Assembly: GCA_025454395.1 (NCBI GenBank)
Contig: JALOOM010000057.1
Span: 1 to 40,965, forward strand
Length of the DNA stretch: 40,965 nucleotides
Direction: 5' to 3'
DNA from: Elainella sp. Prado103
GTDB taxonomy: Bacteria; Cyanobacteriota; Cyanobacteriia; Elainellales; Elainellaceae
Below, piece by piece: positions 1 through 40,965 of the stretch. The stretch's first letter is position 1; the number at the start of each line of letters is the position of its first letter. Made by a program: the position numbers and the translations under genes. The notes under the pieces are model-generated. The model saw only the letters and a program-made list of their open reading frames with translations, was not told the DNA's origin and made no database searches.

Positions 1-170
1 AGGCCATTACTGATCAAAATAAACGGTGCCCAGTAATAGGGGTGATCGAGTTGATCGCTAGAAATGGGCTGCCCGGTTTCGGTGTTAATCGAGTCGATTG
101 GCAGAACGATCGGGATTAAATTCAACCCACAGGCGATTGAACAAATCAGGCTAAGTTGGGAGAGGCGCAT
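1..170 (-). CDS. Partial gene, unknown protein with CHAT-like C-terminal motif
   Basis: A minus-strand reading frame opens at an ATG at 168-170 and is still open at the window start (56 codons). An in-frame TAG lies just upstream. The first 25 or so residues are hydrophobic (MRLSQLSLICSIACG then a Leu/Ile/Pro-rich run) and could be a signal or membrane segment. The visible end contains HPYYWAPFILIS, which resembles the last strand of CHAT caspase-like domains (HPYYWAPFxLIG). Only about 30 residues separate the hydrophobic start from this motif, so a full CHAT domain with its His and Cys residues does not fit. It may be a remnant or an unrelated protein. No clear ribosome binding site is seen. 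The CHAT link is inference. Confidence 0.35.
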   Translation of the reverse strand, partial: MRLSQLSLICSIACGLNLIPIVLPIDSINTETGQPISSDQLDHPYYWAPFILISNG

Positions 171-483
171 AGGACAAAGGGGGATCGAGAGTTGTTTCTA
201 CATATCGCACGATCGATCGGGCTGATGCAATGTTCTCCAACCTGCTTGACCCAGTCAATGACAGTCGTATGGTGAACCCCTATGACTCGTTCAATCCCCC
301 ACATATTCCACGCCATTGTCCTACATCCGTAAGCATTATCCCTCTACTATGCAACGCCCAGCTACATAAAACGCCCATGCACCCAACCGCTGAGACGATC
401 GTTGATCAGAGTTCGCGAGCCTCTGCGGCGGGTGATGGACAACGTTGAGGGGGATTCGGCTGCTGAGATGTCGCTTCCGGTGT
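171..483. other. Intergenic region, no gene seen
   Basis: This 313-base stretch lies between the partial left-edge gene and the 3' end of the SAF-domain dehydrogenase. Short reading frames occur on both strands but show no recognisable motif or ribosome binding site. It may hold the promoter of the left-edge gene and the end of the sugar operon. No convincing hairpin plus T-run terminator was found. Confidence 0.4.
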
Positions 484-1842
484 CTACACCGTTGCTAGCT
501 GCACCATGGCGGAGGCGAAGTAGGCATCTTGTTCTGCCCGCAGTTTGTCGCACAACCGTCCTGCTGGCAATTCGACATCATCATAGGTGAGAACCTGATC
601 GCGTGGAATATCCCGCTTCAACTTACAGCCTTCTGCCAAGCCCATGGGCAATAGCCGCTCAGCCTGGGTAATGGGAGAAGTTTCGCATTGCCCGTAGGTC
701 ATGTAGCCGCCAATTTCATCGATCGTTTCACCCGCCTTCAGATCAATTTTGGCTGTTGCCACGACATCAACTTGAGGAGCCCCCTGAGGAGCCAAGATCA
801 CATCCTGGAAAAGTACCACCCGAGCCACCGACAGCGGCACTTCAAAATGGCAGAGGTGATAGGGGGTATAGAAGCTATAGAGTGGCCCTTCACCCAGTTT
901 GTAGAGGTTGAGGTAATGTTGCTGCTTGGGATCGTCGTGCGTACCAAAGACAAAGACACCGGGGCCGGGTTTTACACCCACCACATAATCTACAATGCCG
1001 CCCAGTTCCTTGAGCTGATCCACATCGTACATTTTAGTCAGATCGTCGATGTGACCCGTGTAGTTGAGGTTAAACTGCTCGGTGAGGGCTTCTGCATGAA
1101 GGCGAAAATCATAGCCCAACATGCCACGCTGAGCCACGGTCATCCCGGTCGCATTCGCAACGATCGCCTGCTCAAAGGAAATCTTGGTACCATCGGCAAA
1201 GCTGGTGACCATATAAACATTTTGTCCCCACTGTTTGGCAAAGCCTTCTTGAGTGGTGGGGTTGCGGTAAGGATCTTGCAGACCCTTAATGTTGCCGCAG
1301 AGTAGGGGAGTCAGTCCAATACTCTTGACAAAGCGGTAGAGATTCGCTTGCACGCCCGGTTGGTCACCATCACAAGCGGATAAAATGACACCTGCTTGAT
1401 CAGCATAAACTTTCAGGATCGGGCCCAGCGTGCCATCTAACTCGGCATTCATTAACACCACATGCTTTTTGTGCTTGAAGGCTTCCAACACCACATGGGC
1501 GGAAAACTCGATCGCACCTGTCACTTCGATCAGGGCATCAATACCTGCGGCACGGCACAGCAGCATGGCATCTTCGGTCACGGCATATTGACCACGACGG
1601 ATGCTGTCTTCCAGTTCTGCCACTGTGTTGACTTCCCGCACGTTCTCAATGCCCGCTTCATTGTAGGCTCGCTTTGCTTTCTCGACGCTGCGGTTAAAGA
1701 TCGCAACCAACTCCATCCCTGGAACCGAGTTGGCAATCTGATTCGCAATGCCTCGTCCCATAAAGCCCGAACCAATCATCCCGACCCGCACCGGGTTGCC
1801 CGCTTCGGCACGTGCCTTCAGGGCAGTATCCACAATAATCAT
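484..1842 (-). CDS. NAD(P)-dependent oxidoreductase with C-terminal SAF domain
   Basis: This 452-residue cytoplasmic protein is related to homoserine-dehydrogenase-like oxidoreductases. The N-terminus has a Rossmann dinucleotide-binding loop, GMIGSGFMGRGIAN (about residues 21-34). The C-terminal part, about residues 355-420, reads as a SAF domain as in sialic-acid-synthase and FlgA relatives (VATAKIDLKAGETIDEIGG, then a KLKRDIPRDQVLTYDDVEL stretch). Start: ATG at 1842 preceded by TAGGAG with a six-base gap. It is the last gene of the five-gene minus-strand operon, about 260 bases after rfbC with the 14-bp repeat array between them. Proteins of this type sit in cyanobacterial polysaccharide clusters, where they probably oxidise or reduce a sugar-derived intermediate. 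The substrate is unknown. Confidence 0.85.
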   Translation of the reverse strand: MIIVDTALKARAEAGNPVRVGMIGSGFMGRGIANQIANSVPGMELVAIFNRSVEKAKRAYNEAGIENVREVNTVAELEDSIRRGQYAVTEDAMLLCRAAGIDALIEVTGAIEFSAHVVLEAFKHKKHVVLMNAELDGTLGPILKVYADQAGVILSACDGDQPGVQANLYRFVKSIGLTPLLCGNIKGLQDPYRNPTTQEGFAKQWGQNVYMVTSFADGTKISFEQAIVANATGMTVAQRGMLGYDFRLHAEALTEQFNLNYTGHIDDLTKMYDVDQLKELGGIVDYVVGVKPGPGVFVFGTHDDPKQQHYLNLYKLGEGPLYSFYTPYHLCHFEVPLSVARVVLFQDVILAPQGAPQVDVVATAKIDLKAGETIDEIGGYMTYGQCETSPITQAERLLPMGLAEGCKLKRDIPRDQVLTYDDVELPAGRLCDKLRAEQDAYFASAMVQLATV

Positions 1843-2006
1843 GAAAAACTCCTAAGAATGGATGGGGGATCGTCTCCCCCACAAAAGCAGAAATCGTTAT
1901 GCGCTTCCTGAGCTTGCCCGCTTGCCTGTTAGGTCACCTGCTAGTTCACTCGCTAATTCATCTTGTGATTTACCTACTGACCTATCCGGTTGTTAGTTCA
2001 TGCAGG

Positions 2007-2114
2007 GCAGTGGCAGCTATGCAGTGGCAGCTATGCAGTGGCAGCTATGCAGTGGCAGCTATGCAGTGATAGCTATGCAGTGACAGCTATGCAGTGACAG
2101 CTATGCAGTGACAG
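2007..2114 (-). repeat. 14-bp tandem array anchored on the rfbC stop codon
   Basis: Seven consecutive 14-bp units fill 2017-2114, with a partial eighth at 2007-2016. In the rfbC sense direction the unit is CTGTCACTGCATAG, and the first copy is exactly the last 14 bases of rfbC including its TAG. Units near the gene are identical; distal ones change one base (CTGCCACTGCATAG). Because 14 is not a multiple of three, the TAG moves through all three frames along the array. Confidence 0.97.
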
Positions 2115-2646
2115 TAACAGCTTCAAAAGCTGGCCAGGAGGCATCTTTGTCAGAAATTACCGTGATCGGCATCGGCCATTCGATTTTGAATGTCGGATCG
2201 TCGTAACGAATGCCACGCTCATAGCCGGGGGTATAAAATTCACCAACCTGGTAAGCCACCTCTGCCCCATCGGTCAATGCCTGATAGCCATGGGCAAACA
2301 TTTCTGGCACATAAAGCGCCCGGTGATTTTCTGCCGTCAGCTCTACTCCAATATGTTGCAAATAGGTCGGCGAATCCGGACGCAGATCGATAATCACATC
2401 GTAGATCGCCCCTTTAGTACAACGAACCAACTTGGTTTCAGCAGCAGGGGGAACCTGGTAATGCATACCGCGCAGCGTCCCCGCTTTGTAGTTGTAGGAA
2501 AGGTTACACTGTGCCACCGTGGGTTTCAAACCGTGAGCTTCAAACTCTTTCATGCAGAAGGTGCGGGCAAAGGCACCTCGATTGTCTGCACGCAGCTCTA
2601 GATCGAGGATAAAGGCACCCTTAAGTTTCGTTTCAGTAAAAATCAT
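2101..2646 (-). CDS. rfbC: dTDP-4-dehydrorhamnose 3,5-epimerase family protein
   Basis: This 181-residue cupin-fold sugar epimerase has the usual family length (180-185). The catalytic His lies in TLRGMHYQVPP, and the conserved C-terminal half is seen as VPEMFAHGYQALTDGAEVAYQV with FYTPGYERGIRYDDP. Such enzymes epimerise C3 and/or C5 of NDP-4-keto-6-deoxyhexoses. With rfbF as operon leader, a CDP-linked substrate is more likely here than the dTDP sugar of the family name (inference). The ATG at 2646 overlaps the TGA of the upstream epimerase by four bases (ATGA), showing translational coupling, with GGAG upstream. The last 14 bases, including the stop, are repeated seven times downstream. Confidence 0.9.
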   Translation of the reverse strand: MIFTETKLKGAFILDLELRADNRGAFARTFCMKEFEAHGLKPTVAQCNLSYNYKAGTLRGMHYQVPPAAETKLVRCTKGAIYDVIIDLRPDSPTYLQHIGVELTAENHRALYVPEMFAHGYQALTDGAEVAYQVGEFYTPGYERGIRYDDPTFKIEWPMPITVISDKDASWPAFEAVTVTA

Positions 2647-3671
2647 GGCTTGCTCCAGAAGAAATCTTTGTCAATTTGCTGCGTGCGAATCAGGTATTCC
2701 AACTGCTTGAGGCGGGTAAAACCACGGGATTCGAATACCTCTTGGGTCATGTCGATTTGGCGGAACACTTCATAAAGCTGCTGGGCACCGCGACGAGCAT
2801 CCCACTCGCACTTGAAGCCAGGCAGTTGGGTATTGATCTTTTCAAAGGCAACCCGATAGCTGCGGTTGTCTGCACCCTGGTCGCCAAAGCTAAGCTGACA
2901 GCCAGGGAAGGTTTCCGCTACGATCTCGGCAATTTCTTTCACGCGATAGTTGTTGGTGGTATCACCCACGTTGAAGATTTGGTTGTGAACCACATCACGA
3001 GGGGCTTCTAATACGCAAATTAACGCCTTGGCAATGTCAAGTGCATGGACGAGGGGTCGCCAAGGGGTACCATCGCTGATCATTTTGATCTCTTTGGTTG
3101 TCCAGGCTAAACCCGCCAGGTTGTTCAACACGATATCAAACCGCATCCGAGGGGAAGCCCCAAAGGCAGTGGCATTCCGCATAAAGGTGGGTGAAAAGTC
3201 ATCGTCTGCCATGGGCTTGACATCGCGTTCCACCAGCGCCTTACATTCGGCATAGGCGGTTTGGGGGTTGATGGCTGACTCTTCCGTCACATCTCCCTCG
3301 GTTGCAACACCATAGACACTGCAAGAGGACATGTAAACAAAGCGTCGTACACCTGCTTGCTTGGCTAATTCTGCCAACCGCACCGATCCCTTATGGTTGA
3401 TTTCATAGGTAATGTGAGGAGCCAACTGACCCGTCGGATCGTTAGACAACTCAGCCATGTGAACGATCGCGTCAATGCCCTGGAGATCCTCCAGGCTAAT
3501 GTGACGGATATCTTTGTTGAGGGTTTTAGCGGTGGTTTCCGTCCCGTTGTAGAGCCAACCTACTTTGTAGAAGCCAGTATCAACGGCAGTCACTTCATGG
3601 CCGCGTTCAAGTAAGAGAGGGGCAAATAAACAGCCTAAATAGCCTTCGGTGCCGGTAACAAGTACTTTCAT
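2643..3671 (-). CDS. NAD-dependent sugar epimerase/dehydratase (extended SDR)
   Basis: This 342-residue extended short-chain dehydrogenase/reductase acts on a nucleotide sugar. The N-terminal NAD-binding motif is GTEGYLG (residues 7-13, pattern GxxGxxG). The catalytic region shows MSSCSVYGVA followed by YAECK, giving the YxxxK pair. HALDIAKAL and NVGDTTNNYRV fit sugar-epimerase families. It lies between the lhgO-like gene (65-base gap) and rfbC (four-base overlap), so it probably works on the CDP-sugar made from the rfbF product. It could be the 4,6-dehydratase, a 4-reductase or an epimerase; sequence alone does not decide. It is too unlike the usual CDP-glucose 4,6-dehydratase RfbG to use that name. 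Confidence 0.88.
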   Translation of the reverse strand: MKVLVTGTEGYLGCLFAPLLLERGHEVTAVDTGFYKVGWLYNGTETTAKTLNKDIRHISLEDLQGIDAIVHMAELSNDPTGQLAPHITYEINHKGSVRLAELAKQAGVRRFVYMSSCSVYGVATEGDVTEESAINPQTAYAECKALVERDVKPMADDDFSPTFMRNATAFGASPRMRFDIVLNNLAGLAWTTKEIKMISDGTPWRPLVHALDIAKALICVLEAPRDVVHNQIFNVGDTTNNYRVKEIAEIVAETFPGCQLSFGDQGADNRSYRVAFEKINTQLPGFKCEWDARRGAQQLYEVFRQIDMTQEVFESRGFTRLKQLEYLIRTQQIDKDFFWSKP

Positions 3672-3735
3672 GAATTTCTTTCCGATAGGTTGATAGATTC
3701 GGGGGAATACGGCCGATCGAGCTGGGGAATACAGC

Positions 3736-4950
3736 CTAAACGTTCAGGGTTGACTTGAGATGGGTGGGTGCGGGTACCTGTTCGACGATCGCCTTACCAA
3801 TTTCGATCGAGGAGGTTGCCGCTGGGGAGGGCGCATTACAGACATGGACTGAGTTTTCCCCTGGCATGATCAGGAAATCATCGACCAGTTTGCCATCATT
3901 CATCAAGGCTTGAGCCCGCACACCGGCATGGGTCGGCACCAAGTCTGCAGATTGGACTTCTGGAATCAAACGCTGCAAGCTTCTCACGAAGGCGGCTTTG
4001 CTAAACGAACGAATAATTTCCTGAATTCCTTCATCTGCATGTTTGGCCGCCAACTTCCAGAAGCCAGGGTATGCCATCACTTCTGCAAAGTCTCGCAGAT
4101 CAAAATCGGTCTTTTTATAACCTTCACGCTTCAAACTCAGGACTGCATTCGGCCCCGCATGGACGCTCCCGTCAATCATGCGAGTGAAGTGAACCCCCAG
4201 GAAGGGGAAATCAGGGTTCGGTACAGGATAAATCAGCCCTTTCACCAGATAGCGCTTTTCGGGGGTTAGCTCATAGTATTCCCCGCGGAAAGGGACAATC
4301 TTAGCTTGGGGATCGACCTGGCCCAATTTAGCAACGCGATCACTGTGCAGCCCGGCACAATTGATCACAAATCGGGCTTCAAATTTGCCCTGATTGGTTT
4401 CCAAAACTTTCCCGTTGGGGATGGAGACAATTTTCTCAACTTTCGTATTCAGGCGGAGATCGCCACCTTGTTGCTCGATCAATTCGGCATATTTGAGGCA
4501 GACCTGCTTATAGTCAGCAATGCCGGTTGAGAAGACGCGGATGCCAGCCAAACAATTGACATGGGGCTCATACTCTTTCACTTCTTCGGCCGTGATACGA
4601 GCTACCGGAATGCCGTTTTGTAATCCGCGTTGATAGAGGTTTTCCAGCAAGGGGAGTTCATGGGCTTCCGTGGCCACAATGACTTTGCCGCAAACTTCAT
4701 GGGGAATATGGTGGGTTTGGCAAAACTCTACCATCGATTGGCAGCCATCCCGGCAAAACTTCGCCTTGAAGCTACCGGGTTTGTAATAAACCCCGGAGTG
4801 AATGACACCACTGTTGTTGCCGGTCTGATGAAAGGCCCAGCGGCTCTCTTTCTCTAGCACTAGAATTTTTGCATCGGGATAACGAGTTCCTAATGCCATT
4901 CCAGTCGATAGACCAACGATGCCACCACCGATGATCGCAAAGTCATACAT
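3736..4950 (-). CDS. lhgO: L-2-hydroxyglutarate oxidase-like FAD protein
   Basis: This FAD-dependent oxidoreductase of the DAO family is 404 residues from the chosen start. The N-terminus MYDFAIIGGGIVGLSTG carries the GxGxxG FAD motif. FHQTGNNSGVIHSGVYY is the signature of the LhgO/YgaF group. In E. coli that group oxidises L-2-hydroxyglutarate to 2-oxoglutarate at the membrane. Start: an in-frame ATG exists at 5013, but the ATG at 4950 has GAAGGTGG eight bases upstream and places the FAD motif at the usual position. It sits second in the sugar operon, between rfbF and the SDR gene. Its role may therefore be oxidation of a sugar or hydroxyacid intermediate (inference). Confidence 0.87.
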   Translation of the reverse strand: MYDFAIIGGGIVGLSTGMALGTRYPDAKILVLEKESRWAFHQTGNNSGVIHSGVYYKPGSFKAKFCRDGCQSMVEFCQTHHIPHEVCGKVIVATEAHELPLLENLYQRGLQNGIPVARITAEEVKEYEPHVNCLAGIRVFSTGIADYKQVCLKYAELIEQQGGDLRLNTKVEKIVSIPNGKVLETNQGKFEARFVINCAGLHSDRVAKLGQVDPQAKIVPFRGEYYELTPEKRYLVKGLIYPVPNPDFPFLGVHFTRMIDGSVHAGPNAVLSLKREGYKKTDFDLRDFAEVMAYPGFWKLAAKHADEGIQEIIRSFSKAAFVRSLQRLIPEVQSADLVPTHAGVRAQALMNDGKLVDDFLIMPGENSVHVCNAPSPAATSSIEIGKAIVEQVPAPTHLKSTLNV

Positions 4951-5039
4951 AGGGTTTGCCACCTTCAAATTAAAAAGTTGTCTGAACTGTTCTGTGCCAA
5001 TCACCTTTGGCATTACAGTTACGCCATCCTAAACAGCTA

Positions 5040-5813
5040 CTACCATGTTTTCCACGGTGCTTTATTATTCTTCCACAGATCCTCTAGATAGTTTTTGTCC
5101 CGCAGTGTATCCATGGGTTGCCAGAAACCATCATGACGATAAGCCGAGAGTTGTCCATCTTGAGCGATCTTAGTGAGTGGCTCGTTTTCCCACATGATCG
5201 AATCATCTGTGATGTAATCGATCACTTCAGGCTCTAAAACAAAATAGCCACCATTGATCCAGGCTCCATCACCAGTTGGTTTTTCATGAAACTGTTCGAT
5301 CCGAGTTTGCTCTTTACCAAGAGAAATGGCACCGAAGCGTCCAGGGGGTTGCACCGCAGTCAGGGTTGCCAGCGTCTTCTCTTGCCGATGAAATTCGATC
5401 AGCTTTGTGACATCTACATTACTAACCCCATCCCCATAAGTGAAGCAGAAAGTCGAGTTACCAATATGTTCACGAACTCGTTTGAGACGACCCCCGGTCA
5501 TCGTATTTTCACCTGTATCCACCAGAGTCACTCGCCATGGTTCTGCGTTGCCCGCATGGATATTCATTTGATTAAATCGCATATCAAACGTAACATCTGA
5601 CATGCGCAAAAAATAGTTAGCGAAATATTCCTTGATTACATACCCTTTGTAGCCACAACAGATAATGAAATCGTTAACACCATGAGACGAATAAATCTTC
5701 ATAATGTGCCAAAGAATTGGCTGCCCGCCTACCTCAACCATCGGTTTAGGCTTGATCGTTGTTTCCTCACTCAAACGAGTTCCTAAGCCACCAGCCAATA
5801 TGACTGCTTTCAT
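5040..5813 (-). CDS. rfbF: Glucose-1-phosphate cytidylyltransferase
   Basis: This 257-residue enzyme makes CDP-glucose from CTP and glucose-1-phosphate, the entry step to CDP-deoxysugars. The nucleotidyltransferase signature is at the N-terminus ([20 protein letters not shown], residues 6-25). [12 protein letters not shown] provides the metal-binding Asp region, and [18 protein letters not shown] at the C-terminus is diagnostic of RfbF. Length matches the family. It is the first gene of the operon, so a promoter should lie in 5814-6331. The usual partner, CDP-glucose 4,6-dehydratase rfbG, is not in the window. AGGTAGG precedes the ATG. Confidence 0.95.
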
Positions 5814-6331
5814 GCACCTACCTCTCTATGAGATGACAAAATTCGGTGTAGACGAACTCCAATTCAATCAATGCAATCTGGGAATTTCGATTACTCAGTA
5901 GATTACCCAGTAGATTGCCCATGAAAACAATCGAGCGACTTTGCAACTGCTGCTGCGTTGGTTCAGTCTCAAAAAGATGGATCCGATCGCCTGGGAAAGG
6001 CACCATTCACACTAGCAACCCTTTCCCACAACAAATTGCCCAAACTGTTGTAGTTTGCGGCTTCGATAAACATCTATTGATACCTCGCAACCTTTCACCG
6101 TTCTGAATCTACCCTTGCATTGACTCTATATAGAGAGACTAACAAGAAGTGAGATCCTAAGCTGTAAAGGCGCGATAAAATAACGATTTGCCTCTGTGAA
6201 AACTGCGTAAAAGCTTTCTGTCCAGGCTCCGTTCTACTGCGGTTGCTTTCAGCCTGAGGCTAGATGTACAGTCAGCCCTTTGTGTTGTCTCGCTTGATTT
6301 TACCCAACCGATCGAGACTGATCGATCTAAC
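5814..6331. other. Intergenic region before the sugar operon
   Basis: About 520 bases lie between the start of rfbF and the 3' end of hflX, both on the minus strand. No convincing gene is seen. At 5889-5920 there is a 12-bp tandem repeat (GATTACTCAGTA, GATTACCCAGTA, then GATTGCCC). The rfbF operon promoter is expected here, but no clear -10/-35 pair was identified. Confidence 0.5.
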
Positions 6332-8032
6332 CTAGGAGGATCGCATTGAGACGGCATAGCGTATCAGTTGGGCAATCCGTTGTCGGAGGGTTTCTAGCCC
6401 CAATCGTTCAGCCGCCGAGATAAACAGCGCCTGCGGAAACTCTTCCTGGGCAAACCGGAGGGCATCACCATCCGCTTGATCGACTTTGTTAAACACCAGT
6501 AAGATCGGGCCAGGCGTAAGGGGCATTTGCTTCAAGATGTTCATCACCGATCGAATCTGCTCTTGCCAGGCCGAATGGGAGAGATCAACCACATGCAGGA
6601 GAGCATCCGCTTCAGTGACCTCTTCCAGCGTGGCGCGGAAGGCATCCATTAAGGTTGGTGGCAACTCATGGATAAAGCCAACGGTGTCGGTGAGGACGAT
6701 CGGCAAAGGCTGTTCAGTGACCGGATCGGTGATGACCAAGCGCCGAGTGGTCGGATCGAGCGTGGCAAATAGCTGATCGGCTGCATAGACTTCAGCGTTG
6801 GTGAGCGCGTTTAGTAAGGTCGATTTGCCCGCATTGGTGTAGCCAACGATCGCTACCGAAGGCACTTCCTGATGCTGCCGTTGCTGCCGCAGTCGCGATC
6901 GATGAGCCTGAAGTTGATTCACCTCTTGCTGGAGTCGAGCAATGCGGCGCTGGATCGCTCGTCGTTCCGTTTCTAGCTTGGTTTCCCCTGGGCCTCTCGT
7001 ACCAATCCCACCTCCTAGCCGAGACATGGCTCGTCCTCGTCCCGTCAAGCGGGGCAGCATGTATTCCAATTGGGCTAATTCCACTTGCAGTTTTCCGGCT
7101 TGTGACTGGGCCCGCTGGGCGAAGATATCCAAAATCACCTCAGTTCGATCGACCACCCGTATGCCGATCTGCCCTTCCAAATTGCGTACTTGTGTTGGGG
7201 AAAGATCGCGATCGAACACAATCAGAGACACGCCCAATGTTTGGGCCGCCAAAGCAATCTCCTGCACCTTTCCCTCGCCCACTACCGTTTGGGGATGGGG
7301 CGAAATCCGTCGTTGGGTCAGCACTTCTACCACACTGCCACCGGCCGTCTCGACCAACTTCTCAAGTTCTCGCAATTCGTTTTGAAAGGACTGGGCTACC
7401 ACATCCTTGGTCATTAATCCCACCAGCAAGACCCGATCCTGCCCATCACTCACTTGGTGAGCCACATATTCGCGGCGAAACTCCTCTTCCAGGCTGCCAG
7501 TCAGATCATTGAAATCCTGATTGGTTAGCACTTCTAAACTGAGGGGGGGAGTGACTGTCCAGCGGGCTTCCGGATGGGGCAGCAAGTGAGCCAGGTAGGT
7601 TTCTTTGACATAGCCGGTGGCTCCGCCGCCCCGTCGTTCAAATCCTCCACCAGTGAGGGTCAGCACCACCAACGCATCCAAGCGCTGGCAGGCCATCGCA
7701 GTCAGCGTAGAATCACTGGGATAGGCCGCTTTTAGTTGGGTAGAAATGCAGCGAATTCCACTCAGTCGCTCGGCACCGTAGCGCGGTAACTCCGTTGGCG
7801 GAATTTGCGTCTGCCGGACGGTACCCACTCCGACCCGAATCACCTGTCCTCGTCGGTTGATGTAGGCACAGAGGGGCTGGTTGATTTCTGTACTGGCCGC
7901 GGCTAATCGCTGGGCAAATTCTGAAGTGACCAACTGATCGATCGGCAAACGCTGATGATACAACCGCTGAAGTTGCTTAAGCTGACTGGGTTTCAACCCT
8001 TGAAGCTGGCCATAAATGGTTTCGACAGGCAC
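6332..8032 (-). CDS. hflX: Ribosome-associated GTPase HflX
   Basis: This 566-residue GTPase of the Obg/HflX superfamily binds the large ribosomal subunit and can split stalled ribosomes. The G domain runs from about residue 390: G1 GYTNAGKST, G2 region DPTTRR, G3 DTVGF, G4 NKVD, G5 ISA. Before it lie the HflX N-terminal domain (VLTQRRISPHPQTVVGEGKVQEI) and a coiled linker (LETERRAIQRRIARLQQEV). An additional N-terminal segment of roughly 180 residues (from MPVETIYGQLQGLKPSQLKQ) makes it longer than E. coli HflX (426); this long form is common in cyanobacteria. It appears monocistronic, with spacers on both sides. Confidence 0.96.
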   Translation of the reverse strand: MPVETIYGQLQGLKPSQLKQLQRLYHQRLPIDQLVTSEFAQRLAAASTEINQPLCAYINRRGQVIRVGVGTVRQTQIPPTELPRYGAERLSGIRCISTQLKAAYPSDSTLTAMACQRLDALVVLTLTGGGFERRGGGATGYVKETYLAHLLPHPEARWTVTPPLSLEVLTNQDFNDLTGSLEEEFRREYVAHQVSDGQDRVLLVGLMTKDVVAQSFQNELRELEKLVETAGGSVVEVLTQRRISPHPQTVVGEGKVQEIALAAQTLGVSLIVFDRDLSPTQVRNLEGQIGIRVVDRTEVILDIFAQRAQSQAGKLQVELAQLEYMLPRLTGRGRAMSRLGGGIGTRGPGETKLETERRAIQRRIARLQQEVNQLQAHRSRLRQQRQHQEVPSVAIVGYTNAGKSTLLNALTNAEVYAADQLFATLDPTTRRLVITDPVTEQPLPIVLTDTVGFIHELPPTLMDAFRATLEEVTEADALLHVVDLSHSAWQEQIRSVMNILKQMPLTPGPILLVFNKVDQADGDALRFAQEEFPQALFISAAERLGLETLRQRIAQLIRYAVSMRSS

Positions 8033-8187
8033 GCTCGACTTAAATCACTAAGAGAATAGAGCCATTTTAACGAAACTCCGGACAGGAAGTGAGAACTGTA
8101 AATCTGAATTCTTTTGGGATATTTTTGAAAACAAAATATACAAAAAGGGATACGAACTGACGCATCCCCTGATTGACTGACAAAACT

Positions 8188-8300
8188 CAAACTACCCTCA
8201 CCCCAACCCCTCTCCCAGAGCGGGCGAGGGGCTTTCGAACCAGGATTTGATTGCAAGTCCCTTCGGGACGCATCCCTCTTGCTAAATAGAACTCAGTTGT
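8188..8300. repeat. Interspersed-repeat-like spacer sequence
   Basis: The spacer upstream of hflX holds a C-rich block (8192-8219, CTACCCTCACCCCAACCCCT then CTCCCAGAG) of a kind seen between genes in many cyanobacteria. Next to it is a UUCG-capped hairpin, GTCCCTTCGGGAC, and a partial repeat of GCATCCC at 8162-8168 and 8270-8276. It has no coding potential. It may be a small non-autonomous repeat or a transcription-end structure; family membership needs a genome search. Confidence 0.45.
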
Positions 8301-8358
8301 CTGCTAAAACAGCGATCGAAGATCAGAGCCGGAACAGCCGGGTTCGAGCGACCCATGA

Positions 8359-8393
8359 CTAGATACCAACCCAGATATCAAACTAGACATCAA
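8359..8393 (-). repeat. Degenerate repeat at the apcF 3' end
   Basis: In the apcF sense direction the last 11 bases, TTGATGTCTAG, are followed by TGATATCTGGG and GGTATCTAG at 12-13 base spacing. This looks like an old, diverged version of the stop-anchored arrays seen at rfbC and glnA. Three imperfect copies only, so chance is not excluded. Confidence 0.5.
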
Positions 8394-8892
8394 TTTCGCT
8401 CAACTCACGAGTCAGGTAGTCAAACGGCTCATCCAGGAATGCTCCGGTCGCAATTCCAGCAGCAGCCACCTGTTCGGTGACGATGTCTTTCATGATCTGA
8501 ATCCCGACCACGGTTGACCCGATCGGCACACCCAGCGAGTTATAGGTTTCTTTCAGCCCATAGAGCACTCGCTCATCCAACACATCGGTACTGCCAGCCA
8601 CCAGCGCATAGCTGGCATAGCGTAAATAGTAGTCCATGTCTCGTAGGCAGGCGGCATAGCGACGAGTCGTGTAGGCATTACCACCGGGACGGATCAACTC
8701 TGGAATATCTTCGAACAGGCGGAGTCCAGCCTGCTTCACGATTGCTGCTGCGTTGCCATTGATGACGGCTGCTGCCTGAATCCGAGCGGTGCCGCTCTCA
8801 AAGTAGGACTTCAGGGTATCAAGCGCGTTGCGATCGAAATATCGACCGGTGGTGTCATAGTTTTTAATCAGGCTGGTCACCGCATCCCGCAT
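8383..8892 (-). CDS. apcF: Allophycocyanin beta-18 subunit
   Basis: This 169-residue core phycobiliprotein belongs to the terminal-emitter trimers of the phycobilisome core, facing the thylakoid. The N-terminus MRDAVTSLIKNYDTTGRYFD is typical of ApcF. The bilin-binding Cys lies in RRYAACLRDMDYYLRY, with the conserved RPGGNAYTTRR loop before it. The family end, EPFDYLTRELSE, is complete. Start: the frame is open upstream to 8967, but the ATG at 8892 gives the exact family N-terminus and has GGGAG ten bases upstream. The gene stands alone, away from the apcABC cluster, as is usual. A diverged repeat covers its stop codon. Confidence 0.96.
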   Translation of the reverse strand: MRDAVTSLIKNYDTTGRYFDRNALDTLKSYFESGTARIQAAAVINGNAAAIVKQAGLRLFEDIPELIRPGGNAYTTRRYAACLRDMDYYLRYASYALVAGSTDVLDERVLYGLKETYNSLGVPIGSTVVGIQIMKDIVTEQVAAAGIATGAFLDEPFDYLTRELSEIDV

Positions 8893-9360
8893 TAGAGTTC
8901 GTCTCCCAACTTTTTTATCAGTAGTCTGTTTACTATGTGATGGCGCGTAAGGGCAGGGCTCAATCACTCCACTTGATCATCGGCTTGATCATCGACTTGA
9001 TCATCGGCTGAAGAGACTGCGGAGCACTGAACCAACTGTGCACCGAACCCACTGTACCGAACTGGATCTCGACGGCACTGCTGCTGAACCGCATCGAGGT
9101 CAGGTGATCAGAGTCATCAGAGCGCGATTACGCGATTCGTTGATTAGAGCCATTGATTAGAGCTGAGATCAAAGACGATCCCAATCAGACTGCCAAATCA
9201 GACTGCCAATCGCCATTTAGTGTATCACGCGACGTTTGCCAGAATCCCCGCAAAACCGGAGAAGCCAAGGGTTTGATTGTTAAGAAATGCGACATATCCC
9301 CTCGAATCAGCGCTTCAATTGTCGATCGGTCAGGAAAACTGGACTGGAAAGCAGAAAACT
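8893..9360. other. Intergenic region between apcF and the glnA promoter
   Basis: This divergent spacer carries the upstream side of apcF (minus strand) and the far upstream side of glnA (plus strand). No gene is supported. It contains a 12-bp tandem repeat at 8972-9007 and short duplications (GATTAGAGC twice near 9142-9163; AATCAGACTGCCA twice near 9184-9211). Confidence 0.5.
8972..9007. repeat. 12-bp tandem repeat upstream of apcF
   Basis: Three consecutive units of CTTGATCATCGG (the middle one ends CGA) occupy 8972-8983, 8984-8995 and 8996-9007, about 80 bases before the apcF start. Each unit contains the palindrome TGATCA. Function unknown; it could sit in the apcF leader or promoter. Confidence 0.9.
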
Positions 9361-9402
9361 GTATTTTACGATACAAAATCTCTGTAGTCCTGTTCCTAGG
9401 AT
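9361..9402 (+). promoter_or_regulatory. NtcA-activated promoter of glnA
   Basis: GTATTTTACGATAC at 9361-9374 matches the NtcA box GTA-N8-TAC exactly. It is followed after 22 bases by TAGGAT at 9397-9402, which fits the TA-N3-T -10 element. This is the classic class II NtcA promoter, in which NtcA with 2-oxoglutarate replaces the -35 contact under nitrogen limitation. glnA is a standard NtcA target in cyanobacteria. Transcription would start near 9409, giving a 5' leader of about 300 bases. Confidence 0.85.
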
Positions 9403-9408
9403 GATTCA

Positions 9409-9709
9409 GGTGTGTCAAAGCCTAGTTCATATCAGGGTAGACCTATCCGATTTGAGCAAGGTGATTGCTGAGTTGAAAGCCGCGGCTGAAATCAATGGGG
9501 CAGGTGGCGTTCATTAAACTGGCGTTCATCAAGGTAGTTGATCGCTTAGTTTGACCGCTCACTCGGTTTGATCGCTCACTGTGAATCAAGGCAGTGAACC
9601 CAGGCAGTGAACCCAGGCAGTCATCAGAGCCATTGATGCTTCGGGAGATGTTCCGAGTAGAGATGGACTTTACCCACAAAAAGTCGCTTACGAGTTGTAA
9701 GGAGTAGTC
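9409..9709 (+). other. Long 5' leader of glnA
   Basis: About 300 bases lie between the predicted transcription start and the glnA ATG. Within it, 9590-9620 is a 13-bp repeat (GGCAGTGAACCCA twice plus a partial copy), preceded by related TGATCGCT/GACCGCTCAC stretches. The ribosome binding site AAGGAG lies just before the ATG. A glutamine riboswitch was looked for and not recognised. Confidence 0.5.
9590..9620. repeat. 13-bp repeat in the glnA leader
   Basis: GGCAGTGAACCCA occurs at 9590-9602 and 9603-9615, followed by the partial copy GGCAG. It is transcribed if the NtcA promoter assignment is right. No hairpin is formed by the unit itself. Confidence 0.85.
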
Positions 9710-11128
9710 ATGGCAACCCCCCAAGAAGTCTTAGGCTTGATCAAAGAGAAGGGCATCAAGCTGATCGACCTCAAATTTATTGATCTGCCCGGTATTTGGC
9801 AGCACTTGACGGTTTACGAAAATCAGATTGACGAGAGCAGCTTCACTGAAGGTGTTGCGTTTGATGGTTCCAGTATTCGGGGTTGGAAAGCCATCAATGA
9901 GTCTGATATGTCGATGGTGCTCGATCCCGACACTGCATGGATCGATCCCTTCATGAAAGAGCCGACCCTAAGCGTCATTTGCAGCATTAAAGAGCCCCGT
10001 ACAGGTGAGCCCTACTCGCGTTGTCCGCGGGTAATTGCTCAGAAAGCGATCGATTATTTACAGGCTAGCGGAATTGGAGACACGGCTTTCTTTGGCCCAG
10101 AAGCTGAATTCTTCATCTTTGACGATGTCCGGTTTGACCAGAATCAGCATGAAGGCTACTACTATGTAGATTCGATCGAGGGACGCTGGAACTCAGGCCG
10201 CAAAGAAGAAGGTGGCAACCTCGGCTACAAGCCCCGCTACAAAGAGGGTTATTTCCCAGTTGCACCCACTGACACCTCGCAAGACATGCGGAGCGAGATG
10301 CTGCTGACCATGGCCGAGTGCGGTGTACCGATCGAAAAGCATCACCATGAAGTGGCAACTGGCGGTCAGTGCGAGCTGGGGATCCGGTTTGACACGCTGG
10401 TGAAGTCAGCCGACAACTTGATGATCTATAAATATTGCATCAAGAACGTGGCTCGCAAGTATGGACAGACCGTCACCTTCATGCCGAAGCCGGTCTTCAA
10501 TGACAATGGATCAGGGATGCACACGCACCAATCAATCTGGAGTGGCGGTCAGCCGCTGTTTGCAGGTGATAAGTATGCGGGTCTGAGCGACATGGGGCTG
10601 TGGTACATCGGCGGCATTCTCAAGCACGCGCCAGCCCTGCTCGCCTTCACCAACCCAACCACTAACTCCTACAAGCGCTTGGTGCCTGGGTTTGAAGCCC
10701 CGGTGAACCTGGCCTACTCGCAAGGCAACCGTTCAGCATCGGTGCGGATTCCCCTGTCGGGCGACAATCCGAAGGCGAAGCGTCTGGAGTTCCGCTGCCC
10801 GGATGCGACTTCTAACCCCTACTTGGCATTTGCTGCCATGCTCTGTGCTGGGATCGACGGGATCAAGAATCAGATTGATCCCGGTGAACCGCTGGATGTG
10901 GATATCTACGACCTCAGCCCGGAAGAGTTGGCCAAGATTCCTTCCACGCCGGGATCGCTGGAAGATGCGCTGGAGTGCTTAGAGAAGGATCACGACTTCT
11001 TGACCGTGGGTGGTGTCTTCACTGAAGACCTGATCAACACCTGGATTCAGTACAAGCTGGATAACGAAGTGAACCCGATGCGTCTGCGTCCTCACCCCTA
11101 CGAGTTTGCCCTCTACTATGACTGCTAA
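9710..11128 (+). CDS. glnA: Glutamine synthetase type I
   Basis: This 472-residue dodecameric enzyme condenses ammonium and glutamate to glutamine with ATP, the main nitrogen entry step in cyanobacteria. Visible motifs: DGSSIRGW at residues 51-58, [13 protein letters not shown] (metal-binding Glu), [24 protein letters not shown], the ATP-binding [16 protein letters not shown], and NRSASVRIP. Length equals the GSI family. Start: ATG at 9710 with AAGGAG upstream. It stands alone with an NtcA promoter and its own terminator near 11272. Cyanobacterial GSI is usually controlled by small inactivating proteins rather than adenylylation; those gif genes are not in this window. The stop codon begins a 17-bp tandem array. 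Confidence 0.98.
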
Positions 11129-11180
11129 AATCCGACGACTGCTAAAATCCAGCGACTGCTAAAATCCGATGACTGCTAAA
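11120..11180 (+). repeat. 17-bp tandem array anchored on the glnA stop codon
   Basis: The final GAC TGC TAA of glnA plus eight following bases form the unit GACTGCTAAAATCCGAC. Copies occupy 11120-11136, 11137-11153 and 11154-11170, with a truncated fourth (GACTGCTAAA) from 11171. Each copy repeats the TAA, and the 17-base spacing shifts it to a new frame each time. Confidence 0.96.
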
Positions 11181-11271
11181 GCCGGACTGTAGCCCGATCG
11201 CAACTCAAGCTTAGCCTGGGGAGCGCTGTCAGGCTTATAAACCGGCAAGTCTGAATTGAATGATTTCATCA

Positions 11272-11334
11272 GGGAGATGCACCGTAGTATCTCCCTTTTT
11301 TAGTATCTCCCTTTTTTAGGGTCTCCCTATTTTT
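11272..11334 (+). terminator. glnA terminator with triplicated 3' arm
   Basis: GGGAGAT (11272-11278) pairs with ATCTCCC (11289-11295) across a ten-base loop, followed by six T: a good intrinsic terminator 144 bases after the glnA stop. The descending arm plus T-run, AGTATCTCCCTTTTTT, is repeated exactly at 11302-11317 and in diverged form at 11318-11333 (AGGGTCTCCCTATTTT). The single ascending arm could therefore pair with any of three 3' arms. Confidence 0.88.
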
Positions 11335-11335
11335 A

Positions 11336-12034
11336 TGAATGTCAAGGTTTGATTAATTTCAGAGGTAGAGATCAGAGATAGGGCTGGACGGGATCGATCC
11401 ACCCATTTCGGCCCATTGATCCGCCGATCGAAGTAATTTTGACCTTCATTGCTTGATCAAATTGATCCCCACCCTCGCTGAATGGGAGTTCAAATTGATC
11501 CCTGATGTTTTTGCCTCATTTCTATTGCGATTTACTTGATTGATCGCAGGTTTCTCTACATTTTGGTTGAGAATCTTTAATTTCTCAAGCTAATTTTTAG
11601 TTTCGTTTAAGATGCATCTAGGGCATTTTAGAGTTGAGGTTAAAGCTTCCGCATGGGAGGCTAACTGAATCTGTGCCAATGTCAGTCGATACAGAACCAC
11701 GGCAGATATAATCTCTTTGGAGGTCGATTTCCAGGAGAAAGATTGGGAACAATATCGAGGAGATCAAGACTAGAATCTAGTTATACCAGAGCTTTTATTG
11801 CGATCATGCATATAACCTGGTGCCAACATTGAGTTTTCGAAACGCTGATTTTGACTTCTTCAAACTAAGCTGAAATACCACCCTTTTATAGGTTTTCTTA
11901 ATTTTAGATTTTCTTAATTTTCATCTTTTCGTGATGTGTTAATGGTCAGGTGTCCTGGTTTGAAATACCCTGCTTAATGCCCTGCTCAATTGGTTTTCGC
12001 CCATTGGCTTACTGTTGTATTTGGATAGGAAATA
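11336..12034. other. Long intergenic region upstream of the GH57 gene
   Basis: About 700 bases of AT-richer sequence without a supported gene. It presumably contains the promoter of the GH57 protein. Small duplications are seen: TTTTCTTAATTTT twice near 11896-11924 and CCCTGCTTAATG/CCCTGCTCAATT near 11969-11993. No known riboswitch or small RNA was recognised. Confidence 0.45.
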
Positions 12035-14806
12035 ATGGCAGCTTTTGAAAATTTAGAAGTCGCTGAAACTCGATCGAATCCCTTATCGGATCATTCTAGT
12101 TTTGGAGCTGACATGGTCGCTCATACCGGAACGGTGGATGCAGCACTTTCTTCCCCCCTCAATGCTCTGCCAGCCACCCACCCACCGATCGATCCGCACC
12201 AAACGGCTGACGGTGTTTATGTGACGGTGCATGGGCATTTCTACCAGCCACCCCGCGAGAATCCCTACCTGAATGCGATCGAACGTCAGCCCAGCGCGGC
12301 CCCTCTGCATGATTGGAATGAGCGGATTCACTATGAATGCTATCGCCCCAATGCCTTTGCGCGGGTATTGAACGATCGAGAAGAGCTGCTGGGGATCGTC
12401 AATAATTTTGAGTACCTCAGCTTCAACATTGGGGCCACCCTGATGAGCTGGCTAGAGCGCTATGACGTGGAAACCTACCGGCGGATTTTGGCAGCCGATC
12501 GCAAGAGCTGTGAGCGGCTCAACGGGCATGGCAACGCGATCGCCCAGGTCTACAACCACATCATTATGCCCCTGGCCAACGAGCGGGACAAATACACCCA
12601 AATTCGCTGGGGTAAGGCCGACTTCCGGAACCGATTCGGGCGCGACCCAGAAGGACTATGGCTAGCGGAAACGGCGGTGGATTATCCGACACTGGAAGCC
12701 CTGATCGCGGAAGGAATTCGGTTTATTATTCTGGCTCCTTCGCAGGCACAGCGCTGCCGACCGCTGCCCACCGCAGACCATCCCCATCCCCACTGGCTGG
12801 AGGTGGGCGGCAGCCAAATCGATCCGATCCGCCCCTACCGCTGTTACCTCAAATCTAAAGTGGCGGCGATCGACCCCCCAGTAGAAGCGACGGATCGGTC
12901 GGGAATAGAACCCGCAGAATTTGATCGATCGAAATACATCGACATCTTTTTCTACGACGGCCCGATCTCTCGCGATATGGGCTTCAGTGATGTGCTGAGC
13001 AACTCCCACCACTTTATCGGGCGGATTGCTCAGGCTGTGCGGGGTGATCAACCCTCTCAGCTCATTGCCGTCGCTACAGATGGCGAAACCTTCGGACACC
13101 ATAAAGGGGGTACCGAGAAAGCCCTGGCTTATGCATTCACCGAAGAATTCCCGCGACGGGGCTGGACAGTAACCAATTTTGCCCACTACCTCAGCCTCAC
13201 CCCTCCCACCTGGGAAGTGGAGCTGAAGCCCGTCACAGCCTGGAGTTGCTCCCATGGGGTCGATCGCTGGCAAGATGACTGTGGCTGCGGCGGCGGGGGT
13301 GGCTGGCAGCAAAAATGGCGCAAACCGCTGCGAGAAAGCCTGGACTGGCTGCGAGATCAGTTGGTTCGGGTCTATGAAGAGCAGGGTAAAAAACTGTTTC
13401 GCGATCCCTGGCAGGCTAGAGATGCCTATATCCAGGTGATGCTCGATCGCAGTTCCGAGTCGATCCAGCGGTTTTTGAATCAGCACCAATCCCACAAGTT
13501 AACAGCCGTCGAACGCACCGATGCCCTGCGGCTGCTGGAAATGCAGCGTCACACTCTCCTGATGTATACAAGCTGCGGCTGGTTTTTCGATGAGATCTCG
13601 CGACCCGAAGGCACCCAAATTTTGCGGTATGCGGCTAGGGCGATCGAGCTAGCAGGCGATGTGGCGGGTACCCAGCTCGAAAAAGCCTTCATTCGCCGGT
13701 TGGCAGCCGCACCCAGCAATGTAGACTGCTTCCAGAACGGGGCAGAAGTGTATCGGCAGTTGGTGATTCCAGCCCAAATTAGTTTGGAGCAGGTAGCGGC
13801 TCATTACGCGATCACTTCGCTGTTCACGCCCTATGCACCAGAGCAGCGGGTGTACTGCTACGACATCCAGCAGTTAGACTACCAGTTACAGCGGCTAGGA
13901 TCATTGACCATGGCGATCGGACAGATTCACCTGATGTCCGAGATGACCCGCGAAACTAAAACGCTGGTATTTGCCGTACTACATCTGGGAGGCTGGGACT
14001 TCCACTGCTGTATCCAGTCTTTTACCGGGCGACGTGCTTACACCCAAATGAAGGAAGGCGTTCTAGAGGCGCTGGCCCAGGCCAGTGCGGCTCAGACGAT
14101 CCTGGCGATGAACCGCTATTTTGGATCCCAGTCCTACGGTCTGCATAACTTGTTTGCCGAAGAGCGCCATCGGATCATGCGGCTACTCAGCCAGGGTACC
14201 TTAACCCGGCTCGATCAGCTTTATACGCAGGTCTATCGCGATAACTACGGCATTTTGGTGGCATTTCACCGGGATCAGTTGGAAGTGCCGCAGGAGTTGC
14301 AGGTGGCAGCAGAGATTGCCCTGACCCACCGAGCCAGTACCACGTTGCAGGCGATCGATCGGGAAACCAGCGACTATCCGCCCACCAATCCCCAGCTTTG
14401 CTATAGCTACATGAGCGAGCTAGAGGCGATCGCAACCGAGGCCGATCATCTGCACTGCGCCCTGAAGTCCCCCCAAATTAAGCAAATGCTGGAACAGTTG
14501 GTGCTGCGATCCCTCTGGTATCTGCTGCAAAGTGCCAATTCAGACACCATCGAATCAGACATGCTGTGGCTGAATCGCTTGCTGACGGTTGCCGAACGGC
14601 TGCATGTTCACCTGTCGCTCGATCGGGCCCAAGAGGTGTATTTTAACGGGCTGCATCGCTTAGTATTACCCCAATTCCAGCGCTGGCAAACCTCTGATGA
14701 TCCCACCCCGAAACCCAACTGGAGCCTGGGGCAAATTCGGCAGTTTCTCCAGCTTGGGCAGCGGTTGGCGATCGATGTGCAGACCTGGCTAGAGGCTTGT
14801 CCTTGA
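12035..14806 (+). CDS. Glycoside hydrolase family 57 protein (DUF3536)
   Basis: This 923-residue protein is a GH57-type alpha-glucan-active enzyme with a C-terminal DUF3536 region. Motifs: VTVHGHFYQPPREN near residues 64-77 (GH57 region 1), GLWLAETAVD with the probable nucleophile Glu212, and FYDGPISRDMGF with the probable acid/base Asp308. VATDGETFGHHKGG and the Cys/Gly stretch DDCGCGGGGGW precede the helical second half. GH57 members include amylases, 4-alpha-glucanotransferases and branching enzymes, so a role in glycogen metabolism is likely; exact activity is unknown. The first 60 residues are low-similarity and polar, so a start at Met27 is possible. AGGA precedes the chosen ATG. It converges with argF, ten bases away. 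Confidence 0.88.
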   Translation: MAAFENLEVAETRSNPLSDHSSFGADMVAHTGTVDAALSSPLNALPATHPPIDPHQTADGVYVTVHGHFYQPPRENPYLNAIERQPSAAPLHDWNERIHYECYRPNAFARVLNDREELLGIVNNFEYLSFNIGATLMSWLERYDVETYRRILAADRKSCERLNGHGNAIAQVYNHIIMPLANERDKYTQIRWGKADFRNRFGRDPEGLWLAETAVDYPTLEALIAEGIRFIILAPSQAQRCRPLPTADHPHPHWLEVGGSQIDPIRPYRCYLKSKVAAIDPPVEATDRSGIEPAEFDRSKYIDIFFYDGPISRDMGFSDVLSNSHHFIGRIAQAVRGDQPSQLIAVATDGETFGHHKGGTEKALAYAFTEEFPRRGWTVTNFAHYLSLTPPTWEVELKPVTAWSCSHGVDRWQDDCGCGGGGGWQQKWRKPLRESLDWLRDQLVRVYEEQGKKLFRDPWQARDAYIQVMLDRSSESIQRFLNQHQSHKLTAVERTDALRLLEMQRHTLLMYTSCGWFFDEISRPEGTQILRYAARAIELAGDVAGTQLEKAFIRRLAAAPSNVDCFQNGAEVYRQLVIPAQISLEQVAAHYAITSLFTPYAPEQRVYCYDIQQLDYQLQRLGSLTMAIGQIHLMSEMTRETKTLVFAVLHLGGWDFHCCIQSFTGRRAYTQMKEGVLEALAQASAAQTILAMNRYFGSQSYGLHNLFAEERHRIMRLLSQGTLTRLDQLYTQVYRDNYGILVAFHRDQLEVPQELQVAAEIALTHRASTTLQAIDRETSDYPPTNPQLCYSYMSELEAIATEADHLHCALKSPQIKQMLEQLVLRSLWYLLQSANSDTIESDMLWLNRLLTVAERLHVHLSLDRAQEVYFNGLHRLVLPQFQRWQTSDDPTPKPNWSLGQIRQFLQLGQRLAIDVQTWLEACP

Positions 14807-14816
14807 ACTCGCTGTT

Positions 14817-15749
14817 CTAGAGGATCTCGGCTGCCAAAATGCTCGCCAGTAGAGCCTTCTGAGCATGCATTCGGTTTTCGGCCTCATCCCAAATGCGCGA
14901 TTGCGGCCCTTCTAAAACCGCTTCTGTGATCTCCTCACCTCGGTGAGCGGGCAAACAGTGCAGCACGATCGCGTCGGGATCGGACAACTGAAGCAGTGCC
15001 TCATTCACTTGATAGGGCTGAAAAATAGGAAAGCGGCTTTCCGCTTCATCTTCTTGCCCCATGCTGGCCCAAACATCCGTATAGAGCACCTGGGATCCCT
15101 TGGCAGCCAACTCTGGATCGGCAGTGATTAAGACCTCGGAGCGCCCAGCGGCAATTTCGGTCGCTTTTTGGACGATCGTCGGATCAGGCTGATAGGCATC
15201 GGGGCAGGCGATCCGCACATTCATGCCGCTGAGCGCACAGCCGAGCAGCAGGGAGTTGGCCATATTGTTGCCGTCCCCCACATAGGTGAGGGTTAGCCCC
15301 TGCAAAGTACCAAAGGCTTCCTGGACGGTCTGTAGGTCAGCTAGCACCTGACAGGGATGCTCTAGATCGGTAAGAGCGTTAATCACCGGAATTTTGGCAT
15401 AGTGGGCAAAGGTTTCCAATTCCTGCTGTTCAAACGTCCGGATCGCCAGTACATCTAGATAGCGATCGAGCACGCGAGCCGTATCCACCGTCGGTTCCCC
15501 GCGCCCCACTTGGGTCACGCTGGCATTGAGATCGAGTACCTGCCCGCCGAGTTGAAACATCGCCACCGAAAAGCTGACGCGAGTGCGGGTCGATGCCTTG
15601 CTGAACAATAGCCCTAACACTTTGGGGCAGCGTAAATGGATTTTTCCGGCTTTGAGTTCTGCTGCCAGGGTCAGCAGGGCTGTGAGTTCTTCAGCGCTGA
15701 GATCTGCCATGCTGAGCAAATCTCGACCTCTTAACGACGCTACGCTCAT
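14817..15749 (-). CDS. argF: Ornithine carbamoyltransferase
   Basis: This enzyme converts carbamoyl phosphate and ornithine to citrulline in arginine synthesis; it is a cytoplasmic trimer. The carbamoyl-phosphate loop is SKASTRTRVSF; DLEHPCQVLADL holds the HPCQ motif; VLHCLPAHRGEEI holds the ornithine-loop HCLP. Length is 310 residues from the ATG at 15749 (MSVASLRGRDLL), which matches family N-termini. The frame extends eight codons further to a TTG at 15773, but that gives an unusual hydrophobic start. Its 3' end faces the GH57 gene with only ten bases between stops, so the two transcripts probably overlap. No ARG box was identified. Confidence 0.96.
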   Translation of the reverse strand: MSVASLRGRDLLSMADLSAEELTALLTLAAELKAGKIHLRCPKVLGLLFSKASTRTRVSFSVAMFQLGGQVLDLNASVTQVGRGEPTVDTARVLDRYLDVLAIRTFEQQELETFAHYAKIPVINALTDLEHPCQVLADLQTVQEAFGTLQGLTLTYVGDGNNMANSLLLGCALSGMNVRIACPDAYQPDPTIVQKATEIAAGRSEVLITADPELAAKGSQVLYTDVWASMGQEDEAESRFPIFQPYQVNEALLQLSDPDAIVLHCLPAHRGEEITEAVLEGPQSRIWDEAENRMHAQKALLASILAAEIL

Positions 15750-15853
15750 GAAATCTCGGAGAAAGAACAACAATGTCCTAAAACCCTATCAGATCTTGGA
15801 TCGGCCGCGCAGTTCTGCGGTAGCAATTCCCTAAAATTTTCGACGAAGCTCAT

Positions 15854-16975
15854 CTATTCCCACAATCGCCGCCGTGCGGTTCCATTTAAGCGATCGTGCG
15901 TGTCGCGCAAGAGTTCAGGAATATTGAGCTGCTCTGGACAGCGGGGTAAACAGTCACCACAATCGGTGCAACGGTTGGCTTTTCGCCCCGGAAACCAGTG
16001 TCCGGCGTTCTCAAACATTCGATAGCGGTATTGCCCAAACTCAGTCATGTCATAGCCGACGGCTAGATTGCGCAACCGCAGCACTTCGGGGATGTGGATC
16101 GCTTCTGGGCAGGGCAGGCATTCATAACACTGGCTGCATCGATCGGTTTGGAGACGGGCTTGACCAAAGGCTTCCAGGTGGTCTAACCGCTCAAGCTCCG
16201 GCTGGGTTAATGGCGCTGTTCGATCGGCCAATTGCAGTGGCAGGTTTAACTCGGTGGGGTTGGCAGCCCCAAGGCTCAGGGTGGTCACGCACGGATCGCT
16301 AAGCAAAAATCGGTAGGTGAGTTCGAGCGGAGTAAACGGCTGACAGAGTTGAGCCAGAGTGGTGGGAGGTGTGTAGAGCATACCGCCCTTGTCTGCTGGT
16401 GAAATAATAAACACGCCCATGTCTTTCTGGTGAGCCAGTTTCACGGCAGCCGCATTACGTTGATTGAAGTAGTAGTAATGCAGATTGATAAACTCAAATT
16501 GATCGGTATCAATCGCCCGCAGCATGATTTCGAGCGGCGCATGGGTGGAAAAACCAAGGTGGCGCACTCTACCATCTCCAACTGTGCGATGAGCACTCTG
16601 CATCCAGGCAGCATCCTCAATCCAGCCCAGATGCTCCGCTGTGTTGACTCCGTGGATCGCTAAACAATCAACAAAATCAACCCCCAACCGTTGCAGCGAT
16701 CGATCGAGTCCCCGTTCAAGTTCATCCGGATCGGGAGTGGGCGGAATTTTCGTTGTGAGGTAAAGCTGTGAGCGATCGATCCCGGTACGCAAGGCAGCCC
16801 CTAAATACAGCTCGCTATTGCCGTAGCCACTGGCAGTTTCCAGATGATTGATCCCCTGCTGGATCGCGGCCTGTACGGTTTGGATGGCGATCGACTCCGA
16901 TGCCAGGTAGCGCATCGTGCCTAGCGAAAACACAGAAAGAGAGAGATCAGTACGACCAAAACGGCGAAACTGCAT
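15854..16975 (-). CDS. Aldo/keto reductase with C-terminal 4Fe-4S domain
   Basis: This protein of about 373 residues fuses an aldo/keto reductase barrel to a ferredoxin-like tail. The barrel starts MQFRRFGRTDLSLSVFSLGTM and includes ETASGYGNSE (catalytic Asp/Tyr region) and the KIPP strand. The tail has two Cys clusters, CSQCYECLPCP and CTDCGDCLPRCP, each fit for a 4Fe-4S cluster. Members of this family are widespread in cyanobacteria; substrate unknown, probable NADPH- and ferredoxin-linked redox chemistry (inference). Start: the frame opens with TTG at 16981; the ATG two codons later is preferred. Next to it, at 16989-17022, is a 12-bp repeat. Confidence 0.9.
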   Translation of the reverse strand: MQFRRFGRTDLSLSVFSLGTMRYLASESIAIQTVQAAIQQGINHLETASGYGNSELYLGAALRTGIDRSQLYLTTKIPPTPDPDELERGLDRSLQRLGVDFVDCLAIHGVNTAEHLGWIEDAAWMQSAHRTVGDGRVRHLGFSTHAPLEIMLRAIDTDQFEFINLHYYYFNQRNAAAVKLAHQKDMGVFIISPADKGGMLYTPPTTLAQLCQPFTPLELTYRFLLSDPCVTTLSLGAANPTELNLPLQLADRTAPLTQPELERLDHLEAFGQARLQTDRCSQCYECLPCPEAIHIPEVLRLRNLAVGYDMTEFGQYRYRMFENAGHWFPGRKANRCTDCGDCLPRCPEQLNIPELLRDTHDRLNGTARRRLWE

Positions 16976-16988
16976 GGGCAAAGGTCAT

Positions 16989-17022
16989 GATGGCTGATTG
17001 GATGGTTGATTGGATGGCTGAT
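16989..17022. repeat. 12-bp tandem repeat between two minus-strand genes
   Basis: GATGGCTGATTG, GATGGTTGATTG and GATGGCTGATG follow each other directly at 16989-17022, between the stop of the DUF151 gene and the start of the aldo/keto reductase. Its sequence does not include either gene's coding end. Confidence 0.85.
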
Positions 17023-17037
17023 GCATCAACCCGCGAA

Positions 17038-17544
17038 TCAGCTTTCATCACGTTTGCTGAAGCGTCCACCTTGCTTGAAATCATCGGGGCGCAGGGTGGC
17101 CAGGAAATCTCGAAAAGCTTGACGTTCGGCTTCATCCGCATCCCGATCGACCGGCATAGAAGCATCAGCCACCACCTCTTCCATCACCCAGATCGGGCTT
17201 TTAGTGCGGAGGGCAATTGCAATCGCATCGCTGGGGCGAGAGTCAATCTCTTTGCGGGTTTCGCCTTGGCGCACCATCAGCACCGCATAGAAGGTGTTGT
17301 CTTGCAGGGAATGGATCACCACCCGCTCTAAGACCATATCCCACTCTTCCATCATGTTCACCATCAGGTCATGGGTGAGGGGGCGGGGAGGCACTTGATT
17401 TTCCAAAACGCTGATGATAGCTCTTGCCTGATCCTGCCCGATGAAGATGGGTAACTGGCGACGCTCTGAGGCATCCCGCAGCAGGACGATCGGATGACGG
17501 GACACCGCATCCAAAGCAATTCCAGCGACTTTCATCTCAATCAT
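17038..17544 (-). CDS. Bifunctional nuclease family protein (DUF151)
   Basis: This 168-residue protein of the BFN/DUF151 family has the typical start MIEMKVAGIALDAVSRHPIV. The family core is seen in IGQDQARAI, then RPLTHDLM, and SRPSDAIAIALRTKSPIWV. Plant members show RNase and DNase activity; bacterial members have unknown targets. The C-terminal 30 residues (DADEAERQAFRDFLATLRP and a basic tail) are charged and helical. It stands between leuD and the aldo/keto reductase on the same strand. A weak GGG element precedes the start; Met4 is an alternative. Confidence 0.9.
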   Translation of the reverse strand: MIEMKVAGIALDAVSRHPIVLLRDASERRQLPIFIGQDQARAIISVLENQVPPRPLTHDLMVNMMEEWDMVLERVVIHSLQDNTFYAVLMVRQGETRKEIDSRPSDAIAIALRTKSPIWVMEEVVADASMPVDRDADEAERQAFRDFLATLRPDDFKQGGRFSKRDES

Positions 17545-17772
17545 GGTTTAGCCCTAGAATCCGTGAAGGGAGTAGTTCGATCGAAGTGCAAGACTCAAAA
17601 GTACAAGACTCGACAGATCCAGATTTATCGATATAGGGTAGCATTTGCAGCTTTAGAGCCGCCTAAACATACGCTATATTTTCACTATCTATTTGCTAAA
17701 CACAGGTTGTTAAGGCGAATTGAAGAAATCTCTGTAAAAGTTAATGGTTTAGGTTGCTCTATATCGAGTCAG

Positions 17773-17877
17773 ACGGCATTAAATCGAACGGCATTGAACC
17801 AAACGGCATTGAACCAAACGACATCGAACTAAACGACATCGAACTAAACGACATCGAATTAAACGGCATCGAATCAA
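17773..17877. repeat. 15-bp tandem array downstream of leuD
   Basis: Seven 15-bp units follow one another, for example ACGGCATTGAACCAA (17788 and 17803), ACGACATCGAACTAA (17818 and 17833) and ACGGCATCGAATCAA (17863). Being a multiple of three, the array keeps a reading frame open on the minus strand that gives a CRLVR-type repeat, but no gene signals support translation. It lies about 90 bases after the leuD stop and is not anchored to it. Confidence 0.95.
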
Positions 17878-17969
17878 ACGACGGCTGCCACCCACTACAC
17901 CTCTGAATCTTGATTTCCAGTATGCCCTGAATTTTGCCTTCCGTTCAAATCGGAGCGCCCCTCTTCCAA

Positions 17970-18575
17970 TTACACTGAGCTGGCTCGACTCCAAGCAACG
18001 TAGGGTAGTTTCGACGCAGTTTGGCGAATTTGCTCTGCTTGCGCCACCAGTTGTCCGCAGGCATCCCAGGTGCCGCTGAGAAACATGTTGCGTGCTCCTC
18101 CACCCATCGTGACCGGAATATTAGCATCGCCAAAGTTGACTTGCAGGGTTTCCAGGTTTAATTCGATCGCAGTCTGGGGATTCGCGGCAAGCCAGTCTTG
18201 AAGCTGCTGCAAATCGGTCGGATTCGCCGTGACGCAGGGAATACCCATCGCCACACAGTTGCCAAAGAAAATTTCGGCAAAACTTTCGCCCACTAAGGCT
18301 TTGATGCCCCATTTGGCGATCGCTTGCGGGGCATGTTCTCGCGAAGACCCACAGCCAAAGTTACGGTTCACCACCAAAATTTCAGCACCCTGATATTGGG
18401 GCTGATCGAAGGGATGTTGACCGTTGAGTTGGGTGCGATCATCGGCAAACACTTGAGCACCCAAGCCATCAAACGTGACGCAGCGCAGAAACCGGGCGGG
18501 AATAATTCGATCGGTATCGATGTCGTTTCCCATTAAAGGAATGCCTCGTCCTACAACCGATTTAACCTGACTCAT
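17970..18575 (-). CDS. leuD: 3-isopropylmalate dehydratase small subunit
   Basis: This 201-residue swivelling subunit pairs with LeuC to isomerise 2- to 3-isopropylmalate in leucine synthesis. Motifs: [15 protein letters not shown] near the N-terminus and the active-site loop [34 protein letters not shown] and GIPCV complete the family core. Start: ATG at 18575 with CAGGAGA eight bases upstream; the frame is open to 18632, but the extension is not conserved-looking. It follows the Uma2 gene with a 53-base gap on the same strand, so leuC and leuD are separated by an unrelated gene, which is unusual. Confidence 0.96.
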
Positions 18576-18628
18576 GGAATAAATCTCCTGAAAAAGAAAA
18601 ATAGTACTGAATTGATCGTAAGTCACCC

Positions 18629-19387
18629 TCAAGCTTCCGGTGGCTGAACCGATCGCAGTTTTGCCTCCAGTTCAGCGATCCGGGCTTCAGCGGCGATCCG
18701 AGCGGCTGCCTCCTGATTGGCACGTGCTTCTGCTTGTTGGCGTGCTTGCTCTGCCTGTTGGCGTGCTTGCTCGGTTTGTTGAAGGGCTAAATCTAGCTCT
18801 TCATGGGCTAACAGCTTTTGCTGGGTAAGCGGGTCATAGAAGCGCAACTGCCCTGCTTGCACGCGCAGATCTAGCCCTAACACCTCACTAGGGATCATCC
18901 AACCATTCTCTAGAGGGAACGTTGCGATCGGGTAGTAGTTCCCTTCTTGCAGCCGTAACCCTTGAAGCTGGGGCTGAAGATAGTCGCCGGTGGGATCGTA
19001 TTGGAAATATTCCTTCACGCCGAGGAATGCATAAATCCCTTTTTTGGAGCCTTGATCTTGGCTACGAGTGTTTTTGGAGGTGATCTCCAGCACAAAATCT
19101 GGCGTTTGATCTCCCTCTTCCCAAGTTTTGAAGGAACGCCGATCGCCTGCTGGCACACCAAAGACAACAAATACATCGGGCGCTACAACGGCTTCTGGGT
19201 TGCCCTGTTCATAGTAGATAAACAGATTCCCAGCCACATAGACATCCGATCGAGACTGGTAATAGAGTCGTAACGTTTTGCGAGCGTAGATCAGATATTC
19301 ACACTGGATATCGCCCTCGGCCATTGGCTTACCGTCCTCATCCGGATATTCAATTGTCGTCAGGCGATCGTCTGCGGACATTACCAT
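18629..19387 (-). CDS. Uma2 family endonuclease-like protein (DUF820)
   Basis: This 252-residue protein has a PD-(D/E)XK-type fold of the Uma2/DUF820 family, strongly expanded in cyanobacteria. The catalytic-looking residues are in [10 protein letters not shown] (Asp) and [13 protein letters not shown] (Asp, Glu and Lys in the PD-ExK arrangement), followed by [18 protein letters not shown]. From about residue 200 a Gln/Ala/Glu-rich coiled coil ([20 protein letters not shown]) closes the protein. Its DNA contains three 21-bp units near 18722-18784. Function is unproven; some copies may be mobile or regulatory. It is inserted between leuC and leuD in the same direction. GAGG lies nine bases before the ATG. 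Confidence 0.92.
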
Positions 19388-19430
19388 TGCGGCAGCCTCA
19401 ACTCGACAAACTGAAGGAGCAGAATTAATC

Positions 19431-19446
19431 TAGTACTAGAGTACTA
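19431..19446. promoter_or_regulatory. Perfect palindrome upstream of the Uma2 gene
   Basis: TAGTACT (19431-19437), two bases, then AGTACTA (19440-19446) form a perfect 7-bp inverted repeat 44 bases before the Uma2 start. Such compact symmetry suits a dimeric repressor or a small hairpin. No regulator is assigned. Confidence 0.5.
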
Positions 19447-19496
19447 TAAGAAGCAATCAATAGAGCCAGAGAAACGACGGATCTGCAATTGGGATA

Positions 19497-19556
19497 TTTA
19501 CGATCAAAACCTTTACGATCAAAACCTTTACGATCAAAACCTTTACGATCAAAACC
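19497..19556. repeat. 15-bp tandem array between leuC and Uma2
   Basis: Four exact copies of TTTACGATCAAAACC occupy 19497-19556, followed by a partial fifth (TCTGCGATCGG). The array starts about 50 bases after the leuC stop. A minus-strand frame reads it as repeated GFDRK, but there is no support for a protein. Confidence 0.96.
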
Positions 19557-19607
19557 TCTGCGATCGGCATTCCAGAGAGCTGGGTTAGGGTCGCTTAAAA
19601 GGGTCAC

Positions 19608-21011
19608 CTAAAGCAATTCGCGCACATCCGTGACCGTACCTGTGACTGCCGCTGCGGCCACCATGGCCGGACTCATGAGCAATGTGCGTCCCGAAGCCGA
19701 TCCTTGTCGCCCTTTAAAGTTGCGGTTCGATGAAGAAGCGCTGATTTGTCTGCCTTGCAGCTTGTCCGGGTTCATCGCCAAACACATGGAGCAGCCTGCT
19801 TCTCGCCACTCGAATCCAGCCGCAGCAAAAATTTTGTCGAGACCTTCCGCTTCGGCTTCCTGTTTGACCCGCTCGGAACCGGGCACCACAAAGGCTTTCA
19901 CCCCTGCTGCCACCTGTCGCCCCTTGGCCACTTGCGCTGCTTCTCGTAGATCGCTAAGCCGCCCGTTGGTGCAACTTCCAATAAAACAAACATCGATCGG
20001 TGTGCCCTGGATGGGCGTTCCGGGTTGAAGATCCATATATTTATAAGCTTCTGCGGCGATCTCTCGATCGGCAGCACTGAGGCTATCGGGCGTGGGCACG
20101 GTTTCGGTGACGGCAATGCCCTGCCCTGGCGTGATCCCCCAAGTGACGGTGGGGGAGATTTCAGCCGCATCAAACACCACCACATCGTCATATTCGGCAT
20201 CGGCATCACTGTGAATGCTCTGCCACCAGGCTACAGCTTGATCCCACTCAACCCCTTTGGGCGCAAAATCCCGATCCTTGAGATAGTCAAACGTAACCTG
20301 ATCCGGATTGACATAGCCGCAGCGGGCTCCGCCTTCGATCGCCATATTGCAGACGGTCATCCGTTCTTCCATGCTCATCTGCTCAAACGTGCTGCCTGCA
20401 TATTCGTAGGCATAGCCCACACCGCCGGTCACGCCCAGCTTGCGGATAATATGCAGAATCACATCTTTGGCATAGACACCGGGAGACAGTTTGCCGTTCA
20501 CTTCGATTTTGCGTACCTTTAGCTTCGACAGGGCTAAAGTTTGTGAGGCGAGCACATCCCGCACTTGGCTGGTGCCGATCCCAAAGGCAATCGCTCCAAA
20601 CGCGCCGTGGGTCGAAGTGTGGCTATCTCCACAGGCGATCGTCATCCCCGGTTGCGTCAAGCCCTGTTCTGGCGCGATTACATGCACCACGCCCTGGTTG
20701 CCGGAGCCAATGTTGTAAAAGGTAATCTGATTGGCTTTGGTATTTTCTTCGATCGCCCGCATCATCTCTTCTGCCATGTCATCGCGAAATGGCCGCGCCT
20801 GATTATCGGTCGGCACAATGTGATCGACCGTCGCCACTGTACGCTCTGGAAACAACACCTTTAAGCCCCGATCGCGCAGCATGGCAAAGGCTTGCGGGCT
20901 GGTGACCTCATGGATCAGATGGAGTCCGATGAAGAGTTGGGTTTGCCCAGAGGGGAGCGTGCTGACGGTATGTAAATCCCAAACTTTGTCGAATAATGTG
21001 CCTTTACTCAT
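19608..21011 (-). CDS. leuC: 3-isopropylmalate dehydratase large subunit
   Basis: This 467-residue aconitase-family catalytic subunit carries a 4Fe-4S cluster. Cluster Cys ligands are seen in [13 protein letters not shown] and in [33 protein letters not shown] is the family signature. The C-terminal [12 protein letters not shown] is conserved. Length equals bacterial LeuC. It is first in the leuC-Uma2-leuD run and diverges from a LysR-type regulator 240 bases away, which suggests local control of the leucine genes (inference). Confidence 0.97.
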
Positions 21012-21159
21012 AGCTGCGCTTCAAGGTGGAAGTGTTCTCAAAGGATACCGAGCCAGGACAATAGCAATGATCCATTGTTTACCATTGCCTGCCATTGCCT
21101 CATGTATTCACTCTACAAAGAAGCTGAAACGAATGTCCAATATATCTTTAAGCTGGAAA

Positions 21160-21178
21160 TAATATCTAATAAGTATTA
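21160..21178. promoter_or_regulatory. Candidate LysR-type operator between leuC and lysR
   Basis: TAATA (21160-21164), nine bases, then TATTA (21174-21178) form an AT-rich inverted repeat in the divergent spacer. It fits the loose T-N11-A dyad form of LysR-family sites and lies about 75 bases before the regulator's start. The core is short, so chance is possible. Confidence 0.35.
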
Positions 21179-21210
21179 AAAAGCAGTATCCCACTCTTAT
21201 TCCTGATCCC

Positions 21211-21250
21211 AGGATCAAACCCCCAGGATCGAACCCCTAGAATCGCCCCC
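21211..21250 (+). repeat. Tandem repeat abutting the lysR start codon
   Basis: AGGATCAAACCCCC (21211), AGGATCGAACCCCT (21225) and AGAATCGCCCCC (21239) run directly into the gene start ATGATCGAAC at 21251, which looks like the next copy. The repeat replaces any obvious ribosome binding site. This is the only array seen to border a start codon. Confidence 0.85.
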
Positions 21251-22144
21251 ATGATCGAACTTCGTCACTTGCGCTATTTCATCACAGTTGCCGAGGAGCT
21301 GCATTTTGGTCGAGCTGCCGATCGGCTCCATATGGCCCAGCCACCCCTGAGTCAGCAAATCAAGCAACTGGAGATAGCATTGGGGTTTCAATTGTTTTAT
21401 CGCACTAAGCGATCGGTGCAGTTAACTGAAGCCGGACAGGTGTTTTTGCTTGAAAGTCGTAAGCTGTTCAAACAACTTGATCAGGCGATCGAAAGCGGGC
21501 GACAGGTGAGCCGAGGGGAAAGCGGGCAACTCGTGATCGGGTTTATTAGCTCCTCTGCCTACAGTGTTTTGCCGGAAATGCTGCGATCGTTTCGTAGCCA
21601 GGTGCCGGAAGTGCGGCTAGAGCTGCATGAGATGCCCACCAATGAACAGATCGAATGGTTGCGTCAAGGCAAAATTGATTTAGGGATACTGCGTCCGCCG
21701 GTTGAAGATCCGTCCCTCCAACTCTCCACGATCTTGCGGGAACCGATGGTTGTGGCGCTCCCCGAAAGCCATCCCTTGATCGATCAATCCGCCATTGCCC
21801 TGGACAGCCTATCCCGTGAGTCCTTTGTGCTGTTTCCCCGTCCTCTCTCGCCGCGTGTCTACGATCAGATCATCAGCCTGTGTCAGCAAGCGGGCTTTAG
21901 CCCCCATATTGTTCAGGAAGCGATGCAAATGCAAACCATCATCAGCTTAGTCGCAGGCGGCATGGGGGTTTCGATCGTGCCCATTTCCCTGCAAAACATG
22001 CAGCGCACGGGTGTGGTCTACAAGCCTTTAGCCGAACCGACTCCCTATGCTGAAGTGGCGATCGCTTGGCGACAACAGGATACCACGCCCAGCCTGCAAC
22101 GTTTTCTAGCCCTGATCCAAACCTTGAACTTGTCTGAAGCCTGA
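21251..22144 (+). CDS. LysR-family transcriptional regulator
   Basis: This 297-residue regulator has the N-terminal winged helix-turn-helix MIELRHLRYFITVAEELHFG, then AADRLHMAQPPLSQQIKQLE. The C-terminal periplasmic-binding-type effector domain starts near residue 90 (GQLVIGFISSSAYSVLPEML). It resembles the BenM/CatM-like group; the effector is unknown. It diverges from leuC, so control of leuC and self-control are plausible. It converges with fpg, with only seven bases between stops. No ribosome binding site is visible because the start is preceded by a C-rich repeat. Confidence 0.93.
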   Translation: MIELRHLRYFITVAEELHFGRAADRLHMAQPPLSQQIKQLEIALGFQLFYRTKRSVQLTEAGQVFLLESRKLFKQLDQAIESGRQVSRGESGQLVIGFISSSAYSVLPEMLRSFRSQVPEVRLELHEMPTNEQIEWLRQGKIDLGILRPPVEDPSLQLSTILREPMVVALPESHPLIDQSAIALDSLSRESFVLFPRPLSPRVYDQIISLCQQAGFSPHIVQEAMQMQTIISLVAGGMGVSIVPISLQNMQRTGVVYKPLAEPTPYAEVAIAWRQQDTTPSLQRFLALIQTLNLSEA

Positions 22145-22151
22145 ACCGATT

Positions 22152-23018
22152 TCAATCTGCTTGCCCCATCCCCTGACATTGCGGACAAAAATGAGCGGAT
22201 CGCCCGGCTAATTTGATCCGTTCGATCGGCGTAGTGCAAACCCGACAGGGCTGTCCTTTGCGGTCATACACCCAGGCAATGCCGCCGTAGTTGCCATTGA
22301 TGCCTGACACATCCCGAAAGTCGCTGAATGTCGTGCCTCTAGCGTTGATGCTATCTTGCAGAACCCGGCGAATGTTTTTATGGAGGCATTCAATTTGCGG
22401 CAGGGTGAGATCGGCACTGAGGGTTTGAGGCTGGATGCCGCTCAAAAACAGAGACTCATCCGCGTAGATATTGCCAATGCCTGCCACTAACGCCTGATCC
22501 AGCAGGGCATTTTTGATCGGACGTTTGCGCCCTTGCAACTGTTGAGTCAGGTAGGCGATCGAAAATTCTGCCGAAAACGGCTCTGGGCCAAGCTGGGCCA
22601 TGCCGGGCATAATCTCTGCGATCGGCCGATCGGGCGGCACCCACCACATTTGTCCGAAGGTGCGCTGATCGACAAATCGTAGCTCTCGCTGATCCGGGAA
22701 AAATAGCCGAACTCGACAGTGTTTTGGCAGCGGTTCGGTTTGCGCCATCCACAGAAGCTGCCCGGTCATCCGCAAATGGACACCTAAATATCCGGCTGGC
22801 CGATCAGACTCAGCATGAACCAATGCCGCTAACAAATATTTACCGCGCCGCTGCCATTCGTGAATCTCTGTGTCCTGAAGAGCGGCTAAAAATTTTGCCG
22901 ATGAAAAAGGGTGGGCGATGGTGCGATCGAGCAACACATCCCCACCGTGAATAATTTGATGCAAGGTTACTTGATTTAAACCTTGGCGAACCGTTTCAAC
23001 TTCAGGAAGTTCAGGCAC
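22152..23018 (-). CDS. mutM: Formamidopyrimidine-DNA glycosylase
   Basis: This 288-residue base-excision repair enzyme removes 8-oxoguanine and Fapy lesions. The N-terminus MPELPEVETVRQGL has the catalytic Pro and Glu; RRGKYLL carries the conserved Lys. The H2TH region is KNALLDQALVAGIGNIYADE. The C-terminal zinc finger has CRVC and CPQC pairs. It follows psaE by 58 bases on the same strand and is probably co-transcribed. From memory this psaE-fpg adjacency occurs in other cyanobacteria, which fits repair of photosynthetic oxidative damage. Confidence 0.97.
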   Translation of the reverse strand: MPELPEVETVRQGLNQVTLHQIIHGGDVLLDRTIAHPFSSAKFLAALQDTEIHEWQRRGKYLLAALVHAESDRPAGYLGVHLRMTGQLLWMAQTEPLPKHCRVRLFFPDQRELRFVDQRTFGQMWWVPPDRPIAEIMPGMAQLGPEPFSAEFSIAYLTQQLQGRKRPIKNALLDQALVAGIGNIYADESLFLSGIQPQTLSADLTLPQIECLHKNIRRVLQDSINARGTTFSDFRDVSGINGNYGGIAWVYDRKGQPCRVCTTPIERIKLAGRSAHFCPQCQGMGQAD

Positions 23019-23075
23019 AATTAAGCGTTAGTCTTAAAGATCCTTTGGCACAGCGCTTCAGGAACAGCTCAGCGG

Positions 23076-23312
23076 CTAAGCTTTAGATTTAGCAGCCTTG
23101 GGGGCTTCTACTTCTTCCACTTCCGACAGCGCAAAATTATTGGTGTTGACTCCACTGGCAGATCCGCTGTAGCCACTGTAATTAACAGTGTCAAATCGGA
23201 CGATAACAGGATATTTGATGCCACTTTGGTCAATGGATGCAACGGTACCTGTTTGGTTGTACCAGTAGGACTCTTTCCGAAGGATTCGGACTTTAGAACC
23301 GCGTTGAACCAT
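23076..23312 (-). CDS. psaE: Photosystem I reaction center subunit IV
   Basis: This 78-residue stromal-side (cytoplasmic) photosystem I subunit helps dock ferredoxin and supports cyclic electron flow. [19 protein letters not shown] and the end [15 protein letters not shown] are family-specific; the SH3-like barrel core is [20 protein letters not shown] loop [12 protein letters not shown] before VNTNN is the longer form known in filamentous species. The tail ends in Ala/Lys. AAAGGA lies seven bases before the ATG. It leads fpg. Confidence 0.97.
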
Positions 23313-23601
23313 GATTATTTTCCTTTAGGGGTATCAATTCTGACGGATCAATCTGGACTAAACAAAGCCGAAACTTGATTATCCAGACTGTTTAATCAGT
23401 CGCTTTTCAGCGTACTACGTCTATTGGGGCGATCGACTGATTACGAGCTTAAGTTTTATTGCTGAAAATTGAAAATCGTTGCCATAGTCCAGCGCCATCC
23501 CTCAACCCAGGCTTTCGGGCACACAGGATGTATGAGGTAGATTTTGAGGTCGATATGGCAATAGATTTCAGTGGGGTTTTGTCAGGGTTGCGGCGACGAA
23601 A

Positions 23602-24432
23602 TCAGGTCGCTGGATCGGGCGATCCATCTGGCGAAACGGCCGCTGCACCGCCTTCTCCAACTGCACGCACCACTTCGACACCAGCCTGCTCTAACACCAC
23701 CACTGGATCAGGACGGTTGGTTTCGATGCGTCTGACTAGCACTTCTCCGCCTGCTAACCGTTGCCCTGCCTGAATATAACGACTGGTCGGCTCATTGGGC
23801 GCATTCACGATCGCATAAACCTGATCCCCCACCTGCACGACACCCGTAACCTTCACTGCTCGAGCCAGGGTGGGTTGCGGACGCGGTGGCGTGTTTTTGA
23901 TGGGACTCTGTGGGCCGTTGGCTGTACCGTTGTTGCCGGGAGATGTTCCGCCATTGCCACCATTGGATTCTGGGGTAGAACGAGAGGGCGTATTCGGGGT
24001 AACACGAGCAGGCGCTTGCGCTCCACCCGTAGGTGCTGTCGCATTCGTTGTTGTGGGTGCGATCGGAATCGTGACCGTGACAGGTGCGGGGGGTGTTGCT
24101 CCTTCTGCCAATTGCACACTGGGGGTCGTGGGTAGCAGGGAGAAGGGATCCGATCGTTCTCCTTTGACCTGTTGCACTCGTTGATTGGGATCGGTCGAGC
24201 TGATCAGATCAGGCGGTAAAATTCCTCGTGGTGCATTTTTAGGGGTGACGGTCGGCTGTTCAAAGGCAGGGGCACCCGGAGAAGCCTCAGGGCTTGCTTC
24301 GACAGGCACTTCTACTGGTTGTTCCACAGGTTGCTCAACGACAGTGGTATCATCCCCTCCGCCAAACAAATTACAACCTGCCACTCCGAATCCCAACACC
24401 GCAACCGCCGTAACGAGAAGAACTGGACGCAT
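23602..24432 (-). CDS. Proline-rich lipoprotein with PilP-like C-terminus
   Basis: This 276-residue protein is unrecognised by name. Residues 1-18 (MRPVLLVTAVAVLGFGVAGC) form a lipoprotein signal with lipobox GVAGC. A long Pro/Thr/Gly/Asn-rich linker follows (EQPVEQPVEVPVEASPEASP, and GGNGGTSPGNNG). The last 80 residues form a compact domain (VKVTGVVQVGDQVYAIVNAP, YIQAGQRLAGGEVLVRRIE) that resembles the pilus or type II secretion PilP/GspC-like HR fold. That relation is inference. Start: the ATG at 24432 has GGGGAAGGG just upstream; the longer frame to 24558 lacks such a site. It is probably anchored to a membrane facing the periplasm. Confidence 0.75.
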   Translation of the reverse strand: MRPVLLVTAVAVLGFGVAGCNLFGGGDDTTVVEQPVEQPVEVPVEASPEASPGAPAFEQPTVTPKNAPRGILPPDLISSTDPNQRVQQVKGERSDPFSLLPTTPSVQLAEGATPPAPVTVTIPIAPTTTNATAPTGGAQAPARVTPNTPSRSTPESNGGNGGTSPGNNGTANGPQSPIKNTPPRPQPTLARAVKVTGVVQVGDQVYAIVNAPNEPTSRYIQAGQRLAGGEVLVRRIETNRPDPVVVLEQAGVEVVRAVGEGGAAAVSPDGSPDPAT

Positions 24433-24951
24433 TTCCCTTCCCCACAAATGCTTGCTCATAAATCCAGGATAATTGAGATTTTTTAAACTGGTTTTTTTGA
24501 CAGCTTTTTTAATTAAATTCAATTCCCATTTTGCTAGCTTGCCCATTTCAAAAATCAAAATGACTGTCTAAATTGCTATCTTCCACTGGTTTGCTTTCTA
24601 TTGCACGACACTGCATGACATTGCTATGACACTGCATGACATTGCATGGCACTCACGACAGCTCAACCCATCAATGCTGGCTTTCGGATCCACTTTGAAC
24701 CCACTGGAAGATTTTGAGTCCTTGACTCGATCGCCTTGTTCGATCGCTTTTAATAATGCACCTTATATTGCACCTTATATTGCACCTCATCATGATTTTA
24801 GCTGAATTTACTTCTCATAAAAAATATTAATCATTTTCCACTGGGAAGTTTTGAGCTTCAGCCCTTGAAACAGTGGCTTTCTCTCACCCCCTGAGCTATC
24901 GTTTGGAGAATTCAATTGAGTCTTGAAGTTTGACTCTGAGGAGGCTCACAC
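24433..24951. other. Divergent intergenic region with short repeats
   Basis: The spacer between the lipoprotein gene (minus) and the outer-membrane gene (plus) has no supported gene. It contains a 21-bp direct repeat at 24607-24645 (GACACTGCATGACATTGC twice with TAT between) and a 12-bp repeat at 24757-24790 (TGCACCTTATAT twice plus TGCACCTCAT). Confidence 0.6.
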
Positions 24952-25491
24952 ATGCTTAACTGGTTAGATTGGAAAAGTCCATGGGGGCGACTTAGGGCGT
25001 TGGCACTAAGTGGTGCTGCCCTTGGGGTTGGTTTATGGGCAACGGCGACCCCTGCTTCAGCGCAAGCTGCTTATGGTAGCTACATCGGGATTGGGGGCTC
25101 CTTTGGGGTCACGGACGGCCCGGCAGGCGATGGAACAAGTGGTGGTGGGGTGATCGCCTTCCGCTACAAGTTTTTGGAAGTACCGATTTCAATTCGCGCC
25201 CAAGCCCTGATCGGGGAGACAACCGCATTAGTACCGACCGTCTCCTACGATGTACCACTCAATTGGCAAACAGATGCTTACATTGGTTTAGGAGCAGCTC
25301 TACAAGACAGCGAGGAAAGCACTTCACCGGTTGGAAATCAAACCAGCTTTGTGTTGCAACCTGGCATTGACCACAGCTTCCCGTATAGCAACGTGGTTCT
25401 GTTTGGCAATGCGATCATCGCTTTTGATGCTTACAAAGACAGTAGCAATACAGCCGCTTCAATTCAGGGTGGAGTCGGTGTCCGGTTCTAG
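24952..25491 (+). CDS. Small outer-membrane beta-barrel-like protein
   Basis: This 179-residue protein has a signal peptide: a basic n-region (WKSPWGRLRA), a hydrophobic core and TPASAQAAYG, with likely cleavage after ASA or AQA near residue 37. The mature part has alternating hydrophobic strands separated by Gly/Asp/Ser turns and ends in a terminal Phe (GGVGVRF), the mark of an outer-membrane barrel. About 140 mature residues suit an eight-stranded barrel. GAGGAGG precedes the ATG. No enzymatic motif is seen and the function is unknown. Three successive in-frame stop codons follow because the 3' end is repeated. Confidence 0.8.
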   Translation: MLNWLDWKSPWGRLRALALSGAALGVGLWATATPASAQAAYGSYIGIGGSFGVTDGPAGDGTSGGGVIAFRYKFLEVPISIRAQALIGETTALVPTVSYDVPLNWQTDAYIGLGAALQDSEESTSPVGNQTSFVLQPGIDHSFPYSNVVLFGNAIIAFDAYKDSSNTAASIQGGVGVRF

Positions 25492-25519
25492 CACTGGTTT
25501 TAGTTCTGGTTCTAATACT
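25484..25519 (+). repeat. 12-bp array anchored on the outer-membrane gene stop
   Basis: The last codons (GGTTCTAG with the stop) start three 12-bp units: GGTTCTAGCACT, GGTTTTAGTTCT and GGTTCTAATACT, with a decayed fourth after 25519. In the gene's own frame this gives TAG, TAG and TAA in succession. Confidence 0.9.
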
Positions 25520-25791
25520 GGGCTCTGCTGCCGGTTCTTCAAGCCCGATCGCTCGGGTTACACCGATCGCGTTCGATGGTTGTTCGATCGTTTAGCTTGG
25601 ATTTAGATCCCGCTGAAATGGCATTCAGTCGAGGTCGATCGCCGTTCAAGTTCCTGGTTCGTCTGTCGGCATGGCGAATTGTTTGAATTTTTTTACAGAG
25701 AACGAACTTCAGAGCAGGACTGAATGGAAAAAATCTATCGAATTGTAAGATTATTTCGATCAGGCATTGTCGATTGCAGTGGTGAAGGCTT
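25520..25791. other. Spacer before tRNA-Leu
   Basis: No gene is seen between the outer-membrane gene and the tRNA-Leu promoter. The stretch has several CGATCG words and a purine/pyrimidine-mixed sequence without a clear intrinsic terminator. Confidence 0.4.
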
Positions 25792-25797
25792 TATAAT
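25792..25797 (+). promoter_or_regulatory. Probable -10 element of the tRNA-Leu promoter
   Basis: TATAAT at 25792-25797 is a consensus -10. A weak TTGTCG lies 19 bases upstream as a possible -35. Transcription would begin near 25804, about 80 bases before the mature tRNA 5' end. Confidence 0.45.
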
Positions 25798-25882
25798 GAG
25801 AAGCCGCTAGGTTCTGAATCTATCTAGAAGTAATTCATCATTCATTGAGAGTTGATTCTAGCGCGATGCAAGGATCGCCCAA

Positions 25883-26238
25883 GGGGGCATGGCGGAATGG
25901 TAGACGCTGCGGACTTAGAAAACTGAGCCTTGGTAGAGAAATTTGCCAAGTGACTGCTCTCAAACTCAGGGAAACCTAACTCTAGTCTCTTCAAGAGCCT
26001 GGATACGGCAATCCTGAGCCAAGCCAAATCTGAACCTTGAGCGCAATGAGGTTATCCAAAAGCGATCGAGTTCGGTTTGGAAGGTGCAGAGACCCGACGG
26101 GAGCTACCCTAACGTGTTAAGACGAGGGTAAAGGGAGGGTCCAATCCTCAAGACCGATGTTGGTTGCAGCGAAAGCTGTGAGAGGGTGAAAATCCGTTGA
26201 CTGTTGAAGTCGTGAGGGTTCAAGTCCCTCTGCCCCCA
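25883..26238 (+). tRNA. trnL: tRNA-Leu(UAA), interrupted by a group I intron
   Basis: Exon 1 is 25883-25916 (acceptor GGGGGCA, D-arm, anticodon-loop start GGACTT). Exon 2 is 26189-26238 (AAAATCCG, long variable arm, T-arm GAGGGTTCAAGTCCCTC, acceptor TGCCCCC and discriminator A). The intron splits the anticodon after U34, the usual site in cyanobacteria and plastids. The 3' CCA is not encoded. The exons fold as a complete class II tRNA. Confidence 0.97.
25917..26188 (+). ncRNA. Group I intron of tRNA-Leu
   Basis: This 272-base intron lies between U34 and A35 of the anticodon. Core elements are recognisable: GGTGCAGAGACCCGACGGGA followed by GCTACC (P/Q/R side), and AAGACGAGGGTAAAGGGAGG followed by GTCC (S side, P7). 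It ends with the expected G before exon 2. The length matches small cyanobacterial tRNA-Leu introns; no homing endonuclease is encoded. It is self-splicing by family. Confidence 0.94.
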
Positions 26239-26470
26239 TCAAAAGTTATTGCAAATCCACTTGTTGCAAATCCATATCAGCTCGCGATCGAGACTGTGAA
26301 TGTTGCTCATCACGCTTCATGCCGTCTCGATCAAAATCTGCCTTTTAACTCGCTGCGTTGATCAGTTTCCTCCTGAACGCTAAATACAGCGAGTTGTCAA
26401 CTAGCCACACTTTATCCTCGTTCTGGATCTCTCCAATTGGAAAGATCCTTTTTGCGATTTCTATTTTTGG

Positions 26471-26529
26471 GCTGACGCTTGTGACGCTTGGCTGACACTT
26501 GGCTGACGCTTGGCTGACACTTGGCTGAG
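26471..26529. repeat. 11-bp tandem array in gene-poor region
   Basis: GCTGACGCTTG and its variant GCTGACACTTG alternate over five units at 26471-26523, one of them shortened to nine bases (TGACGCTTG), with a partial unit after. The two variants alternate ac/gc, suggesting a 22-bp higher-order step. Confidence 0.9.
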
Positions 26530-26842
26530 AGTCCAGTTTCAGTCGGCGGTAACGGATTGGCATTGATTAATACTGTGTATTTTTTATACTAAAGAAGTCC
26601 AAAACCTCGTCGGGTATCTACCCTATCAATTGAGAACGATAGTTAGTCCCAGTCAGTTTGCTTAGTCTTTGCCTTGGGTTGCTAATAGGATATTTAGCAG
26701 TCTATTCAGCAGTTTTGGCTAGCAACTCCGTCAAGCACAGCCGCTGTTGTCCACTGAATTCCCATTACACTGAGATTAAGAGACTATGAATTTTATGTGT
26801 CAAAAATGACATTCCCTGAGGGATGCAGTACCTTGAGGTCAG

Positions 26843-27136
26843 GTGTTGGTTCAAAATGTTAGATCGCAGGAAGTACATCGCAACCACTGGAGCAGGGAAG
26901 TTGAGTGGTGAAGCGATGCTCAACTGATTGCGAGAACCCAGTGGATTGATGGGAAATACCGATGGGAAATCACGAATAAGGGGGCTGATAAACATGGGTG
27001 GCGCAACAGTGATGGCAAGTTGGCAACATGGATTGGAGCAATTTCTCTACCAATGGATCCTGAAGCTCCAATGGCAGATGAGCCATCTACCAACAAAACA
27101 GCGATGCAACAGGAAGAATTTTGTAAAATTTTGTAA
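26843..27136 (+). pseudogene. Possible decayed coding fragment with an internal stop
   Basis: A plus-strand frame from GTG at 26843 to TAA at 27134 is interrupted only by a TGA at 26909. The part after the stop reads protein-like, with Trp-rich text such as ARTQWIDGKYRWEITNKG and KLATWIGAISLPMDPEAP. The part before also does (VHRNHWSREVEW). No family was recognised and no ribosome binding site is present. It could be a remnant of a deleted gene or chance. Low confidence. Confidence 0.22.
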
Positions 27137-27690
27137 ATTCCTGCGTAGGATGTCATGTCCGATCGGTAGAAACGAGTACCTGGCACCGGTTGAATTCCCT
27201 TCTCCCCGAGTTTTTCACGAGCCAGTCAGTAGAGTGAAGGTGGTAGATTGCGCCTAGCAAAATTGCCTCTTTTACAGGCTTTGTGTGAACCCTGGTCAAG
27301 CTCAATAGTCAAGTTTAATAGTCAAGCTCAACAGATCGAAAAGGCGAGCCATGGTCTATCAAGCCAGATTTCGCAAAACTTGTGGAAACGTGAAGAAAGC
27401 AGAGCGGCTCCCTAAACCAATTGCATAATGGTGGCTACCAGACGCTAATGCATAGGATGACGGCTACTTCCTCTACCTAAATTTTTACTGAGGCTGGAAC
27501 GTGACCGCCAGTTGCCGCTCCGACCACAGTGTAATGGATTGAGTGTAATGAATTGGGTGCAATGGATTGAAGCGGATTGGGCTCGTGATATGGGGTCTAG
27601 GATTGCTTCAACCACCATTGGAAAACAGTTCAATCAAAGTCACAATCGTGTTTCATCTCGCCTAAAGCGTCCTTCAGTATTAGTGCTGTT

Positions 27691-29079
27691 ATGTTCGGAG
27701 ACAAGTTAGCAGCGAATCAGTCGCCCCCGCCTTCAGCCAAATCCGGCTCATCTCGACGGAACGTCCCCAAGGCGCAAGAGGCAATCTATGAGTTTTTACT
27801 GGAAATTGTCAAAAACTGGTCGCCGGACGATGTTCTCCGGGAATTTAAGCATCTCTTTATTCATCATACTGATACGGTTAGTTCAAACACACTACCTTAT
27901 CTGTATGAGATTGTATTTGCCAATCAGGAACATGAATTTCGCAACACCTTAAAGCGATCGTGCTACATCCTGATCAACAACTGGGATATCACCCGCAACC
28001 ATGAGTCCATTCAGAAGCTACTACAGCTCTTTTCCGACCCAATTCTCTACAAACATACCATCTCACCCACTCTGAAACGTTTGCGAGAGTGGCTGCGTAA
28101 TTTTATCGCTAGTACCGACTTTCAAGAACTAAAGTTGTTTGCAGCTCGGTATGAGGATCGGGGCCGAATGCATTGGAGTCAGCGGTATGCCTCTTATTTG
28201 CTGGTGCCCCAGTATATCAATCTGGAGAATCCGCTAGAGCAGCGCCAAGCCGCTCGGAATTTGTCCCGTAAACTGAAGGAAAAGTTTAAATTCGATCTGG
28301 CCATGTACACGGCGCTCTCTCAAGCAAGTACGCCGAAGGAGCGCAAATTAGATAACCCCACCAGCTTAGGAGACGATGTTTTACGCTTAATCAAGCGGAT
28401 CGTGGCTAAGCGGGGCTTTTTTAGTTATCCCAACATTGCTCATATTTTCCTCAATCAAACTAAAAATCTCAGCTACGGGGCATTTAAGCAAAGCTTACTG
28501 GAATATCTGCTGTTTTCGGTTGAGCATGACGAATTTGCCAGCACCCTCAAGAGCCAATTTTCAGAAAAGTTGGCTGTCCTCTACACCGATCACGACGACA
28601 AGGTCGTAAACAATGCGCTGATCTTGCGGACTGCCAATCGGGTGATTGAATATCTCACCACTGAAAACCACCAAGAGCCCTCTTCCCTATTCGTGCTGTT
28701 GCTGTCGCAGGGCAACTCTTTGACCTTAGTGATCGTACTGTTAAAAATCATCTTGATTTGTCGCTATGCCCGCACCCATTTAGAAGCCCGGATTGCTGAT
28801 CTGATCCGCTATTATGCTAACTACTCTGAGGAAGAGTGCCAGTGGGTGGTCAATTTCTTCGAGATGTTCCGGATCATTACCGCCATCTACACGGAGAATA
28901 TTGAGTACAACCTGGTCAATATGAGTAGCGATCACTGCCCGCCTCAACCGATCGAGGCGGATATGCAGGCTTACCGGATTTTTTCCCAGCTCAAGCACCG
29001 TAACGGCTCAGATCCAGAGCCTGACCTTCTAGAAGTTAAAACGATCGAAACAGCCCTTGAAGAAGTCTCTTCTGACTAA
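27691..29079 (+). CDS. Conserved protein of unknown function
   Basis: This 462-residue protein is not recognised as a named family. It is soluble and largely alpha-helical. A Ser/Pro/Lys-rich N-terminus of about 25 residues is followed by a helical-repeat-like body, including FLLEIVKNWSPDDVLREFKHLFI and NTLPYLYEIVFANQEHEFRN. A hydrophobic stretch lies near residues 340-360 (SLFVLLLSQGNSLTLVIVLL). I believe similar proteins occur across cyanobacteria, but this is from general impression only. The ATG at 27691 lacks a clear ribosome binding site. It precedes htrA by 400 bases on the same strand. No catalytic motif is seen. Confidence 0.75.
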   Translation: MFGDKLAANQSPPPSAKSGSSRRNVPKAQEAIYEFLLEIVKNWSPDDVLREFKHLFIHHTDTVSSNTLPYLYEIVFANQEHEFRNTLKRSCYILINNWDITRNHESIQKLLQLFSDPILYKHTISPTLKRLREWLRNFIASTDFQELKLFAARYEDRGRMHWSQRYASYLLVPQYINLENPLEQRQAARNLSRKLKEKFKFDLAMYTALSQASTPKERKLDNPTSLGDDVLRLIKRIVAKRGFFSYPNIAHIFLNQTKNLSYGAFKQSLLEYLLFSVEHDEFASTLKSQFSEKLAVLYTDHDDKVVNNALILRTANRVIEYLTTENHQEPSSLFVLLLSQGNSLTLVIVLLKIILICRYARTHLEARIADLIRYYANYSEEECQWVVNFFEMFRIITAIYTENIEYNLVNMSSDHCPPQPIEADMQAYRIFSQLKHRNGSDPEPDLLEVKTIETALEEVSSD

Positions 29080-29483
29080 TTGGGGCGGATGACCTACGCT
29101 GGCCAATCTTCCTCAGGCTCACTTGGCGCTTCTGACTGACTGGGTGCTGGGCTTGGTCTGGTGTGAGATCATGGGTCTATCGTTCAGGACGATAGGATCA
29201 AGTGGTCGGCCGAAGATCATCTGAAGATTAACTGGGCAGGTTTGGTAGGACAAGCGAGCCAGCAAGTCGGTGAGCGCGTGAGGGAAGCCCAATTCAGGCA
29301 GAGTAGTCTAAAAATTCATGGGGGTGCAATTCAGTTGCCATATCCATGTCATACCTGGGGGGTAGAGTAACACTATCAACAAATCAGCATTTTGAGGGTG
29401 TACTTGGCTAACCCCTCAATAACGCCGCATTTCATTGTGGGACGCAGCCAACAATTCCTCTCAACAATTAGGTTATTCACTCT
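29080..29483. other. Spacer before htrA with a perfect hairpin
   Basis: About 400 bases without a gene. CTATCGT (29177-29183) and ACGATAG (29189-29195) form a perfect 7-bp hairpin with a five-base loop, 98 bases after the upstream gene. It lacks a T-run, so it is either a weak transcript end or an operator. The htrA promoter must lie downstream of it. Confidence 0.5.
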
Positions 29484-30782
29484 ATGGCTATGAATCAACA
29501 AAACTCGGATAATTTTCTCCATCAAACGGGTGCAGCCAAGCGCTCTGTCGCTCAGAAGGTAGGAGCTTTCACCCGCTCTAGTCTGGGCAAATCCTTAGGT
29601 TTAGTGCTCTTGGGCGCAGGGGTCGCGACGGCTGGCACTCAACTGCTCGCTCCATCCCGTCCGGTGACGCAAGCGACTCAAGTTTCGACTACGGTAGCCC
29701 CTGCTACTACTACCACACCCGCGATCGTCTCCCAACTCCCCCCTATCGCGGCCACCAATCCTAACTTTGTCACCAACGTGGTCAAGCAAGTGGGGCCAGC
29801 CGTAGTGCGCATTGATGCCTCTCGTACGGTTCGCAATCGATCGGCCCGCAATGATGATCCGTTTTTCCGTGATTTTTGGGGACAATCTCCCATGGAGCCG
29901 CAGCAGGAACGGACAGAGCGGGGGTTAGGATCGGGCTTTATCGCCAGTAGCGATGGCCGCATTATCACCAACTCTCATGTGGTAGATGGTGCAGACACGG
30001 TAGAAGTCACCCTCAAAGATGGGCGTAAACTGCAAGGGCGGGTGCTGGGGAGCGATCCAGTTACTGATGTTGCAGTGGTGAAAGTCGATGCCACCGATCT
30101 GCCAACCGTCACCCTGAGCAACTCCGATCAAATTCAACCGGGCGAATGGGCGATCGCGATCGGCAACCCCTTGGGGTTAGATAATACGGTCACTGTCGGT
30201 ATTATTAGCGCTACTGGCCGATCGAGCGGTGATGCCGGTATCCCAGACAAACGGGTAGACTTCATCCAAACCGATGCCGCAATCAACCCCGGTAACTCCG
30301 GTGGACCGCTGATGAATGAACGCGGCGAAGTGATTGGGATGAATACGGCCATCCGGGCGGATGCGCAAGGGATTGGCTTTGCCATTCCGATCAACACCAT
30401 TCAACGGATCGCTGATCAACTTGCCAGCAAAGGGAAAGCAGAACATGCTTACTTGGGCGTACAAATGACGACCCTATCGCCGCAAATTAAACAAGAGGTG
30501 AACAGCAACTCCAATATTGGCTTCAACATTAATGAAGAACAGGGTGTGCTGGTTATGCGAGTGGTCGATGGTTCTCCTGCCGATCGAGCGGGTTTGCGCG
30601 CTGGGGATGTCGTCCGTCGAGTCAATGGACAAGAGGTCACAACAGCCGATCAATTGCAAAAACTGGTAGGCGAGTCCAAGGTGGGAGACACGCTGCAAGT
30701 AGAACTCAGCCGCGAAGGCCGCAACCAAACGATCGCGGTTCGCACCGGCGATTATCCAGCCGAACTGAGTCAGCCCAACTAA
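29484..30782 (+). CDS. HtrA/Deg-family serine protease with PDZ domain
   Basis: This 432-residue periplasmic or thylakoid-lumen quality-control protease is of the HhoA/HhoB/HtrA type. An N-terminal hydrophobic segment (SLGLVLLGAGVATAGTQLLA, about residues 37-56) acts as signal or anchor. The trypsin-like domain shows the catalytic triad His165 (ITNSHVV), Asp195 (VTDVAVVKV) and Ser272 (NPGNSGGPL). One PDZ domain follows (VLVMRVVDGSPADRAGLRAG). Which paralogue it is cannot be decided here, so no symbol is given. Its stop codon starts a 14-bp array that runs into the stop of convergent thrB. Confidence 0.96.
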   Translation: MAMNQQNSDNFLHQTGAAKRSVAQKVGAFTRSSLGKSLGLVLLGAGVATAGTQLLAPSRPVTQATQVSTTVAPATTTTPAIVSQLPPIAATNPNFVTNVVKQVGPAVVRIDASRTVRNRSARNDDPFFRDFWGQSPMEPQQERTERGLGSGFIASSDGRIITNSHVVDGADTVEVTLKDGRKLQGRVLGSDPVTDVAVVKVDATDLPTVTLSNSDQIQPGEWAIAIGNPLGLDNTVTVGIISATGRSSGDAGIPDKRVDFIQTDAAINPGNSGGPLMNERGEVIGMNTAIRADAQGIGFAIPINTIQRIADQLASKGKAEHAYLGVQMTTLSPQIKQEVNSNSNIGFNINEEQGVLVMRVVDGSPADRAGLRAGDVVRRVNGQEVTTADQLQKLVGESKVGDTLQVELSREGRNQTIAVRTGDYPAELSQPN

Positions 30783-30824
30783 ATCAGCCCAACTAAATCA
30801 GCCCAACTAAATCAGCCCAACTAA
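30770..30824. repeat. 14-bp array joining the stops of htrA and thrB
   Basis: TCAGCCCAACTAAA is repeated at 30770-30783, 30784-30797, 30798-30811 and 30812-30824 (last base G). The first copy is the htrA end including its TAA. The last copy supplies, on the other strand, the TAG stop of thrB (30821-30823). Convergent genes thus share one array that gives repeated stops to both. Confidence 0.97.
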
Positions 30825-31768
30825 GCTGGGATAACCTGAATGGTTGTGCCCTGAGTATCGATCGGTAAAATGTGCGTCTTGACCGTAATGCCCCTCTCCT
30901 TCCAGGCCGTTGCCATTGCTTGTTCAACCGCGATCGCCTGATTAGGATGGGTGAGTGTCAGCAGCGTTGGGCCAGCCCCGCTAATCACCAGACCGTAACC
31001 ACCGGCTGCTACAGCAGCAGACTCCACGGCAGCATAGCCAGGAATCAGAGCTTGCCGATAGGGTTGGTGAATGCGATCCTGTAAGGCACTGCGCAACCAG
31101 TCTGAATGTCCGGTTTGGAGCCCCCGCAGGAGTAAGCCCAGATGCGCCACATTAAAGATGGCATCCGCTCGGCTATAGTCTGGCGGTAGCACTTGACGAG
31201 CTTTTGCCGTAGATAGCTCAAAGTCTGGAATAGCAATTACGGGTGTTACGGTATCGTGCCAAGGAATGTCACAGATTGTCCAATCCGCTCCATTGGCTGC
31301 TGCCAGCCGACAGCCCCCAATTAAAGCTGGCACGACATTATCTGGGTGCCCTTCCATCTCGATCGCTAAATCCGCAATTTCTTGAGTTGAAAGGGGTTGA
31401 CCTGCCAGAGCATTCGCCCCCACTAAGCCCCCTACAATCGCCGTGGCCGAACTTCCCAGCCCTCTTGCTAGCGGCACCCCTAAGTGAATGCTCAACCGAA
31501 TTGCTGGCGGGGTTTGCTGAAGCTGCTGATAAACCCGTAGAAAAGCTTGGTAGGCCAGATTACTTGCATCCGTCTGTACCCGATCGGCTTCCAACCCCGT
31601 GGCTGCGATTACCGTCTCAGTTCCTCCTGGCAACCGCGAAAACTCGAATCGGTTGTGTAGCGCCAAGGCAGCCCCCAAACAGTCAAACCCTGGCCCCAAA
31701 TTGGCAGTGGTCGCCGGAACGGTAACAGTAGCAGATAACGCGATCGGTGAAACAGCAGGCAACGACAT
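30821..31768 (-). CDS. thrB: Homoserine kinase
   Basis: This 315-residue GHMP-family kinase phosphorylates homoserine for threonine synthesis. The N-terminus has [20 protein letters not shown] (motif 1), the ATP loop is [16 protein letters not shown] (motif 2), and [11 protein letters not shown] is motif 3. Length matches the family. The ATG at 31768 starts [14 protein letters not shown]; about ten residues precede the conserved region. It lies 375 bases after thiC on the same strand, with two repeat arrays between, so co-transcription is uncertain. Confidence 0.97.
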
Positions 31769-31780
31769 AGGATTTCATCT

Positions 31781-31816
31781 TGACAATGCTTGTGACAATG
31801 CTTGTGGCAATGCTCG
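31781..31816. repeat. 12-bp tandem repeat before thrB
   Basis: TGACAATGCTTG at 31781 and 31793, then TGGCAATGCTCG at 31805: three units just upstream of the thrB start, in its expected leader or promoter region. Confidence 0.9.
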
Positions 31817-31962
31817 CCAAGGGAGCACGCTGCGAATCCTATCTTCGCAGGTTGAGGCAGGGAGTGCATCAATCGCCGAAGCAAACTTTACCGCAGCAAG
31901 GAACCCTATGCAAGTTGAAGTCTCCTCCTCGTGCCTGCCGCCTAATCTAATCACGGGGCTGC

Positions 31963-33626
<1,664 letters not shown>

Positions 33627-33680
33627 TGCCGCCCATCCTAACAGGAATTCGATCGAAAGCCAGCGCAGTTGCAGCAAAGC

Positions 33681-34949
33681 TTAATAGTCTCGACCTTTCA
33701 CCGTGGCTAAGTCCTCTTCGGTCAGCACCTCGGTTTCAGAATAGTAGCCGGAGGCTTTTTTGGCTTCAATTTCCACTTGGGCATCGGCAGGAACCAGCTC
33801 TGGCGGAATTGGAATGCGCTGCACGACTTCAATGCCGGAATGAGTGATGGCGTTATATTTCATATTGCTCATCGACACTAACCGATCGATCCGCGTCATC
33901 CCCAGCCAGTGCAGCACATCCGGCATCAACTCCTGAAAGCGCATATCTTGCACGCCGGCCACACATTCGGTGCGCATAAAGTAGGCATCAGCCCGATCGC
34001 CTCCTTCCTGCCGTTTGCGGGCATTGTAAACCAAGAATTTTGTCACTTCTCCCAACGCCCGTCCCTCTTTGCGACAGTAGACGATCACCCCGACTCCACC
34101 TGCTTGTGCGGTTTGAATGCAGACCTCAATACCATGCACCAAATAGGGACGACAGGTACAGATATCGGAGCCAAACACATCTGATCCATTACATTCGTCA
34201 TGAACTCGCACCGCTACAGCTCGGTTCGGATCGGGAATCGCCGCTGGATCGCCAATGATATACACCGTTGTGCCCCCGATCGGTGGCAAAAACACATGCA
34301 GATCGGGGCGAGTGACTAGCTCTGGAAACATATTGCCTGTCTGCTGAAACAAAACGCGACGCAACTCCCACTCATCCACGTTCAGGCGTTTGGCAATTCC
34401 TGGCAAATACCAAACCGGATCGATCGCCGCCTTGGTGACAACCAAACTGCCATCCGGCTTCAACAGTTCGCCATCCACATGCAGCCGCCCCGCCGCGATC
34501 TCATCTTTGAGTTCAGGGATGTTGATATGCGCTTTGGTGATGGCGATCGTCGGCAAAATATCATATTCTTCCGAGGCATAGCGGCTGAACACTTGCCCGG
34601 CCATCGCCCCAAACGGATCCAGTGAGACGATTTTGTTGGGATCCGACCAGCTCAGATGCGGCCCTAACGAGACAACGGGCGAGGTGTTGGTCAAGTCGGC
34701 CTTGTGAGTCGGATCAAGCACCCCACTAGCCACAGCCAGTGCTCGATAAACCCCGTAGGAACCGGCATGAGTACCAATGACATTGCGATATTTGAGACTG
34801 CGGATTGAACCAATCACGGGGCCGCGCTGCTGGGGATCGGCCGCCCCCCACTGGATCGGCATAACCTGGTGATTGCTTTGACCTTGATGGGAGGTGAGGA
34901 TGATGTGCTTCGATTTAGCTGGCTTAGTCTTCGCGAAATCTTCAGTCAT
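33681..34949 (-). CDS. GTP cyclohydrolase II homologue of the uracil catabolism (URC1) type
   Basis: This 422-residue protein is related to RibA but longer. The zinc-binding Cys set is CNGSDVFGSDICTC and the catalytic segment is YCRKEGRALGEVTKFLVYNARK, parallel to RibA's QEGRGIG region. The N-terminal 150 residues (IGSIRSLKYRNVIGTHAGSY) are specific to the URC1/DUF-type extension. Divergent neighbours are upp and a URC4/DUF1688 gene, which together form the URC uracil-degradation set described in yeasts and found in bacteria. A role in uracil catabolism is therefore more likely than in riboflavin synthesis. Start: the ATG at 34949 is preferred over a TTG at 34961. Confidence 0.85.
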   Translation of the reverse strand: MTEDFAKTKPAKSKHIILTSHQGQSNHQVMPIQWGAADPQQRGPVIGSIRSLKYRNVIGTHAGSYGVYRALAVASGVLDPTHKADLTNTSPVVSLGPHLSWSDPNKIVSLDPFGAMAGQVFSRYASEEYDILPTIAITKAHINIPELKDEIAAGRLHVDGELLKPDGSLVVTKAAIDPVWYLPGIAKRLNVDEWELRRVLFQQTGNMFPELVTRPDLHVFLPPIGGTTVYIIGDPAAIPDPNRAVAVRVHDECNGSDVFGSDICTCRPYLVHGIEVCIQTAQAGGVGVIVYCRKEGRALGEVTKFLVYNARKRQEGGDRADAYFMRTECVAGVQDMRFQELMPDVLHWLGMTRIDRLVSMSNMKYNAITHSGIEVVQRIPIPPELVPADAQVEIEAKKASGYYSETEVLTEEDLATVKGRDY

Positions 34950-35101
34950 GGTATGTCGCAACCCTAACAGGATTTTCGTATTGTAGACGGTTCACTCGCC
35001 GCGTCCAATATTGTGCCGATTGCTAGGCATTTCAGAGAGTGGGATCGTATTCTAAGACTGAATCCTCAGCGCAAACATTTCATCCTTCACCCGATATTCC
35101 C

Positions 35102-35749
35102 ATGCCATCTGTTACTGTCCCCTCTGTTACTGTGATTGACCATCCTCTGGTGCAGCATAAACTGACAATCATGCGCCAAGTTGAAACCCACACTCAAGAC
35201 TTCCGGCGACTACTGAAAGAGATTGCCATGCTGCTGGCGTATGAGGTAACTCGCGATCTGCCGTTGAAATATGAATCGATCGAGACACCATTGACCCAGA
35301 TGCAAGCACCGATGCTGGCGGCAGATAAGAAAATGGTGATTGTGTCGATCCTGCGGGCAGGGCAGGGGTTACTGGATGGCATGATCGAGCTGATTCCCAC
35401 CGCCAAGGTAGGGCACATTGGTCTATACCGGGAACCCAGCACCCTCACTGCTGTGGAATATTACCTGAAGCTACCAGTGGATGTGGAACAGCGCGATATG
35501 CTGGTGGTCGATCCAATGTTGGCCACAGGCAATTCAGCAGTGGCAGCGGTCGATCGGCTCAAGGAAGCTAACCCAGCTTCGATCAAGTTCGTTTGTCTAT
35601 TGGCAGCCCCAGAAGGGATTCAACATTTTCATGAACAGCATCCTGATGTGCCTATCTTCACGGCAGCGATCGATGAACGGCTGGATGATCACGGCTATAT
35701 TGTACCTGGCTTAGGAGATGCAGGCGATCGACTCTATGGAACGCGCTAG
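35102..35749 (+). CDS. upp: Uracil phosphoribosyltransferase
   Basis: This 216-residue enzyme makes UMP from uracil and PRPP. The PRPP loop is [35 protein letters not shown] and the C-terminal uracil-binding [17 protein letters not shown] are family signatures. In the URC pathway this activity corresponds to URC6. Start: the frame is open back to a GTG at 35039; the ATG at 35102 gives a normal length. Immediately after it a 15-bp in-frame duplication encodes SVTVP twice. It forms an operon with the next gene, eight bases on, and diverges from the urc1-type gene. Confidence 0.95.
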
Positions 35750-35757
35750 AGAAGATT

Positions 35758-36987
35758 ATGGTAAACACTGAGACAATCACTACAATTAATTATCTCCGAT
35801 CGACTCAGGCAATTCGCGATCGATGCCATGAATTATTCGATCTATGCCTTCAGGATCGGTTAACTCATTTTACCTGCAACTTAAATGCTCTCGATAATGT
35901 TGCAGGATATGTAATTGATCATATCAACATCGCCTATCCAGATTGGCAAATTCCCTTCCATAGCCGCTGGCGACATTTTCAAGCAGGTGGCGTGGATCGG
36001 CTCACACCGCTATCCCAAAAACTAGCTGATCTCTCGGCAATTGAGCAAGCGCGAAGTCAGTTTGATCTGGCTGTGACCAGCGTGCTCCTGGATGCCGGAT
36101 CCGGATCCGACTGGTGCTATCATGAAGCTGAGACGGGGCAGGTATTTCGGCGATCGGAAGGGTTAGCGGTAGCAAGCTATCACCTGTTTGTATCGGGTGG
36201 TTTTTCCCACCTGGGTATTCCTCAAGCAGACGCGATCGGTCTACAAAACCTGAGTCTGGAGCAACTGGCGACTGGTTTTCAGGTCACAGCCGCTAACCCG
36301 CTGGTGGGCATAGAGGGCCGGTTGAGTCTGATGCAGCAGCTCGGAGCGTCCGTAGCAGCCCAGCCGGATCTATTCGGTGCCGATTCCCGTCCGGGCGGCT
36401 TAGTGGACTATCTATTCACTCAAACCCAGGCTGGGCAACTCTCAGCCCATCAGGTACTGGAGGCAGTGCTGCAAGGGTTCAGCGAGATTTGGCCGGGCCG
36501 GTTGACGATCGAGGGGGTGAATCTCGGCGATGTTTGGGTGCATTCGGCCCTGCCTGATCGCGGTTTAGCATCCCAGTGGGTGCCACTGCACAAACTTTCC
36601 CAATGGCTCACCTACTCCCTGTTAGAACCGTTGCAGCAGTTGGGGATTACAATCACCGAACTGGATCGACTGACGGGACTGGCAGAATATCGTAACGGTG
36701 GCTTGCTGATCGATTTAGGATTACTGCAACCCAAACATGAGGCGGTGTTGGGATCGGCACATTTGCCCAGTTCTGAAGTGATTGTGGAGTGGCGAGCCCT
36801 GACGGTGGTGTTGCTAGATCGCATTGCTGATCGCATCCGCCAGATACTTGATCGATCGGCAGAAGCATTACCGTTGGCTAAAATTCTGGAAGGGGGGACT
36901 TGGGCAGCAGGTCGCAGAATTGCGGCAGAGCGGCGATCGGGCGGAGTACCACCCATTCAGGTCATCAGCGATGGCACAATCTTTTAG
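35758..36987 (+). CDS. URC4/Urg3 family protein (DUF1688)
   Basis: This 409-residue protein of the URC4/urg3 (DUF1688) family is required for uracil use as nitrogen source in yeast; its reaction is not established. Family features: HSRWRHFQAGGVDRL near residue 63, ASYHLFVSGGFS, the Gly-rich SRPGGLVDYLF, and VHSALPDRGLASQWVPLHKLSQWL. It begins eight bases after upp, so the two are translationally linked. With the divergent GTP cyclohydrolase homologue it completes a three-gene uracil-catabolism unit. No ribosome site stronger than GAAGA is seen. Confidence 0.9.
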   Translation: MVNTETITTINYLRSTQAIRDRCHELFDLCLQDRLTHFTCNLNALDNVAGYVIDHINIAYPDWQIPFHSRWRHFQAGGVDRLTPLSQKLADLSAIEQARSQFDLAVTSVLLDAGSGSDWCYHEAETGQVFRRSEGLAVASYHLFVSGGFSHLGIPQADAIGLQNLSLEQLATGFQVTAANPLVGIEGRLSLMQQLGASVAAQPDLFGADSRPGGLVDYLFTQTQAGQLSAHQVLEAVLQGFSEIWPGRLTIEGVNLGDVWVHSALPDRGLASQWVPLHKLSQWLTYSLLEPLQQLGITITELDRLTGLAEYRNGGLLIDLGLLQPKHEAVLGSAHLPSSEVIVEWRALTVVLLDRIADRIRQILDRSAEALPLAKILEGGTWAAGRRIAAERRSGGVPPIQVISDGTIF

Positions 36988-37167
36988 GGGTGAAGTTAAG
37001 CACAGCCTTACTCTCCCTGCACTTCCAATCGGATCGCTATATCAAGACTAGAACGCAAATAAGTGTGAACAGATCGCGATGCTGGCAAATCAGCAGTCTA
37101 GGATGAAGATACCCCATGGGACGATCGCTGCATCGAACAAGCGCTGCATTTCAGACAGGAGGTGATT

Positions 37168-37710
37168 ATGGCGAATTCACATCATGTCGCTGCGATCAAA
37201 CAGGGTGTGATCGCTTGGAATCAGTGGCGGAAAATCCATCCTGACATTGAGCCTGATTTAAGCGGAGCCGATCTGATTCGGATTCAATTGCATGGGGCTG
37301 ATCTGAGTCAAGTCAACTTTGCGCGAGCCGATCTGACTGAAGCCGATCTCAATAGCGCTGATTGTCGTAACGCTAATTTCAGTGCCATTTGTCTGGTGAA
37401 TGCCAATTTAAGCTGTGCGAATCTCAGTGATGCCAACCTGAGTCGAGCCGACTTGACCGAAGCAGACCTGAATGGAGCCAGTTTGAGAACAGCCGATCTA
37501 ACCCGAGCAACACTCGTGAAAGCCGATTTACGAGGGGCAAATTTAGCAGGCGCGAAGCTATGCTACGCCGATCTCTGTCAGGCCAATTTACTGGGTACTT
37601 TGTTGCTAGGTGCCAATTTACTCAATGCCGATCTCACGCGCACGAACTATCGCCGTGCCAATCTGCGCGAGGCAAATTTAGAGCAAGCGGTGTTAACCGA
37701 TCAACCCTAA
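37168..37710 (+). CDS. Pentapeptide-repeat protein
   Basis: This 180-residue protein consists, from about residue 27, of some 28 consecutive pentapeptides of the A(D/N)LxX type (for example ADLSQVNFARADLTEADLNS). These fold as a right-handed quadrilateral beta helix. A short helical N-terminus (AAIKQGVIAWNQWRKIHPDI) precedes it, an arrangement common in cyanobacteria. No signal peptide, so probably cytoplasmic; function unknown. Start: the ATG at 37168 has AGGAGG five bases upstream. Two Cys-bearing repeats (SADCRNANFSAICL) are slightly off consensus. Confidence 0.93.
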   Translation: MANSHHVAAIKQGVIAWNQWRKIHPDIEPDLSGADLIRIQLHGADLSQVNFARADLTEADLNSADCRNANFSAICLVNANLSCANLSDANLSRADLTEADLNGASLRTADLTRATLVKADLRGANLAGAKLCYADLCQANLLGTLLLGANLLNADLTRTNYRRANLREANLEQAVLTDQP

Positions 37711-37761
37711 CCAAACTGAATCTCTTGAGAAACAACGCAATACCTGGATGGACAAAGAATA

Positions 37762-38691
37762 TCAGGGGTTCAGGGAACTAGCCCCATGCTCGGCTGCGAT
37801 CTGCTTCAGTGCTTGCCGCAGTTCTACAGTATGAAACCAACCCACAAATCCGGCATAGAGACAATCCCCGCTAGGGGATGCAACAAAAATATGATAGATG
37901 CCAAACGGGCTTTTCCATAACCGTAAAGTTTCACCAGTTTTAAGTTCAAACAACACTCGGCCCCGGTAAAAGTCACGCCAATGTCCATCTGTCATGCCTG
38001 GAACGGAGCGAATCTGTTGAATTACTGGATCGGCTAAAATGCGATCCCCAATTTTCTGATCTTCCCAGAACTGGCGAATGGTAGCGATGACATGGGTATG
38101 ATCCCGCAATACTGGATGAGATAAACCTGGCAAACAGACAAACTGAGTGTGGGCAACTTTTGTACATTCAATCGTTACGGTGCCATCACTGCCGCCATCC
38201 CAATCACCTGCGATCACCAGAGTCGGAATTTCGGTGGCGATGCGTTCAGCGATCAGACGACGGTTTTTGCCCAAATCACTGGCGATCCCAATCCCCAGGT
38301 TGAATGGATCGATTAAACGCCCCAGGTCAGCACCTCCTACGGGTGATGCGACTAACACCAATGAATGGATCCGCTGCCACCAGTCAGGATGACGATTCAA
38401 CAATTCCAACCAAATCAACCCTCCCATGGAATGACCAATGATTTTGATTGGTGTCGTAGGATAGGCTTGAAGATAGGGAGTCGCGATCGCCTCAACTGCT
38501 TGAATTAAGGGTTCAATCCGCATCCAGGTTTGCAGATAGCCTAAGCAAGGAACTACAATCTGGGTGCGATCGTCCTCAGTCAACAACTCATTTGCCAAGC
38601 GGGTCATCGCCTGGTTATCATCAGCCCAACCATGCTGAGCAAACAAAATATACGCGGGTGCCAAATTGCAGGTAACCTCTGACCAAGTCAT
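37762..38691 (-). CDS. Alpha/beta hydrolase
   Basis: This 309-residue protein has an alpha/beta-hydrolase domain in its first 200 residues. The nucleophile elbow is GHSMGG; the acid is probably in IAGDWDGGSDGTV; the His is in LPGLSHPVLRDH. The order resembles lipase/PGAP1-like esterases. A C-terminal extension of about 90 residues (from IRSVPGMTDGHWRDFYRGRV to the end) is unusual and may be a substrate or protein-binding domain. No signal peptide. It converges with the pentapeptide gene, about 50 bases between stops. Confidence 0.88.
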   Translation of the reverse strand: MTWSEVTCNLAPAYILFAQHGWADDNQAMTRLANELLTEDDRTQIVVPCLGYLQTWMRIEPLIQAVEAIATPYLQAYPTTPIKIIGHSMGGLIWLELLNRHPDWWQRIHSLVLVASPVGGADLGRLIDPFNLGIGIASDLGKNRRLIAERIATEIPTLVIAGDWDGGSDGTVTIECTKVAHTQFVCLPGLSHPVLRDHTHVIATIRQFWEDQKIGDRILADPVIQQIRSVPGMTDGHWRDFYRGRVLFELKTGETLRLWKSPFGIYHIFVASPSGDCLYAGFVGWFHTVELRQALKQIAAEHGASSLNP

Positions 38692-39207
38692 TGTGGGTGG
38701 TACTCATTAGAACAGTTAATGCCGCAGATCGGGAAGAGTAAAGTAAGTGAGATCATCATTTTGAGAAGTTTGAAAGTGTCTATGCAAGGTGTATCCGTTA
38801 CATCAGGTGGATTCAATCAGATGGATCAATGCAATCAAGGTGGCAATTAAAGCAAAAATATTCGAAAAATTCCTCATACCAGATCGCACAGCTAGAAACT
38901 CTGTCACTTCAGTGAACCTAATCATAAAAATGCTGCTGCTCTCATCTTGCTGCTGCTGGGGGCGATGGATTCAGTAGGCTGTGCCACTTTGCGATCGGTC
39001 TGAGTCCAGTATCCCCTGAAAGCCCTGGTAAGTATGGATTTGGTAAGTATGGATACTGTTGGCTACTTGACGGTCTCAATCGGCTGAGTTGATGCTGAAG
39101 GGGCATCCTGGCTAAGCTACGCTATTCGAGTTCCACGCCAAAATTTTAGTCAAGGGCTTGCCAAGACTTGATTAAATCTGCTAATTTAGATGAGCACTCA
39201 AAAATGC
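38692..39207. other. Spacer before tRNA-Phe
   Basis: No gene is supported. GGTAAGTATGGAT occurs twice in close succession at 39027-39039 and 39042-39054; the second copy creates GTA-N8-TAC at 39043-39056, but no -10 follows at the right distance. A CTGCTG repeat (38931-38955) gives a spurious Leu/Cys-rich frame. Confidence 0.45.
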
Positions 39208-39258
<51 letters not shown>

Positions 39259-39280
<22 letters not shown>

Positions 39281-39316
39281 TTCCAAGAGTTCAAGTCTGG
39301 TTCCTGGCATTCCAAG
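39259..39316 (+). repeat. Exact 29-bp duplication of the tRNA-Phe 3' end
   Basis: The segment from the T-loop through the discriminator plus seven flanking bases (39259-39287) is repeated exactly at 39288-39316. The second copy is a tRNA 3' fragment with no 5' half. There is no intervening DNA, so this is a tandem duplication rather than a pair of attachment sites around an element. Confidence 0.97.
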
Positions 39317-39471
39317 AGATCGAGCAGAAAGCTCCGGTTATGAACCCATTGTATTACGGGAAGCTATGGAGCTTCCTGGAGAAGTCAGGTGATAAGTGTT
39401 GGAATGTCATACTGACTCAATAGGATTAGAGAATCAATCATGAGAACCAGGATTACCTGTCTCTGTGCGAT
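39317..39471. other. Segment between tRNA-Phe repeat and truncated ATPase gene
   Basis: This holds a perfect hairpin, GGAAGCT-ATGG-AGCTTCC, at 39359-39376. No coding sequence for the missing N-terminal half of the following ATPase is present in any frame. The ATPase frame opens after a TAG at 39427-39429. The stretch may be a deletion scar. Confidence 0.5.
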
Positions 39472-40329
39472 GTGAATTTAATGTCTTGCGATCGATCAGG
39501 GCAGATTCTTAAGAAGAGTGAAACGTTAAAAAGCGACAAGCTGAACCGCTTCATTGCCGACGCGATCGAAAAGCTGCCCGCCGATCGCAACAAGCTGGTG
39601 CTGATCACCGATGGGCTGGAGAAGATTCCGCTGATCAGCCGCGACAACGGACGCACCAACCATGACGAGATTTTTATCGATCGAGGTGAGCAGCTCAAGA
39701 GCCTCAACTGCCATGTGATTTACACGGTGCCGATCTCGCTGGTGCTGTCGGATCGAGCTTCTGACCTGATGGAGATCTACCACTGTTCGCCGCAGGTGTT
39801 GCCGATGGTGATGGTGCGACGACGGGATGGGGAGATCTGCCTGAATGGAGTGGAGGCGATCAAGCAAATCATTCGATCGCGACTCCAGAGCATTGATACC
39901 ATGAGGGATCTGCATCTGGCAGCCGAGGTGTTTGATAGCCCGGAAACCCTGGAACACCTGTGTTTGATGAGCGGCGGGCATGTCCGAAATTTGATTCTGC
40001 TGGTGCAAACGGCGATCAAATACAATGAAAGGGAGCAGCTACCGATTGAAGCGACCGCTTTGCAGCAAGCGATCCGGCAGTTGCGGAAAACCTACCGCGA
40101 TACGGTGAATGCGGATCAGTGGGATCTGCTAGCGCAGGTGCATCGATCGAAGCAGATTGCTCATAATACTACCTATCGCAGCCTGTTGTTTACGCGCTGC
40201 CTGCTGGAATATTCTGAAGCAGAGGAAACTTGGCATGATATTCATCCGGTGTTGCGGGAGGTTTCGGAGTTTAAGCAGGCGTTGACTGCATGGGATCGAA
40301 ATCAAACCAGAGACGGGATCCAGGCATAA
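39472..40329 (+). pseudogene. P-loop ATPase lacking its Walker A half (5'-truncated)
   Basis: A 285-codon frame from GTG (39472) resembles the C-terminal two thirds of a cyanobacterial AAA/STAND-like ATPase. Walker B is seen at residues 41-52 (KLVLITDGLEKI, Asp47), followed by HVIYTVPISLVLSDRA, a sensor-like region, and LCLMSGGHVRNLILLVQTAI. No Walker A (GxxxxGK[ST]) exists in this frame or upstream. The codons before the Walker B strand are only about 40, where roughly 120-150 would be expected. No good ribosome binding site precedes the start. It is either a 5'-deleted pseudogene or a shortened protein that has lost ATP binding. The intact downstream partner gene starts 77 bases on. Confidence 0.72.
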
Positions 40330-40406
40330 TGCTGCTCTAAGCCCTTCAAGGCTAGGACACGCAAGATTAGGCCATGTCAGGCTAGAACACAATCAGGCAG
40401 GAGGCG

Positions 40407-40965
40407 ATGGACTCAGACGCGGATCGAAAGGCAGCCGTTGAAATTGACCCCGATCGGGAGTATCGGGCCCTGCTGCGATCCTTGCGCTGGACAGAGGGGT
40501 TTGGTCTGCTGTTTGTGCAGTGTAGTCCGGCGGAGGGCGTGCGATTGGTGGAGCGGGTGCAGTCCGATCTGCCGCAAAAACGGATCGATCTACTGACGCT
40601 AACTGAACCGATCGAAAAACTCTACGAAACGGTAGCGGCTTTTCCGCAGATCGATCAGCTCGATGTTCTATTTATTCAGGGCATTGAGTATTCGCTATAT
40701 GACTACGAGAAGAACCAAATTTGGGATGAAACCGATAACCGCTATGGCTACAGTGAAAAGAACGTATCCCGACTGTTAACCCATCTGAATTTGAGCCGAG
40801 AACGATTTCATCATCATCTTAACGTTCATCTGGTATTTCTAGTCCCGTTATTTGCCTTGAAATACCTCAGCCGTCGTGCGCCTGACTTTTTTGATTGGCG
40901 ATCGGGCGTGCTGGAGTTTCCGAGCGATTTAGACACGCTTGACCAGCAAACAACGCGAATTTTTG
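40407..40965 (+). CDS. Partial gene, N-terminal part of a cyanobacterial ATPase/TPR-type protein
   Basis: The frame opens at ATG 40407 and runs off the window (186 codons). AGGAGG lies two bases before the ATG, closer than usual. The sequence YRALLRSLRWTEGFGLLFVQ then CSPAEG, with FIQGIEYSLYDYEKNQIW and FFDWRSGVLEFP, matches in my memory the N-terminal module of large cyanobacterial proteins with tetratricopeptide repeats that are paired with a P-loop ATPase. The stretch FGLLFVQCSP resembles a nucleotide-binding strand and turn but lacks a standard Walker A. Function unknown; a signalling or defence role is only inference. Confidence 0.75.
   Translation, partial: MDSDADRKAAVEIDPDREYRALLRSLRWTEGFGLLFVQCSPAEGVRLVERVQSDLPQKRIDLLTLTEPIEKLYETVAAFPQIDQLDVLFIQGIEYSLYDYEKNQIWDETDNRYGYSEKNVSRLLTHLNLSRERFHHHLNVHLVFLVPLFALKYLSRRAPDFFDWRSGVLEFPSDLDTLDQQTTRIF

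Follow-up and report, generated by a model that had tools for sequence, protein, structure and literature searches.

The glutamine synthetase gene glnA of Elainella sp. Prado103 very probably ends in an ordinary Rho-independent terminator whose 3′ half, like the stop region of the gene, was duplicated near-neutrally by a process acting genome-wide, the first hairpin being the one that works. According to this explanation, a process that makes short tandem duplications (mostly 9-18 bp) would act throughout the noncoding DNA of this genome. At both glnA sites, the duplication would have started inside a functional element and left its first copy intact, that is, the reading frame with its stop codon in an array of 17-bp units and the hairpin with its U-run in an array of 16-bp units. 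We infer that such a duplication is close to neutral and survives because the first copy of the element stays intact. In the cell, the first hairpin would be expected to terminate transcription, and the extra stop codons and arms would be bystanders.

The window, i.e. the whole stretch of 40,965 nucleotides that was analysed (contig JALOOM010000057.1), carries the features collected in Table 1. Two separate tandem expansions at the end of glnA had been pointed out in an earlier note on this DNA, and both were recovered by Tandem Repeats Finder (TRF) at the same coordinates. The 17-bp array begins nine bases ahead of the end of glnA and the TAA stop codon of the gene (11126-11128) lies within its first copy; the fourth copy provides another in-frame TAA, 51 bases downstream. 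The 16-bp array starts about 150 bases downstream of the glnA stop region. Near glnA, an allophycocyanin beta-like gene was found on the minus strand at 8383-8892 (TIGR01337, 256 bits, cut-off 228).

Table 1. Features at the end of glnA in the window
Feature	Position	Strand	Evidence
glnA, type I glutamine synthetase, 472 aa	9710-11128	+	Open reading frame; NCBIfam TIGR00653 GlnA, 685 bits, cut-off 429.15
17-bp tandem array, 3.6 copies	11120-11180	+	Tandem Repeats Finder: period 17, 88% matches, score 101
Terminator hairpin	11271-11296	+	10-bp stem, 6-nt loop, then T6; -16.4 kcal/mol, z -4.80
16-bp tandem array of the hairpin 3′ arm and T-run, 3.1 copies	11285-11335	+	Tandem Repeats Finder: period 16, 91% matches, score 79
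5-bp hairpin in the diverged third copy, then T5; weak possible second terminator	11317-11329	+	-4.9 kcal/mol alone

The terminator-like hairpin that had been proposed after glnA was confirmed by its stem, its folding energy and the T-run that follows (Table 1). As in an intrinsic terminator, the hairpin is rich in G+C, lies downstream of the gene and is followed by a U-tract directly after the stem. A simple consensus terminator scan did not rise above its own shuffles (2 found versus a mean of 2.7). In passages of PMC13289151, cyanobacteria are described as lacking Rho, and ends formed by a stable hairpin and a U-tract account for 22% of the transcription units of Synechococcus elongatus, more U-rich tracts going with lower readthrough. 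At the glnA end, too, a stable hairpin past the stop codon leads straight into a U-tract; the difference from these terminators is that the 3′ arm and the U-tract are present three times in tandem. The word "tandem" is absent from the main text of PMC13289151. In the titles and abstracts that were searched, most subscription journals lying outside this search, neither a tandemly repeated terminator arm nor slippage at terminators was described, nor was such a repeated arm reported in work on cyanobacterial glnA terminators. When run at its gathering threshold, Rfam gave no entry at the glnA 3′ region. Elsewhere in the window, it recognised a group I intron at 25907-26164 (+), with 66.5 bits, where no gene was called, and a TPP riboswitch at 33535-33632 (-), upstream of a gene that was called on the minus strand (32144-33475).

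The three copies of the 3′ arm end at 11296, 11312 and 11328, respectively. The ten paired bases are identical between arms 1 and 2, while arm 3 has diverged and pairs eight. The earlier suggestion that a single 5′ arm has three possible 3′ partners thus holds as far as pairing is concerned, with only eight pairs for the third. It had been suggested in addition that the arms would be used in turn, giving stronger termination or staggered ends. At fixed pairing, the energies were -16.4, -14.5 and -10.3 kcal/mol for arms 1, 2 and 3, which puts arm 3 at a penalty of 6.1 kcal/mol relative to arm 1. The identical pairs of arms 1 and 2 and the succession of three U-tracts speak for a use in turn, as does the penalty of only 1.9 kcal/mol for arm 2. 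Against it, arm 1 is the nearest (6-nt loop) and the first to emerge. In a growing-RNA calculation, in which the last 10 nt were hidden in the polymerase and equilibrium rather than kinetics was considered, the probability of arm 1 pairing was 0.177 when the chain had reached 11302, 0.741 at 11304 and 0.999 at 11306, and it was at least 0.994 at each sampled chain length from 11306 up to 11344. Under the same conditions, arm 2 peaked at 0.005 and arm 3 stayed at 0.000 to three decimals. The folding thus gives no support to the claim that the arms matter for termination; the extra 3′ arms are predicted to be mostly unused, and their use in turn is very unlikely.

Folding of longer segments was also considered. 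Over the full 226 nt, the structure of minimum energy has the 17-bp array paired with the U-rich repeats, at a frequency of 0.0006, whereas the centroid of the same region keeps the arm-1 hairpin and drops this pairing. Some interaction between the 17-bp and 16-bp arrays may take place, as judged from these models. The use of the repeated pyrimidine arm in a triplex was rejected on the general rules for triplexes, since the repeats have the orientation of the pairing arm and do not mirror it.

The genomic context of the terminator was examined with a simple detector, and 67 terminator-like sites were located no more than 300 nt beyond a stop codon on the same strand. An array with a score of 40 or more was assigned to the 3′ side when it started in the stretch from the loop to 12 nt beyond the stem. 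Arrays were present on the 3′ side of 10 sites and on the 5′ side of 3, with 4.2 expected on each. The 3′-side excess had a Poisson P of 0.011 against expectation and a two-sided binomial P of 0.09 against the 5′ side; in a smaller first run, the figures were 2/23 and 3/23, respectively, with no 3′ preference. This modest excess could mean that repeated U-tracts bring a slight advantage or that duplication is locally favoured. In the whole set of 67, one array (that of glnA) starts in the loop or the 3′ arm, which is unremarkable because about 1.7 were expected; no other site has an array that includes the entire 3′ arm. In several cases (L110:19586, L122:3193, L141:4559 and L151:4986), a tandem array begins with the T-run of a hairpin, and a single hairpin is thus followed by repeated U-tracts. 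Repeated arms, defined as the last 8 nt of an arm and a 6-nt T-run recurring no more than 60 nt downstream, were also searched for in 1.15 Mb; of the 41 terminator-like sites there, two matched, namely glnA and 17856 (-). The latter match, although included in this count, was judged spurious, being part of a long array, and the repeated arm was rejected as a habit of the genome.

These data bear on the possibility that the repeats act as a backup, in which polymerases passing the first U-tract would meet two more and the small hairpin at 11317-11329 would serve as a weak second terminator. The 3′-side excess, the repetition of the T-run at several sites and the relation of U-rich tracts to readthrough in the passages on Synechococcus elongatus cited above are consistent with a backup, as is the small hairpin with its T5. 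This hairpin is weak, however, and competes with other pairing, which is preferred over it in a 77-nt fold, and the comparison with the 5′ side reaches only the P value given above. We therefore regard a backup function as quite unlikely and the first hairpin as the one expected to work.

Next, related glnA loci were compared. Among the matches listed there were 80, and in 78 of them the sequence continued for 250 nt or more past the stop codon. The same detector found a terminator in 66 of these 78, and in none of the 66 (first terminator of each locus, among the matches listed) was the arm repeated, which argues further against arms that matter for termination and against their use in turn. 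Still among the matches listed, an array with a score of 40 or more was present in the 460 bases examined in 22 of the 78 relatives, and in two of them (L003 and L014) it covers the glnA stop codon itself, with units that differ from those in the window. In L003, whose protein is 95% identical, the stop region is perfectly duplicated with a unit of 13 bp, a length unlike that in the window. Thus, duplication of the stop region recurs with different units among the matches listed, and the terminator-arm array appears so far to be private to this genome within the same set. When 36 genomes of the family were compared over 11100-11345, no conserved 3′-UTR element was found: the region was matched in four of them, the genome's own and three that aligned over only 29-30 bases at the end of glnA.

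The frequency of tandem arrays was established on a sample of 1,878,208 bases, consisting of the window and 100 stretches, 60 of which are contig starts. Arrays with a score of 50 or more and a period of 6 or more were counted; gene calls came from a codon-usage script and terminator calls from a hairpin-plus-T script, both of them simple. The sample contains 983 arrays, of which 633 are intergenic, 83 lie over a stop codon, 31 over a start codon and 236 inside genes; the window alone has 26. Since a Markov null gave 4 arrays against the 615 observed in a 1.15-Mb sample, neither glnA array is a chance match. Examples within the window are the arrays at 2007-2114, 30757-30824 and 31963-32149, all of which extend over a stop codon.

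If the 747 arrays that lie between genes or over a gene edge were placed at random, 86.1±8.6 would be expected over stop codons and 90.7 over start codons. Stops are therefore covered at expectation (16 versus 19.5 expected in the first 408 kb), which ruled out stop-anchoring as a special feature, and starts are avoided, with the reservation that starts chosen by the script are less certain than stops. Among 1357 called genes, 378 had at least one array within 250 nt downstream and 78 had at least two. The glnA arrays are not unusual in this genome, where arrays at stop codons and terminators are routine, and this also weighs against a role of the repeated arms in termination.

For arrays inside genes, the unit length was a multiple of three in 231 of 242, as predicted by selection against damage to the reading frame. 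This pattern is unlike what artefacts would leave. The genome is a draft in 157 contigs, and one or both of the glnA arrays might on that account have been created by assembly or sequencing; the arrays are short (61 bp for the 17-bp units and 51 bp for the 16-bp units) and their copies differ by substitutions, which also makes such an origin extremely improbable.

The duplication process that, in the preferred explanation, would have produced both glnA arrays can be characterised by its unit lengths. As the peak in the unit lengths given by TRF was suspected to be an artefact of scoring, exact duplications were counted with no score threshold, and the peak at 14 stayed. In 418,849 noncoding bases, 610 exact tandem duplications with units of at least 9 bp were present, against 2 in the null. 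Their units are mostly 9-18 bp long with a mode of 14 (49 cases at 9 bp, 96 at 14, 17 at 18 and 5 at 20), and 740 distinct units were found among 741 TRF arrays. With units of 17 and 16 bp, the glnA arrays fit this class of locus-specific duplications.

Heptameric short tandem repeats of cyanobacterial intergenic DNA are known as STRR. Passages of PMC4679880 report TAACTGA repeats in cyanobacteria and repeats that overlap the stop codon of the upstream gene in 13 Beggiatoaceae ORFs. The glnA arrays share with the heptameric repeats the head-to-tail intergenic arrangement, sometimes over a stop codon; unlike them, they have units of 17 and 16 bp rather than 7, are specific to their locus and are not built from one shared heptamer. 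With tandem duplication by replication slippage, the arrays of this genome share head-to-tail copies of adjacent DNA, and those inside genes keep the frame. The joints differ. Of 250 simple two-copy cases, 96 had a match no longer than one unit, 43 a match longer by 1 base and 17 a match longer by 2 bases (156 in all), close to the ratio expected by chance (134.9, 71.6 and 28.5 if all 250 were homology-free). In the other 94, the excess was three bases or more; these are read as partial third copies, and longer microhomology would look alike.

In addition, the density of exact duplications was compared between genomes. It was 14.6 per 10 kb of noncoding DNA in this genome and 11.8, 1.6, 5.2 and 0 in four relatives of the genus (small counts, from 31 kb of noncoding DNA or less each). 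Of ten genomes of the family (units of 9-20 bp), seven had values of 0-2.8, and the remaining three had 12.2, 13.8 and 6.2, again with small counts, each from 12 kb of noncoding DNA or less. The 80 glnA loci among the matches listed had 2.1 per 10 kb of noncoding DNA (likewise a small count), 7-bp units being the commonest. Tentatively, and at somewhat less than an even chance, both glnA arrays may be footprints of a distinct process of this lineage, pronounced only in certain species of the family, which would create duplications of 9-18 bp (mode 14) in nearly unrelated sequences, largely without microhomology, by fill-in and joining of staggered breaks rather than by classical slippage.

In this organism, arrays over stop codons or beside terminators are thus to be expected, and they can be read as function only with transcript data. 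The measured background of the genome takes the place of a tempting regulatory story for glnA. A better lead is offered by the duplications themselves, whose narrow range of lengths suggests that they arise in a particular manner.
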